Positions 1 through 64,000 of a stretch of 64,000 nt of DNA are shown piece by piece. The number at the start of each line of letters is the position of its first letter. The stretch's first letter is position 1. Source of the stretch: Bdellovibrionales bacterium RIFOXYC1_FULL_37_79 (GTDB lineage Bacteria > Bdellovibrionota > Bacteriovoracia > Bacteriovoracales > Bacteriovoracaceae); assembly GCA_001770015.1 (NCBI GenBank), contig MEQB01000012.1, forward strand, positions 1-64,000, in the 5' to 3' direction. Below the pieces are notes generated by a model. The model ran no database searches, was not told where the DNA came from, and saw nothing but the letters and a program-made list of their open reading frames with translations. Both the position numbers and the translations under genes were made by a program.

Positions 1-24
1 ACTTGATTTTTTTTTGACATGTTA

Positions 25-64
25 AAAAAACAAAAGCCTCATTAAATTAGAAACTTAATGAGGC
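25..64 (-). terminator. Rho-independent terminator after tRNA-Pro
   Basis: A perfect 10-bp inverted repeat (GCCTCATTAA at 36-45 and TTAATGAGGC at 55-64) with a 9-nt loop is followed on the minus strand by a T-rich tail (TTTTGTTTTTTT, 35 down to 24). It lies 39 nt downstream of the tRNA 3' end and fits an intrinsic terminator for it. Confidence 0.8.
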
Positions 65-102
65 CTTGATTTTTAAGAATTTTTAAGAATTCTACATAAA
101 AA

Positions 103-181
<79 letters not shown>

Positions 182-277
182 TAAGTTGATGGGCAAATCA
201 TATCAAAGAATAAGTTAAGGGATAAGAAAAAAATGATCAATTATTAGATATTTTGTCCGGTTGGAATTTTGTAAAAG

Positions 278-293
278 CTTGACGGCAGTCAAG
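278..293. promoter_or_regulatory. Crp/Fnr-family-like palindromic operator
   Basis: The 16-bp sequence CTTGACGGCAGTCAAG is a perfect inverted repeat, of form TTGAC-N4-GTCAA. It resembles Fnr/NnrR-type half sites (TTGAT-N4-ATCAA). It lies about 58 bp upstream of the hemerythrin start codon, where a Crp/Fnr activator could sit near position -40 of a promoter. The regulator is inferred; no crp/fnr gene lies in the window. Confidence 0.5.
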
Positions 294-350
294 GAGGGGT
301 TTTCTTATCCGTGACAGTATATGTGTGAGAATAAAAAGCTGGGAGAATAG

Positions 351-893
351 ATGAATGTTACAAATAAACTAATTAATGAGCACCAATTAATCATAAAATA
401 TATCAGTCTTTTGGAAGGTTACCTGGCAAGACTTGATGTCGAGATAAACCGAGAAAATCTTTTTTTAAAGTTTGGTGATTTTGTGGATTTTATTAAAAAC
501 TATGCGGATAATTATCATCATGCGAAGGAAGAAAATATCTTATTTAAGTATATGGAGCAGCCGGGAGTTTTAAATCATTGCAATCCTCTTCCTGTCATGT
601 TGAATGATCATGAGAATGGTCGTCATTTTGTCAGGGAGCTTTCGCAGGCCATTTTGCGTAATGATTATGACAACGCCCGATTAAATGCCAAGGGTTGGGC
701 CGAACTTCTTTTAGAGCATATTTATAAGGAGGATAATATTTTATATGTGATGGCCGAAGAAGGTTTGAATGATGAGCAAAAAAATAACATTACCATTGAA
801 TATAAGAAGGTTGAAAAAATAATGGATGGCGAGCATTTGGAAAAAAAATATAATATGCTTTATGCTAGATTGGAAGAAGCAATTCATAACTAA
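351..893 (+). CDS. Hemerythrin-like (HHE) domain protein
   Basis: A soluble 180-residue all-helical protein with the metal-ligand pattern of the hemerythrin/HHE family: H11, H57 followed by E61, H87 with H92, and H123 followed by E127. Family members hold a di-iron site and bind or sense O2, NO or iron. There is no signal peptide, so a cytoplasmic location is expected. A GGGAG ribosome-binding site sits 7-8 nt before the ATG. The cupin gene follows after 11 nt, probably in the same transcript. The Crp/Fnr-like palindrome upstream fits expression under low oxygen or nitrosative stress (inference). Family call is firm; the ligand it handles is unknown. Confidence 0.85.
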   Translation: MNVTNKLINEHQLIIKYISLLEGYLARLDVEINRENLFLKFGDFVDFIKNYADNYHHAKEENILFKYMEQPGVLNHCNPLPVMLNDHENGRHFVRELSQAILRNDYDNARLNAKGWAELLLEHIYKEDNILYVMAEEGLNDEQKNNITIEYKKVEKIMDGEHLEKKYNMLYARLEEAIHN

Positions 894-904
894 TGAGGGA
901 ACAT

Positions 905-1219
905 ATGGAAAAAGGAAAAAAATTCGAATTTGGCCAGGTGGTTGAGTATCAAAATGAAGGCATTGTCTCTTCCCGGGTGCTGGAAAACAAGGTGGGAGGC
1001 ATTACCGTTTTTGCTTTTGATGAGGGGCAAAGACTCAGTGAACATAGCGCACCTTTTGATGCGGTTATTACGGTTTTGGAAGGGCAAGGAGAGATTGTGA
1101 TTGGAGGTAAATCAAATCGGTTGCTCGCCGGTGAAAGTATAATTATGCCGGCAAATATTCCTCATGCCGTTAATGCCGTGGCTCGTTTTAAAATGATGTT
1201 AATCATGATTAAAGGATGA
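905..1219 (+). CDS. Small single-domain cupin protein
   Basis: A 104-residue beta-rich protein matching the cupin_2 fold. The first motif region holds His in EGQRLSEHSAPFD and the second is GESIIMPANIPHAVNA. Motif 1 keeps one His of the usual HxH and has no obvious Glu, so metal binding may be incomplete. Start: an in-frame ATG at 893 overlaps the hemerythrin stop, but the ATG at 905 has GAGGGA at a proper distance and is preferred. Co-transcription with the hemerythrin gene is likely. The family is functionally broad (oxygenases, isomerases, sensors), so no substrate is proposed. Confidence 0.8.
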   Translation: MEKGKKFEFGQVVEYQNEGIVSSRVLENKVGGITVFAFDEGQRLSEHSAPFDAVITVLEGQGEIVIGGKSNRLLAGESIIMPANIPHAVNAVARFKMMLIMIKG

Positions 1220-1229
1220 TGCTTTTGAT

Positions 1230-2486
1230 TTAAGATTTGGTGTTAAGCAGATTGCTAGGCCAGCTGCTGGATTCGGATTCTTTTTCCGGTTTCTCGGGGA
1301 GATCGCGGAAATAATGTTCAATAATATTTCTCACCATTTTGGAGGATCTTATCTTGCGCTTGGAATTGATATTCATAACGGCAATGGATATTCCTTTTCC
1401 GAGGGAATCATTTTTAGGTTTGGCATAGGCGACAAACCAATCGTGCTTGCCGTAAGGCACGCCACCAGAGAATGTTCCTGATTTTCCACCGATATCCAGT
1501 CTTTCTAAAAGATTTGATTTCATGCCAAAAAAACTCCGACGTCCAGTTCCAGTGACAATGGTCGCCTCCATGAGCTGCTTCATGTTTTCGGCCACGTCGC
1601 TGTTAAATACCTGGGCTTCTCCGAGGGGAGGGATGATCAGCTCGATATTTTCTGAGTAGATGCGCTTGATAACGCGAGGGTTTTTGAGTAATCCATTGTT
1701 GGCGATGATTGATGAGATGGTGGCAGCATGGACGGGGGAAATGGTATTTGAATTATTATAGCCGGAGGCATACTGGGCCACTTTAATGGGAGAGTCGGCG
1801 AGTCCAAATTCCGAGTCAGAAATGGTCAGATCCTCCATGATGTTGTCATTAAATCCCAAGCGATCCGCCATCGATTGCAAAAGATCACCGGTGAGATTTT
1901 TAAGTGCAGCCTTGCCAAAAATGGCATTATTGGAAGAGGCAAATGCCTGCATGAAACTTTGATATCTATTTCGAAATCTTCTTTTTTTGCTTTTATAAAT
2001 GGTTTCAGTGAGCTGATAAGGTCGAAGGGTGGTGGTTTTGCCACGGAAAATAAGTGGAGTTTCTAAATCAATGACCTCTTGTTCAAGCAGGGCCGCTGAA
2101 GTGACAATCTTTGCCAAACTGGCAGCGGGATGGCTGCTACTGAAAGGCAGTTCGTAGTCTATGCGATCGTGTTTCTTATCGTATCCTACGGCAGTCAGGA
2201 CGTTGCCGGTCTCGTTATCAACGACGACAATGGCACTGGAGGTGGGTTTGAATTTTCTAACCAGGTTAACGATATAATTGGATAACTCATGATCAAAAGT
2301 ATATTCGACGTTAAAACTCTTTTGATCAACTTCCACCGTTTGGGGGAGGATATTGAGATCTTTAAAAAGATCGTTGATCTTGGCAATGACGGTATCCAGA
2401 TACCCGGTGGATTCATTGGCATAAAGGCAGCAGGTAGTTAGGATAAAAACCAGTATAAATAAAATTTTTTTCATAATGTTTAGCAT
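1230..2486 (-). CDS. Penicillin-binding transpeptidase-domain protein
   Basis: The three penicillin-binding motifs are present in order: S123-L-A-K126 (acylated Ser), S185-N-N187, and K335-S-G-T338. An N-terminal hydrophobic segment (MKKILFILVFILTTCCLYA) predicts export to the periplasm. At 418 residues it has only about 85 residues before the catalytic core, so it lacks the pedestal of class B PBPs and the transglycosylase of class A. It may be a stand-alone transpeptidase or carboxypeptidase acting on peptidoglycan. Two in-frame ATGs (2486 and 2474) are possible; neither has a clear ribosome-binding site. It lies downstream of serA-purA on the same strand after a 117-bp gap. Confidence 0.85.
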   Translation of the reverse strand: MLNIMKKILFILVFILTTCCLYANESTGYLDTVIAKINDLFKDLNILPQTVEVDQKSFNVEYTFDHELSNYIVNLVRKFKPTSSAIVVVDNETGNVLTAVGYDKKHDRIDYELPFSSSHPAASLAKIVTSAALLEQEVIDLETPLIFRGKTTTLRPYQLTETIYKSKKRRFRNRYQSFMQAFASSNNAIFGKAALKNLTGDLLQSMADRLGFNDNIMEDLTISDSEFGLADSPIKVAQYASGYNNSNTISPVHAATISSIIANNGLLKNPRVIKRIYSENIELIIPPLGEAQVFNSDVAENMKQLMEATIVTGTGRRSFFGMKSNLLERLDIGGKSGTFSGGVPYGKHDWFVAYAKPKNDSLGKGISIAVMNINSKRKIRSSKMVRNIIEHYFRDLPEKPEKESESSSWPSNLLNTKS

Positions 2487-2603
2487 TATAGGTTATAAAT
2501 TGGCAAATAACCAACATCAATTTTATCGGTTGATTTAGAAAAATAATGACCGACTGAAACAGTTATAAAGGGTGTATAACTATTTTTAAATTGGTGGAGG
2601 TGG

Positions 2604-3887
2604 CTATTTAAGAAAAAAATTTCGAGCGCCGGTAAAGATAATTTCACTTCGTTCAGGGCCGTAAGCAATGATGCTGACCGGGATTTGAAGTGAGTCTTCG
2701 ATCATTTTAATGTATGAGGTGAGCTCGGTACTAAGCACGCCATTTTTAAAGGTATCATGAAAGGGAGTCATATCGGTGTAGATTGGTTCCACTTCGTTCA
2801 TGTCGATACCAGGCCAGGCGCAGTCGATAGTTTCTCCCCGGTAGCGGTAAGCATGACATATTTTAAGTTCCGATAGCCCTGATAAAACATCAACTTTTGT
2901 AAGAGCTAGGGAAGTTAGATTACTGGCCTTGATAGAATAGTGTAGCAGGGGCAAATCCAGCCATCCACAGCGTCTTATTCTTCCGGTGGTGGCGCCAAAT
3001 TCATTACCTATCTTTTGAATCTTCTTTCCAATTTCACTATGCAGTTCAGTGGGAAACGGGCCCTCGCCAACTCTGGTGGTATAAGCCTTGGTGATACCGA
3101 GGACTTCATCGACCGGTCTTCCCATCAGTCCGGCGCCGGTGTGGATTCCACCAAATGAGGTATTGGAGGAAGTGACAAAGGGATAAGAGCCATAGTCAAT
3201 GTCCAGTAGTACTCCTTGAGCACCTTCAAAAAGAATTTTTTTATTATTGCTTATGCATTCGCTTAAAAAACTAAAAGTGTCGCAAGCAAATGGTCTGACC
3301 ATTTTACCCAGTTCAAATAATCTCGAGGTTTCATCTTCAATTGAGGGAAATGAGCTGTGGTAGAGATGTTTAAAGAGAGTTTCTTTTTCAATTAAATTTT
3401 TTTGTAGTCTGCTTTTTAAGGTTTCTTTGTTAAAAAGATCCTTGATCTTAATGGCCTTTCTCGCCACTTTATCCTCGTAACAAGGGCCAATACCTTTGCC
3501 GGTGGTTCCGATTCTTTCTGGACCTTGGGATTCTCTTTGTTGATCAAGGAGTTTGTGATAGCTGGTGATCACGGAGCAATTTTCGGAAATTTTTAGGTTA
3601 TTAAATGAGAGATTGATTCCAGCCTTTTGGGTGTCTGCCAGTTCCGCTTTAAACGCATCAGGATCAAACACTACTCCATGGGCTATTATCGAAGTGGTGT
3701 GTGGGTGTAAGATACCCGAAGGAATGATGTGTAATACGATCTTTTTTTTGTCCACCACGATCGTGTGTCCAGCGTTGTTTCCGCCTTGATAACGAACCAC
3801 CACATCGCATTTGGCACCCAGAAGATCGGTGATTTTTCCTTTTCCCTCATCTCCCCATTGGGAGCCAATTATTGCTAAAGTTTGCAT
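2604..3887 (-). CDS. purA: Adenylosuccinate synthetase
   Basis: PurA joins IMP and aspartate using GTP, the first committed step to AMP. The N-terminal GSQWGDEGKGK P-loop with its catalytic Asp, the NNAGHT segment with the catalytic His, the IMP-binding GAQGVLLDIDYGSYPFVTSS stretch and ATTGRIRRCGWLD are all present. The 427-residue length is normal. Its ATG overlaps the serA stop codon (TAATG), so the two are translationally coupled and share the promoter upstream of serA. Confidence 0.97.
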   Translation of the reverse strand: MQTLAIIGSQWGDEGKGKITDLLGAKCDVVVRYQGGNNAGHTIVVDKKKIVLHIIPSGILHPHTTSIIAHGVVFDPDAFKAELADTQKAGINLSFNNLKISENCSVITSYHKLLDQQRESQGPERIGTTGKGIGPCYEDKVARKAIKIKDLFNKETLKSRLQKNLIEKETLFKHLYHSSFPSIEDETSRLFELGKMVRPFACDTFSFLSECISNNKKILFEGAQGVLLDIDYGSYPFVTSSNTSFGGIHTGAGLMGRPVDEVLGITKAYTTRVGEGPFPTELHSEIGKKIQKIGNEFGATTGRIRRCGWLDLPLLHYSIKASNLTSLALTKVDVLSGLSELKICHAYRYRGETIDCAWPGIDMNEVEPIYTDMTPFHDTFKNGVLSTELTSYIKMIEDSLQIPVSIIAYGPERSEIIFTGARNFFLK

Positions 3888-4834
3888 TAAGCTTTTACCT
3901 CGTTTAATAAATTATTTTTTAGAAAAAATTCTTTTAACTGATTAACCGCCATTTCTCCAACACGAAGCTGGGCCTCGTCGGTGCTGGCGCCCAGATGTGG
4001 TGTCATAACGAGGTTATCCAAGTTTAAAAGCTGGGATGAATTGGGAAGGGGCTCTTCTTGAAAAACGTCAAAGCCCGCTCCTTTGATTTTCTTTTCCTTA
4101 AGATGTACATAAAGATCTTCTTCGTTAACGATTCCGCCACGGGCACAGTTGATCAAAAATGAATCCGGCTTCATCATTTCCAGATACGTTTTATTAACCA
4201 AGTTTTTTGTTTTTGGATTGAGAGGAACATGAATGGTTACAATATTACTCTGTTTGAATAATTCATCCAGACTATCCACTTTTCTGGCATAGCTCAATTC
4301 TGATATCTCAGTTACCGGATCATAAAATAAAACCTTGGGCTCAAATCCGGAAATGCGTTTGGCAACGATCTGGGCGATTTTTCCAAAACCCACAAAGCCC
4401 ACGGTTTTTTTCCAAAGCTCATTGCCACCAAATAGTTCTTTTTCCCATTTACCTGCCTTGGTGGAGGCGTGTGCAAAAGCGGTTTTACGAAGAACCGTCA
4501 TCATGAGGGCGATAGTATGTTCAGCAGCTGAGTTGGAATTTGATCCAGGAGTGTTGGCAACTTTGACTCCTTTTTTCTGGCAGGCCACTTTATCGATATT
4601 ATCAGTGCCTTCGCCGGCGCGAATGACTAATTTTAAATGGGGGGCTTTTTCTAAAAGCTCAGAGGTCACGGTGGTAGCTGAGCGAATAACCAGTCCATTA
4701 ATTTGCGGTAAAAGTTTTTCCAACTCTTCCTTGGTTATTTTACTTTTGGGATGTACTTGCAGATCCTGGGAGGAAGTGAGTGCATTAAAAAGATTTTTAT
4801 CAAAACCATCGGAAACAACGATAAAGGGTTTCAT
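3887..4834 (-). CDS. serA: D-3-phosphoglycerate dehydrogenase, short form without ACT domain
   Basis: A D-2-hydroxyacid dehydrogenase of 315 residues. It has the Rossmann GFVGFGKIAQIV glycine motif, the catalytic Arg in NCARGGIVNE, the Glu in FDVFQEEPLP and the His in TPHLGAST. The overall form is that of SerA, which oxidises 3-phosphoglycerate in serine synthesis, but the C-terminal ACT regulatory domain is absent, so feedback by serine at such a domain is not expected. A strong AGGAG precedes the ATG. Coupled with purA. Another 2-hydroxyacid dehydrogenase specificity cannot be excluded. Confidence 0.85.
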   Translation of the reverse strand: MKPFIVVSDGFDKNLFNALTSSQDLQVHPKSKITKEELEKLLPQINGLVIRSATTVTSELLEKAPHLKLVIRAGEGTDNIDKVACQKKGVKVANTPGSNSNSAAEHTIALMMTVLRKTAFAHASTKAGKWEKELFGGNELWKKTVGFVGFGKIAQIVAKRISGFEPKVLFYDPVTEISELSYARKVDSLDELFKQSNIVTIHVPLNPKTKNLVNKTYLEMMKPDSFLINCARGGIVNEEDLYVHLKEKKIKGAGFDVFQEEPLPNSSQLLNLDNLVMTPHLGASTDEAQLRVGEMAVNQLKEFFLKNNLLNEVKA

Positions 4835-4876
4835 AGCTACTCCTAGATTGGGGTGAGGGTTTCAAAATTCAGCGCA

Positions 4877-4905
4877 ATTATAGACAGCTTTAAACTCAAA
4901 GACAA
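4877..4905 (-). promoter_or_regulatory. Sigma-70 promoter of serA-purA
   Basis: On the minus strand TTGTCT (4905-4900) and a perfect TATAAT (4882-4877) are separated by 17 nt. Transcription would begin near 4870, about 35 nt before the serA ATG. Confidence 0.7.
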
Positions 4906-4974
4906 TGAACTTAGCGGGTAATAGGGGGCAAAATAACTTAACGCATCTTGCCTCTCATCATTCATGGCCTGAAT

Positions 4975-5319
4975 TTAGGCAATGGAGCGAATCTCCAGTC
5001 TCATGGTTAATGCCGCCAGCGTGGCCTGAAACTCTTCCAGCGTCGGCAAATTACCAAAATGGGTATTCTCATGGATGTTTTGGGCAACGAAATCATAGAT
5101 TTCAATAGGAGAGGATTCTTCTTCATTTTTTTTAAAAACCCGCCAGTTGGAAGAACCGGTTTTCTGGTAATTTTCAAAAATCATTTCAATTAATTTCTCC
5201 CTTGAAATAACACCAATCCCAATCACCTCCATGAAGGAATTGATTTCAAGATACCAAATACGATAATCAGATTTTTTTGAGGGGTGCTTAAATGTTTGAG
5301 TAGCGATTGCCATAAACAT
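4975..5319 (-). CDS. Hypothetical protein, 114 residues
   Basis: Not recognised. The protein begins MFMAIATQTF and is a mixed alpha/beta sequence without signal peptide, membrane segment or cysteine motif. The frame stays open upstream to 5367, but the ATG at 5319 has a strong AAGGAG five nt away and is chosen. It stands alone between serA and the divergent murJ. A Fur-box-like sequence lies 65-83 bp upstream of the start. A tRNA- or DNA-binding role cannot be read from the sequence. Confidence 0.65.
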   Translation of the reverse strand: MFMAIATQTFKHPSKKSDYRIWYLEINSFMEVIGIGVISREKLIEMIFENYQKTGSSNWRVFKKNEEESSPIEIYDFVAQNIHENTHFGNLPTLEEFQATLAALTMRLEIRSIA

Positions 5320-5383
5320 AAAATCTCCTTGTGTGTGTAGGAAAAATGCATCCTGCATTTTCTCCATGTATAAATTGTATTTT

Positions 5384-5402
5384 TATAATGATTCTTATTC
5401 AC
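5384..5402. promoter_or_regulatory. Possible Fur-type operator
   Basis: The 19-mer TATAATGATTCTTATTCAC agrees at 14 positions with the classic Fur box GATAATGATTATCATTATC. It lies in the divergent region between the 114-residue hypothetical gene and murJ. In AT-rich DNA such matches arise by chance fairly often. Confidence 0.3.
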
Positions 5403-5458
5403 CAGGATAAAACTTATTTCGTCTAACCGAAAAAAGATGGATTGTAAGAAAAGCGATG

Positions 5459-5476
5459 CCAAAATGTTTATTTTGG
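5459..5476. repeat. Short inverted repeat before murJ
   Basis: CCAAAAT and ATTTTGG form a 7-bp stem with a GTTT loop, 21 nt before the murJ ATG. It could be an operator or a leader hairpin. No T tract follows, so it is not a terminator. Confidence 0.35.
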
Positions 5477-5497
5477 TGACAATTTGGTTTAACTTTC

Positions 5498-7099
5498 ATG
5501 AATTTATTCGTAAAATTCTTGGCAATGGAAAATAAACAGACCGCAAATACCTCCTCGAGAGTTTTCAAGTCTTCATTAAAATTGGCCGGAGCAACTTTAA
5601 TCAGTCGAATTTTAGGTTTGGTCAGGGAGCAAGTTCAAGCAGCCGTATTCGGTGCCAGTGGGCTGACCGACGCTTTTAATGTCGCCTACCGAATTCCCAA
5701 TATGCTGAGGGATTTGTTTGCCGAAGGTGCTTTTTCACCGGCCTTTGTGCCAGTTTTTGTAGAAGCCAAGAATGAAGGTTTTAAAGTGGCCAGAAGATTA
5801 TTATGGTCGGTGTTTCTATTATTATTAGTCCTCACTATTATTATTGGCATTCTAATGGTTATTTTTGCCAATGGGATCGTCGCCAATATTGCTCCGAAGT
5901 TTCTCGAAGATCCAAACAAGTTCCAAATCACGGTTACCCTTCTTAGAATCATGTCCCCTTTTTTATCCCTGGTTTCTGTGGCCGCCCTTTTTATGGGGGC
6001 ATTGAATGCCATCAAAATATTTTTTGTCCCGGCACTGGCACCCGCTTCTTACAACGTTATTATGATCCTGGCGATTTTTTGCTTGCCTCCGTTTTTTGAA
6101 AAGCAAGGTGTTTCAGGGATCTATGCGCTGGGGTTTGGTGCAGTAGTCGGAGGCCTGATGCAAATTTTAGTGCAGATCCCTTTGATTATAAGAAAATCCT
6201 TAGGTCCGCTTGGACCAGTTAAAATTATCTCCCCTTATACTAAAAAGATTGCAGGAAGAATGGGGCTTGCCTTTGTAGGGGTGTCTGCCAGTCAGGTTAA
6301 TATTTTTATTAATACTTTGTTGGCAACCGGAACAGTGGTCGGAGCGGTCTCCTGGCTGACCTATGCGTTTAGATTATTTCAATTTCCCCTGGGGATTTTG
6401 GGGGTTTCTATTGGTGGTTCCAATCTGGTCCATTTTTCGGATGCTTGGAAAGGAGGTAAAAGAGAGGAGGCCCTAGATTTATTAAAATCGAGTTATTTGT
6501 TATCCCTTTTTACGATTTCTTGGGCACTGGTTATGCTTTACACGATGAGTGTCCCTACAGCGCATTTGATTTTTGAAAGAGGAGCGTTTTCAAGGTCAGA
6601 CACTTTGGCGGTTTCAGAACTTTTGAAATATTATTTGTGGTGTCTTCCGTGTTATGGATTATTTAAAATATTCTCACCCACGTTTTATTCTATTGATAGG
6701 CCTCAAGTTCCGGTTTTCATCTCACTTTTTTCTATCTTCGTAAACATTGTGGTCTGTCTTACTTTTGTTCCGCACTATGGCTATCAAATCCTGGCCATGG
6801 GCGTGAGCATATCAATCATCGTGAATACCCTGTTGCAGATTATTTTTTTAACGAGATATCTGGATTTACCCAAAATGTTTTTCTTGGATTTAAAATTATT
6901 AAAAATTTTATTAGCAGTGGTGGTGGCGGGAACACTGACTCATTTTTTGACTTTGAATTATTTTAATTTTGAGGCTGGTTTTATAAGGAAGATGAGTATT
7001 TTTGTGGCCATAGGATGTCTCGGTTCGCTTGGTTATTTTCTAATTTTATTTTTAACCGGGGAAGGAAAATCTTTGAGGAAAATGATCAAGAGAAAATAA
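5498..7099 (+). CDS. murJ: Lipid II flippase MurJ (MviN family)
   Basis: MurJ moves lipid II across the inner membrane for peptidoglycan synthesis. The 533-residue protein carries the family signature near its N terminus (RIPNMLRDLFAEGAFSPAFVP) and about 14 hydrophobic spans with the typical positively charged cavity residues between them. Two starts are possible, ATG 5498 or ATG 5525 (MENKQTAN); neither has a clear ribosome-binding site, and family alignment would favour the shorter form. It is transcribed alone, divergent from the hypothetical gene upstream. Confidence 0.93.
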   Translation: MNLFVKFLAMENKQTANTSSRVFKSSLKLAGATLISRILGLVREQVQAAVFGASGLTDAFNVAYRIPNMLRDLFAEGAFSPAFVPVFVEAKNEGFKVARRLLWSVFLLLLVLTIIIGILMVIFANGIVANIAPKFLEDPNKFQITVTLLRIMSPFLSLVSVAALFMGALNAIKIFFVPALAPASYNVIMILAIFCLPPFFEKQGVSGIYALGFGAVVGGLMQILVQIPLIIRKSLGPLGPVKIISPYTKKIAGRMGLAFVGVSASQVNIFINTLLATGTVVGAVSWLTYAFRLFQFPLGILGVSIGGSNLVHFSDAWKGGKREEALDLLKSSYLLSLFTISWALVMLYTMSVPTAHLIFERGAFSRSDTLAVSELLKYYLWCLPCYGLFKIFSPTFYSIDRPQVPVFISLFSIFVNIVVCLTFVPHYGYQILAMGVSISIIVNTLLQIIFLTRYLDLPKMFFLDLKLLKILLAVVVAGTLTHFLTLNYFNFEAGFIRKMSIFVAIGCLGSLGYFLILFLTGEGKSLRKMIKRK

Positions 7100-7163
7100 T
7101 TAGTTTGGCATTCTTGGATCATATAAGTTAATATAAACAGGTTGGTAGACAAAGGATAAGTAT

Positions 7164-7610
7164 ATGAAAACAGATTTTGACACATTGAAAACACTTGCAA
7201 CATATACCATTAATCATCTAATTGAGAGTAAAATGATTGATTTCGACGTACAGAAACGTGGGCAACTCATTGACTCCATGGCGACGGAACTGGGAGTAAG
7301 TTTTGCTACCGATGAGGATATTAAGGATCAGGCCATCGAAGAAGTCGAAGAAAAGATGGGAAAAGACAATCTTCCCGAAGATATCACCGAATCTGAAATG
7401 TATAATCATGCTAGAAAAGAAATTATCAAGGCTTTTTCAGGCGAAAATATTGCTGGACTTTATCTAGTGGAATCCCTCCACAAGGCATCGGTTCGTTTGA
7501 CCGATTATCTGCTCACTGAAGAATTAATAGATGATGTATTTGGAAGTGATGATGAAATCCAAAGCTATTTGGTCAACATTATTCGGGGATTTAGCCAAAA
7601 AAGAGGCTAG
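7164..7610 (+). CDS. Hypothetical helical protein, possibly DUF507-like
   Basis: A 148-residue acidic, helical, cytoplasmic protein. Segments such as LIESKMIDFDVQKRGQLID and LLTEELIDDVFGSDDEIQSYL resemble the repeated helix pattern of DUF507 proteins, but this is a weak impression. AAAGGAT lies before the ATG. It follows murJ after 64 bp and could be read from the same transcript. Function unknown. Confidence 0.7.
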   Translation: MKTDFDTLKTLATYTINHLIESKMIDFDVQKRGQLIDSMATELGVSFATDEDIKDQAIEEVEEKMGKDNLPEDITESEMYNHARKEIIKAFSGENIAGLYLVESLHKASVRLTDYLLTEELIDDVFGSDDEIQSYLVNIIRGFSQKRG

Positions 7611-7659
7611 ATAAATAAAAATTATTGTTCATTTTTATCAAAATGATATCCTATTTGAT

Positions 7660-7686
7660 TAAAGAATAGTTTGTAAATTCCGATAA
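7660..7686 (+). promoter_or_regulatory. Sigma-28 (FliA) promoter of the repeat protein
   Basis: TAAAGAAT (7660-7667), then exactly 11 nt, then TCCGATAA (7679-7686). The FliA consensus is TAAAGTTT-N11-GCCGATAA, so the match is 6 of 8 and 7 of 8 with ideal spacing. Transcription would begin about 50 nt before the ATG at 7746. fliA itself is at 29304 in this window. Confidence 0.65.
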
Positions 7687-7745
7687 ATCTCAGGAATAGG
7701 TAGGTATTACGACTGCCACTATTTTTAGGTTTGTTGGAGACAAAT

Positions 7746-9395
7746 ATGAATAAACGTAGAATGACATTCGCTTGGGTTCTTTCACTACTTCTGATTGCGA
7801 ACATACATTATGTGTACGGTGAGGGTGGTGATGAAAGTCAGTATTTTTCTCTTCACACTCTTTCTGGAAGGAATAATGCCGGAACTAGTGGGTCATTGTT
7901 CGATGATAATACCTACACCGTATGGGATGGAGACGGAGACAGCGGATGGGAAGGGGGAGGCGATCCCTACTACTCATTTTCAAGTGGCAATGATGCTTGC
8001 TCGAGTTCCACTATGAGCAAGCAAGATAAACATTACTGCTATGAGACTGTGAATCGTGTTTATCTGAATCAGGCAGGAGTAGATTGCCCGGAGTGTGGTC
8101 GTTATAATACATATTATCCGGAAGAGCCTGCCACCAACGGTTGGGATTTTGCCAGCAATGCGATTGGCCCTCTCGCTTTTTTGGGTAGTACTTGGATTAC
8201 TGCTAATGCTTACGAGGATACCCAGGCTCGTTGGGCAAAAACGGTTTTAGGGATTAGCGATAATGAGACCAGCGCCTACAAATATGGCCATGAACAATGT
8301 ACCTCAAGATACAATTCGGCTCTAGATTACAATATGGAAAGGGGATCAAACCCCTTCACTTCGGATCAACTTGGCAACCTGATGGATAAGTGTAACGGCT
8401 ATGGCTACAATATGTTCTCTGGAATGAATGGTTTGGCCGGAAGTGGTTATGGTGGGGTGACAAATCCCCTTTTGGCAGGTGGTTACTCACAGGGATTTAT
8501 GGGTGGAATGATCGGACCTTATGCTGGTGGTGGAGCTTATATGGGTGGCGGAGCTTACATGGGAGGCGGTTACCCGACTATGGGAATAGGTGCCGGTGCT
8601 GGCGCTGGTATTTATTTATCTGGCGGAGCTTACGCTGGTGGTGGAATGCCCTATATGGGATATTCTGGATTTCCTGGAATTAGCGCAAATATAGGGGCTG
8701 GAGCTTATATGAGTGGTGGAATGCCCTATATGCCCTATATGGGTGGCGGAGCTTATATGAGTGGCGGAATGCCCTATACGGGTGGCGGAGCTTATATGAG
8801 TGGTGGCATGCCCTATGCGGGAGCTTCTGCAGGAATTAATGCATACGCTGGGATAAATCTAGGTGCATTACTTGGTGGAAATGGCAGCATGTATATGGGG
8901 GGTGGAAGTCCTTATATGGGCTACAATCCTTACGCTGGTGCAGGTGCTTACTGGGGTGGACCAAGCATGCAGTATGGTCTTAATGGATTGGCAGGGTACA
9001 ACCCCTACATGAGTGGGCAGGGAAGTTACTGGGATCAAACTGGAGGTTGGAATAATCAAATGTCCCAATACAATCAGCAGTATCAGCAATATATGCAGTA
9101 TCAACAATATTTGCAAGAGCAACAAAATCGACAATACGCTTATCAATCCAGATTGGCAGGGAATGAGTCTGTCAATCAAAGAAATAATCAGCTTCTCTAT
9201 CAAGATTATGCCAGTGCAGGACAAAACCTGCAAAGAAGCCTTTATTCGGGCCAGGGGGCATATTACGGCGGATCTCCTTACGGCATGGGATATATCGGCG
9301 GAAATGTAGGGTGGACCGGAGGAAGCTCAAGTTGGGCCGGTGGAGCTAGCTGGGATTCTACAAATGGTGGAAGTAGCTGGTCGGAGAGGTCGTGA
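7746..9395 (+). CDS. Exported Gly/Tyr/Met-rich repeat protein
   Basis: Not a named family that can be recognised. The 549-residue protein has a signal peptide (MNKRRMTFAWVLSLLLIANIHYVYG), a Cys-containing N-terminal domain to about residue 230, then a low-complexity region of GGGAYM / SGGMPYM units. A Gln/Tyr-rich segment (QQYQQYMQYQQYLQEQQ) follows, and the tail is Gly/Ser/Trp-rich. The composition resembles self-assembling surface or adhesive proteins. The ATG at 7746 has TTGGAG in front and is preferred to the upstream in-frame start at 7731. A sigma-28-type promoter precedes it, suggesting expression with late flagellar genes. It ends 11 bp from a convergent gene. Confidence 0.85.
   Translation: MNKRRMTFAWVLSLLLIANIHYVYGEGGDESQYFSLHTLSGRNNAGTSGSLFDDNTYTVWDGDGDSGWEGGGDPYYSFSSGNDACSSSTMSKQDKHYCYETVNRVYLNQAGVDCPECGRYNTYYPEEPATNGWDFASNAIGPLAFLGSTWITANAYEDTQARWAKTVLGISDNETSAYKYGHEQCTSRYNSALDYNMERGSNPFTSDQLGNLMDKCNGYGYNMFSGMNGLAGSGYGGVTNPLLAGGYSQGFMGGMIGPYAGGGAYMGGGAYMGGGYPTMGIGAGAGAGIYLSGGAYAGGGMPYMGYSGFPGISANIGAGAYMSGGMPYMPYMGGGAYMSGGMPYTGGGAYMSGGMPYAGASAGINAYAGINLGALLGGNGSMYMGGGSPYMGYNPYAGAGAYWGGPSMQYGLNGLAGYNPYMSGQGSYWDQTGGWNNQMSQYNQQYQQYMQYQQYLQEQQNRQYAYQSRLAGNESVNQRNNQLLYQDYASAGQNLQRSLYSGQGAYYGGSPYGMGYIGGNVGWTGGSSSWAGGASWDSTNGGSSWSERS
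8520..8830 (+). repeat. In-frame repeats coding GGGAYMSGGMPY units
   Basis: Within the repeat protein, units of about 30-36 bp recur in frame, for example GGCGGAGCTTATATGAG followed by TGGYGGMATGCCCTAT near 8698, 8748 and 8784, with shorter GGTGGAGCTTAYATGG copies near 8530-8570. Copy number may vary between strains by slippage or recombination. Confidence 0.8.
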
Positions 9396-9406
9396 TACTT
9401 TAGAAA

Positions 9407-9814
9407 CTACCTGTTGTGAACTAGCGTTCTTATGTTGTGTCTAAAAATCACCTGAATTTTATCAGTGTCGATTAGTTTATCAATCACACCTGGACCAAAT
9501 TGGGGGTGATCGATGATGTCTCCAATTTGAAAAGATTTTTGAATGGAATAAGATTGGGATTTTGCCTTAGAACCGTTGATAGCATTCATCCAAATATCAG
9601 CAATGGATTCATTGGGATTGATCTGTTTTGCTTTAGCCTTTTTACTTCTGGCCTTTACTTTGGAAGGATCTTTATAAGCATGGATCGATTCGCATGTATT
9701 ACACTTGACTTTACCAATGGTACTCTCATTTTTCATGGAAACGATGAGATGGGATAAGGTGAGCTTACACTTTGTGCAGTAAGAAATAACGTCCTTGCCA
9801 ACACCAATTGTCAT
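9407..9814 (-). CDS. Zinc-ribbon protein with CarD/UvrD-tail-like module
   Basis: 135 residues. Two CxxC pairs (C13/C16 and C38/C41) form a likely zinc ribbon. A basic linker follows (SKVKARSKKAKAKQ). The C-terminal segment FQIGDIIDHPQFGPGVIDKL...IQVIF resembles the SH3/Tudor-like module of CarD proteins and the UvrD C terminus, which bind RNA polymerase. Cytoplasmic. AAGG precedes the ATG. The gene is divergent from uvrC. A link to transcription or repair is inference. Confidence 0.75.
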   Translation of the reverse strand: MTIGVGKDVISYCTKCKLTLSHLIVSMKNESTIGKVKCNTCESIHAYKDPSKVKARSKKAKAKQINPNESIADIWMNAINGSKAKSQSYSIQKSFQIGDIIDHPQFGPGVIDKLIDTDKIQVIFRHNIRTLVHNR

Positions 9815-9906
9815 ATAACCTTCTTTGGTTTTAAGGAATAAAAAACAGACAAGACACTTTATGCTCTTCTATGTATAAAGTAAAGGTATTTTGTGTGACA
9901 CATACT

Positions 9907-11742
9907 ATGAATAAACTCTATCAAAAGGCTAAATCCCTACCTGCAAAGCCGGGTTGCTATCTTATGAAAAAAGAAGATGGGCAGGTGATTTATGTTGGTA
10001 AGGCAAAAGATTTAAGTAAGCGGGTAATCAGCTATTTCTTGGAATCAAAAAAAGACCTTAAAACCGAATTTTTGATAAGAAATATTTGTGATTTTGACTT
10101 CATGGTTACGGATAATGAAACCGAAGCCTTGGTGCTTGAGAATAATTTAATAAAAAAGCACCGTCCCAAATATAATATCCGGTTGAAGGACGATAAATCC
10201 TACCCCTATGTGGTGTTTGATTACTCGTTGGAATTTCCGAGCCTGCTTTATCTTAGACATATCAGGAAGAAAAAAAAACAGTTGGTTTTTGGTCCGTTTG
10301 TTACTGGCAGTAATATTTTTGAGATTGTAAAAATTATCAGGAAATCATTAAAGCTGCGTGATTGTGGGGACCTGGAATTCAAATCCAGAAAGCAACCTTG
10401 TATCTTATTTCAAATGAATCAGTGTAAAGGACCCTGTTGTGACAAGATTGATAAGGAAAAATATCATGAGTTGGTTGATATAGCGCTGGATGTTTTTAAA
10501 GGCAGTGGCAAGAAAATTAAAAATTACTTAAACCAGGAAATGCAAAAGCTGGTAGAGAGTGAAGAGTTTGAGCGGGCCGCCCAGGTCAGGGATTACCTCA
10601 TAAAAGTCGAGGAATTTTTAAAAGGTAACGTTGCTCAAAATGTCGAGTTGTATGAGCAGAATAAAAATGTTGATGTTATTTCTTATGTTAAAGGTGAAAA
10701 AGAAACTGATATCGTCATTCACATGGTGAGGAATTCGTTGTTACTTGGTTCCCGGGGATTTTATTTTGCCAATAATTTTTTAATCAAGGATGATGATTTG
10801 GAAAGCAGTCTGTTTAGTTTCTTATATGAGTACTATAAAACGTTACTTGGTCAATTGCCCGAAACTATCATCTTGTCTTTTGAGCATGAGGAAATGGAAA
10901 CCTTTAAAAAGGCCTTGAATGATTTGTACGCGCCGGAAAAGATGGAGGTTTTTTTCAACCGGTCAAGGTATTTACCGCTTATTAAGCTCGCCACTGATCA
11001 GGCGAGAGAAAACCAGAAATTAAGGACGCATAATGCCGGTAATGAGTATCTCGGTCTTACCAAGCTGGCAGAGCTTTTAAATCTTAAAGAGATTCCCAGG
11101 AATTTGGAATGTTATGATGTGGCCATCTGGCAGGGAAAATCCCCCACTGCCTCGCAAATTGCTTTTCATGATGGCATGCCTGAAAAATCGCTATACCGCT
11201 TATATGAGCTTGCTGAAAGACCAGAGGGCAATAATGATTTTGCCATGATGAGGGAGTTGATTGCAAGAAGGATCAAACATGGAAATTTACCGGATGTTTT
11301 CGTCGTAGATGGAGGGTGGGGGCAGGTCAGACAGTTTGCAGAAGTATTAAAAGAACAAGGGCGGGATGTTCCGGTGGTCGGGATAGCTAAAAAAAGAACC
11401 GGAAAAATCGGCTTTCAAAAACAAGTGGATCGATTGGTTATTCCGGGAAGAAAGAATTATTATCCTTTGAACAAATCTAAGGAATTGATGAATTTACTCA
11501 TTCATATGCGGGATGAGGCCCATCGTTTTTCCAGAACCCTTCATCACAAACATGAGCATCAAAGGGTTTTGAAAAGCTGGTTTGATGATGTGGCCGGCAT
11601 TGGGCCAAAGACCAAGAAATCAATCATGCAAAATCTGGATAAACCCATCGAGGAATTGAAAAATTACACTGAAGTGGAACTGGTAAGCTATTTGAAAATA
11701 AGTAGATCGGTGGCCAGAAATATTTTAAAAAAACTAATTTAA
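9907..11742 (+). CDS. uvrC: Excinuclease ABC subunit C
   Basis: UvrC makes both incisions beside a DNA lesion in nucleotide-excision repair. The domains appear in order: GIY-YIG nuclease (GCYLMKKEDGQVIYVGKAKDL), a Cys-bearing region, the UVR helix pair that binds UvrB (SEEFERAAQVRDYL), the RNase H-like 3' domain with ECYDVAIWQG, VVDGGWGQ and the HRFSRTLHHK His, and C-terminal helix-hairpin-helix motifs (FDDVAGIGPKTKKSIM). The frame is open upstream to 9871, but the ATG at 9907 (MNKLYQKAKSLP) matches the usual family start. 611 residues is normal. The DGGWGQ Trp replaces the common Lys. Confidence 0.96.
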   Translation: MNKLYQKAKSLPAKPGCYLMKKEDGQVIYVGKAKDLSKRVISYFLESKKDLKTEFLIRNICDFDFMVTDNETEALVLENNLIKKHRPKYNIRLKDDKSYPYVVFDYSLEFPSLLYLRHIRKKKKQLVFGPFVTGSNIFEIVKIIRKSLKLRDCGDLEFKSRKQPCILFQMNQCKGPCCDKIDKEKYHELVDIALDVFKGSGKKIKNYLNQEMQKLVESEEFERAAQVRDYLIKVEEFLKGNVAQNVELYEQNKNVDVISYVKGEKETDIVIHMVRNSLLLGSRGFYFANNFLIKDDDLESSLFSFLYEYYKTLLGQLPETIILSFEHEEMETFKKALNDLYAPEKMEVFFNRSRYLPLIKLATDQARENQKLRTHNAGNEYLGLTKLAELLNLKEIPRNLECYDVAIWQGKSPTASQIAFHDGMPEKSLYRLYELAERPEGNNDFAMMRELIARRIKHGNLPDVFVVDGGWGQVRQFAEVLKEQGRDVPVVGIAKKRTGKIGFQKQVDRLVIPGRKNYYPLNKSKELMNLLIHMRDEAHRFSRTLHHKHEHQRVLKSWFDDVAGIGPKTKKSIMQNLDKPIEELKNYTEVELVSYLKISRSVARNILKKLI

Positions 11743-11949
11743 GACATGCACTTTTTTGCGGTTTTTATTTCCACATTCAGGGCAAATGGCCGATTCCTGC
11801 ACCAATAAATTAGTATAATCCGTCAAGTGATTAATCATTAACCGGGAGCCGCATATCTGACAGGCATCAATGAGCTGCTGAACTTGTTTGATGTCCCCGT
11901 AAAATTCTTCGTATGTTTCGAATTTGTAATCAGAGTCGAAAGTTGACAT
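11734..11949 (-). CDS. Small zinc-ribbon protein
   Basis: A 71-residue protein with CQIC (C30, C33) and CPEC (C56, C59), spaced as in a zinc ribbon, and an acidic N-terminal helix. A GGGAGAA sequence lies 4-10 nt before the ATG. Its 3' end overlaps the convergent uvrC by 9 bp. No function can be assigned; related small zinc proteins are common in this part of the tree. Confidence 0.75.
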   Translation of the reverse strand: MSTFDSDYKFETYEEFYGDIKQVQQLIDACQICGSRLMINHLTDYTNLLVQESAICPECGNKNRKKVHVLN

Positions 11950-12130
11950 AGCATTCTCCCGCTAAGGTTGTGGGCCAAATAAAAGTTGTTTCAACTGTGC
12001 CTTTCTTCCTGAATGCTACACCTTTCTGGACATATGCATATTTCGGATGTCCACGTTCTCTTCTTTACTAATAAATTTTAATATGGGAGTAATGTAAATA
12101 TTTTTCCCCTTATGAGTCAAGGTATCACCT

Positions 12131-13069
12131 GTGAAAAAAGATATTTTTAAAGATTTAAACGATTTTAACCAGGAAACCTCGGACGATGTCCGTCCGTTGA
12201 TGGCAACTTTTTCCGGGCAACTTTTCAAGTCGGCACCCTGCTTTTTATCGAAAATTAAAATGGACAAAAAAAGACCTGATCCTCTTTTGTCCCAGGCTAA
12301 AATGGTATGCGTGGAAAAGGACACCACCCTAAATGCCTTGGGTGAATATGCCAAAAAAGAAATGATTAAGACCCATAATCCGGTCATCGTTGCCGGGGAT
12401 GAGCGTTACGTTCTTAAATGTGATGTCCCACTTCCTTGGGTCAGCCAAGAGAGCATGGAACCGACTCATCAAAGGCAGGCATTTTTTAATGATCTTTTGG
12501 CCTGTCGAAAATGTTTTGAAAATGAACAGCCCCCCGTGATAAAAAAACTGATTGATAAAAAAAGTCAGGCCAGTGATTTAAACTTGATTGATGTTTTATT
12601 TGTAGGTGATTATCCACGCCTTGAAGGTGATGGTATTATTGAGACTTTTTCTGCAGACAGAGGAGAGATTTTAAACCGGATGGTGCAGGCCATGAATCTA
12701 CCCTCGCTTAAATGGTGTGTGACCTATTTGTTAAAGTGTAATCGGATGGATTTGGATTTGAATTTGAAAAAGGAAATCATTAACACCTGTTTTCATCACG
12801 TTAAAAATGAAATTTTTTTACTGCAACCGAAGATGGTTATTTCCTTTGGAGCACTGGCCACTCAGATGATGCTTGGAAAAAAAGAAAAGTTGGCCGATAT
12901 CCATGGAAAGTTTTTTTCCAGGCAATATGATTTTGAAAGCGGTGAAAAAAGAAAATTTACCCTGGTTCCCATTTTTCACCCGGAATATCTCTTACTTAAC
13001 CCCACTATGAAAAAAACTGCGTGGGTGGATCTTAAAAAAGTAATGGAGTTTTTAAGTCAGGAAAACTGA
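12131..13069 (+). CDS. Uracil-DNA glycosylase-like protein (family 4/5 type) with N-terminal extension
   Basis: The C-terminal half follows the Fe-S uracil-DNA glycosylase fold. Four Cys (C125, C128, C203, C220) match the cluster pattern, YLLKCNR replaces the usual TNxVKCRPPxNR, KMVISFGALAT is the core strand, and H283-P284 is the second active-site motif. Motif 1 is GDYPR instead of GE(A/G)PG, so activity may differ. About 110 N-terminal residues are extra and have no visible domain. The start is GTG with AAGG eight nt upstream. It may remove uracil or another damaged base, or have a different role; adjacency to uvrC is only suggestive. Confidence 0.7.
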   Translation: MKKDIFKDLNDFNQETSDDVRPLMATFSGQLFKSAPCFLSKIKMDKKRPDPLLSQAKMVCVEKDTTLNALGEYAKKEMIKTHNPVIVAGDERYVLKCDVPLPWVSQESMEPTHQRQAFFNDLLACRKCFENEQPPVIKKLIDKKSQASDLNLIDVLFVGDYPRLEGDGIIETFSADRGEILNRMVQAMNLPSLKWCVTYLLKCNRMDLDLNLKKEIINTCFHHVKNEIFLLQPKMVISFGALATQMMLGKKEKLADIHGKFFSRQYDFESGEKRKFTLVPIFHPEYLLLNPTMKKTAWVDLKKVMEFLSQEN

Positions 13070-13160
13070 TACCTTGAGATTTTTTCATATTACAGTTATC
13101 ATTAGTACTGGGTCACTCTAGGAAGAGGGTGAATTTCAATATGTTTAACCTAGGCCATGG

Positions 13161-14348
13161 ATGGACGGGAAATTGAATTTATTTGCTAAATTTTTAATGG
13201 TTATTTTTTTTATCAGTTTAGGTGGTTTTCCTAGACTGGGGTTTGGCAAGCAAGCCCCCCTGATAAGAGTCAAAGTGGCCAATTCGCTTCCGAGTTTAAA
13301 CGTTGTGGGTGAGGATGTGCAAAGATATCTTTATCCTAAAAATAGTAAAAAAACTTTCAAGGGCACCAAGCGAATTAAGTTCAATTGCCAGGGGCTTTTT
13401 TTAAGTTCACAAAAAAACCGTAAACCAATTCTGCTGGCGCACCTGTCTTCGCCGAGTGGTTTTTTAGATCTTGGCAGAGAAAAATTCAAAGGTAATTTAA
13501 TGATTGCCACCAATCCCAACGGGGAGAGTTGTGATGTCATTTATCAAGTCGATCTGGAGACCTATCTGCCTCCTCTTTTGTCTAAGGAGATGAATGGTGC
13601 GTGGCCACTGGAAGCGCTTAAAGCACAGGCCGTGGCGGCCCGAACCTATGCGGCCCATAAGGTAAAAACCCAAGAAGTTTCTAAAATTAAAGGCCATGAA
13701 GTCTATTACGATTTGGAAAGCTCGGAAAAACATCAAGTCTCGGGATCTTTTACAGATGCGACTCAAAAAACGGTTTTGGCGCAAACAGCGACTCTGGGCG
13801 AGGTGCTGGTTAGTAGAACCGATAATGCCATTCATCCTATTTTTTTCCATGCCGAAAGTGCCGGCCGCACCCTGCTACCGGAGGAGGTATGGGATCATAC
13901 CATTAAAGATTATTATTCGGTCGAAATGCCCTACCTGGAGAGTTCCATCAAGTGGCAGTCTAAAATTCCCTTGTATAAGATCCGGGAATTTTTTAACTGG
14001 TATCTAAACAAAGGCAGGGATTTAAAATTTGAAAAATTTGTTAATAATAGTATTATTATGGTTACACCTGATAGAATAACCAATTATGTTTTTCGGATTT
14101 ATTTGGATGATCAGGTCTTTATTATAAGAAAGCCACTCCTTAGAAAGTATTTTGGAAGAAATTTTTTTGAATCAAGCAGCTTTGTAGTTTCATTTAAAAA
14201 TAATTTTCTTGTGATTGAGGGGCAAGGGAGCGGGCATGGGGTTGGAATGAGCCAGATCGGGGCCAAAAGACTGGCCGAAAAGGGATATACATATCGACAA
14301 ATTCTTTCTTATTATTACCCTGGTTTTCGATTGAAAAAGATATATTGA
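13161..14348 (+). CDS. SpoIID/LytB-domain lytic transglycosylase
   Basis: 395 residues with an N-terminal signal segment. It has the SpoIID core: E143 in SKEMNGAWP-LEALKAQAVAARTY (position of the catalytic Glu) and the C-terminal GQGSGHGVGMSQIGA and YRQILSYYYPG motifs. SpoIID proteins cleave glycan strands that have lost their peptide stems. The next gene, 4 bp away, is an amidase that removes such stems, so the pair forms a two-step peptidoglycan-degrading unit, as in sporulating Firmicutes and in several non-sporing groups. Periplasmic. The ATG at 13161 is chosen; no strong ribosome-binding site is seen. Confidence 0.88.
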   Translation: MDGKLNLFAKFLMVIFFISLGGFPRLGFGKQAPLIRVKVANSLPSLNVVGEDVQRYLYPKNSKKTFKGTKRIKFNCQGLFLSSQKNRKPILLAHLSSPSGFLDLGREKFKGNLMIATNPNGESCDVIYQVDLETYLPPLLSKEMNGAWPLEALKAQAVAARTYAAHKVKTQEVSKIKGHEVYYDLESSEKHQVSGSFTDATQKTVLAQTATLGEVLVSRTDNAIHPIFFHAESAGRTLLPEEVWDHTIKDYYSVEMPYLESSIKWQSKIPLYKIREFFNWYLNKGRDLKFEKFVNNSIIMVTPDRITNYVFRIYLDDQVFIIRKPLLRKYFGRNFFESSSFVVSFKNNFLVIEGQGSGHGVGMSQIGAKRLAEKGYTYRQILSYYYPGFRLKKIY

Positions 14349-14352
14349 TTTT

Positions 14353-15102
14353 ATGAAATGGCGATGGATACTGGTTTTATATTTTGGTTGGCTTAATACT
14401 CAGTTATACGGCGTAACGGTGTTGCTTGATCCAGGGCACGGTGGCAGCGATACCGGGGCCAAGATGTTTTATTCTTATGTGGATAAGCACGGCAGGAAAA
14501 GAAATTTACATGTGCTGGAGAAGGATCTTTCATTGATCTTTGCTAAAAAAATCCAGGAAAGGCTAAAAAAACAGGGGGTGATGGTCCATCTCTCGCGAAG
14601 CTATGATCACGAAATAAGTTTGGATGCCCGTGCAGAGTTGGCTCAAAAACTGAAAGCCGATCTTTTTATTTCTATTCATATGAATGCTTCCACCAATCGG
14701 ACTTCCCGGGGATTTGAAACTTTTTACCTAGATAATCATAACGATGTTGCCATCAAGAAAGTAGAGGACATCGAAAACGTTGGTCTTACCGGAGACCAAT
14801 TGATTATCAAACAAATTATGACCGATTTGATTGTCGAGCGGACGGTAAAGGCCTCCAAGTTGCTGGCCCAAAGTGTTCATGGGAGCATCAAAAAGAAAAC
14901 TAACAAATCATTTCATATAAAAGATCGTGGCATCAAGCCAGGGCTATTTTATGTTTTGGCCCTTGCTAAAAGACCCGGGATTTTATTGGAAGTCTCTTTT
15001 CTCTCCAACCCCAAAGAACTCAAAAAAGTTTTGACCGCCGAGTTTCAGGAAGCTTATGCAAAGGCGGTTGCCGAAGGTGTGATCAGTTATTTGAGAAACT
15101 AA
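14353..15102 (+). CDS. N-acetylmuramoyl-L-alanine amidase (Amidase_3)
   Basis: A zinc amidase of 249 residues with a signal segment and the Amidase_3 ligands H29 (LLDPGHGG), E56 (VLEKDLSL) and H109 (FISIHMNA), plus the catalytic E213 (ILLEVSFLSN). It cuts the bond between MurNAc and L-Ala in peptidoglycan. There is no AMIN or LysM targeting domain. It follows the SpoIID gene after 4 bp and is followed by a terminator, so the two form an operon. Roles in daughter-cell separation or wall remodelling are possible. Confidence 0.92.
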   Translation: MKWRWILVLYFGWLNTQLYGVTVLLDPGHGGSDTGAKMFYSYVDKHGRKRNLHVLEKDLSLIFAKKIQERLKKQGVMVHLSRSYDHEISLDARAELAQKLKADLFISIHMNASTNRTSRGFETFYLDNHNDVAIKKVEDIENVGLTGDQLIIKQIMTDLIVERTVKASKLLAQSVHGSIKKKTNKSFHIKDRGIKPGLFYVLALAKRPGILLEVSFLSNPKELKKVLTAEFQEAYAKAVAEGVISYLRN

Positions 15103-15105
15103 CTA

Positions 15106-15137
15106 AAAAGGGCAGAAAAATATTTTTCTGCCCTTTT
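15106..15137. terminator. Bidirectional intrinsic terminator
   Basis: AAAAGGGCAGAAAAATA pairs with TTTTTCTGCCCTTTT directly after the amidase stop. The stem is flanked by A and T runs on both sides, so it can work in either direction. It ends the SpoIID-amidase operon. Confidence 0.9.
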
Positions 15138-15232
15138 CAAGAGGTAGGGGGAGAGATTTCCGTCTATGGAACTTAAATCTTTAAATTTTTTTGATCCTTT
15201 AATCTATTGAATATGGAAGTCATTTTTTAATG

Positions 15233-15266
15233 AAAGGGACTTGGGGTTTCCCCTTAGGTCCCTTTT
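15233..15266. terminator. Hairpin at the 3' end of the lipoprotein gene
   Basis: AAAGGGAC and GTCCCTTT enclose an inner GGGG-TTT-CCCC stem, just past the stop codon of the minus-strand lipoprotein gene. On the minus strand the tail is CATTAAAAAATG, which is poor in T. A terminator for that gene is likely but not typical. Confidence 0.5.
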
Positions 15267-15272
15267 ATTTTG

Positions 15273-15878
15273 TTAGTACCAATTGTTATAATTATTGTAT
15301 TGGCCGTTTTGGCAGGATACCGGTCCAAAGCTGGTTGGAATTTGAGCTTGCGCACTTGAAATCTGGGCAATGGTGTTGTTAGCAATAACACCGCCGTATG
15401 AGCACGCATTCGGGGTGGTGATTTTTCCTGATTGAAGCATAAAATTAGTTACCGTTGCGCCTGCGCTTATCCAGTACTGGTAGGTACAAAAAGATAGCGA
15501 TACGGTAAAACCACCACCACTTAAAGTTTTAACAACTATGATGTCGTTGTAAGCACTTACTCCCGCATACACTCCGGTAACACTACCTGAAGCATAGCCT
15601 CCCAATTGCAAAGCTCCTGCAGGTAATACCCCACCGCTTCCAATGGGAGTGTTACTGCTAAAGGTTACATCGGCAATTCTTTGAGCATTTTGTGCATACT
15701 GTCCAGAACAGCGATACATATTTTTTAAATTTTCAATGTCGCTGGCCTGTTGCGAAGTCAATCCAGAACTCAAGGTAGAGTAAGGATTGCTTAGCGAATT
15801 TACTGTGTTCTTTTTTGATCCACAGCTAGATAGTAACGCTAAACCTAAAGAAAGAAGAATAATTGTTGTCGTTTTCAT
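15273..15878 (-). CDS. Hypothetical lipoprotein
   Basis: 201 residues with a clear lipoprotein signal: KTTTIILLSLGLALLSSC, lipidated C19. The mature part is Gly/Ser/Thr/Ala-rich with three further Cys and ends in a Tyr/Asn-rich tail (QYNNYNNWY). The frame continues upstream to 15935, but the ATG at 15878 has GGAGAG and starts exactly at the signal peptide. Function not recognised; an outer-membrane or surface location is likely. It stands alone. Confidence 0.8.
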   Translation of the reverse strand: MKTTTIILLSLGLALLSSCGSKKNTVNSLSNPYSTLSSGLTSQQASDIENLKNMYRCSGQYAQNAQRIADVTFSSNTPIGSGGVLPAGALQLGGYASGSVTGVYAGVSAYNDIIVVKTLSGGGFTVSLSFCTYQYWISAGATVTNFMLQSGKITTPNACSYGGVIANNTIAQISSAQAQIPTSFGPVSCQNGQYNNYNNWY

Positions 15879-16042
15879 AAACTCTCTCCGTAAAATAAAG
15901 TTTTCCCTCTTACGGCTTTTTAATGCATGACGCATGCCAGAAACCAGAATGATTTTATTGGTTAAGTTCTATATGATTTTGAAGAGTTAGCAATTTAGCA
16001 GAATGATGACGTGTTTAAAGTTTCAACAATTGATATTTTGTT

Positions 16043-16070
16043 TACAGTTTCAGGCCTAACTATCCGAAAA
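16043..16070 (+). promoter_or_regulatory. Possible sigma-28 promoter
   Basis: TACAGTTT (7 of 8 to the FliA -35) and TCCGAAAA (6 of 8 to the -10) are separated by 12 nt, one more than ideal. It lies 46 bp before the ATG of the HAMP-like membrane protein. Weaker than the site at 7660. Confidence 0.35.
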
Positions 16071-16115
16071 GAGAGTGTGGATTAACTTATTGATATTAAA
16101 GGATTTACTAAATGT

Positions 16116-17066
16116 ATGAATAGGAAAACTTGGGGTGTATGGATTGCTCAAATAAAAAAACCCTTAAGAGACGACACCTTATTTAAAATTTTATCTAGCT
16201 TAAAGATCATCGCTATTCCGGTCATGACCTTGGGCATACTGGCCAGCATGTTATGGATAATCCTAAGTATCAATTTAGTTTATTTTAGTGCCAATGGGTT
16301 TTTGAAGGTTTCTGGAATAGAGGATACTTTTTATGAACATCTGTCTCAAATTTTGTTTTTTAACCTTATATGGGGTTTATTGGCGCTAGGGATTATGGCC
16401 CTTCTCGGATGGTATGTATCAAGTTTAATTTTACGACCCTTTAAGCTGATTGGTGATTATTGCGACCAAGTGCTCAAGGGGGAAAAGGCGGAGTATAATC
16501 AGGACCTTTTTACGGATGTCAGGCTGCTTACTTCATTTTGCGATTATTTTTTTAATTGTATGGAAAATGCTTTAAAAAATAAATTATTTACGCCCTTGGA
16601 GGTTTTAAAAAAATATCAAAAAATTCATGCCCCAGTGTTTGAAAAATCTTTTTTTATCCAGTTTTTTTTATTGATCCTGGTGACGTCAGTGGCCGGAGGC
16701 ATTGGGATTTATTATTTAACCGTGGAAATTTATATGGATCTGATTGCTTTATCCATACAAGCATTAAAATCAGAACCGGTGGGACGGTATTTTTTCAGTG
16801 AACAAAAAGAAATCTTTATTCAAATCGTTAATATCGTGATGGTGATTTATTTGGTTATGAATTTTTTTCTATGTATGCATTTTCATTCCCTGATTTCAGG
16901 GCCGGCTTTTGCCGTCTTTTCAACCATGCGGTCATTTTTAAAAGGAAACTTTGATTCAAGAATTCATATTATCGGTTCAAGGTATTTAAGGGACCATATA
17001 ATGAAAATAAACAAATATCTTGAGTATATTCAAAAAAATGTTGAATTACATAAAAATAAAGATTGA
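16116..17066 (+). CDS. Membrane protein with HAMP-like segments
   Basis: 316 residues with about four hydrophobic spans (near residues 25-55, 75-105, 175-210 and 235-265). Each pair is followed by a cytoplasmic HAMP-like helix: PFKLIGDYCDQVLKGEKAEYNQ after the second and FSTMRSFLKGNFDSRIHI after the fourth. No kinase, cyclase or chemoreceptor output is visible, so it may be a signal-relay or partner subunit. AAAGGA lies 12 nt before the ATG. A weak sigma-28-like site precedes it. Family not recognised. Confidence 0.7.
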   Translation: MNRKTWGVWIAQIKKPLRDDTLFKILSSLKIIAIPVMTLGILASMLWIILSINLVYFSANGFLKVSGIEDTFYEHLSQILFFNLIWGLLALGIMALLGWYVSSLILRPFKLIGDYCDQVLKGEKAEYNQDLFTDVRLLTSFCDYFFNCMENALKNKLFTPLEVLKKYQKIHAPVFEKSFFIQFFLLILVTSVAGGIGIYYLTVEIYMDLIALSIQALKSEPVGRYFFSEQKEIFIQIVNIVMVIYLVMNFFLCMHFHSLISGPAFAVFSTMRSFLKGNFDSRIHIIGSRYLRDHIMKINKYLEYIQKNVELHKNKD

Positions 17067-17147
17067 TAAAAGTTGGTGAAAAGTCATTTTTAAACTAGTA
17101 TATTCGTAATATTATTTTTGTTTCGTTTTATTTACAAAGGAAAATTC

Positions 17148-17957
17148 ATGACAATCAAGCTTAAAAATGTTTTTGGTGTTTTAATGGTTGGGCTGTTGGT
17201 GATCAGTTGTGTGTCAGAGAAAGATTTAAAAGAAAAAGTTAAAAAGGCCATTGAAGAGAATCCTGAAATGGTGATAGATGCGATCAATAAAAGACCTAAA
17301 GAATTTGTACAGGTGTTACAAAAGGCAGTCACAGAAGTGCGCACGGAAGAGGATAAGAAAGCCAGAGAAAGCGAACAAAAGAAATTAGAGGAACATTTCA
17401 ATAATCCGCTGGTTCCCCAGATTGGAGAGTTGGAATCCGTCAGGGGAGAAAAGGATGCTCCGATCACGCTTGTCATGTATTCGGATTTTCAGTGTCCTTT
17501 CTGTGTTCAAGGAGTTGAGACGGTTAATAAATTACGAGAAAAATACGGAAAGAAAATGCGCTACATATATAAGCATCTTCCCTTGGTGAGCCTGGGACAT
17601 GCCCAAGCTCCTCTGGCTGCAGAATATTTTGAGGCGATTGCTGTGCAAAGTGTGGAGAAGGCCTATAAATTTCATGATGAACTTTATAGCAATCAACGAA
17701 GTATTCAAAAGGGAGAGGATTTTTTTAAAGCAGTGGTTCGCAAATTAAATGTTGACGCTAATAAATTAGCTACTGATTTGAAATCGGAGAGAGTAAAAAA
17801 GAAAATGGAAAACGATCAAATGGAGGCCCAAAAGTTTGAGTTTCAAGGGACTCCGGGCTTTTTACTCAATGGAATTCCTATCTACGGAGCCTTACCGGTT
17901 GAATATTTTGAAAGTATTATTGACCGACTAAAACAGTCGGGAAAACTTTCGATTTAA
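17148..17957 (+). CDS. DsbA-family thioredoxin-fold lipoprotein
   Basis: 269 residues: lipoprotein signal ending VLMVGLLVISC (C21), a helical charged region with the KKAIEENPEMVIDAI pattern common ahead of DsbA domains, then a DsbA/thioredoxin domain with active site C117-P-F-C120 and the cis-Pro loop GTPGF. It is expected to act as a thiol oxidase or disulfide exchanger, tethered to a membrane facing the periplasm. Start: ATG 17148 with AAAGGAA upstream, not the open frame from 17118. No DsbB partner is nearby. Confidence 0.88.
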   Translation: MTIKLKNVFGVLMVGLLVISCVSEKDLKEKVKKAIEENPEMVIDAINKRPKEFVQVLQKAVTEVRTEEDKKARESEQKKLEEHFNNPLVPQIGELESVRGEKDAPITLVMYSDFQCPFCVQGVETVNKLREKYGKKMRYIYKHLPLVSLGHAQAPLAAEYFEAIAVQSVEKAYKFHDELYSNQRSIQKGEDFFKAVVRKLNVDANKLATDLKSERVKKKMENDQMEAQKFEFQGTPGFLLNGIPIYGALPVEYFESIIDRLKQSGKLSI

Positions 17958-18087
17958 TTTTTTTCACACTATAATATTCATGAAAAATTAAAGATTGGGA
18001 GTCAATCATTTAATTCTTTTATTTTTTCTTTAACTTGTGTAAAACATAGTTGGGTTTTTTGTACCTCTGGAAAAATGGGGGAGGATT

Positions 18088-18510
18088 ATGACTGATTTAT
18101 CTTATTTGGAACTGGGAAGAAAAATGTCTAGACCTGCTGGCGGGGTTCGTCCTACCAAGGCTTCTTTTTTGGCAAATAATAAAATCAACTACAGTGAGTT
18201 TACGGATAAGGATATTGTGGAAGGATATTGTGATGATCTTTTGAAGTTGCTGGGGGAAGAAGATCTCAGGGTGATGATTTCTGGTATCTTTCGTATCCAA
18301 AACCAGCTAAGTGAATTACTGGAAGAAAAAAATATGGATCACAGTTTATCATTGGATGATTTTTTTCGTCAGTTATCACCACTTTTATTGGAAGTATTGT
18401 GGGAAACTGCCAATCAAGAGGTGGATCAATCCCAACTGCTTAAGAAATTCCAAGAGGCAATTCGGATATCATTAGAAGAGGAACTCTATCTTTGGCAGGA
18501 TCGCCATTAA
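18088..18510 (+). CDS. Hypothetical protein, 140 residues
   Basis: Not recognised. A soluble, acidic, helical protein with a short basic N-terminal segment (GRKMSRPAGGVRPTKASF) and no Cys or signal peptide. A very strong ribosome-binding site (GGGGGAGG) precedes the ATG, suggesting good expression. It lies just before the flagellar operon, but a separate promoter at 18613 separates it from fliL, so a flagellar role is only possible. Confidence 0.7.
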   Translation: MTDLSYLELGRKMSRPAGGVRPTKASFLANNKINYSEFTDKDIVEGYCDDLLKLLGEEDLRVMISGIFRIQNQLSELLEEKNMDHSLSLDDFFRQLSPLLLEVLWETANQEVDQSQLLKKFQEAIRISLEEELYLWQDRH

Positions 18511-18612
18511 AAGCCAAGTCACTCTTTTGACAGCAGTTTTTTTTGTTTAGAGGAAACTTTTTCCTTATTGGTTCAAATAAGGGTATAAATTTCCTAGCTG
18601 AAACATGCTATC

Positions 18613-18641
18613 TTGCTCCGAGGCTGTTCCTACTGTATAAT
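18613..18641 (+). promoter_or_regulatory. Sigma-70-like promoter of the flagellar operon
   Basis: TTGCTC (18613-18618) and a perfect TATAAT (18636-18641) are separated by 17 nt in the 200-bp gap before fliL. It would drive the fliL-to-fliA run, which has no larger gap after this point. No sigma-54 GG/GC element was seen in the gap. Confidence 0.55.
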
Positions 18642-18711
18642 TTTTGACATAGGATGCTTTTTTTAATTAAAGAAAGCATGTTTTTAGGAAAAATCTACCA
18701 CGGAAGGAAAG

Positions 18712-19263
18712 ATGGCCGATAAAGATGAAATCAAAAAACCAAGCGAACAGGATTCCAAGGGAAGTAAAAATTATTTGCTGGCAGCCGTATTGTTTTTTAA
18801 CACTGTTTTGATGGGGGCAGTGGCTTTTTTACAATACCAATCACATACCCAAAAGGCCCAAGAATCCACTATAAAAGATGTGGTGAAAGCGGCCATGCTG
18901 GAAAAAGAAGTGGATGATAAGGCAAGGGCAGAAGGGCTGGGAGAAGCCGAGAAGACCGATGGTATTTTATATCCACTAAAAACTTTTACAGCGAACCTGG
19001 CCCAGGGTGATGGGCCAAGAAGATTTCTTAGAATGACTGCGGTTATTCAGTTCAGTCAGGACACCAAAAAAAGCGAAGTTGAGGCAAGAAGTCCTCAAAT
19101 ACGAGACAAGATAATTAGTTTGATCAACTCGAAAAGACCAGAAGATCTTTTAAAAGTTGAGGGAAAAGCCTATCTTAAGGAAGAGATAAAGGCGGCCATT
19201 AATGCGCTTATGGTGGATGGCCATGTGATGAATGTGTATTATGTTGAATTTCAAATCAACTAG
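18712..19263 (+). CDS. fliL: Flagellar basal-body protein FliL
   Basis: 183 residues: a short charged N terminus, one membrane span (about residues 21-42), and a periplasmic FliL domain (LKTFTANLAQGDGPRRFLRMTAVIQF...DKIISLINSKRPEDLLKVEGKAYLKEEI). FliL forms a ring around the stator and supports torque. GGAAGG precedes the ATG. First gene of the operon, directly ahead of fliM. Confidence 0.95.
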   Translation: MADKDEIKKPSEQDSKGSKNYLLAAVLFFNTVLMGAVAFLQYQSHTQKAQESTIKDVVKAAMLEKEVDDKARAEGLGEAEKTDGILYPLKTFTANLAQGDGPRRFLRMTAVIQFSQDTKKSEVEARSPQIRDKIISLINSKRPEDLLKVEGKAYLKEEIKAAINALMVDGHVMNVYYVEFQIN

Positions 19264-19306
19264 TTTATCACAGTAAGAAAGTGTTGATTGTCCCAAGGAG
19301 GGGAAG

Positions 19307-20302
19307 ATGGCACAAGTTTTAAGTCAAGATGAAGTTGATGCTCTACTTAATGCCGTTAATGAAGGGGATCTGGAAGAGGAAAGTAGCTCGGATTCCAAAC
19401 AGCCGGTAGAGTACGGTGAGCAGATTAATGAGAATATTCAGCCCTACGATCTCACCAATCAAGATCGGGTTATTCGGGGAAGAATGCCTATCTTGGAAAT
19501 CATCTATGAAAGGTTTATTCGGGCCTTTCGTGTCTCGCTTTCAAATAGTTTAAGAAAAATTTCTACCATCTCAATGATTTCGACTGACCTTTTGAAATTC
19601 GGGGAATTTGTCAATACCCTGCCGATTCCTTCATGTATGTGTATCATGCGTTTTAATGAACTCAGAGGGCCGGCACTGCTGGTTTTTGAATCGAAACTTG
19701 CTTATGCCATCATTGATTCCTATTTTGGCGGAACTGATCGGCCATTTACCAAGATTGATGGTAAGGAATTTACCCAAATAGAACTTTCTTTTATGAAGAA
19801 AGTTATGGATATGGCCTTAAGTGATTTGGAAGATTCGTGGGCACCAGTTCATAGAATAGATGCCCAGTATTTAAGAACGGAAATCAATCCCCAGTTTGTG
19901 GGAGTGGTTCCACCAAGTGATGTTGTGATTGCCACCACCTTGGAAGTGGAATTTGAATCGGCTTCTGGCACTATCATGATCGTCGTTCCTTATTCCACCA
20001 TTGAACCGATCAAGCAAAAACTTTCATCGAGTTTCCAAACCGATAACGATATGGCCGATAGTATTTGGACTCAGGCCATGAATGCTCATATCAAGGATGT
20101 GGCTACTTCAGTTGTTGTGAAGCTGGGGGAAACTGAAATGACCGTGGGGGATTTAATTACTTTGGAGATTGGAGATGTTATTCCGCTTAAGCAGGAGGCT
20201 TCGGGAGAAGTGGTGCTTACCATTGAAGGTGTTGAAAAAATGCGGGGAATAATCGGTGAGTACAAGGGGAATCGGGCGGTTCAGATAAGCGTAGTAAAAT
20301 AG
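19307..20302 (+). CDS. fliM: Flagellar motor switch protein FliM
   Basis: 331 residues. The N-terminal LSQDEVDALL motif is the CheY-P binding helix, so direction switching through CheY is retained. The middle CheC-like domain (NSLRKISTISMISTDLLKFG, LRGPALLVFESKLAYAIID) and C-terminal SpoA domain follow. FliM sits in the C ring. A strong AAGGAGGGG precedes the start. Confidence 0.97.
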   Translation: MAQVLSQDEVDALLNAVNEGDLEEESSSDSKQPVEYGEQINENIQPYDLTNQDRVIRGRMPILEIIYERFIRAFRVSLSNSLRKISTISMISTDLLKFGEFVNTLPIPSCMCIMRFNELRGPALLVFESKLAYAIIDSYFGGTDRPFTKIDGKEFTQIELSFMKKVMDMALSDLEDSWAPVHRIDAQYLRTEINPQFVGVVPPSDVVIATTLEVEFESASGTIMIVVPYSTIEPIKQKLSSSFQTDNDMADSIWTQAMNAHIKDVATSVVVKLGETEMTVGDLITLEIGDVIPLKQEASGEVVLTIEGVEKMRGIIGEYKGNRAVQISVVK

Positions 20303-20330
20303 TTTTTATAAATAATCAAAAGGATTAAAT

Positions 20331-20720
20331 ATGGCAGATGAAATGAATCAAACAATGGAAGACAAAAAAAAGGTGATGCCCAACATGATTGAGAATGTTG
20401 AGGTGAAGGAAATGGCCGATGATATCAAGGCGGGGGATGATGCCCTTAATAAGTTGAAAATCCAAAATCTGGATTTTATTTTGGATATCCCTTTGAAAGT
20501 CACCGTCGAACTGGGTAGAACGACCGTGATAGTAAAAGATCTTCTTCAACTTGGGCAAGGTTCTGTGTTGGAATTGGATAAACTGGCCGGTGAACCTTTG
20601 GAAATTTTAGTCAATGGCAAATTGGTGGCCAAAGGTGAGGTGGTAGTGGTCAATGAAAAATTTGGCATCAGATTAACAGATATTATCAGCCCGATAGAAA
20701 GGATTGAAACTCTAAAATAG
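20331..20720 (+). CDS. fliN: Flagellar motor switch protein FliN
   Basis: 129 residues: a variable, charged N terminus of about 45 residues and a SpoA/FliN domain ([20 protein letters not shown]...[48 protein letters not shown]). It forms the lower C ring with FliM and binds FliH. AAAAGGA precedes the ATG. The fliO start codon follows its stop directly. Confidence 0.97.
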
Positions 20721-21887
20721 ATGGTAAAAATTATGAATAAAAAATGTAAAACGATTTTGGGTTTTTTAGTAATGGGTCTCCACCTGGCCTGGATAAACAT
20801 TGGCAGTGCGAGTATTCAAATTAAAAATTTGGATTTTTCCAACGTTAATGAAAATACGGGATTATTATCTATTACTTTTCAAGGCACTATGGAACAAAGT
20901 CCAGAGCTTTCCATTAAAGATTCGATTATTCAGCTTGAACTGCAAAATGCCACGGTATGGCCTAAAATTGAAAAGAAGATTTCTTTATCCAAAGGCGAGT
21001 TGGACACCACCATCACGGCCTATCAATATGATAAAAAAATGGTGAGGGTCCGTGCCATTTTGCCCTTTGCCACGGGTTTTTCCAAGGATGAAGTTAAAAT
21101 GCAATTGAGTGGTGATAAAATCAATATAAATTTTAAAACGGTTCCAGTATTGCCAGATGCGATGGCAAAAACGGCTGCTTCCAACGATGCTGATAAATAT
21201 GATGAAACTTATTTAGAACAACTTTTAAAGGATAAAAAAGTTGATAAGAGCAAAGAGCATGCGACGGTCGCTATGAAAAATGATTTTAGCCATGTCCTGG
21301 TTGATAAAACGGCTAAACCTTTGGGTCAAGATCAGGTTAAAACCAGAGTTTCATCCATAGAGAAAAAGGATAGTTGGAAATCAAATTTTTCAATTCAAAA
21401 TTTTGTTGCGAAAGTGGTGGCTTTTTTTGCTTGCATCCTTCTGGTTTTTTATGGACTGGCCACACTTATGAAAAAAGGTTTTTTTAAAAAAACCAGATTG
21501 GGATTTTTAAGTAATGAAAAAATGGTGGAAGTTTTGTCTACGACCTACATTGCTCCTAAAAGAAGTGTCGTGATGATCAAGGCTTATGATCAGGTTTTTC
21601 TTGTTGGAAATAGCGAACGGGGCATGCATTTTCTGTCGGAGATCAAACATGTTCCAGGGCTTTTAAAAACTGGTGAAAAAAGTATGACTGGAATGAATTT
21701 TGATACCAATCTGCAGGATGCCGATATAAACGATCTTCCTCAGCAGATAAAGGAGAATATTGAAGTCTCCAAAGAGGAAACCAGTACCCTGGCTGGCTTT
21801 TTAAAAAATACTAAAAAAAGTGATGATAATGACAAACTGGCAAATAAGATTAAAAGCAAGGTGAAAAACTTGAAATCATTGCAGTAA
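20721..21887 (+). CDS. fliO: Flagellar export protein FliO with N-terminal AMIN-like domain
   Basis: 388 residues, about three times a typical short FliO. The core is the span near residues 232-252 followed by the FliO domain (LSTTYIAPKRSVVMIKAYDQ...FLVGN). Ahead of it lies a signal segment and a beta-rich periplasmic region of about 200 residues (IQIKNLDFSNVNENTGLLSITFQG...) that looks like an AMIN domain, a peptidoglycan/envelope-binding module. FliO helps assemble the FliP ring. The ATG at 20721 abuts the fliN stop; ATG 20733 (MNKKCKTILGF) is an equally good start for the signal peptide. Confidence 0.85.
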   Translation: MVKIMNKKCKTILGFLVMGLHLAWINIGSASIQIKNLDFSNVNENTGLLSITFQGTMEQSPELSIKDSIIQLELQNATVWPKIEKKISLSKGELDTTITAYQYDKKMVRVRAILPFATGFSKDEVKMQLSGDKININFKTVPVLPDAMAKTAASNDADKYDETYLEQLLKDKKVDKSKEHATVAMKNDFSHVLVDKTAKPLGQDQVKTRVSSIEKKDSWKSNFSIQNFVAKVVAFFACILLVFYGLATLMKKGFFKKTRLGFLSNEKMVEVLSTTYIAPKRSVVMIKAYDQVFLVGNSERGMHFLSEIKHVPGLLKTGEKSMTGMNFDTNLQDADINDLPQQIKENIEVSKEETSTLAGFLKNTKKSDDNDKLANKIKSKVKNLKSLQ

Positions 21888-21912
21888 TAATTTTCTAAAA
21901 TCGGGAGAGAGC

Positions 21913-22680
21913 ATGGATGCTTTCAAGTTAAAAAGAATTTTGGTCCTGTTTTTTGTTGTGATGGCAATTAGTTTTGTATTGGTGGGAGAGGTGTTTGCCC
22001 AAAGTACGAATTTAAACCTGCCCGGGTTATCCTTGAATTTTGGCAAAGATGTTGATTTGGTGGATACTCTAAAGATTTTGGTTTTGTTTACGGTGATTAC
22101 CCTGGCTCCAGCTATTTTGGTACTTTGTACCTGTTTTACTCGAATCATTGTTGTCTTGGCGTTTATGAGACAGGCCATTGGTACCCAAAATATGCCTCCT
22201 AATCAGCTGCTGATAGGACTGGCTTTGTTCTTATCAATTTTTATTATGCAACCAACCGGTAAAACCATTTATGACAATGCGATTTTACCATACATGGATA
22301 AAAAAATAACTACCGCCGTTGCTCTTGATCAAATTGAACTGGGGCTTCGGGAGTTTATGAACAAGCAGACCAGAAAGGCGGATATTGCTCTCTTTTACGA
22401 TGTTACTTCTACCACTCCTCCTAAAACGGTGCAGGAAGTGCCCATCCATTTTTTAATTCCAGCATTTGTCATATCGGAATTAAAGACTGCTTTCCAGATT
22501 GGTTTTTTGCTTTATATACCATTTTTGGTTTTGGACATGGTGGTGGCTTCAGTGTTGATGGCCATGGGGATGATGATGCTTCCTCCTGTGGTGATCTCTT
22601 TCCCATTTAAATTGTTGTTATTTGTTTTGGTGGATGGTTGGCAATTGGTGACTGGCTCAATACTACGGTCTTTTAATTAG
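21913..22680 (+). CDS. fliP: Flagellar export gate protein FliP
   Basis: 255 residues with a cleavable signal peptide (to about AFAQ-like VFAQS), then the FliP pattern: LAPAILVLCTCFTRIIVVLAFMRQAIGTQ, MPPNQLLIGLALFL and the C-terminal spans ending ISFPFKLLLFVLVDGWQL. Five FliP copies form the core of the export gate with FliQ and FliR. GGGAGAGAG precedes the ATG. Confidence 0.97.
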   Translation: MDAFKLKRILVLFFVVMAISFVLVGEVFAQSTNLNLPGLSLNFGKDVDLVDTLKILVLFTVITLAPAILVLCTCFTRIIVVLAFMRQAIGTQNMPPNQLLIGLALFLSIFIMQPTGKTIYDNAILPYMDKKITTAVALDQIELGLREFMNKQTRKADIALFYDVTSTTPPKTVQEVPIHFLIPAFVISELKTAFQIGFLLYIPFLVLDMVVASVLMAMGMMMLPPVVISFPFKLLLFVLVDGWQLVTGSILRSFN

Positions 22681-22688
22681 GAGAGAAA

Positions 22689-22964
22689 ATGGGACAAGAT
22701 TTTTATATAGATATTGCGAAAGAGGGAATCAAGATAACTCTCATGCTGGCTTCTCCTATGTTACTGGGAGCATTGTTCATGGGTATTTTGGTGTCACTGT
22801 TTCAAGCGGTTACTCAAATTAATGAACAAACGCTTTCTTTTATACCAAAAATCATTGTTATTGTGGGAGCACTGGCGATCTGTGCACCTTGGATGAGTGA
22901 TGTTTTAGTGCATTTTACGGAGGAATTAATACTTAATATTCCAAATGTAGTGCTGGGGAAATAG
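22689..22964 (+). CDS. fliQ: Flagellar export gate protein FliQ
   Basis: 91 residues, two membrane spans, with the family pattern GIKITLMLASPMLLGALFMGI, LVSLFQAVTQINEQTLSFIPK and a C-terminal span. FliQ packs around the FliP/FliR core. The gap to fliP is 8 bp with AGGAGAG; fliR follows after 2 bp. Confidence 0.97.
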   Translation: MGQDFYIDIAKEGIKITLMLASPMLLGALFMGILVSLFQAVTQINEQTLSFIPKIIVIVGALAICAPWMSDVLVHFTEELILNIPNVVLGK

Positions 22965-22966
22965 GA

Positions 22967-23743
22967 ATGAATATTGAGATAACCGATTATAATTTATTAA
23001 TTGCCTTTTGGTTATGCTTCACCAGATGGAGTGCTATTTTGATCCAGCTGCCACTTTTTGAAGACACTGCAGTACCAGGAGTGTTGAAAATTCTGGGCTC
23101 ATTGATGATTACCTATGCTTTCTTTCCCTATCTGCAAGTTGAGCTGCTTAAGGATATTGATTACCTGGGAGTGGATAATTTTTGGATGCTGACCGCCTTT
23201 CATGCCGTCATTGGATTGCTGATTGGTTTTTTTGTCAAAGCGATTATGCAAATTTTCATTGGTGGAGGATCCATTATTACCCAGCAAATTGGTTTTTCGA
23301 TGGTCAGGTATTTTGATCCTTCTGCCGGAACGGGCATTGGTCCTTTTGAAAAATTGATACAATGGACTATATTAATTTTGATTATTTCCAGCGGTGCACT
23401 GCTGCCCATGTTCAAAGGAGCGTTTGCGTCTTTTTTTTCCATTCATATCTACAACCTGGGTAAAATGGCCCATTCCAGCGAGTATTTTGTCCTGATTTTT
23501 AAAAATATTTTTTTATCATCACTGCTCCTGGCTTCTCCTTTGATCTTTTGTAATATTTTTATCATGAGTGTCCTTGGTATTATCGCCAAACTGGTACCCC
23601 AGATGAATATCATTATGGTCAGCTTTGTGGTCAATATTGGACTTGGATTATTGATCTTTTTAAGTTGCAGTGAGGAGTTTTTTCAAGTGGCTTTTAAAAT
23701 TTATACAGATGGACTGGGCGAATGGTTTCAGTTTATAGGATAG
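22967..23743 (+). CDS. fliR: Flagellar export gate protein FliR
   Basis: 258 residues with six hydrophobic spans. The pattern GLLIGFFVKAIMQIFIGGGSIITQQIGFSM and the C-terminal NIGLGLLIFLSC span match FliR, the single-copy subunit that closes the FliP5 ring. It lies between fliQ and flhB in the usual order. Confidence 0.96.
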   Translation: MNIEITDYNLLIAFWLCFTRWSAILIQLPLFEDTAVPGVLKILGSLMITYAFFPYLQVELLKDIDYLGVDNFWMLTAFHAVIGLLIGFFVKAIMQIFIGGGSIITQQIGFSMVRYFDPSAGTGIGPFEKLIQWTILILIISSGALLPMFKGAFASFFSIHIYNLGKMAHSSEYFVLIFKNIFLSSLLLASPLIFCNIFIMSVLGIIAKLVPQMNIIMVSFVVNIGLGLLIFLSCSEEFFQVAFKIYTDGLGEWFQFIG

Positions 23744-23752
23744 AGGTAATTA

Positions 23753-24844
23753 ATGTCTGATGAACAAGATATTGAGCAAGGTGAAAAGACCGAAGAGCCT
23801 TCGCAGTATCGTATAGATCAGTTTCGTAAAAAAGGTGAAGTGGCTTCCTCTCGTGAGCTTACCAGTGTGTTGATTCTGGCGGCAAGCATCCTAACTCTGA
23901 CTATTTCTATCGTTTATATTTACGAAACCATGGAAGTTTTTATTGAATGGCTTTATTCTCTAAATCCTGAATTGGCCTTTACTCCGAAGGTGCAAAAGGA
24001 AATCATCAACAAAATCGGGATAACACTTATTAAGTGCCTGGGTCCGGTTTTTTTAACAGTGTTATGTGTGGGTGTTTTGGCAAATATTATGCAGATTGGA
24101 TTCTTGTATGCTCCGGAAATTTTAGAATTCAAACCGGAAAGAATTAATCCGATCAACGGGTTTAAAAGAATTTTTTCCATGCGTTCGGTGGTAGAAGCAC
24201 TTAAAGGAGTGGCTAAATTTATTTTTGTCTTGATAATTGTTTATTACTTTGTGAAGGATGATTTAAATTCTTATGTAGGTTTTTTACACACGGAACTGAC
24301 TCAATCCTTTTTCCACGGAAAGTGGATGATCGTCAAGCTGTGTTTTTCTATTTTAGCGGGGCTAAGTGTGGTAGCGCTTGCAGATTTTACTTACCAAAAA
24401 TTTTCCTATAGTAGAAAAATCAAACAAACCAAGTATGAGGCCAAAAAGGAAACCAAGGAACAAGAGGGAAATCCAGAAATCAAGCAAAGGATTAGACAAA
24501 TTCAAAGAGAAATGGCCAATAAGCGAATGATGGAAAAAGTACCCAAAGCCGATGTTATCGTGACCAATCCCACACATTTAAGTGTGGCACTGAAATATGA
24601 TAGTGAAACCATGATTTCCCCGGAAGTTATTGCCAAGGGAGCCGATGTGATTGCCATGCGAATCAGGGAAATTGCCAAAGAACATAATGTTCCCATAGTA
24701 GAAAATGTGGAGTTGGCCCGGGCCCTTTATAAAACGGTCAAGGTCGGCGCCGGAGTTCCTCGTGCTTTGTATAAGGCTGTCGCCGAAGTGCTGGCTTTTG
24801 TTTATAAGCTTAGAAAAAAACATAGGGCATTGGAAGTAAGGTAG
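23753..24844 (+). CDS. flhB: Flagellar export switch protein FlhB
   Basis: 363 residues: four membrane spans in the N-terminal half and a cytoplasmic domain with the autocleavage site N-PTH (VIVTNPTHLSVAL). Cleavage after Asn lets FlhB switch export from rod/hook to filament substrates. The N-terminal GEKTEEPSQYRIDQFRKKGE motif is typical. GAGGTAA precedes the ATG. Confidence 0.97.
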   Translation: MSDEQDIEQGEKTEEPSQYRIDQFRKKGEVASSRELTSVLILAASILTLTISIVYIYETMEVFIEWLYSLNPELAFTPKVQKEIINKIGITLIKCLGPVFLTVLCVGVLANIMQIGFLYAPEILEFKPERINPINGFKRIFSMRSVVEALKGVAKFIFVLIIVYYFVKDDLNSYVGFLHTELTQSFFHGKWMIVKLCFSILAGLSVVALADFTYQKFSYSRKIKQTKYEAKKETKEQEGNPEIKQRIRQIQREMANKRMMEKVPKADVIVTNPTHLSVALKYDSETMISPEVIAKGADVIAMRIREIAKEHNVPIVENVELARALYKTVKVGAGVPRALYKAVAEVLAFVYKLRKKHRALEVR

Positions 24845-24849
24845 ATTGA

Positions 24850-26925
24850 ATGAATAACTTTTTGGACAAATTAAAATTAATGACAAAAAATTCTGATTTG
24901 ACAGTGGCCCTTGGGGTATTGTTAGTTCTGGGTGTCATGATTATTCCTATTCCTCCCTTGTTGCTTGATCTTTTGCTGGCACTGACCTTGGCCATGTCAG
25001 TGGTTATTCTTTTGGTGTCCATCTACTCGAAACGACCGCTGGATTTTTCCACCTTCCCTTCAATCCTGCTCATTACTACTTTGTTTAGATTGTCTTTAAA
25101 TGTGGCATCGACCAGGAATATTTTACTTAGAGGTGGTAGCGAAGGCACCAGTGCTGCTGGTGAAATAATTAGAACTTTTGGGGAATTTGTCGTTGAAGGC
25201 AATTATGCGGTTGGTATTATTATTTTTATTATTCTGGTGGTAATTAACTTTATGGTTATTACCAAAGGTGCTGGCCGGGTTGCTGAAGTAGCTGCCAGAT
25301 TTACTTTGGATGCCATGCCAGGAAAACAAATGGCCATTGATGCAGATTTAAATGCAGGTTTGATTGACGACAAAGAGGCCAAGCGCCGTAGAAAAGATAT
25401 AGCCGAAGAAGCCGATTTTTATGGTTCCATGGATGGTGCTTCCAAGTTTGTAAGAGGGGATGCCATTGCGGGTATTCTAATAACAGGTATTAACATTATC
25501 GGTGGTATTTTTGTTGGTTCCGTGCAAAACGGTATGGATATAGCCAGTGCGGCCCAAGTGTTTACTCTATTAACAGTTGGTGATGGCCTGGTAACCCAGA
25601 TACCCGCACTTATTATCTCTACTGCCGCCGGCTTGATTGCCACTAGAAACACCAGCGATAATGGGCTGGGATTCCAGGTGGGAAAACAGTTCAAAGTTCA
25701 CCCGAAGGCCATTTATATTGCGGCGGGAGTTTTATTTGTGTTTGCTCTTATTCCTGGTTTCCCTAAACTGCCATTTGTTTTGGTGGGATTGGCGCTGACA
25801 GGAGTTGCTTATTTTATCGAGCAATCTAACTTAAAAGAAGAGCAGCTTAAAACCAAAGAAGGAATCGAGGATGTTAAAGCGAAACCTGAAACGCTGGAAG
25901 ATCTGCTGGCACTTGAATTGGTTGAGTTGGAAGTGGGATATGGACTGGTCAATCTGGTTGATGCTGAACAAAATGGTGATTTACTTGAAAGAATCACCCA
26001 TATTAGAAAACAGTTTGCAACGGACTGGGGAATCATTATTCCTCCAATAAGGATTAAGGACAATTTAGAACTTCGTCCGGGTGGATATGTTTTTAAAATA
26101 AAAGGTATTCATGTTGCTGAGGGTGAGCTGATTAATGATCATATGCTGGCGATGGACCCTGGGTCAGTAATTGAAAAAATTGATGGAATTGAAACGGTCG
26201 AACCGGTTTTTGGACTCCCGGCGGTTTGGATCAATGAAGAACAAAAAGAAGATGCCCAGTATAACGGTTATACGGTGGTGGATTTATCAACCATTGTGGC
26301 CACCCATTTGACGGAAATTCTAAAAACCAATTTGCATGAGTTGTTTGGCAGACAGGAACTGGTGTCAGTGCTTGATAATTTTAAAGAACAGTATCCTAAA
26401 ATTGTTACCGATTTGATTCCCGAAATATTACCTTTGGGGATAATTTTAAAGGTGCTGCAAAATTTATTGCGGGAGGGGGTTTCCATCCGGGATTTAAGAA
26501 CCATTTTAGAAACCCTGTCTGAATTTGGAACAACTTTGAAAGACCCCAGTAGCTTAACCGAGTATGTCAGACAGGCGTTGTTTAGAACGATTACGGAAAA
26601 TATAAAAAGTGAGCAAGGGGACATACCACTCTTTACATTAGACCGGGCCATAGAAGAATCTTTGGCAAATAATATCGTGCAAACCGAAACGGGACATCAG
26701 CTATCGCTTGATCCCAGGGTAACCCAGCATTTGCTGGCCAGTTTAAATGAAAAAATTGAAGAGGCTACCGGGGCAGGAGAAAAGATGATTGTGCTTTGTT
26801 CCCCGGTCATTCGCCATCACTTCAAACGGTTGACTGAAAAATTTATACCCAATTTGATTGTTATTAGTCATAATGAATTGAGTCCTGATGCAAATATCAG
26901 ATCACTCGGGACGGTGAGGTTGTAA
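24850..26925 (+). CDS. flhA: Flagellar export gate protein FlhA
   Basis: 691 residues: eight membrane spans with the FHIPEP-family signature (RNILLRGG...AAGEIIRTFGEFVV and RFTLDAMPGKQMAIDADLNAGLI), then a linker and a four-subdomain cytoplasmic region that forms the nonameric substrate-docking ring. Full length and intact. The flhF ATG follows its stop codon with no gap. Confidence 0.98.
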   Translation: MNNFLDKLKLMTKNSDLTVALGVLLVLGVMIIPIPPLLLDLLLALTLAMSVVILLVSIYSKRPLDFSTFPSILLITTLFRLSLNVASTRNILLRGGSEGTSAAGEIIRTFGEFVVEGNYAVGIIIFIILVVINFMVITKGAGRVAEVAARFTLDAMPGKQMAIDADLNAGLIDDKEAKRRRKDIAEEADFYGSMDGASKFVRGDAIAGILITGINIIGGIFVGSVQNGMDIASAAQVFTLLTVGDGLVTQIPALIISTAAGLIATRNTSDNGLGFQVGKQFKVHPKAIYIAAGVLFVFALIPGFPKLPFVLVGLALTGVAYFIEQSNLKEEQLKTKEGIEDVKAKPETLEDLLALELVELEVGYGLVNLVDAEQNGDLLERITHIRKQFATDWGIIIPPIRIKDNLELRPGGYVFKIKGIHVAEGELINDHMLAMDPGSVIEKIDGIETVEPVFGLPAVWINEEQKEDAQYNGYTVVDLSTIVATHLTEILKTNLHELFGRQELVSVLDNFKEQYPKIVTDLIPEILPLGIILKVLQNLLREGVSIRDLRTILETLSEFGTTLKDPSSLTEYVRQALFRTITENIKSEQGDIPLFTLDRAIEESLANNIVQTETGHQLSLDPRVTQHLLASLNEKIEEATGAGEKMIVLCSPVIRHHFKRLTEKFIPNLIVISHNELSPDANIRSLGTVRL

Positions 26926-28365
26926 ATGTTTGTAAGAAAATTTCAAGCAGATTCATTGGAAGAGGCCCTTAAAGACATTAAATACCAATTGGGACCGGAT
27001 GCAATCATTTTAAAAACGATTACCAATAAAGGCCTCAAAGGTGCATTTAAGAAAAACCGGATTGAGATTACGGCGGCCATACCAGAGGGAAAACTTAAGG
27101 AAAAAATGCAGGTTGACCGGGCGTTAGGTGAAAATAAGGATGATTTTTATCAAAATAAATCATCTTACATATCCAACATGATTTCCAGCTATTCTTTGCA
27201 TGCGAAAGATGTACCCAAAAGGCCTGCGGCGGCAATCAATAATTCTTACGGTAATCTAGGTCTTAACAAGCCACCACTTGCCAAGAATATTTCTGAAGTG
27301 AGCGCTGGCCTGGATAGTTTTTTGAGTCAAAAGAGTCATAATGAAAAACCGGTTTTGCATTCTCAAAAAAATTCTTTTGACCAGGTGAATTCAGATGAGG
27401 ATTTGGATCATGATTCCTTTGAGGTTGAAAAAGGGGCAAGAGATCAAAACCCGACCTCGGCTGCCTATCAAACGGTTAAAAATGATTTTAGCCGTGATGA
27501 TTTTGAAAAACAAAAAAGAAAGATAGAAGAATTGGAAAGCAAGCTTTCAGAAATTGTAAAGAAAGTTGATAAATTCAGTAGGATTGAACCCAGCGGGTTA
27601 TATCAATTAAGAACCACGCTTCGAAGTTTGGATATCACTGAGCAATATATTCAAAAATTGATTCGCAAAGCAACTTTTGAATTCAAAGAAGAGGATTTAT
27701 CCAACGACGAGATGATTTTTGAATTTGCCCTTAGAGAGATGCTTCATAGTATATCTGTTGAAATGCCATTATTTTCTTCGCTCGACTCGGATAAGCGTCC
27801 GGTGGTTACGGTTTTGATCTCCGAAACATCATCAGGGCAATCCACCATGGTGATGAAACTTGGATCTTTAAAGAAAAATTCGGTGGTCATTAGAAATGTA
27901 AAAGTGTGCGATGAACTTAAAAAGTCAATATCGGAACAACTGCTCAATATTGAGATTATCAATGTTTCAAGTATCGCTGAAATCATGTCCGAGACAAGAA
28001 AAAATATTGAGAAAGGCAAATCAGTTTTTATTGATTATAAAAATTTTCAAAAAGAATTTAATGAAACAAAGAAATTTGTTGAGGGGCTTAAAAGATCTTT
28101 TGATCATGTGGAAATATTGGTCTCTCTTTCGGCAATCCATTCTGAATTGTATAATAAGAAAGTGTTGTCAACTTACAAAACACTGGTTGATGGACTGATA
28201 TATTCGCATCTGGATTTGTGTTTGAATTTCGGAGCCATTTTCAATGCTCTGGAAGGTGAGAAGGCCATACCTGCTAAGTTTTTTGGAACAGGTCCGGTTA
28301 TGCCAGATGATATCGAGGCAGCAAGTGCGGAAAGGATTTTGGACAGTATTTTTAAATTTGATTAA
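26926..28365 (+). CDS. flhF: FlhF-like protein with degenerate GTPase motifs
   Basis: 479 residues. The N terminus (MFVRKFQADSLEEALKDIKYQLGPDAIILKT) is the standard FlhF start; a long low-complexity linker and a short coiled coil follow. The C-terminal half aligns with the SRP-type NG domain, but its nucleotide motifs are changed: P-loop 299-307 reads SETSSGQST instead of GPTGVGKTT (Lys to Gln at 305), DTAGR is DYKNF (370-374), and TKLDE is SHLDL (427-431). The end FFGTGPVMPDDIE is still FlhF-like. FlhF normally uses GTP to place the flagellum at the pole; this version probably does not bind GTP well. The reading frame is intact, so it is not a pseudogene. Confidence 0.85.
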   Translation: MFVRKFQADSLEEALKDIKYQLGPDAIILKTITNKGLKGAFKKNRIEITAAIPEGKLKEKMQVDRALGENKDDFYQNKSSYISNMISSYSLHAKDVPKRPAAAINNSYGNLGLNKPPLAKNISEVSAGLDSFLSQKSHNEKPVLHSQKNSFDQVNSDEDLDHDSFEVEKGARDQNPTSAAYQTVKNDFSRDDFEKQKRKIEELESKLSEIVKKVDKFSRIEPSGLYQLRTTLRSLDITEQYIQKLIRKATFEFKEEDLSNDEMIFEFALREMLHSISVEMPLFSSLDSDKRPVVTVLISETSSGQSTMVMKLGSLKKNSVVIRNVKVCDELKKSISEQLLNIEIINVSSIAEIMSETRKNIEKGKSVFIDYKNFQKEFNETKKFVEGLKRSFDHVEILVSLSAIHSELYNKKVLSTYKTLVDGLIYSHLDLCLNFGAIFNALEGEKAIPAKFFGTGPVMPDDIEAASAERILDSIFKFD

Positions 28366-28393
28366 AAAATAATTTCAGGAAGAAATTATTTTT
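28365..28393 (+). promoter_or_regulatory. AT-rich hairpin between flhF and flhG
   Basis: A perfect 12-bp inverted repeat (AAAAATAATTTC and GAAATTATTTTT) with a 5-nt loop begins at the flhF stop codon and ends directly at the flhG ribosome-binding site. It could attenuate transcription, protect mRNA ends, or set the FlhF:FlhG ratio. The stem is almost all A-T. Confidence 0.5.
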
Positions 28394-28403
28394 AGGAGAC
28401 AGG

Positions 28404-29288
28404 ATGTCGAATAGTAATGCCGGAAATTGGCTTTTATCTCAAAATAAATTTGAACATAATATTGGTAAAAAACTAAGTAGAAAGGCCATAACCGTTTCGG
28501 TGACCAGTGGAAAAGGTGGAGTCGGTAAGACTTCTATTTCAATTAAAATCGCCAGAATGCTTGCTGAAAAAGGATTTAAAGTCTTAGTAATTGATTGTGA
28601 CTATAATTTATCCAACACATTTATAAAATTAAATCTTCCTATCAAGGATGATTTTAATTTTTTAATCAGCGGGGTTAAAACCTTTGACGAGTGTATTTAC
28701 AAAGATGGTAATTTCCATTTGCTGGCAGCCTGCAGTGGCGATCTCGACTTGTTTGATCGAGAAATTCATTTGGATCAATTTATTTTAAATTTACTCTTAC
28801 AGATTGAAAACCGTTACGATTATATTGTTTTGGACTCACCGGCCGGGATTAATAAACAGGCTATGACCATCAATGCGTACAGTGATTATCGATTAGTGGT
28901 GGTGACTCCCGATAAATCATCCATAACGGATTCGTATTCGCTGATTAAAATCCTTAATAAGAAGTACGGGGTCAAGGAAAACCATCTTATTGTTAATAAA
29001 ATATCCTCTGAAGCGCAATATAAGAGAATTGTCCAAATCATGAGCGAAACAGTCGAGAATTTTTTAGCATCAAGACTAAAAATCATGGGCGGAATTGGCC
29101 GGAATAATCGGGCTATCGATATTTTTGACAGGGAATTATTTGACCAGTCCAAAGATTTGCATAAGGATTTTTGTAATATCATTAGCCGCTTTACCGAGGA
29201 GAGTCTAGGTTGTTGTGATGATAATCATTGCGGCAATCTAAACTACGGATGCGTAGATGACTTAAAACATGAGGTTTTAAACCAGTAA
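28404..29288 (+). CDS. flhG: FlhG (FleN/YlxH) MinD-type ATPase
   Basis: 294 residues. The deviant Walker A SGKGGVGKTS (K37, K41), VIDCDYNLSN and VLDSPAGI mark a MinD/ParA-type ATPase; next to flhF it is FlhG, which limits flagellar number. The N-terminal extension (about 28 residues, NAGNWLLSQNKFEHNI) shows no DQAxxLR motif, the element with which FlhG stimulates FlhF GTPase. The C terminus has a Cys/His-rich tail (CCDDNHCGNLNYGC), possibly metal-binding, in place of a clear amphipathic membrane helix. AGGAGA precedes the ATG. Confidence 0.92.
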   Translation: MSNSNAGNWLLSQNKFEHNIGKKLSRKAITVSVTSGKGGVGKTSISIKIARMLAEKGFKVLVIDCDYNLSNTFIKLNLPIKDDFNFLISGVKTFDECIYKDGNFHLLAACSGDLDLFDREIHLDQFILNLLLQIENRYDYIVLDSPAGINKQAMTINAYSDYRLVVVTPDKSSITDSYSLIKILNKKYGVKENHLIVNKISSEAQYKRIVQIMSETVENFLASRLKIMGGIGRNNRAIDIFDRELFDQSKDLHKDFCNIISRFTEESLGCCDDNHCGNLNYGCVDDLKHEVLNQ

Positions 29289-29303
29289 CGCTAAGGAGTA
29301 AGC

Positions 29304-30089
29304 ATGTCATCTCTCTCAAAACAACTGAGAAATTTAAAAGATTATCGTTCAACCGTGGACCCCAAGGTCAAAGATGAGATCATTATAGAGTATGCTCCGC
29401 TCATCAAGTTTATTGCTTTAAAAATAGCCTCCCGGCTTCCGTCCAATATTGAACTGGATGATTTGATTTCTTGTGGAGTCATAGGGCTTATGGATGCCAT
29501 AGAAAAATTTGACCCCGAAAGAGATAACAAATTTAAAACGTATGCGGAATTTAGAATCAGAGGTGCCATCTTGGATGAACTAAGGGCCCAGGATTGGGTG
29601 CCCAGATCTGTTCGCGAAAAGGCTAAGTTGGTGGAAAAAACCTATTCCAAATTGGAAGCCAGTCTTGGCAGACCGGCCACCGATGAAGAGATGTGCAAAG
29701 AGCTGAGTATTTCCCAAGATGAATTTTATGATCTCCTCAACAAGGCCAAATCAATTTCTCTTCTTAATATTGATGATTCAGCCTTGTTTAATCGTGGGGA
29801 TAAAAAGTTGATGGCCGGCCTTTTGGAAAATAGTAGAAGTGCCAATCCCTACAATGCCGTCAGCCACAAAAATTTGAGAGATACTTTGAAGGAAGGGATT
29901 AAAACCCTTCCCGAAAAACAAAGATTGGTGCTTTCGCTTTATTACTATGAGGATTTGAATTTAAAAGAAATTGGTCAGGTGCTTGATGTTACCGAATCAA
30001 GGGTGTCCCAGTTACATACCCAGGCCTTGATCAAATTAAAAACTAAGCTAAGAAATCTGGTGGATTACCAGGAGGATATGGCAGGTTAA
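29304..30089 (+). CDS. fliA: Sigma-28 factor FliA
   Basis: 261 residues with sigma regions 2 (LPSNIELDDLISCGVIGLMDAIEKFDP, KFKTYAEFRIRGAILDELR), 3 and 4 (LPEKQRLVLSLYYYEDLNLKEIGQVLDVTESRVSQLHTQAL). This is the flagellar sigma factor that reads late genes such as flagellin. A strong AAGGAG precedes the ATG and the gap from flhG is 15 bp. The best FliA-type promoter in the window is at 7660. Confidence 0.97.
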   Translation: MSSLSKQLRNLKDYRSTVDPKVKDEIIIEYAPLIKFIALKIASRLPSNIELDDLISCGVIGLMDAIEKFDPERDNKFKTYAEFRIRGAILDELRAQDWVPRSVREKAKLVEKTYSKLEASLGRPATDEEMCKELSISQDEFYDLLNKAKSISLLNIDDSALFNRGDKKLMAGLLENSRSANPYNAVSHKNLRDTLKEGIKTLPEKQRLVLSLYYYEDLNLKEIGQVLDVTESRVSQLHTQALIKLKTKLRNLVDYQEDMAG

Positions 30090-30096
30090 TACCAAT

Positions 30097-31044
30097 ATGG
30101 ATAGATATTGTAATTCATATCTGGATAAAACTTTCGAGGCGCTGGATAACCTGACTGCACTGGTGGGGTCGAATGCCTTGCCGATTGTTCATCAGATTGG
30201 ATTTTATTTATCAGAAACCAAAAGGCTTGAAGAAAAAGATCAAAAGCTTGAAAAAATCGAGGGAGTTGTTTTTGATTTTATTCATAATTCGTTTAAGGAA
30301 CTCTTGACCTGTTTTTTCACAGCGAATAAACATATAAAGGAATTTACACTCACCGGAAAAGGGGAGAATTATTCTTTTTCCAACTGGAATAAGATTTTTG
30401 AAACCTTGCCTGGCTTATTACAGGTTATCAATTTTTTTCAAATTGAAAATGAAGTTGAACTTATTTTGGAAGATAATGGTATTAGAGTTATCACTTGTCT
30501 GGTGGAAAATCAAAACATCACCGGTTTTAGAAAAAAGTGTTATGCAATTTTAAGAGATTTAATTAAGAAAAAAACGCTTTTGACATATAAAATTACCAAA
30601 AATGACAATATCAAACTTGATCTTTTTTTAAACATCTCCCATAGCGAAGATATGATGTATGAGTGTCTGATTAACCAAAACCGAAAAATCAAATTAGGTT
30701 TTTCTAACATATTTGAGCAATATCAAATTAGTGAACATGAGGCAGCCTCTCTTCCTTTGCATTTATGTCTGGAAATAACCGAAGATTTGCAATTGAAAAA
30801 ACATCAAGGGATACCCAAGCAATTTACACAGGTTTTAGGAGAGTTCCAGATTATTCATTTTTCCTTTCTATTTCGCCTGGTTTCCATCATAATACCATTT
30901 AGAGGAAAGCTTATAAAAACTTCCTCACATCAAAGATCAGGAGACACAGGACGTGGTGACACTTTGGGCCTTAGACGGGATGTTAATGTTCTGGGCATGC
31001 ATGTGTGCCGTTACGTTGACTTGTTTAAGATTATTTCAGATTAA
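30097..31044 (+). CDS. Hypothetical protein downstream of fliA
   Basis: Not recognised. 315 residues, cytoplasmic, no signal peptide or span. The N-terminal third is helical; the middle is alternating alpha/beta (VELILEDNGIRVITCLVENQNITGF...). The last 50 residues are basic and end GMHVCRYVDLFKIISD. It starts 8 bp after fliA and is followed 30 bp later by the membrane sensor-like gene, so all three are probably one transcript. A role in flagellar control or signalling is inference from position. Confidence 0.75.
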   Translation: MDRYCNSYLDKTFEALDNLTALVGSNALPIVHQIGFYLSETKRLEEKDQKLEKIEGVVFDFIHNSFKELLTCFFTANKHIKEFTLTGKGENYSFSNWNKIFETLPGLLQVINFFQIENEVELILEDNGIRVITCLVENQNITGFRKKCYAILRDLIKKKTLLTYKITKNDNIKLDLFLNISHSEDMMYECLINQNRKIKLGFSNIFEQYQISEHEAASLPLHLCLEITEDLQLKKHQGIPKQFTQVLGEFQIIHFSFLFRLVSIIIPFRGKLIKTSSHQRSGDTGRGDTLGLRRDVNVLGMHVCRYVDLFKIISD

Positions 31045-31073
31045 AATCAATCAAAATTTTAAAGGATTATATT

Positions 31074-33482
31074 ATGCGTTTTAAAGCTGGAAAAAGTATT
31101 CAGTTTTTTTATTTTTTCACTTTGCTGCTGGTGTTAGGTGGCATGTGTTCCTGGTTTTATTATTTTTTTCAAAACGGGGCATTAAATAGTGAAGTTATCT
31201 GGACGCTATCGGAATCATCGCAGGAAGTGGAACGGCTGCGCACGGAAAATCAGATTTCAAAAATTGATCAGTGGATGCTTGCGGGAAGAGTCAGGGATGC
31301 CATTGGTGCCATGAGTACGGTGGAGAAAACGTCTAAAATCATGGATCGAAACGTCAAACATTTTCCAAAGGAATATAAGGCATTTTTAGAAAGTTCAAAC
31401 AACCTGAAGTCCATTCTTAATAATCTGTTATCACTTCCAGATGTATTGGTGGTATTAAATGTGCTTCATAAAAAATTTGAACATTTTCAAAATTCGGCAA
31501 AAGAAAACAAATGGCCGACGCTGACCAGGATCAGTAGCGTGATGTTGATTGAACTGGATGCCAATAATTTAAAGAAAATTGACTTTTTCAATTATAGTAA
31601 AATGCACAGGATCGACAGTAATCTTGGTCGAAGTTTAAAAAGTATGGAAAATATCACTAACGGTTCTACACTTTCCACTTTTGATAAAACTACCATTATG
31701 GCAAAGTTGCAAAATTTCAAGGTGGAGCAGGAGATGCTTGGTAGCTATCTGCCTGAATTAAAAAAATATGCAGAGGAATATCAAAAATTGAATATTGCGT
31801 ACAATTCCTGGCTTAAATTAATAGAACCAGAAATTGCCATTGCGAAAATGAGTTTTCAAAAAAATTCACAGATGATGATTGTTGGTTTCGCGGGGATGTT
31901 GGTTTTTTTGTTATTGGCCATCGTGTTTGGCTTTTGGCTTTATAAAAAAAATGTTTATGTATCCATTAAAAAAATTGAAACCAGAATATTGGAGTGTGTG
32001 CAAGAGGGTATCATTGCCCCCGATTTTAGAATGAATGATCATTTCTCGAAGGATTTCTATCAAGAGATGCAAAAATACCATTCGTGGGTGAAAAGTCGGA
32101 TGAGTTTTGGAAATATTTTTCAGGAAGCCCTTCCTTTTCCGGCACTGCTACTTGATTCTAATTTGAATCTGGTATGGGCGAACACCCTGTTTTACTCGGA
32201 ATGGAATTTAAATGAATATAAAAATAAAAGAGATGCACTCAACTGGGAATTTTTACAACGTTTTACCAATCTAGGTGAAAACGATCCTATATTGGAAGCG
32301 CTAAACAATAACCTGGCAGGTATTTACCAGATACAGGTCAAACAGGAACAAAGGGATCTGGCCCCCTATGAAATGTACATATCTCCGGTGGTAATAGATG
32401 ATCAAAAAAGAATTATGGTGTTTTTCTATCCACTCATGTTTCTAGAAGAGACCATAAAAGATCAGAAAAAATCCTTATTAGGCCCGGTCTGCAGATCCTT
32501 AGAAGCTCTTATTCGAGGGGATTTTGATAAAGAGTTCAGGGATAAAGTCAGAGGGGATTTTAATATTGCTGGAATTGAGTCAGTATTTGGGAAGTTTATA
32601 AAACTGGCGGAATTTTTGACCCAGCAAAAAAATGGACTAGTTGGAGAAATTGAGCGGTTGGAAAATGAGTTGTATGACCGGCATAAACTGCTTTGTGATG
32701 TAAAAACCATATTATTGAAGCAGGATGCCTACGTGAAAAGCGAAGTTAAGGATTTTCAAGAGAGCAAGGATCTAATTATACGATTGGTTGAACTGCGAAG
32801 AAAAACGGAACAAATTTATTTGACGACCATCAATGCTTCCAAAATCATGCTCAAAGAGCAATGTAACCTTTATGATCAATCCACCCAATTGGTGAACAAT
32901 CATGAAGAGAATTTGAAAATATATCGCAATATTGGATCTTCGAGAGAAGCATTTAAAGAAGCCTTGATAAATATTGATAACTGTAAATCCAATGTAACTC
33001 AGACGCTTGAGCAAACCTTGATTTTTACCAAGTCAGCAAAGATTAATCCAGAAAGCTTTTCTGGCTCTCTTATGAAAATCAAATTGGAATTGCGGGCCTT
33101 GGATAAGGAGATTGGACAGTTTGTTTCTAATTTAAAAAACTTTGATGTGCATCTTTCCAAAATGCAGATGATGATAGCTGATGTTAAACCACCTGATCTT
33201 AATGAATATAGAAAAAAAGTTGATATGACCAGAAACCATATTGAAAATGATACATTCAACATGGGGGTTAATGCCAAAGAGGGGCAAAAAATTGATGAAG
33301 ATATTATTGCTCGTATGAAATCATTTTATGAAAATATAAAAGGTAATCTGGATACGTTGACCAAGATCAGTCAGTTAACAGCTGACTTAAGCCAGGAGCC
33401 GGGCAGTCCGGCGGAGGATAAACCTCTAAGTGCCGAAGATGATCAAATTGTTTATCATAACGAAAGCTCTTTTGAAACGTAG
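31074..33482 (+). CDS. Membrane PAS/coiled-coil protein, chemoreceptor-like without signalling tip
   Basis: 802 residues. Span 1 near residues 10-30, a helical periplasmic domain to about 265, span 2 near 266-290 (GFAGMLVFLLLAIVFGFWLYKK), a HAMP-length linker, a PAS-like domain from about 344 (ALPFPALLLDSNLNLVWANTLFY), then a long coiled coil (about 520-770). This is the layout of a methyl-accepting protein, but the conserved hairpin tip (E...FAVVADEVR) is absent and there is no kinase or cyclase domain. AAAGGAT precedes the ATG. Position after fliA suggests a motility-linked sensor or scaffold (inference). It ends 18 bp from the convergent fhs. Confidence 0.75.
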   Translation: MRFKAGKSIQFFYFFTLLLVLGGMCSWFYYFFQNGALNSEVIWTLSESSQEVERLRTENQISKIDQWMLAGRVRDAIGAMSTVEKTSKIMDRNVKHFPKEYKAFLESSNNLKSILNNLLSLPDVLVVLNVLHKKFEHFQNSAKENKWPTLTRISSVMLIELDANNLKKIDFFNYSKMHRIDSNLGRSLKSMENITNGSTLSTFDKTTIMAKLQNFKVEQEMLGSYLPELKKYAEEYQKLNIAYNSWLKLIEPEIAIAKMSFQKNSQMMIVGFAGMLVFLLLAIVFGFWLYKKNVYVSIKKIETRILECVQEGIIAPDFRMNDHFSKDFYQEMQKYHSWVKSRMSFGNIFQEALPFPALLLDSNLNLVWANTLFYSEWNLNEYKNKRDALNWEFLQRFTNLGENDPILEALNNNLAGIYQIQVKQEQRDLAPYEMYISPVVIDDQKRIMVFFYPLMFLEETIKDQKKSLLGPVCRSLEALIRGDFDKEFRDKVRGDFNIAGIESVFGKFIKLAEFLTQQKNGLVGEIERLENELYDRHKLLCDVKTILLKQDAYVKSEVKDFQESKDLIIRLVELRRKTEQIYLTTINASKIMLKEQCNLYDQSTQLVNNHEENLKIYRNIGSSREAFKEALINIDNCKSNVTQTLEQTLIFTKSAKINPESFSGSLMKIKLELRALDKEIGQFVSNLKNFDVHLSKMQMMIADVKPPDLNEYRKKVDMTRNHIENDTFNMGVNAKEGQKIDEDIIARMKSFYENIKGNLDTLTKISQLTADLSQEPGSPAEDKPLSAEDDQIVYHNESSFET

Positions 33483-33500
33483 CCGTTACTCCAGCGTTGA

Positions 33501-35174
33501 TTAAAACAAACCAGCTATATTTCCGTTGGCATCAATATCCATGTCGTTGGCGGATGGGTGTTTGGGAAGACCTGGCATTCTCATAATTTCCCCAGTCAAG
33601 GGAACTAGAAAACCTGCCCCACTGGATATGATAATTTCGCGAACGGTAAGCGTAAAGTTCTGTGGTCTGCCAATTTTTTTGGGATCATCGGATAGGGAGT
33701 TTTGGGTTTTAGCAATACAAACCGGAAGATTATTCAGATTATTGTTATAAATTAACTCCAAATCATTTTTGGCCTTTGCTTCAAAATGAACATTTTTAGC
33801 ACCGTATATTTCTTTTGCTACGGTATTAATTTTATCTTCCACGGAAGCAGTCCACTCATATAAATGTTTAGCCTGGTAGGTGTTTTGATCAAGTTTAGCA
33901 ACCAGTTTTTGTGCCAAATCAACTCCGCCCAGGCCACCTTTTTCACGGACTTCAACTACTGATGAGATGACATCGTTTTGCTTACAAATCTCCTCGATCA
34001 CTTTGAGTTCATCCGGGGAGTCGTTTGGGAATTTATTAATGGCAACCAGAACTTCCACCTGGAACTTTTTAGCGTTTTCAATATGTTTTTCCAGGTTGCA
34101 TGCCCCCATCCTTACGGCAGAGGGATTTTCTTTATTTAACTGTGATTTGCTTATTCCTCCATGCATTTTAAGGGCACGAGCGGAAGCTACCAAGACTACC
34201 GCTTGCGGGGAAAACTGGCCATATCTGGAGACTATGTTAAAGAATTTTTCTGCCCCTAGATCGAAACCAAAACCGGCCTCGGTTACTACATAATCGGACA
34301 GACTAAGTGCCAATTTAGTGGCCAGAATACTATTTGCCCCTTGGGCGATATTGGCAAAAGGACCACCATGAATAAGGGCCGGGCCATGCTCTATGGTCTG
34401 TACCAAATTGGGCAGCAAAGCGTCCTTCAACAAGACCGTTGCCGCTCCTGCTATTTGCAAATCCCTGGCAAAAAAAGGTTTTTCATCTTCTAGGGTTTGG
34501 GCCAATAAAATATTGCCAATTTTTTGTTTAAGGTCCTCGTAATCATTTGATAAGCACAAGATGGCCATTATTTCAGAGGCAGCAGTGATTTCAAAGCCAG
34601 ATTCTCTGGCAAAACCATTTTTTTTTAGACCAATAATAATTTCTCTAAGGGAACGATCATTCATGTCCATTACTCTCTTCCAGTAGGTGTCTCTAATGGA
34701 TATGCGATTTTTAAAACGATAATGGATATGGTTATCAAGTGCTGCCGCAATTAAATTATGGGAAGCACTTACGGCATGAATGTCTCCGGTAAAATGTAGA
34801 TTGATATCCTCCATAGGAAGCACTTGGGAAAATCCTCCCCCTGCTGCTCCACCTTTGACTCCAAAACAAGGTCCCAAAGAAGGTTCACGAATCGCCACGA
34901 TGGCATTTCTCCCAATCTTTCTTAGGGCCTGAGTAAGCCCGATACTGACGGTGGTCTTACCTTCCCCTGCCGGGGTAGGTGTGATCGCACTTACCAAAAT
35001 GAGTTTGCCTTGCTTCTTGGTTAAAATTTTTCTGATGGAATCTAGTTTAATTTTTGCCTTATAATCCCCATAGACGATAAGATCTTTCATCGACAAGCCG
35101 ACTAATGAAGCAATTTCCTCAATTTTTTTTAGGTGGGCATTTGACGCTATTTCCAAATCTGATTTAAATGTCAT
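33501..35174 (-). CDS. fhs: Formate-tetrahydrofolate ligase
   Basis: 557 residues. The P-loop TPTPAGEGKTT (65-75), GVKGGAAGGG, HGGPFANIAQGANS and the C-terminal TGEIMRMPGLP motif identify the enzyme. It makes 10-formyl-THF from formate and ATP for purine and formyl-Met-tRNA synthesis. Full length. GGAAAT lies before the ATG. It is divergent from the ferredoxin gene over 90 bp of AT-rich DNA. Confidence 0.97.
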   Translation of the reverse strand: MTFKSDLEIASNAHLKKIEEIASLVGLSMKDLIVYGDYKAKIKLDSIRKILTKKQGKLILVSAITPTPAGEGKTTVSIGLTQALRKIGRNAIVAIREPSLGPCFGVKGGAAGGGFSQVLPMEDINLHFTGDIHAVSASHNLIAAALDNHIHYRFKNRISIRDTYWKRVMDMNDRSLREIIIGLKKNGFARESGFEITAASEIMAILCLSNDYEDLKQKIGNILLAQTLEDEKPFFARDLQIAGAATVLLKDALLPNLVQTIEHGPALIHGGPFANIAQGANSILATKLALSLSDYVVTEAGFGFDLGAEKFFNIVSRYGQFSPQAVVLVASARALKMHGGISKSQLNKENPSAVRMGACNLEKHIENAKKFQVEVLVAINKFPNDSPDELKVIEEICKQNDVISSVVEVREKGGLGGVDLAQKLVAKLDQNTYQAKHLYEWTASVEDKINTVAKEIYGAKNVHFEAKAKNDLELIYNNNLNNLPVCIAKTQNSLSDDPKKIGRPQNFTLTVREIIISSGAGFLVPLTGEIMRMPGLPKHPSANDMDIDANGNIAGLF

Positions 35175-35264
35175 AAAATTTCCATGGTTGTAATAAAATA
35201 TTTACTTATAGTATAAATTTTAGAATTATAAATCTATTAATAATTCAACTAAAGGAGCGTAAGC

Positions 35265-35513
35265 GTGGCCAATAAACTAATGAAACATTCAAAAAATGTC
35301 AATGGTAAATGGTACTGTACTTCTTCGGCAGATGAAAACGGGGAGGGATGTATTGCATGCGGGGTATGTTACGGCTCCTTACCCAATATTTTTGCGGAAG
35401 ACGAAAATGGGGAAGCTTATGTGATCTGTCAACCAGATGGTCAAGGAGAGATATCCTTAGCAGAGGAACAAATGAATGCATGTCCTGTTAATGCAATAGG
35501 AAATAACGGATAG
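35265..35513 (+). CDS. Small single-cluster ferredoxin
   Basis: 82 residues. C29-x2-C32-x2-C35 and the distant C73-P match the four ligands of one [4Fe-4S] cluster, in the fold of short bacterial ferredoxins (GCIACGVCYGSLPNIFAEDENGEAYV). Two extra Cys (C18, C55) are present. The start is GTG with AAAGGAG 7 nt upstream; an in-frame ATG at 35280 is the alternative. An electron carrier, with no obvious partner enzyme beside it. Confidence 0.88.
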   Translation: MANKLMKHSKNVNGKWYCTSSADENGEGCIACGVCYGSLPNIFAEDENGEAYVICQPDGQGEISLAEEQMNACPVNAIGNNG

Positions 35514-35665
35514 ATTTAAGTGTATTTTATTATTAACTGATTTGCTCAGGTATAGTCATTATTTTTATCATCGGAAAATTTTTTAAAATTATTATTCGAT
35601 TGGATATTATTTAAGAAAGAATTAAAATTATTTAAAATCTTAAATAGGGCAAAATTGTAACGTTT

Positions 35666-36769
35666 ATGACCAAGCATGTAAGTAGTATCTGCGATGTATC
35701 CTCAAATATTTTTTTACAAAATCAGGAGATAAAAATATTTTTTGAGTCATCGGCGGTAGGCAGTCTGGTGCTAGATGAAATTTTTTGTTCCATTGTGGTT
35801 TTAAATAGTGTTGGCCAGATTATCTATTACAATAAAATGTTTGAAACCATCGCAGAAAAGAATAAGCCTCTCCTGGGGAAACGATTTGGTGAATACATTT
35901 CATGTAGTAATGTTGTAGAAGGGATAACCCCATGCGGCCAGGCCACATTTTGTAAACATTGTCTGGTTAATCTGTCGCTGCAAGGCACTCTTGAAATCAA
36001 GGAATACGAAATTTCTTTCCTGCAAAAAAATAATGAAGTGCTGGAGTTTCTAATTAGAACTGTGGCGTTTGAAATCGCTGGCAACCAATATACGCTTCTT
36101 ATTATCAGGGATATTTCGAATGAAAAGAGACGTCGCATGCTTGAAAAAATATTTTTTCATGACATTAGTAATACCATGACTATTATGAATGGACATTTGC
36201 TTATGCTGGAAAAAGATAAAAATAATTCGATTAAATTTGAACGAGTCAAACAAACTTATGAAAGAATGTGGGATGAGGTTAAAGGGCAAAAAATTTTATC
36301 GGAAGCCGAAAGTGGAGATTTGCAAATCAGCTTTTCCCCAGTAGAAGTTCAAATTTTTATCCAGGGAATCTTAATTCTTTTTCAGGAGATATATAAGGGA
36401 AACCGCTTGTTGTTTGAATGTGATTCATCCATGGCGGATGTGGTGATTAAAACCGATGAAACTATCTTAAGAAGAGTGATTGTGAATATGATAAAAAATG
36501 CCATTGAAGCTTCAGATAAGGAATCTCAAATTACAATAAGTGCCAGTGGGGATAAAAAAAATGTTTTATTGGTAGTGCATAATGAAGGATATATGCCAGA
36601 AGAGATCCAGGCCAAAATTTTTAAGAGGTCTTTTTCCACCAAGGGAAAAGGCCGGGGGCTTGGAACATATAGTATGAAATTGTTCACTGAAAAATATCTA
36701 AATGGAATGATTAGTTTTAAATCCCTAGAGAAATTGGGTACTTCCTTTTTGGTTAGTTTACCCAGATAG
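35666..36769 (+). CDS. Sensor histidine kinase with Cys-rich PAS domain
   Basis: 367 residues, soluble. The PAS domain (about 40-150) contains C80-x9-C90-x5-C96-x2-C99 (CGQATFCKHC), a pattern met in PAS kinases of Deltaproteobacteria and able to bind metal or an Fe-S cluster. H165 in FFHDISNTM is the phosphoacceptor. The HATPase domain has N-box NMIKNAIEA and a GKGRGLGTYS G-box; the usual DNG reads HNEG. No response regulator is adjacent. Redox or metal sensing is inferred from the Cys pattern and the ferredoxin next to it. The start codon lacks a strong ribosome-binding site. Confidence 0.85.
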   Translation: MTKHVSSICDVSSNIFLQNQEIKIFFESSAVGSLVLDEIFCSIVVLNSVGQIIYYNKMFETIAEKNKPLLGKRFGEYISCSNVVEGITPCGQATFCKHCLVNLSLQGTLEIKEYEISFLQKNNEVLEFLIRTVAFEIAGNQYTLLIIRDISNEKRRRMLEKIFFHDISNTMTIMNGHLLMLEKDKNNSIKFERVKQTYERMWDEVKGQKILSEAESGDLQISFSPVEVQIFIQGILILFQEIYKGNRLLFECDSSMADVVIKTDETILRRVIVNMIKNAIEASDKESQITISASGDKKNVLLVVHNEGYMPEEIQAKIFKRSFSTKGKGRGLGTYSMKLFTEKYLNGMISFKSLEKLGTSFLVSLPR

Positions 36770-36847
36770 ACAGTTAAAATGGTAGCAAAAAAAATTTTGT
36801 CAAGCCTGCTTGGCTAAATATTTTCTTAAAAAAAAATTGTAAATCCA

Positions 36848-36875
36848 CTTGACGGTAATTGAAAGACACCCATCT
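36848..36875 (+). promoter_or_regulatory. Sigma-32 (RpoH) type heat-shock promoter
   Basis: CTTGACG (36848-36854), 13 nt, then ACCCATCT (36868-36875). The RpoH consensus is CTTGAAA-N13-15-CCCCATNT, so five of seven and six of seven defined positions match. It lies 41 bp before the ATG of the first Hsp20 gene, as expected for a chaperone operon. An ACACCC/GGGTGT inverted repeat overlaps its downstream edge. Confidence 0.6.
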
Positions 36876-36916
36876 TGGGGGTGTGAAATATAATAAATTA
36901 GAGCAAGGAGGTTGAT

Positions 36917-37324
36917 ATGTTTTTTAGTGATATTTTTAATACCCAAAGAGAGCTTGATAAAATTTTTAACAATGATTTTTTTGGTAGGACCACTTTTGCC
37001 AGAGGAAGCTATCCGGGGATCAACATGTTTGAAATGGATGATAAGCTAGTTTTAAAAGCAGAAGTTCCCGGCCTTAAAAGGCAGGATTTGCAAATCAAGC
37101 TGGAAAACGATGTACTTTCTTTGACCGGTGAGATGAAAAATTTTGAAAAAGAAAACATTAGGTATCATCGGAGAGAGAGAAGGTTTGGCACTTTTAATCG
37201 ATCGTTAAAGTTACCGTATAGGATTGATCCAGAGAAGGTCCAAGCAAATTTAACCGACGGAATTTTAACAGTGACCTTGGAAAAAGATGAGAATTCAAAA
37301 ACCAGAACTATTGAAATTCAATAA
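36917..37324 (+). CDS. Small heat-shock protein Hsp20 (first copy)
   Basis: 135 residues with an alpha-crystallin domain (residues about 30-125): INMFEMDDKLVLKAEVPGLKRQDLQIKLENDVLSLTGEM and the ANLTDGILTVTLEK strand pair. It acts as an ATP-independent holdase for unfolded proteins. A strong AAGGAGG precedes the ATG. It is preceded by an RpoH-type promoter and followed 14 bp later by a second Hsp20 gene. The C-terminal I-x-I motif is near RTIEIQ. Confidence 0.94.
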   Translation: MFFSDIFNTQRELDKIFNNDFFGRTTFARGSYPGINMFEMDDKLVLKAEVPGLKRQDLQIKLENDVLSLTGEMKNFEKENIRYHRRERRFGTFNRSLKLPYRIDPEKVQANLTDGILTVTLEKDENSKTRTIEIQ

Positions 37325-37338
37325 GCAGGAGGTGGTTT

Positions 37339-37734
37339 ATGACAAAGCAAGAACTAGAAATTAAAAGGAAAAATGAGTTGGATAAAAAATGCGAATATAC
37401 CATGGCCGAAAAAATTTTTACACCGGACGTGGATATTTATGAAAATGACGAAGCACTGATGATGGAAGTGGAAATGCCCGGGGTCAAAAAAGGAGCGGTG
37501 GAGGTAAATTTGGATAATAATTTGCTGACCCTCAAGGGAAGGATTGAATCAAGCGAGTATAAGGATTATCGGGCCTTATATGGCGAGTATAATATTGGTC
37601 ATTATGAGAGGGTTTTTGAACTGGGAGAGAAAATAAACCAGGAAAAAATCAAGGCCAATATGGAGGATGGGGTCCTTTATTTGACAATACCCAAAGCAGA
37701 TAAGGTAAAGCCTCGTTTGATAGAGGTTAACTAA
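37339..37734 (+). CDS. Small heat-shock protein Hsp20 (second copy)
   Basis: 131 residues with an alpha-crystallin domain (PDVDIYENDEALMMEVEMPGV...VNLDNNLLTLKG and ANMEDGVLYLTIPK). Its N-terminal arm is short and highly charged, unlike the first copy, so the two may form mixed oligomers. AGGAGG precedes the ATG. Second gene of a two-gene operon closed by a terminator. Confidence 0.94.
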   Translation: MTKQELEIKRKNELDKKCEYTMAEKIFTPDVDIYENDEALMMEVEMPGVKKGAVEVNLDNNLLTLKGRIESSEYKDYRALYGEYNIGHYERVFELGEKINQEKIKANMEDGVLYLTIPKADKVKPRLIEVN

Positions 37735-37740
37735 AATAAG

Positions 37741-37766
37741 GGCGTCTGAAATAAGACGCCTTTTTT
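37741..37766 (+). terminator. Rho-independent terminator of the hsp20 operon
   Basis: GGCGTCT and AGACGCC form a 7-bp GC-rich stem with a 6-nt loop followed by TTTTTT. It begins 6 nt after the second Hsp20 stop codon. Confidence 0.92.
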
Positions 37767-37814
37767 ATGTAAGAAAACTCCCTGCCAGCGTACTCATATT
37801 AAAGGTTATTGCTT

Positions 37815-38312
37815 ATGAAAAAAATCGTTATAATCGCGGCCAGTGATAACGAAAATTTAAAACTTGCCAAGAAATTCAAACTACTTTTGTCTAAAAAAGC
37901 TTGTGAGATTGTTTTATGGAATTTGGTGTCCATTGATTTACCTATGTATACTCAAAAAAGGGAAAAGGAAAAAATACCAGGGGATATTTTTGAATTTATG
38001 AGGATATTGGAGGTTGCTGACTCTATAATTTTTATAACTCCGGAGTATAACGGTGGAGTGCCACCTATTTTATCAAATTTCTTGGCCTGGATCAGTCGGT
38101 CCGGTAAACAAGATTGGAGAAAATGCTTTAATAAAAAGCAGGCGGCACTCGCCACTCATAGTGGTAATGGGGGCTTGCGGGTTTTGTCTGCCTTGCGGGT
38201 GCAACTGGTCTATCTTGGAATGAATGTAATTGGGCGGGAAGTGGTCACCACTTATGATAATGAATTAAACCAGAACGATTTGGTGGATGTTGTTAATCAA
38301 TTGATTGATTGA
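37815..38312 (+). CDS. NADPH-dependent FMN reductase-like flavoprotein
   Basis: 165 residues with a flavodoxin-like fold. The PEYNGGVPPILSNFLAWIS segment (flavin-binding loop) and the N-terminal strand KKIVIIAASDNENLKLAKKF place it in the PF03358 family of FMN/quinone/azo reductases. The ATG at 37815 with AAAGG is chosen over an in-frame TTG at 37809. It sits among stress and redox genes and convergent to the histidine kinase that follows. The substrate is unknown. Confidence 0.85.
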   Translation: MKKIVIIAASDNENLKLAKKFKLLLSKKACEIVLWNLVSIDLPMYTQKREKEKIPGDIFEFMRILEVADSIIFITPEYNGGVPPILSNFLAWISRSGKQDWRKCFNKKQAALATHSGNGGLRVLSALRVQLVYLGMNVIGREVVTTYDNELNQNDLVDVVNQLID

Positions 38313-38342
38313 TTATAATAAATTGAAAGTCTTGTGAGGATT

Positions 38343-39884
38343 TTAAATGGATGGAAACTCCAGCACAAATGAAGTGTTTGGACAGTTTTTATCATAAAAT
38401 AAAATTCCATTGTGCTTTAGCATGATTTCCCGGGATAGACTTAGACCAATTCCAGTTCCTTCACCGGCAGGTTTGGAGGTAAAATACTTGTGCATCATTT
38501 TGATTTGGGTTTCTTCAGGTATGCCGTTTCCGCTATCAGTAATACGAATCCTTACCGTGTTTTGGGTTTCTTCTTCTTCAATTTTAATCCATCTTTCGGA
38601 TAAAGTTTTCACTGCATAGATTGAATTATTGAGAAGGTTTACAATGATTTGGGAGATCTGGGTCAGTTTACAGTTAATTTTAAAATTCTTTTGATCATAT
38701 TCAAGCTTGATAGTATTTTGTTTTAACCGGTGATTACTTAAATCCAGAGCGTCGTGGATGATCTCATAAATTGGAGTGATTTTGTTTTCTTCCAAGCTGC
38801 CATCTCTAGAGACTCTTTTAAGGCTGGTAATGATAGTGGACATTCTTTGGGTGGCCTTTTCTATGTATTCAATTTGACTTAGCATGGATTCGGCGTTTGG
38901 TAGGTCAACTTTTTTTAATGATAACTCAAGCAGTTTAGCCGCTCCGGCAATAATCGCCAGCGGATTATTTATTTCATGGGCAATATTCCCGGCCATTTCT
39001 CCCAAACCAACCAGGCGTTGACCAGCTTCAAAAACTGATTTTTGTTTTTCCAGCTCTTCCTTTATAGAGAGATCTTTCATGATAAAGGCAATCTTGTCAG
39101 TGTTGTCTTCGCTTTTACTTAAGATTCTTATGGAAACGGGAATTTCCTTTTGAGGTGTGATGATTTTTCCTTCCATATTAAAGTTGGCAGTGATTTTTTG
39201 CTTAGCTTGAATGTATTCAATCTCGTTGGATATGTCACTGCTGTTGTTTATTTCAAGAAATTTTTTAATACTTTCATACAAGGGGGGATTTTCTGACCTT
39301 TTTAAAACGGACCAAAACGAAATATTGCCGTCTAAAATTTGATCTAGTTTTCGATCATACATGACAATATAATCATCCACGGCTTCGAACAAGTTTCTAA
39401 ATTCCATTAAATTGGCTCGTTGAAAGTTGCTGAAAATGATGTCGGTAATTCTAATTAATATGGGATTTAGCATTTTTAAAAAACTATTTTCTATTGGTTT
39501 TTCTTTGGTTTCTAGAAAAATAAATCCCAGTCCTGGCAAGGGCAGGAAGTGATAATAACTCTGATTTTCTATCTGAAGCGTGAGCGGAAAGGATTCAAGC
39601 AGTTCATGAATGGTTTTTAATTTATATTCATGATTAATGGCAATAATTTTATCAAAATTTTCTTCAATTTGGTCAATTGCGTAGGGGATGCAGGCCACTT
39701 TTTTTATGATGCCCTCCTCGGACGAAATGCGATTGATCATATAAATACTACCGGAGGAGCAGTTGAGGGAACGTATAATTTTTATTAAAACATTTTTTAC
39801 AAGCACCGAGGTATCTGACGTGGTTGATAATGAGAGTGATAAATCAAGTAAAATACTATGTTTGAATAAATTCTCGTTCATCAT
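38343..39884 (-). CDS. Sensor histidine kinase paired with the FIST protein
   Basis: 513 residues, soluble. A GAF-like domain (about 10-170), a PAS-like region (about 175-285), then HisKA with GEMAGNIAHEINNPLAII and HATPase with N-box IVNLLNNSIYA, DSGNGIP and GTGIGLSLS. Its ATG overlaps the stop of the upstream FIST gene (ATGA), so the two are co-translated and probably form one signalling unit. No receiver domain is fused. Its output partner could be the hybrid kinase's receiver or an orphan regulator elsewhere. Confidence 0.9.
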   Translation of the reverse strand: MMNENLFKHSILLDLSLSLSTTSDTSVLVKNVLIKIIRSLNCSSGSIYMINRISSEEGIIKKVACIPYAIDQIEENFDKIIAINHEYKLKTIHELLESFPLTLQIENQSYYHFLPLPGLGFIFLETKEKPIENSFLKMLNPILIRITDIIFSNFQRANLMEFRNLFEAVDDYIVMYDRKLDQILDGNISFWSVLKRSENPPLYESIKKFLEINNSSDISNEIEYIQAKQKITANFNMEGKIITPQKEIPVSIRILSKSEDNTDKIAFIMKDLSIKEELEKQKSVFEAGQRLVGLGEMAGNIAHEINNPLAIIAGAAKLLELSLKKVDLPNAESMLSQIEYIEKATQRMSTIITSLKRVSRDGSLEENKITPIYEIIHDALDLSNHRLKQNTIKLEYDQKNFKINCKLTQISQIIVNLLNNSIYAVKTLSERWIKIEEEETQNTVRIRITDSGNGIPEETQIKMMHKYFTSKPAGEGTGIGLSLSREIMLKHNGILFYDKNCPNTSFVLEFPSI

Positions 39885-40999
39885 AAAATAAACCTAGTAA
39901 TAACGCAGGTCTTGTTTAAATATTCCAAGTAATCTTTTTTCTTGTTGGCGATTTCCCCGATATTTAAAGCGCCAATAATCACTTCATCCCGTAGTCGGAT
40001 TAAATTTAACATTTTTGAGTATTCATCACCCAGGATATTGGCCCTTGAAAAACAATCTAAAACGAAAGCAAAGGAATCCACTTCTTCTTGGTCGGCTTCC
40101 AGAGAAGCCTGAATAGATCCTTTGATAAAAGACTCATTATTTCCATTCATTACAAAAACGGAGGTATGCTCGGGAAATGAACTAAAACACTCAATCGAGG
40201 TCCTATCTATAATTTTGGCTGCTTCACGAATAATGGCTTCAGATTGCAGTTTAGGGATACCCAAGGGATAGTTTTTAAAAATTTCCAGGAAGTTATCATT
40301 TTCGACAGGATGAGGATGATGTTTGGCAATGACTTTTTTGTAGAAATCAAATGCCGGCTCATATTCAATCTCCTCAATGATATTTTCACATGACCTGGTA
40401 ACCAAAAAAGGGCCATCAATGGGGTTAAAACCGTGATTGGTGCCAACGGCGCTTGCACGATTGATAGTAATAATCAAGGCGCTATCCTGGTAAAAACCGT
40501 TATTATCAAATAGACAAGGCCTAGGGATGAAATCTGCTGACCCGGCTCCACCGCCTATAAAATTATAGTTTAGTGAATAGATGTTAAAAAAAGCATTAAC
40601 GAGATTTTTTATTCCCTTGGAAAAGGCATCTACAGTGATCAATACGGTTTTAACATCCGTTTGGTTGAAATTTAAATTTTTAACATCTTTTTCCAGTTCA
40701 TTAATAGTTTTATCACTTAACTTATCAATGACATGACTTTTAATATTATATTTTTCATCAAAACCTACCAGCAAATAGCCAGTCTTAAAAACCGATGATT
40801 GATAAATGATCCCAGGGAAAAAGGCTCCAAAAATTGGTTTTTTACATTTTGAAAATAACTCGAAGAAACTACTAGGGTGGACCTGGTTATTGAAGGTGGT
40901 ATAGACACAAACAGTCTTGATCTGATCATCCTTTTCCATTTGTTTCAACTCAAGGGACAGACATTCAAGATCAACTTTTTCATTAAAAATGTAACGCAT
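39881..40999 (-). CDS. FIST-domain sensory protein
   Basis: 372 residues matching the FIST_N and FIST_C domains: CKKPIFGAFFPGIIYQ, NYNFIGGGAGSADF, AVGTNHGFNPIDGPFLVTRSCEN and the C-terminal SFAFVLDCFSRANILGDEY...IIGALNIGEIA. FIST proteins are soluble ligand sensors, thought to bind small molecules such as amino acids, and usually feed kinases or chemoreceptors. The ATG at 40999 has GGGAG and is preferred to an in-frame TTG at 41014. It is co-transcribed with the kinase and divergent from the Rrf2 gene across a region holding a long palindrome. Confidence 0.85.
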   Translation of the reverse strand: MRYIFNEKVDLECLSLELKQMEKDDQIKTVCVYTTFNNQVHPSSFFELFSKCKKPIFGAFFPGIIYQSSVFKTGYLLVGFDEKYNIKSHVIDKLSDKTINELEKDVKNLNFNQTDVKTVLITVDAFSKGIKNLVNAFFNIYSLNYNFIGGGAGSADFIPRPCLFDNNGFYQDSALIITINRASAVGTNHGFNPIDGPFLVTRSCENIIEEIEYEPAFDFYKKVIAKHHPHPVENDNFLEIFKNYPLGIPKLQSEAIIREAAKIIDRTSIECFSSFPEHTSVFVMNGNNESFIKGSIQASLEADQEEVDSFAFVLDCFSRANILGDEYSKMLNLIRLRDEVIIGALNIGEIANKKKDYLEYLNKTCVITRFIL

Positions 41000-41053
41000 C
41001 TTTTTTTCTCCCAAACTTTCAATGGGCTAATCGGTGGATAAAGTAGTTAGTTG

Positions 41054-41071
41054 ATTTAAGAATTCTTAAAT
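41054..41071. promoter_or_regulatory. Perfect 18-bp palindrome, candidate operator
   Basis: ATTTAAGAATTCTTAAAT is a perfect dyad placed between the divergent FIST-kinase operon and the Rrf2 gene, 6 bp from the -35 box of the Rrf2 promoter. It could bind a dimeric regulator controlling both directions. Confidence 0.5.
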
Positions 41072-41077
41072 ATTTAA

Positions 41078-41105
41078 TTGACGAAAATGTTTTTGTTACC
41101 ATAAT
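41078..41105 (+). promoter_or_regulatory. Sigma-70-like promoter of the Rrf2 gene
   Basis: TTGACG (41078-41083) and CATAAT (41100-41105) are separated by 16 nt. The predicted start near 41112 leaves a leader of about 70 nt that includes a GTTATATATAAC palindrome at 41131-41142, a possible autoregulatory site. Confidence 0.6.
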
Positions 41106-41182
41106 TGAATTTAAATTTTCAAAATGATGTGTTATATATAACCAGAGCAATTTTCCACACTATTGAAACCTACTAGGACAAA

Positions 41183-41581
41183 ATGATGAAAATTTCAACG
41201 AAAGGCAGATATGCCTTGAGAGCAATGATTGAATTAGCGGGAAGTACTGGTCAAAAAAAAATTACTTTGAAAGCAATTGCCCAAGGCCAAGATCTTTCTA
41301 TCAAATATTTGGCGTCTTTATTGGTCAAGCTTCAAGAAAAAAAGCTGGTGAACAGCTACAAGGGAAAACTGGGAGGATATGAACTTGCCAAGGATGCCAA
41401 TCAAATTTCTTTGGAAGAGATTTTTGAGGCGGTGGAAGGTCCGCTTGATATTGTGTTTTGTATTGATCAACCAGGGAACTGCTCGAAGTCTCATAACTGC
41501 AAGGCCAGAGAGATTTGGTCAAAAATCGGGATGGATTTAAAAGGTGTTTTTAGAAAATATTACCTAAGTGATTTGCTCTAA
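41183..41581 (+). CDS. Rrf2-family (IscR/NsrR-like) transcriptional regulator
   Basis: 132 residues. The winged helix begins MKISTKGRYALRAMIELA and contains the recognition region LSIKYLASLLVKLQ and GGYELAK wing. Three Cys (C93, C100, C106; CIDQPGNCSKSHNC) are the Fe-S cluster ligands of this family, so it probably senses Fe-S status, NO or redox state. Two adjacent ATGs (41183, 41186) are possible. It is near the ferredoxin, flavin reductase and Cys-PAS kinase genes. Confidence 0.93.
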   Translation: MMKISTKGRYALRAMIELAGSTGQKKITLKAIAQGQDLSIKYLASLLVKLQEKKLVNSYKGKLGGYELAKDANQISLEEIFEAVEGPLDIVFCIDQPGNCSKSHNCKAREIWSKIGMDLKGVFRKYYLSDLL

Positions 41582-41721
41582 ATATGTTTCGATGATTTAA
41601 TGAGGCCCCACCCTTGCTGTTATAACATAAACGATTGAAAAAACCAGAAAAGCAATAGTAAATTTAAAAAAATACCGATTAGTAGAATACATGAAGTTAT
41701 CTTGTAAGGGTGAAAACCTCA

Positions 41722-43242
41722 ATGATTAGTTTATTGAAAAAAATGGAACCAACAATAGATCTAGATGCTTATCAATCCTTGTATGAACATGCGTTGACCG
41801 GGATTATTTTTTTTGATCCAAGTGGAGTTATTTTACAAGTCAATCCTCGTGCTTGCGAGATAATGGGGCAAAAAAAAGAGGATATGATCTTCAAGACCTT
41901 GAATGAGTTTACCCATATCAATGATCAGGGGATTGATGCGGAAATTTTTTTAAAGCTGCAAAGACGGGAATTAAATTCCTACATAACTGAAAGAAAATTA
42001 ATTAAAGGATTTAGCCAGGTTATCCACGGAAAAATATCATATAGCAGGATTGATGATGTGCTTGGTGGTCTTAAATATGTGGTGGGATTCCTGGAGGATG
42101 TTTCGCAGCAAGTTCAAATGGAAAATGATAAAGAAAACATGATGAGGAAATTATTCCAGTCTTCCAAATTGGCTTCGCTGGGGCAACTGGCCTCGGGAGT
42201 GGGGCATGAAATTAATAATCCGCTGGCGATTATCAATGGTCACATTGAATTGCTTGAATTAAAAATTAAAAAAGATGAATATTCCAAGATGGATATGTTG
42301 AATCATATTCAAAAACAAAAAATAGCAGTCAGCCGGATTGCCAATGTGGTTAATGGATTAAGAAGTTATTCTTGTGAAAATGATGTGGAAGTTGTCAAGA
42401 TTGATATGCATGAAGTGATTGATACGGTTTTGGACATGCTTTATGCAGTGTTTGAAAAAGCCAACGTTCATATTATCAAGGAATACTCAAAGGGAAATTT
42501 TTGGGTTCTTGGAAATTTTAATAAGTTTGAGCAAGTCATCACCCATTTATTGACGAATGCCAAAGATGCCACTGAAAATAAAAAAAGAAGAGTCATTGTG
42601 ATCAAGACCATGGTTGATAATGACGTTGGAGTGATAAAAATTGCGGATAATGGAACTGGAATGACCAAGGAAGTGCAAGAGAAAGTCTTTGATACTTTTT
42701 TTACCACCAAGGAAGTTGGCAAAGGATGTGGTCTGGGACTTGGGATCGTGAAAAATATTGTTGAAGCAAGCGGTGGAAGCATTGATTTAATCAGCCAGCT
42801 CCAGATGGGAGCCACCATCTGTATAAAATTGCCATTATTAAAAATCAGTTTTGAGTCGCTTTTAAAGATTGTAAAACCCAGGATGAAAGGGCGGGTTTTA
42901 GTGGTGGATGATGAATTTGAAATTAGAAATTATCTGGGAGATCAATTATCCAACATGGGCTTTGAGGTTGATATAGCAGAAGATGGGCAAGCTGGCTTTG
43001 ATTTGGTATTGAAACATAGTTACAAGTATGTGTTTGCTGACCTCCTAATGCCAATCATGGATGGTGAGGAAATGATCAAAAAAATTAAAAAGCTACCCAA
43101 TTTTGATGGAAAAATTTTTATTATAACAGGGCTGGTGGAGAGAATTGGCTCAGAGATTTCAATGTTTTCGGATGGATGCTTGATGAAACCCTTTGATCAT
43201 CCTAAAATATTTAATTTGCTTGCAAAATTTGAAAAAAAGTAG
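41722..43242 (+). CDS. Hybrid histidine kinase with receiver domain
   Basis: 506 residues from ATG 41722; an in-frame GTG at 41710 is the alternative and AAGGG fits the ATG better. Domains: PAS (YEHALTGIIFFDPSGVILQVNPRACEIMG), HisKA with GQLASGVGHEINNPLAII, HATPase with N-box HLLTNAKDA, DNGTGM and GLGLGIV, and a C-terminal receiver with VVDDEFE and the phospho-Asp in ADLLMPIMDG. No membrane span. The receiver is last, so phosphate may pass onward to an Hpt protein or act within the protein. Confidence 0.93.
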   Translation: MISLLKKMEPTIDLDAYQSLYEHALTGIIFFDPSGVILQVNPRACEIMGQKKEDMIFKTLNEFTHINDQGIDAEIFLKLQRRELNSYITERKLIKGFSQVIHGKISYSRIDDVLGGLKYVVGFLEDVSQQVQMENDKENMMRKLFQSSKLASLGQLASGVGHEINNPLAIINGHIELLELKIKKDEYSKMDMLNHIQKQKIAVSRIANVVNGLRSYSCENDVEVVKIDMHEVIDTVLDMLYAVFEKANVHIIKEYSKGNFWVLGNFNKFEQVITHLLTNAKDATENKKRRVIVIKTMVDNDVGVIKIADNGTGMTKEVQEKVFDTFFTTKEVGKGCGLGLGIVKNIVEASGGSIDLISQLQMGATICIKLPLLKISFESLLKIVKPRMKGRVLVVDDEFEIRNYLGDQLSNMGFEVDIAEDGQAGFDLVLKHSYKYVFADLLMPIMDGEEMIKKIKKLPNFDGKIFIITGLVERIGSEISMFSDGCLMKPFDHPKIFNLLAKFEKK

Positions 43243-43303
43243 ATTTGCCATTACGAATTAATCCGGTATTATAACCAAAAATAACACGATTGGGATCGAT
43301 CAG

Positions 43304-44182
43304 ATGAAAACGTTGATTTTTGACGGTGATAAGATTGTCGGTTTGGATAGTCCGGGGCTTGGTTTTGATAACCGGGGTGTTTTGTTTGGTGAAACTATTT
43401 TTACCACGCTTAGAACTTACAACGGAAAAATTCTTTTTCTTAAAGATCATTTAAACCGGCTTAAAATGAATTTGGATTATTTTTATAACGAAAATACCAT
43501 TCACTGGGAGGCGCTTCGTCTTCAAATTATAAATGGTATTTCACAATTAAGTCAAAAATTGCAAATTAATAAAATGGATATATCCCTTAGGATTACTCTT
43601 TATCCTTTTAACGATGATGGAGTTGAGTTGGGAAAAAAGCCAGATGGGATTAAATTTTTTATTATGGCCCATCCCGTTGATTATAGCTTGACAGTGATAA
43701 GGGAAACGAAAGTTGCGCTTGATCTTCGAGAACAAAATAAAGGTCACCACCCTTCGTGCATCAAGATCGGTTCCTATATGGAGACTGCGAAAATACTTAG
43801 AAAAGCCAGAGAAAGAGGGTTCGAGGATGTTGTTTTAATCAACCAGGATGGTTATCTATTGGAAGGTGCCACCAGCAATCTTTTTTTCAAATCCGGCAAC
43901 ACTATCTATACCCCGGATGTCAAAGCCGGGATTTTGGATGGAGTTACCAGAAGTCACCTGATCAAATGTTTAAAGCAAAATGATTGGGAAGTCCAGCAAG
44001 GGTTTTACCCCAAAGAAGATTTACTCAATGCCAGCGAAGCCTGGCTGTCGAGTTCGGTAAAAGGGATACGGGTTATTTCTTGCTTGGAACAAAAGCAATT
44101 GATAAGCTCTCAGTTGACCGAGACCTTCTCCTATCGATTGATAAGTTTATTTGAAAGTTATTGTAAAAATTATGAAGAATAA
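43304..44182 (+). CDS. Class IV aminotransferase
   Basis: 292 residues with the fold-type IV PLP pattern: FGETIFTTLRTYNGKILFLKDHLNRL, catalytic K154 in SCIKIGSYMETA, and EGATSNLFF (E187). The family includes branched-chain aminotransferase (IlvE), D-amino-acid aminotransferase and aminodeoxychorismate lyase (PabC). The sequence is closest in look to IlvE/PabC, but specificity cannot be fixed by eye. The yacG start codon overlaps its 3' end. Confidence 0.88.
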   Translation: MKTLIFDGDKIVGLDSPGLGFDNRGVLFGETIFTTLRTYNGKILFLKDHLNRLKMNLDYFYNENTIHWEALRLQIINGISQLSQKLQINKMDISLRITLYPFNDDGVELGKKPDGIKFFIMAHPVDYSLTVIRETKVALDLREQNKGHHPSCIKIGSYMETAKILRKARERGFEDVVLINQDGYLLEGATSNLFFKSGNTIYTPDVKAGILDGVTRSHLIKCLKQNDWEVQQGFYPKEDLLNASEAWLSSSVKGIRVISCLEQKQLISSQLTETFSYRLISLFESYCKNYEE

Positions 44183-44381
44183 AATACTAGAAATTAAATG
44201 TCCTAAATGCAAAAAAAAATTTAATTATTATCAAAGTGAGTTTCGACCTTTTTGTTCTTTTCAATGTAAAATGATTGATCTGGGAAAGTGGTTAAGTGAA
44301 GAATATGTTATTAGTCATAAAGCTCAAGAGGACGAAGATAAGTCTGAAAGAGAGACCTCTGATGAAGACCAAGACGAATAA
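44172..44381 (+). CDS. yacG: YacG-family zinc protein (DNA gyrase inhibitor family)
   Basis: 69 residues with C10-x2-C13 and C28-x3-C32 in the YacG pattern (CPKCKKKFNYYQSEFRPFCSFQCKMIDLGKW). E. coli YacG binds and inhibits gyrase. The acidic C terminus (EDEDKSERETSDEDQDE) is normal in type. ATG 44172 overlaps the aminotransferase stop by 11 nt; the frame is open further upstream but this start matches the family. Confidence 0.9.
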   Translation: MKNKILEIKCPKCKKKFNYYQSEFRPFCSFQCKMIDLGKWLSEEYVISHKAQEDEDKSERETSDEDQDE

Positions 44382-44627
44382 AATCCCGCTCATCCTTTCC
44401 AGTCATCGATAGCCGGGGCCAGACCCCCCTTATATAAAAAAATAATTGAGATAATCAATCCAAATCTGGTTTGATTAAAACCGACCAAAGCGGTAGGGTT
44501 TATCCGCTGGAATGAAAATAACTTAGGTATTTCTTGGTAATTTGGGTATAATAATAGTGTAGCATGTTGATCATAGAGACCAGACGTGAGTGATCGTTAA
44601 ATTAACACAATTTTCTGTACCTTTTCC
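44382..44627. other. Intergenic region, 246 bp
   Basis: No gene is seen. A weak promoter (TAGGTA at 44524, 17 nt, perfect TATAAT at 44547-44552) may serve the coiled-coil gene. A short GGGG/CCCC stem near 44415-44430 is too weak and lacks a T run close enough to call a terminator. Confidence 0.4.
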
Positions 44628-45626
44628 ATGGAGGGGTTAGTGGAATCGATGAAGCTTGTTTTAACCGATTTTGGGCAAGAAGCGATGATTATTATTATTG
44701 GCCTTTTGATCCTTGTTTTGGGCATTATAATAATTTATTGGTTATTCAATAGAAAAAAATTTCATGAATTATCACATCAGATTCCTGCCAGTGTGGTAAA
44801 AAATTATTTGGACTCCATTATTCAAAACTCCACAGCGTTAAAATCCTCTCTTTTTAGGGGGGGCGGTTTGGATTTAGGTCAGGGCATCCCCTCAGTGCTG
44901 CCAGTTGAAAACTTAAAAAGAACCACTATTACAACCGGTATTTCGGAAGAGGAATTGAATCAAAAAAATGCGGAAATTAATAAATTGAAGCAACAACTTG
45001 GCGAAAAAAATAGCATTATCCAGGACTTGGAAACACAGCTGAGAGGTGCAGGCGACCCCGATGCCAGTGCCAAGGAAATCAAAAAACTTCAAGAGGAAAT
45101 TGTTGATTTAAAGAGACGATTGGCGGAGGCTGAGAAAAAAGTTCAAGAGGCAAAAGCTCAGGGGGCTTCCAGCGCTTCCAGTGATGAAGTGCATAGTAAA
45201 TTAAATGCCGTTACAGCCGAGCGAGATGAATTGAAAGAAAGATTAATGGAATATGAAATAATAGAAGAGGATTTGGCGAACCTCAAGAGGCTTCAACAAG
45301 AAAATGAGCAACTAAGAAAATCCTTGGAAGCGTTAAAAAATCCAGGTGCCGAAGTGGCTGCCGCCAAGGTGGATGCTGCGCCTGCCGAACCTGAGCCAGA
45401 GCCTGAACCTGAACCGGAACCTGAACTGGAACCAGAACCCGCACCTGAAGTTGCGGCATCTGTACCAGAGGACGTTGCCGAACCGGAGCCTAAAGTGGTG
45501 GCAAGTACCGGCCCTGAACCAGCGGAGGAAGAGGCTCCGGTGGAAGCTGCTGATTCTGGAAAAATAGCCGAGGATCAAAAATCAGCAGAAGAATTGCTTA
45601 GTGAATTTGAAAAAATGCTTGGTTAG
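44628..45626 (+). CDS. Membrane-anchored coiled-coil protein with Glu-Pro repeat
   Basis: Not recognised. 332 residues: a single span near residues 20-42 (AMIIIIGLLILVLGIIIIYWLF), a linker, a long coiled coil (about 104-250, heptads such as EEELNQKNAEINKLKQQLGEKN), a Glu-Pro repeat at about 253-275, an acidic Pro-rich stretch, and a conserved-looking end (SAEELLSEFEKMLG). The tail could span a compartment or bind a partner at its tip. ATG 44628 is listed; ATG 44649 is preceded by GAGGGG and GTGGA and may be the true start. It shares a run with the HEAT-protein gene. Confidence 0.75.
   Translation: MEGLVESMKLVLTDFGQEAMIIIIGLLILVLGIIIIYWLFNRKKFHELSHQIPASVVKNYLDSIIQNSTALKSSLFRGGGLDLGQGIPSVLPVENLKRTTITTGISEEELNQKNAEINKLKQQLGEKNSIIQDLETQLRGAGDPDASAKEIKKLQEEIVDLKRRLAEAEKKVQEAKAQGASSASSDEVHSKLNAVTAERDELKERLMEYEIIEEDLANLKRLQQENEQLRKSLEALKNPGAEVAAAKVDAAPAEPEPEPEPEPEPELEPEPAPEVAASVPEDVAEPEPKVVASTGPEPAEEEAPVEAADSGKIAEDQKSAEELLSEFEKMLG
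45387..45450 (+). repeat. In-frame Glu-Pro codon repeat
   Basis: Alternating GAA/GAG and CCT/CCA/CCG codons encode about nine Glu-Pro pairs in the coiled-coil protein. Synonymous changes between units show the tract is not a recent slippage product. Confidence 0.75.
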
Positions 45627-45641
45627 TTTTTTGAGGTTAGT

Positions 45642-46421
45642 ATGAAATTGAAGCTGTTGTTCATGATTATCATTGGTTTTACCCTAAATGTAGATGCCTA
45701 TTCAAACGTAAAAAAGCCCAACAATTTGATGGATTTTAAAAAAGAACCAGTGCTTTTTGCCTTGAATGATACTTATAAAAAAGAGCTTAATCACAAGGAT
45801 CTTTTTGCGCTTAAGGAGCGCACCTTGAAGCTTGCCGGGAAGTCTGTTCCGGTTTTGATCAATGTTATGAAAAGTTCTGATTATCCTGATAAAAATCGTT
45901 GGATAGCCACGTTTTTACTGGGAAGGATTGTGGGCAAGAAAGCAGCCCCATTTATTGCCAAGTTCAGTAAACATCCCAGCTGGGTTTTGCGCATGGCCAG
46001 TTTAAAAACTTTATTGGCGCTCAAGCAGAGTGATTACGGTCCGGTATATGCGGAGGCATTGGGCGACAGTTCTCTGTTAGTCAGAATTCAAGCGCTGGAA
46101 AATATCAAAGGTTTAAAGTTAAAATCCTATGGATCAAGAGTATGGGCGATGCTTTATGATCAACAAAATTATTATAATGTGAAAAATGTTTATAAAAGAA
46201 CCAACATTATAAAAAATGTCATTAAAACGGTTGGGGATCTGGAGTTGCAAGAGGCCAAGAAGCCTCTACTCGTAATGATCAACGATAAAAAATATGACGA
46301 TATCTTTGAAGAAATGGATTATTCGCTGGGGCGATTAACGGGAAAATCCTCACCCAAGGGGGAGAAAGTTAATAAGCGACAATTTTGGAAACGAGTGAGC
46401 CTGGCCGAAACTAAAATTTAA
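45642..46421 (+). CDS. Exported HEAT-repeat protein
   Basis: 259 residues with a signal peptide (KLKLLFMIIIGFTLNVDA) and helical repeats of HEAT type (SVPVLINVMKSSDYPDKNRWIATFLLGRI, SWVLRMASLKTLLALKQ, SLLVRIQALENIKGL). Such repeats are protein-binding scaffolds; a periplasmic location is predicted. It follows the coiled-coil protein after 15 bp, so the two may work together. GAGG precedes the ATG. Confidence 0.75.
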   Translation: MKLKLLFMIIIGFTLNVDAYSNVKKPNNLMDFKKEPVLFALNDTYKKELNHKDLFALKERTLKLAGKSVPVLINVMKSSDYPDKNRWIATFLLGRIVGKKAAPFIAKFSKHPSWVLRMASLKTLLALKQSDYGPVYAEALGDSSLLVRIQALENIKGLKLKSYGSRVWAMLYDQQNYYNVKNVYKRTNIIKNVIKTVGDLELQEAKKPLLVMINDKKYDDIFEEMDYSLGRLTGKSSPKGEKVNKRQFWKRVSLAETKI

Positions 46422-46422
46422 G

Positions 46423-46950
46423 CTAGAGTTTTTTGGCATCTTCCTCTTGCTTGACCTTTTCAATACTTTGGATTTTGTTATCAACGCTTAAGATCTTACC
46501 AATGCGGTAAAGGGCCACCTTTTCAAATATTCCATCGCTGGCAATCACTTTGTAACCTTGCAAGAAATCTTGTTCGACCATCTGTCTTTTAAAAATGGTG
46601 ACTTTGGTGATTTCTTTGTTACCACGATAACCTTTCACGACGTTGATAATAACTTTAAATTTAGCTGATTTCACCGAATCTTTGGAACCAAATGAATCAG
46701 TGAAGTTTAGTTCAAGAGTGTTATCTATTTCTCGGGTTTTGATAATTCCAGCTTCCTGATTTTGAACGGCCAGATCGAATTTCTTGGCAAATTGCAAGAC
46801 TGCTTGCCAGGTTTGCGCATAAGAGGCATTGAAAACTTGAGAAGGGATTTCAAATTCGTCGGTTATATATTTAAATTGCTCGTAAGACGAGCATGATGCC
46901 AGACATAATAAAAATAATAATAAGAACTTTCTGAAAATAATTTTTGCCAA
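46423..46950 (-). CDS. Lipoprotein with BamC-like domain pattern
   Basis: 175 residues. The only plausible start is TTG at 46950, with a strong AGGAGA 7 nt upstream; no ATG precedes the signal peptide. The signal KFLLLFLLCLASC ends at lipidated C20. The mature part has FNASYAQTWQAVLQFAKKFDLAVQNQEAGIIKTRE, reminiscent of the helix-grip domain in BamC and related lipoproteins. Function unknown; outer-membrane location likely. It ends 1 bp from the convergent HEAT-protein gene. Confidence 0.75.
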   Translation of the reverse strand: MAKIIFRKFLLLFLLCLASCSSYEQFKYITDEFEIPSQVFNASYAQTWQAVLQFAKKFDLAVQNQEAGIIKTREIDNTLELNFTDSFGSKDSVKSAKFKVIINVVKGYRGNKEITKVTIFKRQMVEQDFLQGYKVIASDGIFEKVALYRIGKILSVDNKIQSIEKVKQEEDAKKL

Positions 46951-47040
46951 AATAATTCTCCTGCCCCTATTTTAACATATTTATAAAAATTATAAAGCAA
47001 AGATTGATAGTGCCATTTTAGATAAGTTACAATATTGTGA

Positions 47041-48054
47041 ATGATAACAAACAAGTATGGTGAAAATATGGATAATCTTCTGACAATGCAAAGGGTTTTG
47101 GATCTAGAGGCAGTGGCCATTATGTCTGCCAAAGAGAGATTAACCCAGGAAGTGGTACAAAAGCTTACAGATTTGCTTAGTATGATTCAAAGAATGGGAG
47201 GACAATTAGTCTTTTGTGGAGTGGGAAAGTCGGGAATGATTGGCCAAAAACTTGCCTCAACTTTCTCATCACTGGGATTGCCATCATTTTTTCTTCATCC
47301 TGTCGAAGCGTTGCATGGTGACCTGGGAAGACTTAGAGGTAATGATTGTGTGGTCTTTATCAGTAAATCCGGAGCCACCGAAGAGATTTTAAAATTACTG
47401 CCGTTTTTAGCTGTTCCCAGGGAGCAAAAAATTGGACTGCTTGGTAATCCAGCATCGGTAATTGGCAGTGAATGTGGAATTATTTTGGATTGTTCGGTGG
47501 AAAAAGAAGCCTGTCTTAATAACCAAGCACCCACCACCAGTTCTACGCTAGCGCTGGCCATGGGGGATGCCATGGCGGTTTTATATGAGTCTATTGCAGG
47601 CATCAATCGTGAAGGTTATGCGATTAATCACCCTGGAGGAATCCTGGGTAAGTGTATGCTGATGAAAGTGATGAGCCTGATGAGAAAGAAAGAAGAATGT
47701 CCGACTTTAATGGAATCTAGCAGTCTCAGAGAAGCTATTTTGGAAATGACGAGATATCCAGTCGGTGCCTGCGCGGTGATTGATGAGATGGGTATTTTAA
47801 AGGGGATAGTGGTAGAGGGTGATATTCGGAGGGCCTTTACCAAGGCTGAAACCAATATCGATATTGCCTTGAGTGAAGTTATGAATACATCCCCCATTAT
47901 TGGTTATCCTGATGATCTTGCCATGGATGCTCTGGTATTGATGGAAAATCGTCCCAAACCTTTGAACGTTTTGCCCATTATTGATGCAAACAGCGTGTTT
48001 ATGGGATTTTTAAGACTTCACGATTTGCTCTGTGAAGGTTTTTCTTTGCGATAA
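47041..48054 (+). CDS. kdsD: Arabinose-5-phosphate isomerase (SIS + CBS)
   Basis: 337 residues: a SIS domain (VFCGVGKSGMIGQKLASTFSS, ALHGDLGRL with H92, ISKSGATEE, TTSSTLALAMGDA) followed by two CBS domains (PTLMESSSLREAILEMTRYPVGACAVID...). KdsD converts ribulose-5-P to arabinose-5-P for KDO and lipopolysaccharide. ATG 47041 or 47068 (MDNLLTMQ) may be the start; the shorter form matches the usual 328-residue length. Its 3' end overlaps the convergent lnt by 37 bp. Confidence 0.93.
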   Translation: MITNKYGENMDNLLTMQRVLDLEAVAIMSAKERLTQEVVQKLTDLLSMIQRMGGQLVFCGVGKSGMIGQKLASTFSSLGLPSFFLHPVEALHGDLGRLRGNDCVVFISKSGATEEILKLLPFLAVPREQKIGLLGNPASVIGSECGIILDCSVEKEACLNNQAPTTSSTLALAMGDAMAVLYESIAGINREGYAINHPGGILGKCMLMKVMSLMRKKEECPTLMESSSLREAILEMTRYPVGACAVIDEMGILKGIVVEGDIRRAFTKAETNIDIALSEVMNTSPIIGYPDDLAMDALVLMENRPKPLNVLPIIDANSVFMGFLRLHDLLCEGFSLR

Positions 48055-49637
48055 TTAATAAGTGCGGTTATTGCAGCAATCAGCAGCCAAAAAATGAAAA
48101 AGGGTAGGTAACCATATCTTTGATAGATAGTTGGGACTCGATCAGTGAAAGCAAATGTTTGATCAAGATTTTCCACGCTTCCTAGCTTGGATCTTTTGGA
48201 TTCACTTCCATCTGGATAAAGAATAGAAGAAAGACCAGTATTGGTCATACGAATAATGGGAATCTTAAATTCAAACGCCCGCCATTTTGCCAGAAAAAGA
48301 TGTTGATAGGGTTCACTGGAGATTCCATACCATGAGTCATTGGTCAGATTGATGATGAAGTGTGGTTCATGCTCCACTGCATTTAAATATTTTCTGGTAA
48401 ATTGAGGCTGAAGTATTTCGTAGCAAATGGACGAAATGAAAAAAGAGTTTTTCTTGGTTTCAAATAACGTATGTTGATTTCCTTTTTTAAAATAAGAAAT
48501 ATTCGTTACATACCTTCCAAGATAGGTATTAAAGACGCCAAAAGGCAGGGTTTCACCAAAGGCCAGTAAAATAATTTTATGGTAAACCTTGTCAAACCTT
48601 GGTAGGTCTTGATCTGAGTGCTTGAAGAGAAAAGCAGCGTTATATTCAGTTTCAAAAGTGGAAGTGTCATCCAGTTTGTCGTAGTCGTATCCACCAATAA
48701 AAAGGTCTGCTTTTTGATGGTCGATTATTTCTTTAAATAATTCCGGTATACTGGTTTTATTTTCCTGCAAATATTTGGAAAAGAGCGTCTTGGGATAGGC
48801 AGTTTCTGGCCAGATGATCAGATCAGGTATGATGGTTTGATCCATGCTCATGTTTTGATACCTGGTAATGACTTCAGAGATGGAATTAAAATCGCCTTCT
48901 TTGGAAGATAGTTTTAAAAAATTTCCCACGTTGGCCTGAACCATTCTGATGGAAAGTTGTTTGGTAGGTTCTTTGGGAAAAGCCAGCGGGGTCAGGGGAT
49001 TTTGGTAATTGCAAATAATAAACAAGCTAAAGGCACCGACCGATATCACTCTATTTTTACGAGAGACCGGTTTTAGGGTCAAGGTTAAAATTAACCAAAA
49101 ACTTATGAAAGAAAATATGATGGTTCCAAAAATCGGTGCCAGGGAGATATAGGGAGCCAAATGACCAAAAGGATGGGCCAGATAGGTGGGAAATTGGGTG
49201 GGGGTAAAATGTTCGATGAGGGTTATGATTAATGCGATAAGAGGGTAGGCGATGATCGATAATCTTTGGTGGGTTATTATTTTTTGTAGAAAGTTGGAAA
49301 CCAAAATTAGAATTAGAAAATGAGGAACAATAATGAGTGAAAATAAAATTCCCAGCATTTGATTAAAAGGGGAGTCAATATTTCCAAATTCGCTGATGGT
49401 GTAGGGTATCCAGTAGTAGCCTAAGGTGTAGGCCCCTAGCGAAAAACAAAGAAAGTGAATCAATTTTATTTTTTTAGAATGCTCCTTGAAAATGGATGCA
49501 AAGAAAATAGCTACTCCGATCAAGGGGGCAAAAAAGACGGAGGGTATAAACTCAACAGGAAAGCCCAAGGCATACAAAATGCCTCCCAGGTAACTGAAAA
49601 TAAAAGCAATATTCTTCTTAATAAATAATCTTGACAT
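48018..49637 (-). CDS. lnt: Apolipoprotein N-acyltransferase
   Basis: 539 residues: an N-terminal block of membrane spans, a periplasmic nitrilase-like domain with catalytic Glu (DLIIWPETAYP), Lys (KVYHKIILLAFGE) and Cys (ISSICYEIL), NLTNDSWYG, and a C-terminal span. Lnt adds the third acyl chain to lipoproteins, matching the several lipoproteins in the window. The last 37 bp overlap the 3' end of kdsD on the other strand. Confidence 0.95.
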   Translation of the reverse strand: MSRLFIKKNIAFIFSYLGGILYALGFPVEFIPSVFFAPLIGVAIFFASIFKEHSKKIKLIHFLCFSLGAYTLGYYWIPYTISEFGNIDSPFNQMLGILFSLIIVPHFLILILVSNFLQKIITHQRLSIIAYPLIALIITLIEHFTPTQFPTYLAHPFGHLAPYISLAPIFGTIIFSFISFWLILTLTLKPVSRKNRVISVGAFSLFIICNYQNPLTPLAFPKEPTKQLSIRMVQANVGNFLKLSSKEGDFNSISEVITRYQNMSMDQTIIPDLIIWPETAYPKTLFSKYLQENKTSIPELFKEIIDHQKADLFIGGYDYDKLDDTSTFETEYNAAFLFKHSDQDLPRFDKVYHKIILLAFGETLPFGVFNTYLGRYVTNISYFKKGNQHTLFETKKNSFFISSICYEILQPQFTRKYLNAVEHEPHFIINLTNDSWYGISSEPYQHLFLAKWRAFEFKIPIIRMTNTGLSSILYPDGSESKRSKLGSVENLDQTFAFTDRVPTIYQRYGYLPFFIFWLLIAAITALINYRKEKPSQSKS

Positions 49638-49755
49638 ATTTTCTCGGTCGCTTAAAAACAGTTAAAAAGATATTCTAATTCTTTGCCAGGTAATTGCCAA
49701 CACCCAAAACCTTTGGGTATCATAACAGGTGGGATATGAATAAAAGGATTTAGGC

Positions 49756-50421
49756 ATGAATGAAAACATGGAAGTTAAGATTCAAGGTGATCTCTTACAT
49801 TCGCAAAAAGTCAAAGCCATCAAAAAATGTCCCCGCTGCCAGAGCATTTATTTAACTGATAAAGAGTGTGAGGCCTGTGGTTTTCAATTGAATTTTAATT
49901 TTATTGGCGAGCCTTTTGGCCATCTGAGCTTTTATGAAAGCCAGGAAATATTTTATCGGATGGGGACCCTTAGGCGACTTGCTTATTTTATCCTTGATAA
50001 AAAATATTCTAGATATCTTAAATATGAATTAGCGATAAAAAGGCGTTTGGATAATCTGCTTACGTATTTTTTTGACCATATCGATCCGGTGGAAAGAAAT
50101 CGTAAATTTTTTTATTTGGAACTTACTCATTTAGTAGCCGAGTTTGAAAAATTGGGGCTTAAGAAGTATTTAAGTTACCGGATCAAAGATAAAGTGATGT
50201 CCTCCGATAAGGAGACCATTGCTGGTAATTCAGTATATGTATCCAAGATAACGTCCTGGATAGATCACCGGGAAGATCAAAAAACCAAATTGGAACAGTT
50301 GTTGACCCTCAAAATCTTTGGGACCATCAGAGTTGGTTATATAATGCTTATCATGCTTTTTAATTTAATTTTGATCACGGTTGGTTTGAAGATGTTTTCT
50401 TATTTTGTAGTACTTCCGTAA
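49756..50421 (+). CDS. Hypothetical zinc-ribbon membrane protein
   Basis: Not recognised. 221 residues: an N-terminal zinc ribbon (CPRCQSIYLTDKECEACG), a helical middle with many basic residues, and a single C-terminal span (IRVGYIMLIMLFNLILITVGL) that would anchor it as a tail-anchored cytoplasmic protein. AAAAGGA lies before the ATG. It stands alone between lnt and the subtilase gene. Confidence 0.75.
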   Translation: MNENMEVKIQGDLLHSQKVKAIKKCPRCQSIYLTDKECEACGFQLNFNFIGEPFGHLSFYESQEIFYRMGTLRRLAYFILDKKYSRYLKYELAIKRRLDNLLTYFFDHIDPVERNRKFFYLELTHLVAEFEKLGLKKYLSYRIKDKVMSSDKETIAGNSVYVSKITSWIDHREDQKTKLEQLLTLKIFGTIRVGYIMLIMLFNLILITVGLKMFSYFVVLP

Positions 50422-50442
50422 ATGCTTTTTTTAAGACGAAAA

Positions 50443-51558
50443 TTAGTTGGCTTTTCTTATCAATCGATATTGGATTTGTCCGACTTTTTTGTTGGCGAGT
50501 TCCCGCTTGGGAGTAATCTTTAAAGTCTCATAAGACTTTGCCATTTTCAAAGCATTATAGGCATTGAGCCTTCCATTTGATTTACATTTGTTGAAGAAAT
50601 TAACTTCTTCGGTTGCCGAAGCCGTGATGATTTTCTTGATGGTTGGTCCATCAAAGGCGGGATACTGGGACTTCATCAGGGAAGCAACGCCTGTGACAAA
50701 AGCGGTGGCCTGGCTGGTACCGGTTAATATCCCGGATCGCTCGTTGGGATATGATGATTTGATCCGGTGTCCAGGAGCAAATATATCCACAGAATATTTT
50801 CCGTAATTGGATACGGAAAGCATACTGAGCTGCATATCGTAAGCTGAGACGGTGATGATATTCGATAATCCATAGCTGGCTGGGTAGTAAGCACTTTTTT
50901 TCTGATCGATGTTCGACTCTTCGTTGCCTGCAGCTGCTACAATCAGGATACCTTTTTTCTCAGCTTCTTTGAGTATTCGTAATTCTTCCAAAGCTGGTTC
51001 CGGTCCTCCACCTGAGTAGTTGATAATGTCCACGTTGTGATCAACGGCATATTTTAAGGCGTCGATGGTGGAGTTAAGATTATCTTTCCCTGTGGCCTCC
51101 GGATTGTAATATTTTAAAATCAATAAATGTACGGAAGGATCAACGCTTCTGATAATTCCTGCTACATGAGTGCCGTGTCCATGATAATCAAAGGGAGTGT
51201 ATTTGTTTTTACAATTTTTGGAAAAATCGATGCCATATTCGCTACTGGTTATTTTGCGATCTTTCAAATACAAACTTCCAGAGAGAAAAGAATGATTTGG
51301 ATCAATACCTGTGTCAATCACTGCCACCACTATTTTCTTTTTGGGTGCACTCAAGATTTGCCAGGCTTCTTGCAGGTTGATGGAAGATTTTTTATTGGTG
51401 GGTGAGATGCCCCAGCTTGCATAATTGGAGTTTAAGTCGAGTAAATCAAAGGGACAGCCATTTGAGCTAGGCTTGGCGTGAAGACTTAAGGATGTGAACA
51501 CCCAAGCGATCACTAAACATTTAAATAGAAAGCTCATAGGATGTTGTTGGTTTCTCAT
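50443..51558 (-). CDS. Exported subtilisin-family (S8) serine protease
   Basis: 371 residues with a signal peptide (to about SLHA). The catalytic triad is D82 (AVIDTGID), H128 (GHGTHVAG) and S282 (GTSQATAF), with oxyanion N212 (AAAGNE). The Ser motif lacks the usual Pro (GTSQATA instead of GTSMATP), a mild change. There is no long propeptide or C-terminal secretion domain. It could act in the periplasm or outside the cell; proteases of this kind are abundant in predatory bacteria. A palindrome lies 30-46 bp upstream of the ATG. Confidence 0.92.
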   Translation of the reverse strand: MRNQQHPMSFLFKCLVIAWVFTSLSLHAKPSSNGCPFDLLDLNSNYASWGISPTNKKSSINLQEAWQILSAPKKKIVVAVIDTGIDPNHSFLSGSLYLKDRKITSSEYGIDFSKNCKNKYTPFDYHGHGTHVAGIIRSVDPSVHLLILKYYNPEATGKDNLNSTIDALKYAVDHNVDIINYSGGGPEPALEELRILKEAEKKGILIVAAAGNEESNIDQKKSAYYPASYGLSNIITVSAYDMQLSMLSVSNYGKYSVDIFAPGHRIKSSYPNERSGILTGTSQATAFVTGVASLMKSQYPAFDGPTIKKIITASATEEVNFFNKCKSNGRLNAYNALKMAKSYETLKITPKRELANKKVGQIQYRLIRKAN

Positions 51559-51587
51559 TTTCTTTCTTTTTTAAATTGTTAATAACA

Positions 51588-51604
51588 CAGGAACACTGTT
51601 CCTG
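51588..51604. promoter_or_regulatory. 17-bp palindrome upstream of the subtilase
   Basis: CAGGAACACTGTTCCTG is a perfect inverted repeat about a central base, 30-46 bp before the protease ATG. It may be an operator or a hairpin in the leader. The half-site GGAAC resembles, but is not spaced like, Gram-positive LexA boxes. Confidence 0.45.
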
Positions 51605-51888
51605 CTCTCTAATTTATGAGCAAACTAGTTGCCAATTTTCTTTGATAGAAAACAGATGGTTATCCTGGATAAATGGGAGAAGAGTGTAGGTTTTTATGAA
51701 ATTTGTATATTTGTTAGACAAAAGTATGTGTAAATAATTTAAACATAAACAAAATCTATAAAGTACGTCATTTGATATCGCCAGATGGTGTCCAAATAAA
51801 TTCTCAAAATCAAGCGAGCTTCTAATCAGCTGAAAAAGCGTGGAAAATCTTGGTAAGGATTTTGCTTGATAAAAGATGTGTTTGAAGT

Positions 51889-51903
51889 GGCCCAAAATGG
51901 GCC
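51889..51903 (+). promoter_or_regulatory. GC-rich leader hairpin
   Basis: GGCCCA-AAA-TGGGCC forms a stable 6-bp stem 19 nt before the ATG of the small lipoprotein gene, just ahead of its strong ribosome-binding site (AGGAGGAG). There is no T run, so it may stabilise the message or modulate translation. Confidence 0.45.
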
Positions 51904-51922
51904 TTAAATCTCAGGAGGAGAT

Positions 51923-52129
51923 ATGAAAGACATGCCAAAATTCATAATATTAGGATTATTAATTGGGGCCCTTATTTCTTGTCAGCACACTCAAAGAAGA
52001 GACTTAACCAGCATTCAACTCACCCCTTCTAAAGTTACTTATGGAGTACTCCAACAGGAGGTCAACGGCTTGCTGGAAAAGACCAACGATTTACAGAAAT
52101 ATACGGTTGCTCAGCCAGATATCTTATAA
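51923..52129 (+). CDS. Small lipoprotein, 68 residues
   Basis: A clear lipoprotein signal (FIILGLLIGALISC, lipidated C20) and a mature part of only 49 residues that is mostly one amphipathic helix (VLQQEVNGLLEKTNDLQKY). Such short lipoproteins include Lpp-like wall tethers and regulators, but the C-terminal Lys of Lpp is absent. A very strong AGGAGGAG and a leader hairpin suggest high expression. Function unknown. Confidence 0.75.
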   Translation: MKDMPKFIILGLLIGALISCQHTQRRDLTSIQLTPSKVTYGVLQQEVNGLLEKTNDLQKYTVAQPDIL

Positions 52130-52133
52130 TTTA

Positions 52134-52502
52134 TCAGGCTAATTTCTTGACTAAATTTTCGCGTTCACGTTCTTCAGCATGATGAATGCAAAGAGTGGTC
52201 CACGGTTGGGTGTTTAGTCTTTTTTCAGAGATCTCTTCACCGCAGTCATCACACTCACCAAAACAATTGCTTTCAATGCGGTCCAATGCCTCTTCGATCT
52301 CTCTAAGTTTTTTGAGTTCACGGTTTTTAATATTGAACGAGATTTCTTGATGAATCACATTGTTCGCTAAATCACCTTCCTCAGACAGGTCTTCCGGGGA
52401 GGTATGGAGGTCGCTTGCTATTTTTAAAACCCCTCCACTTAAAATTTGGGTCTTAAGAGTAAGTAGCACTTTTTTGTATTTTTCAATTTTGGCCTTTTCC
52501 AT
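52134..52502 (-). CDS. DksA/TraR-family zinc-finger protein
   Basis: 122 residues: a coiled-coil N-terminal half with an acidic tip (EDLSEEGDLANN) and a C-terminal zinc finger with C84, C87, C105 and H108 (ECDDCGEEISEKRL...LCIHH). The fourth Cys of DksA is replaced by His. DksA proteins enter the RNA polymerase secondary channel and act with ppGpp. The ATG at 52502 has GGAGGA and is chosen over the in-frame ATG at 52514. It lies downstream of mltG after about 220 bp. Confidence 0.9.
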   Translation of the reverse strand: MEKAKIEKYKKVLLTLKTQILSGGVLKIASDLHTSPEDLSEEGDLANNVIHQEISFNIKNRELKKLREIEEALDRIESNCFGECDDCGEEISEKRLNTQPWTTLCIHHAEERERENLVKKLA

Positions 52503-52725
52503 GGGTTCCTCCATTATGTATATCCTAGCGGGGCCTTCTCTTCCTAATATTTTACCCTAAATTTGTTCAATGGCCTAAGGGGTAAAAATGTTCCGTTAAA
52601 GCACTTGCCACCGTTTGAACATTATCGGAAGGATGGTTTGAAATAATGAGAATTAAGTGAAAAAATACGAATACGATACGAGTAAGGTACAAATTAAGAT
52701 GCTTAATATTGAGCAAACAAGTTGG

Positions 52726-53775
52726 TTATTTCCCAGATTGATTCAGCTTGAGGTTAAGATCCCGCCAGCTTTTTCCCTGCCTCATGGACTGGGTTTTTTG
52801 GAACAGCTCGACTTTCTGATTATGTTCTATCAAAGTGGATGAGAATTCATGGGTTCCATCGTTTTTACTGACAAAATAAAGATAAGTGTGAATTTCCGGT
52901 TCTAGCGCAGCTTTGATGGATTCAATGCCTGGGTTGGCAATCGGGCCAATCGGGAGACCGGTAATCATGTAGGTATTGTACGGGGAGGGGTGTTTTTTAT
53001 CCTTTAACTGGATATTGCCGCCAAACTCTTCAAACATGCCGTAGATAATTGTGGGATCAGTTTGCAAGCGCATCCGTTTTTTTAACCGGTTTAAAAAAAC
53101 TCCGGCAATTTTGGCCCGTTCAAAGGGGGCACCGGTTTCCTTTTCCACGATCGAAGCAAGGGTAATGACTTCGTGAAGGCTTAAGCTGGTTTTGGAGAAG
53201 TCCAGACCGGATATTTTTTTTCTGAATGTTTCGACCATTTTAATAATAATTTGTTTGGAGGGAGTGTCAGGGGGAAAGAGATAGGTTTCCGGGTAAAGAT
53301 AGCCCTCAATACGCGCTGCTTTGATTCCCAGTGAAGAGACAAAATTTTTATCCAACCCAAGCGCTATAAATTCATCATAATTACAAATATTATTTTCATT
53401 TAGAATTTTACCAATTTCAAACAGATTTTTTCCTTCAGGCACTGTTAGCCTGGTTAGCATGGGGGTGCCACCAACTAGGGTGTTGATGACATCCTTCATA
53501 TTGGAATTGGTTTTGATTAAATATTTACCTGCCTTGAAACTTTTTAGCAGTCCGTTTATCTTGGCATATTGATAAAAGATTTTTTTACTGGAGATCAATC
53601 TTTTTTGACCTAAATGAAAATTGATTTGGGAAAAACTTTCTCCTCTTTTAATCTCAAACATCTGATCAAGCCCCTGGTAACGCCAATTTTCAATGGAGTA
53701 ATAGACTTTATAAAAAGCAAAGCCAATTGCCAGACAGATGATAAAAAAAGTGAGTAGTATGATTTTTTTAAACAT
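52726..53775 (-). CDS. mltG: Endolytic transglycosylase MltG (YceG family)
   Basis: 349 residues: one N-terminal span, a LysM-like subdomain (TVPEGKNLFEIGKIL), and the YceG core with catalytic E211 (ASIVEKETGAPFERAKIAGVFLNRL) and LQTDPTIIYG. MltG cuts nascent glycan strands at the inner membrane and limits their length. ruvX lies just upstream on the same strand, an adjacency common in bacteria. Confidence 0.95.
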   Translation of the reverse strand: MFKKIILLTFFIICLAIGFAFYKVYYSIENWRYQGLDQMFEIKRGESFSQINFHLGQKRLISSKKIFYQYAKINGLLKSFKAGKYLIKTNSNMKDVINTLVGGTPMLTRLTVPEGKNLFEIGKILNENNICNYDEFIALGLDKNFVSSLGIKAARIEGYLYPETYLFPPDTPSKQIIIKMVETFRKKISGLDFSKTSLSLHEVITLASIVEKETGAPFERAKIAGVFLNRLKKRMRLQTDPTIIYGMFEEFGGNIQLKDKKHPSPYNTYMITGLPIGPIANPGIESIKAALEPEIHTYLYFVSKNDGTHEFSSTLIEHNQKVELFQKTQSMRQGKSWRDLNLKLNQSGK

Positions 53776-53866
53776 AAAATTTTTAAAAAGTACTTTAGAT
53801 GATAATTCGCGATATGGAAAAGTACAATAGTTTAAGTAAAGTTGAAAAATTTGTTATTGCATCTTG

Positions 53867-54340
53867 CTATTCACTCAATTGATTTTTATCAGCGATGAAG
53901 TCTTCCAGGATGATAACGGCAGAAACCATATCAATTTTGTCCATTGCTACTTTGAAATTAAATTCGGGAGAGTTTTTCATACGGTCTTTGGCATCGAAAG
54001 TGCTCAAGGTTTCATCTTGAAAATAGACGCATACGTTGGGGATACTTGCTTTGAGCAATTCACCAAAATGTTTAATTTTTTCAGTGGCCTTGGTTTCTTT
54101 GCCGTCAAGTAATCTTGGGATGCCAAGTACGAGCACTGCTATGGCTTCTTCGCTTACATATTTGATCAAATCGCTGATAAGTTGCTTGGGACTTTGAAAT
54201 CTAATTCGTTCAAAGCATAATGGATAGGGATCATTGCCGGGTATGAAGGTCGCTAGCCCGACGTACTTTTCGCCATAATCAATGGACATTATTTTTTTTC
54301 CTAGGAGGGTTTTGAATCTAGGTGATGATACAGAAAACAT
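53867..54340 (-). CDS. ruvX: Putative pre-16S rRNA nuclease / Holliday junction resolvase RuvX (YqgF)
   Basis: 157 residues with an RNase H-like fold: first Asp in SIDYGEKYVGLA, the VLGIPRLLDGKETKATEKI segment, FQDETLST with the Glu, and the AKDRM helix with a later Asp. YqgF family proteins mature the 5' end of 16S rRNA and may act on Holliday junctions. The frame starts at ATG 54340; an ATG at 54289 begins too late for the first strand. Followed by mltG after 91 bp. Confidence 0.88.
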   Translation of the reverse strand: MFSVSSPRFKTLLGKKIMSIDYGEKYVGLATFIPGNDPYPLCFERIRFQSPKQLISDLIKYVSEEAIAVLVLGIPRLLDGKETKATEKIKHFGELLKASIPNVCVYFQDETLSTFDAKDRMKNSPEFNFKVAMDKIDMVSAVIILEDFIADKNQLSE

Positions 54341-54668
54341 AGAATAGCTACATACTATGTTCAGGATGTAAATTCAATCAGTTATATTTATCTGATGTAA
54401 ATTATACGGATAATCTCCAAAGAAAAGGAAACCTACTTGACAAGAAATGTTTAAAAGCTATGATAGAAACAAAGACCTTAACTTTCAAAGGTTATTAATC
54501 ACTAGCTTTTTTCTGCGTTCGTCCCAATTGAAAAATCAATATTAAACGTGGAGAGTGAAAGCGATTTCTTGAGTTAATCTTAAGTAACAGACAAGGGAAG
54601 ATTGTTTCATAATAAATAGCTCAAATAAAAAATTATTATATATCTTGTGTATTAAGGAGTAGAAACTG
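54341..54668. other. Intergenic region with long rho leader, 328 bp
   Basis: A divergent region between ruvX and rho. It holds a strong promoter at 54437-54464 and then about 195 nt of untranslated leader before the rho ATG. The leader has A/T-rich unstructured stretches and no intrinsic terminator. No small ORF with a ribosome-binding site was recognised. Confidence 0.6.
54437..54464 (+). promoter_or_regulatory. Strong sigma-70 promoter of rho
   Basis: A perfect TTGACA (54437-54442) and TATGAT (54459-54464) are separated by 16 nt. It is the best housekeeping promoter in the window and points at rho, about 195 nt downstream. Confidence 0.75.
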
Positions 54669-55916
54669 ATGCATTTGAATGATTTAAGAGAAAAAGAGAT
54701 TATTGAATTAACCCAGATGGCAGAAAAGGAAGGAATTGAAAATCCTGGTGCCTTAAAAAAGCACGAAGTTATTTTTGCCTTATTAAAAAAACATGCAGAG
54801 AATGATAATGAAATTTTCGGCGAAGGGGTTTTAGAAATACTTCCTGACGGTTTTGGTTTTTTACGTTCTCCCGGTTACAACTACCTTCCAGGTGCTGATG
54901 ATATTTATGTAAGCCCCAGCCAGATCAGGCGTTTTGGGCTGAGAAAAGGGGATACAGTCATTGGTCAGATTCGCCCACCCAAGGACGGCGAACGGTATTT
55001 TGCGCTTTTAAAAGTGGAAACCGTTAACTTTCAAGGTACTGAAGAACACAAGCGAATGGTTTTATTCGATAACCTAACCCCTCTCTATCCAGAGAAAAAA
55101 ATTAATTTGGAATTTAAACCAACCAACTATTCAACCAGGATAATTGATTTGTTCGTTCCCCAGGGGTTTGGCCAAAGATGTTTGATTGTGGCCCCTCCCA
55201 AGGCCGGAAAGACTGTCCTTTTAATGGATATGGCAAATGCCATTACCACCAACCACAAAGATGCGGTTACGATTGTTCTACTGATTGACGAAAGACCGGA
55301 AGAAGTAACCGATATGAAGAGAAATGTTGCGGCGGAGGTAGTATCTAGTACTTTTGATGAACCGGCCAGTCGCCACGTTCAGGTAGCCGAGATGGTTATG
55401 GAGAAAGCCAAGCGACTGACGGAAGCGGGTAAAGACGTTATCATTTTGCTTGATTCAATCACCAGACTTGCGCGCGCTTATAACACGGTGGTTCCGCCAT
55501 CAGGAAAGATCCTGTCAGGTGGTGTGGATTCAAATGCACTTCATCGACCAAAAAGATTTTTTGGTGCTGCCAGAAATATTGAACACGGCGGCTCTTTGAC
55601 GATTATTGCAACATCGTTGATCGATACGGGTTCAAGGATGGATGAGGTTATTTTTGAGGAATTTAAAGGTACGGGTAATTCCGAAATTCAATTGGACAGA
55701 AAACTTCTGGAAAAAAGAATTTTCCCATGTTTGGATATTAATCGGGCCTCAACCAGAAAAGAAGACCTTTTAATGAGTGATAATGATTTACAACGAGTTT
55801 ATTTGCTTAGAAAAGTGTTGCATCCGATGAATACTATCGATGCCATGGAGTTTATGTTAAGTCGTATTACAAAAACAAAAACTAATACAGAATTTCTTGA
55901 TTCAATGAACGGGTAA
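54669..55916 (+). CDS. rho: Transcription termination factor Rho
   Basis: 415 residues: N-terminal helical domain, cold-shock-like RNA-binding domain ([32 protein letters not shown]), Walker A A175-PPKAGKT182, Walker B ([17 protein letters not shown]), the Q loop and R loop ([14 protein letters not shown]). A full-length RNA helicase that releases stalled transcripts. AAGGAG precedes the ATG. A long leader fits autoregulation, as known for E. coli rho. Confidence 0.98.
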
Positions 55917-55920
55917 TTTT

Positions 55921-57036
55921 GTGTTAAATAATTCAGATCTTTCTCAAAAATATACTTCGATTGGGGGCCAGGCAGTGATAGAAGGGGTGATGATGAGATC
56001 GCCCAATACTTTTATCGTTGCGGTCAGACAAGAGGATGGAACCATCAGGGTCAGAAGGGATCAGTGGTTTGGGCTTTTTAAAAAAAATAAATTTTTGAAA
56101 TTACCTTTTGTAAGAGGTGTTTTTATTTTGCTTGAGACCATGGCCAATGGAATTGTTGCCTTAAATTATTCAGCCAGAATTGCGATGGCTTCCGAGATGA
56201 TTAAAAAGGCTGAGAAAAATGGAGTTACTCGCGAGGATGCGGTAAAAAAGGAAAAGGAAAAAGAAAAAGTAGGTTTGGCAACCTGGATTTCGATTGCTGC
56301 TTCGCTGGTTTTTGGAATACTTTTGTTTAAGGCCTTGCCTCACTTTTTAACGGCCTTGTTTGCAGATAGCACCCATGCTTCATGGGGGCTGCAAAGCTTT
56401 ACATTTCATACGATAGATGGAGTACTTAAGGCTTTTATTTTTATATTTTATATCGTCATCATAGGATTTATTCCTGACATCCGGCGGGTTTTTCAATATC
56501 ACGGGGCGGAACATAAATCTATCTCGACGTTTGAGGCCCAGGAAGAATTAACCATTGAAAATGCAAAAAAATATACCACCTTTCATCCCAGATGTGGCAC
56601 GACCTTTATTTTCTTTTTGCTTTTTATCTCCATCATTATTTTTGCAGTTTTTTTTGCGCTTGTGCCGGTTGGCGCAGGGTTACCTACGGTCTTGAAACAT
56701 TTGCTGGCGGTGGGAACCAAGATTCTGCTGGTTTTTCCAATTGCCGGATTATCTTATGAGCTTATCAAATTGATGGGCAAAAAGTGTGATACCTGGTGGG
56801 GAAAAATTTTATCTACTCCTGGGCTTTTGTTACAGCGACTGACCACCAGAGAACCCGCTGATGATCAGTTGGAAGTGGCACTGGTTTCCATTAAAGCCGC
56901 CTTGTTTCTAGAGGAAAAATACAATTTGAAAAATGTTGGACAAGATATGAAGGTCATAACCCTAGAAGAAGTGGAAATCAGCGGTCTAAATGATGTGGAG
57001 AAATCCAATTTTAAATTAGCTGATTTTTTGGAGTAA
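55921..57036 (+). CDS. DUF1385 (YqhQ-like) membrane protein
   Basis: 371 residues starting at GTG, 4 bp after rho. The opening IGGQAVIEGVMMRSPNTFIVAVRQEDGTI and the later QYHGAEHKSISTFEA and FHPRCGTTFIF motifs are those of DUF1385. Several membrane spans lie in the middle (ATWISIAASLVFGILLF and others). The family sits between rho and prfA in many genomes; its function is not established. Confidence 0.92.
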   Translation: MLNNSDLSQKYTSIGGQAVIEGVMMRSPNTFIVAVRQEDGTIRVRRDQWFGLFKKNKFLKLPFVRGVFILLETMANGIVALNYSARIAMASEMIKKAEKNGVTREDAVKKEKEKEKVGLATWISIAASLVFGILLFKALPHFLTALFADSTHASWGLQSFTFHTIDGVLKAFIFIFYIVIIGFIPDIRRVFQYHGAEHKSISTFEAQEELTIENAKKYTTFHPRCGTTFIFFLLFISIIIFAVFFALVPVGAGLPTVLKHLLAVGTKILLVFPIAGLSYELIKLMGKKCDTWWGKILSTPGLLLQRLTTREPADDQLEVALVSIKAALFLEEKYNLKNVGQDMKVITLEEVEISGLNDVEKSNFKLADFLE

Positions 57037-57039
57037 GCC

Positions 57040-58113
57040 ATGTCGATGTTTGATAAATTGGAATCGGTTGTTCATCGATATGATAGTTTGACACAAAAGC
57101 TTGCAGATCCCAAAATTTATGACAATCAAAAAGAATTCAAGGATGTTTCCTCTGAAAGGGCCGGTCTCGAAGAAGTGGTCAAGGTTTACAAGGAATATCG
57201 AAAATTAAAAGAAACCTTGGATCAGGCAAAAGAAATCCTGAATGATGAAAAAGATGAAGAACTGCGTGAGATGGCCAAAGAAGAAATCAGTCAGGGAGAA
57301 ACTGACCTTCCAAAGATAGAAGAGCGTTTGAAAGTTCTCTTGCTGCCTAAAGATCCACTTGATGATAAAAACGTTATGGTGGAGATACGTGCCGGGGCGG
57401 GCGGTGATGAAGCTTCAATCTTTGTACAAGATGTATATCGAATGTATCAAAACTTTTTTAAAAATGTTGGTTTTAAATCAGAAATGGTCTCGATCAGCAA
57501 GTCAGATGAAGGTGTTAAAGAAGTGATCTTCAGTGTGACAGGGGATAAGGTTTACTCCAAATTGAAATACGAGTCAGGGGTACATCGGGTGCAAAGAGTC
57601 CCTAAAACCGAATCTCAGGGAAGGGTACATACTTCAACCATTACCGTGGCGGTTATGCCGGAAGCGGACGATGTTGAATTTGAACTTAATATGAATGATG
57701 TGCGTGTAGATGTTTATCGAGCGGGTGGCTGTGGTGGACAATCAGTCAATACCACTGACTCTGCGGTAAGGGTGACCCACGTTCCCACCAACACGGTCGT
57801 TGCCATCCAAGATGAAAAATCACAGCATAAAAATAAAGAGAAGGCGCTTAGAATTTTGAGAAACCGAATCTATGATAGAATGGTTCAAGAACAGCAGGCC
57901 AAAGCTGCCGCAGAAAGACGGGGACAGATTGGAAGAGGGGATCGCAGTGAACGGATTCGCACTTATAATTATCCCCAGGGAAGATTTACCGATCATAGAA
58001 TCGGATTGACCATCTACTCATTGGATAAAATCATGGAAGGTGATTTGGCGGCGATTTTGGATTCACTGGTTGCCCACCATCAAGCTGAGCTTTTGCAAGG
58101 CGATGAAAAATAA
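57040..58113 (+). CDS. prfA: Peptide chain release factor 1
   Basis: 357 residues. The codon-recognition PxT region reads P-K-T in VQRVPKTESQGRVHTS, and the catalytic GGQ is G232-G-Q234 (YRAGGCGGQSVNTTDSAVRVTH). It ends translation at UAA and UAG. prmC, the enzyme that methylates this Gln, overlaps its 3' end. Confidence 0.98.
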   Translation: MSMFDKLESVVHRYDSLTQKLADPKIYDNQKEFKDVSSERAGLEEVVKVYKEYRKLKETLDQAKEILNDEKDEELREMAKEEISQGETDLPKIEERLKVLLLPKDPLDDKNVMVEIRAGAGGDEASIFVQDVYRMYQNFFKNVGFKSEMVSISKSDEGVKEVIFSVTGDKVYSKLKYESGVHRVQRVPKTESQGRVHTSTITVAVMPEADDVEFELNMNDVRVDVYRAGGCGGQSVNTTDSAVRVTHVPTNTVVAIQDEKSQHKNKEKALRILRNRIYDRMVQEQQAKAAAERRGQIGRGDRSERIRTYNYPQGRFTDHRIGLTIYSLDKIMEGDLAAILDSLVAHHQAELLQGDEK

Positions 58114-58912
58114 TAAACTGACAGCTTATTTTGATCAATTTAAGACCGGCCTGCTGCAAACTTATCCGGGACTTGGATTGTCTTATTTTGAGGAATGTTT
58201 TATTTTATCCCAATTATCAATTGAAGAATTTTTAAAAAAAGTTAATGAAAAAATTCCGCTGGAATATATAACCGGTAAAGCTTTTTTTTATAATCATTAT
58301 TTTATGGTTTCAAATAGTGTTTTGATTCCTCGCTGTGAAACAGAAATTTTGGTGGAAATGGCCTTGAGTTACCTTGCCAGTTTGACATGTTTAGAAGTAG
58401 TGGTGGCGGATGTGGGGACGGGGTCTGGCAATATTATTCTTTCCGTTGTAAATGATACCAATAAAAAGATACGGGCTATCGCCACGGATCTTTCCTTTGA
58501 TGCCCTGGTGGTTGCTAGAAAAAATGGTGCTTGTCTCCAGAAGGATGATAGCGAAGTAATTTTTGTGCAAACTGATCGGCTGCTGGGGGTCGATGAACAA
58601 TTTAACCTTATTGTTTCCAATCCCCCCTATATAAAAAGACAATTGGATGAAAAAAAAGTACATGCCTCAGTTATCCAACATGAACCCCATATGGCCTTAT
58701 TTTTAGAAGATTCGCAGTATGAAGCGTGGTTTACGGATTTATTTGCTCAAGTAAGAGATAAACTGAAGCCGGGCGGAATGTTTTTGATGGAGGGGCATGA
58801 GGATCATTTGGAAAAATTGCAGGAATTGGCCATGCAAATGTCACTTGCGAAAGTACAAATTCTAAAAGATTATAATAACAGGAATCGATTTTTAAAAGCA
58901 TTCAAGGAATAG
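58103..58912 (+). CDS. prmC: Release factor glutamine methyltransferase PrmC (HemK)
   Basis: 269 residues: an N-terminal helical domain (LSIEEFLKKVNEKIPLEYITGKAFFYNHYF), SAM-binding VADVGTGSGNI and the N173-PPY176 motif that holds the target Gln. It methylates the GGQ Gln of release factors. The ATG at 58103 overlaps prfA by 11 nt with AAGG close by; the frame is open further upstream, within prfA. Confidence 0.96.
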   Translation: MKNNKLTAYFDQFKTGLLQTYPGLGLSYFEECFILSQLSIEEFLKKVNEKIPLEYITGKAFFYNHYFMVSNSVLIPRCETEILVEMALSYLASLTCLEVVVADVGTGSGNIILSVVNDTNKKIRAIATDLSFDALVVARKNGACLQKDDSEVIFVQTDRLLGVDEQFNLIVSNPPYIKRQLDEKKVHASVIQHEPHMALFLEDSQYEAWFTDLFAQVRDKLKPGGMFLMEGHEDHLEKLQELAMQMSLAKVQILKDYNNRNRFLKAFKE

Positions 58913-58915
58913 AAT

Positions 58916-60187
58916 ATGGATAGATTGATTATAGAAGGTCCGAGTAAAATGAGCGGAGAGGTATCGGTATCTGCTGCAAAAAATGCTTATCTGCCCATCT
59001 TGGCCGCAACTTTGGTTTCCAGTAAACCAGTTCATCTAAAAAATTTACCCGATCTTAGGGATATCAAAACCATGATCAAATTGCTTACCCATTTGGGAGT
59101 CAAAGTGGAGACCAAAGGGGATGTAACCAGTTTTGATGCTTCTCAAATTTCATCGAATGAGGCAACTTACGATTTGGTGAAAACGATGAGGGCATCCATC
59201 CTGGTGCTTGGTCCTGTGCTTGGGAGATTTTTAGAATCAAAAATTTCTCTTCCGGGAGGCTGTGCTATTGGGGCAAGACCAATTGATTTGCATTTGAAAA
59301 ATCTTAAAAAGATGAACGCCAGTATTACCATCGACAGCGGATATGTTTATGCTAAAACCAGTGGATTAAAAAGTGCAGATATCACGCTTAATTTTCCTTC
59401 CGTCGGGGCAACTGAAAATTTAATGATGGCTGCTTTGTTTGCGGACGGTGAAACGGTCATTGAAAATGCCGCCATGGAGCCCGAAGTGGAGGATCTGGCT
59501 AATTTTTTAATCGCCATGGGGGCCAAAATCAAAGGATCTGGAACGAGTCGGCTTTCGATTACTGGAAATATGAAGGCAGATGATTTCCAGGAAGTAAGTT
59601 ACGAGGCGATCGGTGACCGGATTGAGGCCGGAACCTTAATTATCGCCGCACTGATTACCAATTCTAAAATCAAGGTGAAAAATATTAATCCAAGGCATTT
59701 AAGTGTTGTGTTACATATTTTAGAAGAGATGGGAGCCACTTTTGAAATGGGGAAAAATTTTATTATCGTCAAACCATCCAAACTAAAGTGGGCCAAGATT
59801 CATACCGCCCCTTATCCTGGATTTCCTACTGATTTGCAGGCCCAAATTATGACTCTGGCAACTAAAGCGGAAGGTGCTAGTATTATCAGGGAAGAGATAT
59901 TTGAGAATAGATTTATGCATGTTCCAGAACTGGTGCGCCTGGGGGCGGAGATAGAATTAATTGGAAATGCCGCAATCGTTCAAGGTAACGCCAAACTAAC
60001 GGGGTGTCCAGTAATGTGTACCGACCTGAGGGCCTCGGCGGCGCTGGTTTTAGCCGCTATGAGTGCGGAAGGTATTACCGATGTTCAAAGGGTCTATCAT
60101 TTGGATAGAGGGTATGAAAAATTAGAGGAAAAACTGAAAATACTTGGGGTAAAAATTGAAAGAAGTAATCCCGGGGAGTATTTATGA
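58916..60187 (+). CDS. murA: UDP-N-acetylglucosamine 1-carboxyvinyltransferase
   Basis: 423 residues. K22-N23 near the N terminus, R92 in VKTMRASILVLGP, and the catalytic Cys C116 in LPGGCAIGARPIDLHL, the residue attacked by fosfomycin, are present, with the later TDLRASAALVLAAM loop. MurA performs the first committed step of peptidoglycan synthesis. It follows prmC after 3 bp; its stop overlaps the HIT gene start. Confidence 0.98.
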   Translation: MDRLIIEGPSKMSGEVSVSAAKNAYLPILAATLVSSKPVHLKNLPDLRDIKTMIKLLTHLGVKVETKGDVTSFDASQISSNEATYDLVKTMRASILVLGPVLGRFLESKISLPGGCAIGARPIDLHLKNLKKMNASITIDSGYVYAKTSGLKSADITLNFPSVGATENLMMAALFADGETVIENAAMEPEVEDLANFLIAMGAKIKGSGTSRLSITGNMKADDFQEVSYEAIGDRIEAGTLIIAALITNSKIKVKNINPRHLSVVLHILEEMGATFEMGKNFIIVKPSKLKWAKIHTAPYPGFPTDLQAQIMTLATKAEGASIIREEIFENRFMHVPELVRLGAEIELIGNAAIVQGNAKLTGCPVMCTDLRASAALVLAAMSAEGITDVQRVYHLDRGYEKLEEKLKILGVKIERSNPGEYL

Positions 60188-60528
60188 CCGATTGTATTTT
60201 TTGTAAGATTATAGACGGTAAAATCCCCGCAGAAATAATATTTGAAAATGAAGATGTTCTGGCTTTTCGAGATATTCAGTCGCAAGCCAGGGAGCATTTT
60301 CTTTTTATTCATAAAACTCATCAAAAAGATTTGGTGGAGATGGTTCATGAAAACCCGGATGGGCTTTTACAAATTATGAAGGCCATCAGTGAATTTTCCA
60401 ACAAAACTAAGTTAAAGGAAAATGGTTTTCGAGTGGTCACCAATGTGGGAAGAAATGCAGGCCAGAGTGTTTTTCATACTCATTTCCATGTGCTTAGTGA
60501 TAATCATCTGGGTAAATTTGGAAAATAA
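60184..60528 (+). CDS. HIT-family nucleotide hydrolase (HinT-like)
   Basis: 114 residues. C4 and C7 form a zinc pair with His residues, and H98-T-H100-F-H102 is the histidine triad (SVFHTHFHVLSDNHLGKFG). HinT proteins hydrolyse AMP-lysine and similar purine phosphoramidates. Its ATG overlaps the murA stop (ATGA), so translation is coupled. Last gene of the rho-murA run. Confidence 0.95.
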   Translation: MTDCIFCKIIDGKIPAEIIFENEDVLAFRDIQSQAREHFLFIHKTHQKDLVEMVHENPDGLLQIMKAISEFSNKTKLKENGFRVVTNVGRNAGQSVFHTHFHVLSDNHLGKFGK

Positions 60529-60646
60529 TTTCTGCCAGATGGTTTATGCCCAATTTTCAATTATGAAAAAGGGTTCCAGGTAGCACAAAAAAAATCTTAA
60601 TTCTAATTATTTATCGGGTAAAAAGATTTCTAACCAAGGAGATCTT

Positions 60647-62215
60647 ATGCGAATATTTTTTTATGTATTAATTTTGTTATTTGTTTCGTGTGGAAAGTCA
60701 AACAAACCGGCCAAGCTGGAGGCAATTGAACCTGCTGGAGGGGGGGGAACCCAGATGGATTCTGCAGCTATTCCGTTTGTTTCATTTGAAGGGATGGAAA
60801 ATACCGAGATTTATTTTGATGCGAATAATGTCTTTAAAAATAATTTCCAGGTTACCCCGTCAAATCAAATATTGAGGAGAAAAATTTTGAGGGATTTGAG
60901 TAAGCTGGGGCTTCTTAAAAAAATTATCTGGGATCAAAAGGAATTTGTAGATTATTTAAATTTAAATGTAATTGATTATAGCGATCTGAAAGACAAGCTA
61001 CAGCTGGAAAAAATGGTACAGGGACTTACCAATCTAGAAGAAATGCAATTTAGTTTTGATGCAAAATTGATATTCGAGAGGTTTGACAAAAGTGATATTA
61101 TTTCTGATATCCAGCTTGCATTTTATTATTATTATCCGTTAACCGGAGAGCTAAAACCGATTGTGGATGCGAAGATGATTGGTTCGTCAGAGTTTTTTAG
61201 TTCGGATAACAGTCAGTATCTTCATATCGACAAGCTAAAGTTTAATTTTTCCAAATTAAAACAATCGTTAGAACAAAATTCAAAACTGGTATTTCAAGTC
61301 AAGGATTTTAAAATTGAAAACGATAATTTGGTGCAACGGCATAACGAATTATATGCAAATTATTTAAAAAATAATGCCATGGTCATTATTTCGTCTAAGG
61401 ATCACACCGAGGTTCATTTTGTTCCACCTGGTATCAGACTCAAGGATTTGGCGGATGCATATTCGCCTGATTTAACCATTGATTCGGATGGTGAGATTCA
61501 GTGTTATATGGGGTTTTGTAAAAATATTAAAACTTTTGATTTGACAGAAAATGCCAGTGAATTGGAAGGAAAAAAAATATGGTATCAATCTTCTCCTCTT
61601 GATAGTGTGTTGCAGGCTGAGGGAGTTTATATCTTGTTGTCGCTGGAGGGTAGCGAACTTCGTTGGTATATGGAACAAAATAAAATGACTAAAAAATATG
61701 ATTCAATTAAAACAGATACGGAAGTATTTGTGATAAACCCACACGATTTGATTAAAATTACAATTAAATCCTTCAAGGAAATCCCGGTGTTTTCTTCCAG
61801 TCGAAAGACATTTTATGGGAAAGATCTTGACTCATCACTGAAAAGAAATGGGAGTTGTCTCGGGACTATCAAATCAATTAGCGGTTCAGCCAGGCAAGAT
61901 CATCCGTGGCAGGAGGCGGATTTAAAATTTGCCATGGATGAGAAGATATATACACTTCAGGAATTAATTGATAATAAAATGATGGTGGTGAGGGAGGATT
62001 CCGCAAGCCAGATTGAAATACAATTTAGCAATGTTCTATTTAAAACCATGCAGATACAAATGAATAAAACAAATAAAACCACCCAAGTAAGCGTTGGTTT
62101 TGTCGGGTGGGTTGACCATAGAGGCTGTAGCCTTACTCAATTTTTCTCACCATCCCCACAAACGAATATGGTTACTTTTACTGAAAATCATCTGTTTGAT
62201 ATTGAGATAAAATAA
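60647..62215 (+). CDS. Large hypothetical lipoprotein
   Basis: Not recognised. 522 residues with a lipoprotein signal (RIFFYVLILLFVSCGKS, Phe at -3 is a tolerated variant). The mature part is beta-rich with many aromatic and charged residues and four Cys (QCYMGFCKN, GSCLGT, RGCSL), which could form disulfides. A low-complexity GGGG tract occurs near the N terminus. A strong AAGGAG precedes the ATG. It probably faces the periplasm or cell surface. Confidence 0.8.
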   Translation: MRIFFYVLILLFVSCGKSNKPAKLEAIEPAGGGGTQMDSAAIPFVSFEGMENTEIYFDANNVFKNNFQVTPSNQILRRKILRDLSKLGLLKKIIWDQKEFVDYLNLNVIDYSDLKDKLQLEKMVQGLTNLEEMQFSFDAKLIFERFDKSDIISDIQLAFYYYYPLTGELKPIVDAKMIGSSEFFSSDNSQYLHIDKLKFNFSKLKQSLEQNSKLVFQVKDFKIENDNLVQRHNELYANYLKNNAMVIISSKDHTEVHFVPPGIRLKDLADAYSPDLTIDSDGEIQCYMGFCKNIKTFDLTENASELEGKKIWYQSSPLDSVLQAEGVYILLSLEGSELRWYMEQNKMTKKYDSIKTDTEVFVINPHDLIKITIKSFKEIPVFSSSRKTFYGKDLDSSLKRNGSCLGTIKSISGSARQDHPWQEADLKFAMDEKIYTLQELIDNKMMVVREDSASQIEIQFSNVLFKTMQIQMNKTNKTTQVSVGFVGWVDHRGCSLTQFFSPSPQTNMVTFTENHLFDIEIK

Positions 62216-62227
62216 AAGGTTGATTTA

Positions 62228-62980
62228 TTAAATTCTTTGAAGTCCTTCAAATAAAGCGGTAAGCAGGGATTTTTGTAAACTGGTAAAATCAAAAAGCTCG
62301 GCCATGATAATGACCGGGCTTTCCTTAATTAAAGCACATATAACTATCTGCCCTTGAGATTTATTATACTCAGTAATATTAAACAGGTGATCCATTTGCG
62401 GACGGTAGGTTTCCATCAAACTTTTTTCAAATTCATCACCTACATGAGTGGAAGGAAGTCTTACACCATCTATTCTAAATTGGGTGAGCTGGCTTTTAGC
62501 TTGGCCTTTCTCGTTTGGTTTAATATTGTTAAAGATAAGTTTTAGGGTGATGGCCCCTAGATTTCTTTTAATGATGAACCACAATTCCTCAAAAAAATCC
62601 ACCCGGTCATTGGGCATGAGTTCTTTTAGATGATCGAGTGTTACAAATAAATTCTCAAGGCTCTTGAGATTACAATTCAAAACCCAATTTGCATAAGCCT
62701 GTTTGATGATATCTCTGGCGAGCTGGAAAGATAGTTGATTAAAGCTCTCCTCATTTAGTTTTAAGGTGGAGGCGTTGCAGATGGGATAATATTTATTTTC
62801 TTCCTCCAAAAGAGACATGATTTCATTTTCATTTTCTAAAACATCAAGAATCATCAAATTCACTTTTTCATTTTTAATTTCGTCTATGGTAATGGTTTTT
62901 AAATTGGTTTGCCCAACCAGATCAAAAGTTTTGATTAAAACTTTATTCTTTGCTTTAATAAACCCAATGGAAAAAATCAT
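62228..62980 (-). CDS. Hypothetical cytoplasmic protein, 250 residues
   Basis: Not recognised. A mixed alpha/beta protein with no signal peptide. The central helical part (FFEELWFIIKRNLGAITLKLIF) and the end (VIICALIKESPVIIMAELFDFT-like strand pairs) suggest a compact two-domain fold. AAGGATT precedes the ATG at 62980. It ends 13 bp from the convergent lipoprotein gene. Confidence 0.7.
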   Translation of the reverse strand: MIFSIGFIKAKNKVLIKTFDLVGQTNLKTITIDEIKNEKVNLMILDVLENENEIMSLLEEENKYYPICNASTLKLNEESFNQLSFQLARDIIKQAYANWVLNCNLKSLENLFVTLDHLKELMPNDRVDFFEELWFIIKRNLGAITLKLIFNNIKPNEKGQAKSQLTQFRIDGVRLPSTHVGDEFEKSLMETYRPQMDHLFNITEYNKSQGQIVICALIKESPVIIMAELFDFTSLQKSLLTALFEGLQRI

Positions 62981-63098
62981 AATAATCCTTTTTTTATCTA
63001 CAATGACATGAACAATTTAACCTATGGATTGATGGCCTGCAAGGGTAAATTGAACAGCCAGGGGGCAATTTTTTGAATAGGTCTGGGCGCACAGGCGA

Positions 63099-63104
63099 TA
63101 TAAT
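63099..63104 (+). promoter_or_regulatory. Possible -10 box for the exported protein gene
   Basis: A perfect TATAAT lies 42 bp before the ATG at 63146. The only TTGA-like -35 (TTGAAT) is 20 nt away, longer than normal, so the promoter call is weak. Confidence 0.35.
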
Positions 63105-63145
63105 GCCTCTGGACGTTAAATTTTTAGTAATTTAAAATAAAGGAT

Positions 63146-63790
63146 ATGAAGGTTTTATTTATTGCAGTGATTTTGGGATGGGAAGCTTGGCAACCTTGGG
63201 CCTGGTCCCAAGATGAGTTGTATATCAAGAAGATGCTTTTGCAAGAAAGATTACAACAGTCAACAAAAGAAATTAAAAAAACCGTGTACGATTTGCAGGC
63301 AAGCACCCCACTTTACAAGGTGGATTTAAATCAAGACAAATATAAGGAAGGGATTATTTATCACAAGGATAATGGGAGAGATGTTTTACATATTTTATCC
63401 CATAGAGGAAAATTAATTAAAAGTTTTGAACTCGATGCTTTTGGTAAAAATGCTGTCTTGGACCGGATTGCCATTAAACAACTCTCGGCGGAAACCAACG
63501 TTATGATTTTATATTTTTATGCCGGGGAGCAAGAATATATTGATTACAAAGGGCAGGGCAGACTCTACTTTATCAATATTGATAAAAATAACTTTGATAA
63601 AATGAATATTCAAAAAGGGCCTAGCTTTTGGTCGGAAGCAAAAGATAGCCATGGAAACTATCATCGCCGTCATTATCAGGTGAATCTTAAAGATTTAAAT
63701 CATGATGGTGTTAAGGAAATTCTGGTGAAGTATGCCAGTATCTCGCAGGTATGTATGTACCAAGGCGAAGGCAAGTGGGTCTGTAAGTAA
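63146..63790 (+). CDS. Exported protein with Asp-rich DLNxDxxKE motifs
   Basis: 214 residues with an N-terminal signal (KVLFIAVILGWEAWQPWAWS). Two copies of an Asp-rich loop, DLNQDKYKEGIIY and DLNHDGVKEILVKY, resemble the calcium-binding loops of FG-GAP/VCBS-type repeats. The C terminus has two Cys (VCMY...WVCK). AAAGGAT sits against the ATG. Periplasmic or surface location is likely; function unknown. Confidence 0.75.
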   Translation: MKVLFIAVILGWEAWQPWAWSQDELYIKKMLLQERLQQSTKEIKKTVYDLQASTPLYKVDLNQDKYKEGIIYHKDNGRDVLHILSHRGKLIKSFELDAFGKNAVLDRIAIKQLSAETNVMILYFYAGEQEYIDYKGQGRLYFINIDKNNFDKMNIQKGPSFWSEAKDSHGNYHRRHYQVNLKDLNHDGVKEILVKYASISQVCMYQGEGKWVCK

Positions 63791-63795
63791 CTTAA

Positions 63796-64000
63796 TCAAG
63801 AAGCCTTGGGAATATTATCGTCGTCATGATCCTGCCAGTGATCGCTTTGATAATCGGACATAAAGGAGAGATTGTTTTTTAGTTTTTCTTGGCGATTTCT
63901 GGAATGTTTAAAATTCATTCCTTTGATAATGCTAAACCAGATAATAATTGGCAGTATGGTTATAAATATTATAAAAATTATGGGTAAGGCACTAGGCCCA
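63796..64000 (-). CDS. Membrane protein, 3' part only (runs off the window)
   Basis: An open minus-strand frame from the window edge to TGA at 63796-63798. It encodes a hydrophobic span (IIFIIFITILPIIIWFSII) followed by a basic then acidic cytoplasmic tail (GMNFKHSRNRQEKLKNN...DHDDDNIPKAS). The start lies beyond position 64000. It is too short to assign a family. Confidence 0.6.
   Translation of the reverse strand, partial: GPSALPIIFIIFITILPIIIWFSIIKGMNFKHSRNRQEKLKNNLSFMSDYQSDHWQDHDDDNIPKAS

Follow-up and report, generated by a model that had tools for sequence, protein, structure and literature searches.

The locus described here lies in a stretch of 64,000 nucleotides (the window) from the genome of Bdellovibrionales bacterium RIFOXYC1_FULL_37_79. 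An uninterrupted ORF of 479 codons occupies positions 26926-28365 of the forward strand, its first base directly following the stop codon of flhA (24850-26925, +; Pfam PF00771, E 1.7e-273). Upstream of flhA are fliL, fliM, fliN, fliO, fliP, fliQ, fliR and flhB. Downstream of the ORF are flhG (28404-29288, +) and a gene encoding a FliA/WhiG-type sigma factor (29304-30089, +; TIGR02479, 273 bits, above the cut-off), giving the order flhB-flhA-flhF-flhG-fliA. This is the neighbourhood looked for in an flhF orthologue, and 26926-28365 is the usual place of flhF. FliG is likewise encoded in this genome. After fliA we noticed two ORFs, of 315 (30097-31044) and 802 amino acids (31074-33482), without a Pfam match; the longer one resembles a membrane-anchored coiled-coil protein, and both may be clade-specific flagellar genes.

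The N-terminus of the 479-residue product matches the FlhF model TIGR03499 (E 2.7e-20), in agreement with an earlier sequence-only reading that had called this domain FlhF-like; the score of 73.5 bits does not reach the curated cut-off of 174.15. With Pfam SRP54 (PF00448) no match is obtained, even at E up to 1. When a profile built from the clade is searched against the PDB, the best match is the solved FlhF 2px0 (E 4.5e-11). Matches of the same profile to influenza haemagglutinin were dismissed, as they are weak by E-value and confined to the linker and the helices next to it.

Three regions can be told apart. Residues 1-60 (26926-27105, +) form the B domain, the FliG-interaction domain of FlhF; with a mean conservation of 0.80 they vary less across the class than any other part of the protein. 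They align with canonical FlhF with many positions in common, as a B domain should, and match the FlhF chain 9en1 (E 0.0005). Residues 96-190 (27211-27495, +) are a disordered, fast-evolving linker with pLDDT mostly below 50, followed by the NG domain. AlphaFold2, run on the clade's own alignment, returned confident B and NG domains on either side of the disordered linker, at a mean pLDDT of 77. The predicted NG domain superimposes on solved FlhF 8r9r (Z 22.5, 3.3 A, 242 residues aligned) and 2px3 (Z 22.3, 2.9 A, 240 aligned), and about as well on FtsY. The NG fold is thereby predicted to be retained, which carries no information on nucleotide binding. By descent, place, B domain and fold, the protein is FlhF.

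Replacement of the GTPase motifs and its distribution

The sequence-only reading had reported that the open frame carries SETSSGQST in place of the P-loop, DYKNF in place of DTAGR and SHLDL in place of TKLDE, and we find all three exactly as described, at residues 299-307 (27820-27846, +), 370-374 (28033-28047, +) and 427-431 (28204-28218, +). Its wording that all three motifs are changed holds only in part: the P-loop has lost its first Gly and its Lys, DTAGR its Gly and TKxD its Lys, but G304, Ser/Thr306, D370 and D430 are kept. Since the Asp residues of motifs III and IV and the hydroxyl residue at 306 remain, the pocket could still bind a ligand of some kind.

Close relatives were found by name search among Bacteriovorax, Halobacteriovorax marinus and Bacteriovoracaceae MAGs; from the relatives' names and their kinship codes, the class concerned is Bacteriovoracia, and the sampled class members all fall in one family. 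Motifs were counted in an alignment that set 95 distinct class sequences against 33 FlhFs from 11 other families in the phylum. Every class sequence (95/95) has S299 for the first P-loop Gly and Q305 for the Lys, whereas both Gly and Lys are present in all 33 sequences outside, and the window protein does not satisfy GxxGxGKT (motif I). A scan for positions that are more than 80% fixed within each group but differ in residue between the two returned five sites, of which only S299 and Q305 are perfect. Because the same two replacements are fixed in 95 distinct relatives, the P-loop change is neither a chance event nor an assembly error. The question raised by the sequence-only reading, whether the changes recur across the clade, is thereby answered with yes for the whole class.

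The other motifs are affected as well. The insertion-box motif II, sought as D-x-x-K/R-x4-D/E-Q-L and in the tighter form D-x-Y/F-K/R-x4-E/D-Q-L, is lost from the window protein; the loose pattern occurs in 26 of the 33 sequences outside versus 2 of the 95 inside the class, and both in-class matches come from the window's genus and lie outside the proper motif context. Motif III (DxxG, DTAGR) is not met, as its Gly is gone and its Asp stays (D370, 94/95). Motif IV (TKxD) is not met either, its Lys being replaced in nearly all class members, mostly by His, Asn or Tyr, with D430 kept in 94/94. The class further retains G304 (94/95), Ser or Thr at 306 (92/95), K311, G456 and D462. In the predicted NG domain the replaced residues occupy the positions of the canonical site. 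A nucleotide site rebuilt from other residues would have spoken against the sequence-only reading; in a check that was run only in part, no substitute Lys conserved near the pocket was found, the sole Lys there being K311, which canonical FlhF also has. Judged by its motifs, none of the four tested being met, the protein is not an SRP-type GTPase.

FlhF was found in 119 of 129 class genomes. Nine of the ten genomes without flhF also gave no flhA match at the threshold used; in the tenth, G064, the flhA match covers only 620 of 691 residues, probably owing to a contig end. As the genomes lacking flhF nearly all lack an flhA match too, flhF is retained together with the flagellum. An IQ-TREE tree built with the motif columns removed placed the class on one side of a branch with support 100/100, the stem measuring 2.36 changes per site, and the replaced state needs one change on this tree. 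The class-wide loss of the canonical motifs is established, and the tree shows a single origin for it. Two MAG copies of FlhF contain internal stops, one (TAG) in G142:C25:18229-19629 and two (TGA, TAG) in G114:C28:4181-5647; these may be assembly errors or real interruptions.

Selection was examined by comparing the window gene with that of its congener, at 87.7% identity. The G domain showed dN 0.0127 and dS 0.638 (dN/dS about 0.02) and the B domain dN 0.018 and dS 1.02, with 97% amino acid identity in both, whereas the linker, at 57% identity, gave dN 0.28 and a saturated dS of 2.6. The substitution pattern is that of a gene under purifying selection, not of a decaying one.

The neighbouring ATPase FlhG

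The product of the adjoining flhG is a MinD-type ATPase by MinD/ParA profile matches and by its predicted fold (Z 29.9 to FleN 5j1j, 28.6 to FlhG 4rz3), and its deviant Walker A motif, GKGGVGKT, is intact. In canonical FlhG an N-terminal enhancer helix, DQAxxLR, stimulates the FlhF GTPase through its Gln (PMC12826062). We found this motif in none of 101 class FlhGs, a set in which some genomes were fetched twice. Near its position, 98 of the 101 carry a motif of the type x-x-W-L-(L/M/x)-S, which in the window reads NWLLSQN (FlhG residues 8-14; 28425-28445, +); W9 and L10 are invariant in a 28-row alignment, and a short helix is predicted here at low confidence. The class members without the WL motif are L046 and L031/L109. 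In L046 the motif IV region of FlhF is unusually divergent as well, a hint that the WL motif and the pseudo-G domain may co-vary.

Outgroups with intact FlhF motifs and an adjoining flhG mostly carry DQAxxLR (L052, L057, L061-L063, L148, L150, L154, L157). The motif is absent from the FlhG of L149, next to an FlhF with intact motifs, and Pseudomonas FleN lacks it too. The co-loss in the class therefore fits a rewired switch without proving it. No flhG was found in the fetched stretches of L147, L151-L153, L155, L156, L158, L159, L164, L051, L054 and L055, where the ORF directly after an flhF with an intact P-loop is a different one, in several cases fliA-like; flhG may have been lost or relocated in these lineages. 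To take the loss of DQAxxLR as proof that FlhF GTPase activity is lost would be too strong, contradicted by L149, by FleN and by the outgroups without flhG near flhF.

A proposed nucleotide-independent tether and its alternatives

The canonical GTPase motifs are absent from the class, and we consider it likely, by inference, that functional GTP binding is absent with them. The suggestion that the protein is a pseudo-GTPase that kept a scaffold or targeting role is supported to this extent, and neither the genome search nor the structural model refutes it. Our preferred explanation, held with moderate confidence, is that Bacteriovoracia FlhF is a conserved pseudo-GTPase tether, which keeps FliG in its polar position and leaves switching to FlhG. 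The protein would keep the B-N-G architecture without the residues that hold and hydrolyse GTP; the B domain would capture FliG, and hence the first FliF-FliG complexes, while the pseudo-G domain would dock on an inferred polar partner, its former pocket having become a fixed protein-contact surface. As such an FlhF could not switch between GTP-bound dimer and GDP-bound monomer, numerical control would be left to FlhG, whose ATPase cycle would be the remaining switch that sets flagellar number. The WLxS motif may be a new contact of FlhG with FlhF or with the C-ring, a role that is likewise inferred. For the fuller scheme, a once-derived pseudo-GTPase of the SRP family that tethers either nucleotide-free or with another ligand, with only the FlhG ATPase cycling and a WLxS docking motif in place of the activator helix, we see about even chances.

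Several reports bear on the tether. Shewanella FlhF cannot bind FliG without its first 60 residues, which also suffice on their own, and its NG domain binds the pole protein HubP with or without GTP or GDP (PMC11236974). For Bacteriovorax stolpii and B. starrii a single sheathed flagellum, polar in position, has been described (PMC7175336); the Gln of this FlhF is present in MAGs that bear the B. stolpii label (L105, L115, L121), so polar flagellation persists with it. Against the tether, by analogy, stands P. aeruginosa, in which FlhF binds FliG in the GTP-bound state and the binding is reported to need GTP (PMC12713375). For this clade we came across no data on binding or localisation and none from knock-outs. 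The FimV/HubP core (TIGR03505) was looked for in 20 relatives without a match, but the control genomes gave none either, and so this search is not informative on absence.

Substitutions in Vibrio FlhF bear on the retained pocket residues. T306A and D439A are the two that abolish flagellation, and G299A, K305A and K437A impair function, K305A leaving part of it (PMC6092412). Vibrio T306 and D439 are the counterparts of window residues 306 and 430, the agreement of P-loop numbering being coincidental. The class thus retains, as Ser/Thr and Asp, the two positions at which substitution abolishes flagellation in Vibrio; Gly299, Lys305 and Lys437, where it only impairs function, are the ones replaced. 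Given this, and given that Ser/Thr306, D370, D430 and G456 remain, the pocket may still bind something. One alternative, which we regard as possible though doubtful, is that D430, the closing-loop G456 and the hydroxyl at 306 together hold a guanine nucleotide in it, in a weak or static manner, with neither the Lys nor hydrolysis involved; the nucleotide would then be a structural cofactor. That D430 and G456 rank with the most conserved positions in the class, that the two most sensitive Vibrio positions are retained and that K305A is partly functional would fit this. It is opposed by the uniform replacement of the P-loop Lys and first Gly, the loss of the TKxD Lys in nearly all members and the disappearance of motif II, and structural needs may account for the retention of Asp370 and Asp430.

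It is less probable still, and we think it unlikely, that the remodelled pocket binds another small ligand, such as a different nucleotide or a second messenger, and makes FlhF a sensor rather than a plain tether. No residue of the protein is more strictly fixed than S299, Q305 and G304, and simple loss would not demand this. Against a ligand, there is no direct evidence for one, and a fixed protein-contact surface would account for this conservation as well.

The remaining alternatives were rejected. That a second, canonical FlhF does the GTP-dependent work elsewhere and the window protein is a specialised paralogue is highly improbable. The sequence-only reading had named such a copy as what would overturn it; none turned up when the own genome was searched with the FlhF family model, the SRP54 model and the protein itself, though with an assembly of 4.36 Mb on 74 contigs that is about 96% complete a missing copy is conceivable. 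The class profile finds one FlhF per genome in nearly all members. One MAG (G078; contigs C20 and C1) has two matches, alike in their score against this profile, and as its bin is 9% contaminated it probably represents two organisms. The two strong SRP54 matches in the own genome are FtsY-like (C38) and Ffh-like (C2) by length and sequence start, and both have canonical GxxGxGKTT, DTFRAAA/DTYRPAA and DTAGR, which excludes a general sequencing problem. A relaxed gene heading for loss, or a sequencing or assembly error, is scarcely credible: the long stem branch and the loss of several motifs could be read that way, but open frames across the class, the low dN/dS of the G domain, the identical replacements in 95 distinct sequences and the absence of flhF mainly where flhA is also not found contradict it.

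The tether reading points to the possibility of polar flagellum placement without an FlhF GTP switch, in a class that is mostly predatory and has polar flagella. To what extent FlhF needs GTP is a species-dependent question, since GTP-dependent dimerisation has been called crucial and yet a Vibrio catalytic mutant is nearly normal (PMC6092412); by fixing the loss of the P-loop Lys in a whole class, nature has run an experiment in which tethering is set apart from switching, so that the question can be put directly to one protein. In the open-access literature, which leaves out subscription papers and preprints, we found no paper joining FlhF with pseudo-GTPase, Bacteriovorax or Halobacteriovorax, and none joining pseudoGTPase with signal recognition particle. 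If the reading is true, there is a pseudo-GTPase in the family of Ffh, FtsY and FlhF, where we found none described in that literature.

Comparison with known systems

The FlhFs of B. subtilis (2px0/2px3), S. putrefaciens (8r9r) and V. alginolyticus have in common with the window protein the B-linker-NG layout, the flhA-flhF-flhG-fliA order, the predicted NG fold (Z 22.0-22.5) and a conserved N-terminal FliG-binding region. In contrast, the window protein has SxxxxGQ(S/T) for GxxGxGKT, has lost motif II, shows eroded DTAGR and TKxD, and is only 12-19% identical to solved FlhF NG domains. Its FlhG shares the MinD-type ATPase fold with FleN and FlhG (5j1j, 4rz3) and differs in the class-specific N-terminal WLxS motif.

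Other Bdellovibrionota FlhFs are homologous and lie in the same neighbourhood, and unlike those of Bacteriovoracia they keep the P-loop Gly and Lys (33/33). Within this outgroup, families f6 and f21 (L058, L162, L163, L165) keep GKT, have DYTGL, DYPGL, DFSGL or DHPGM as motif III and have lost the Lys of TKxD, and their adjoining FlhG lacks DQAxxLR. In f6, probably Bdellovibrionaceae, motif III is DYTGL/DYPGL and motif IV TSLDE/TGLDE. As motifs III and IV are eroded but the P-loop Gly and Lys are kept, f6 looks like a half-way state of GTPase erosion, and from their sequences such a state is possible for both families.

The Vibrio mutants G299A, K305A, K437A and R334A concern the same positions and leave partial function; R334A, which has no GTPase activity, localises and supports flagella normally (PMC6092412). 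These are single, laboratory-made substitutions, most of which precipitated on purification (PMC6092412), whereas in the class many changes occur together and have become fixed in nature. Tsr1, which mimics translational GTPases but is inactive, likewise has a GTPase-like fold without the active-site residues and a structural role (PMC4895721); it differs in being a eukaryotic translational-GTPase mimic rather than an SRP-family NG domain.
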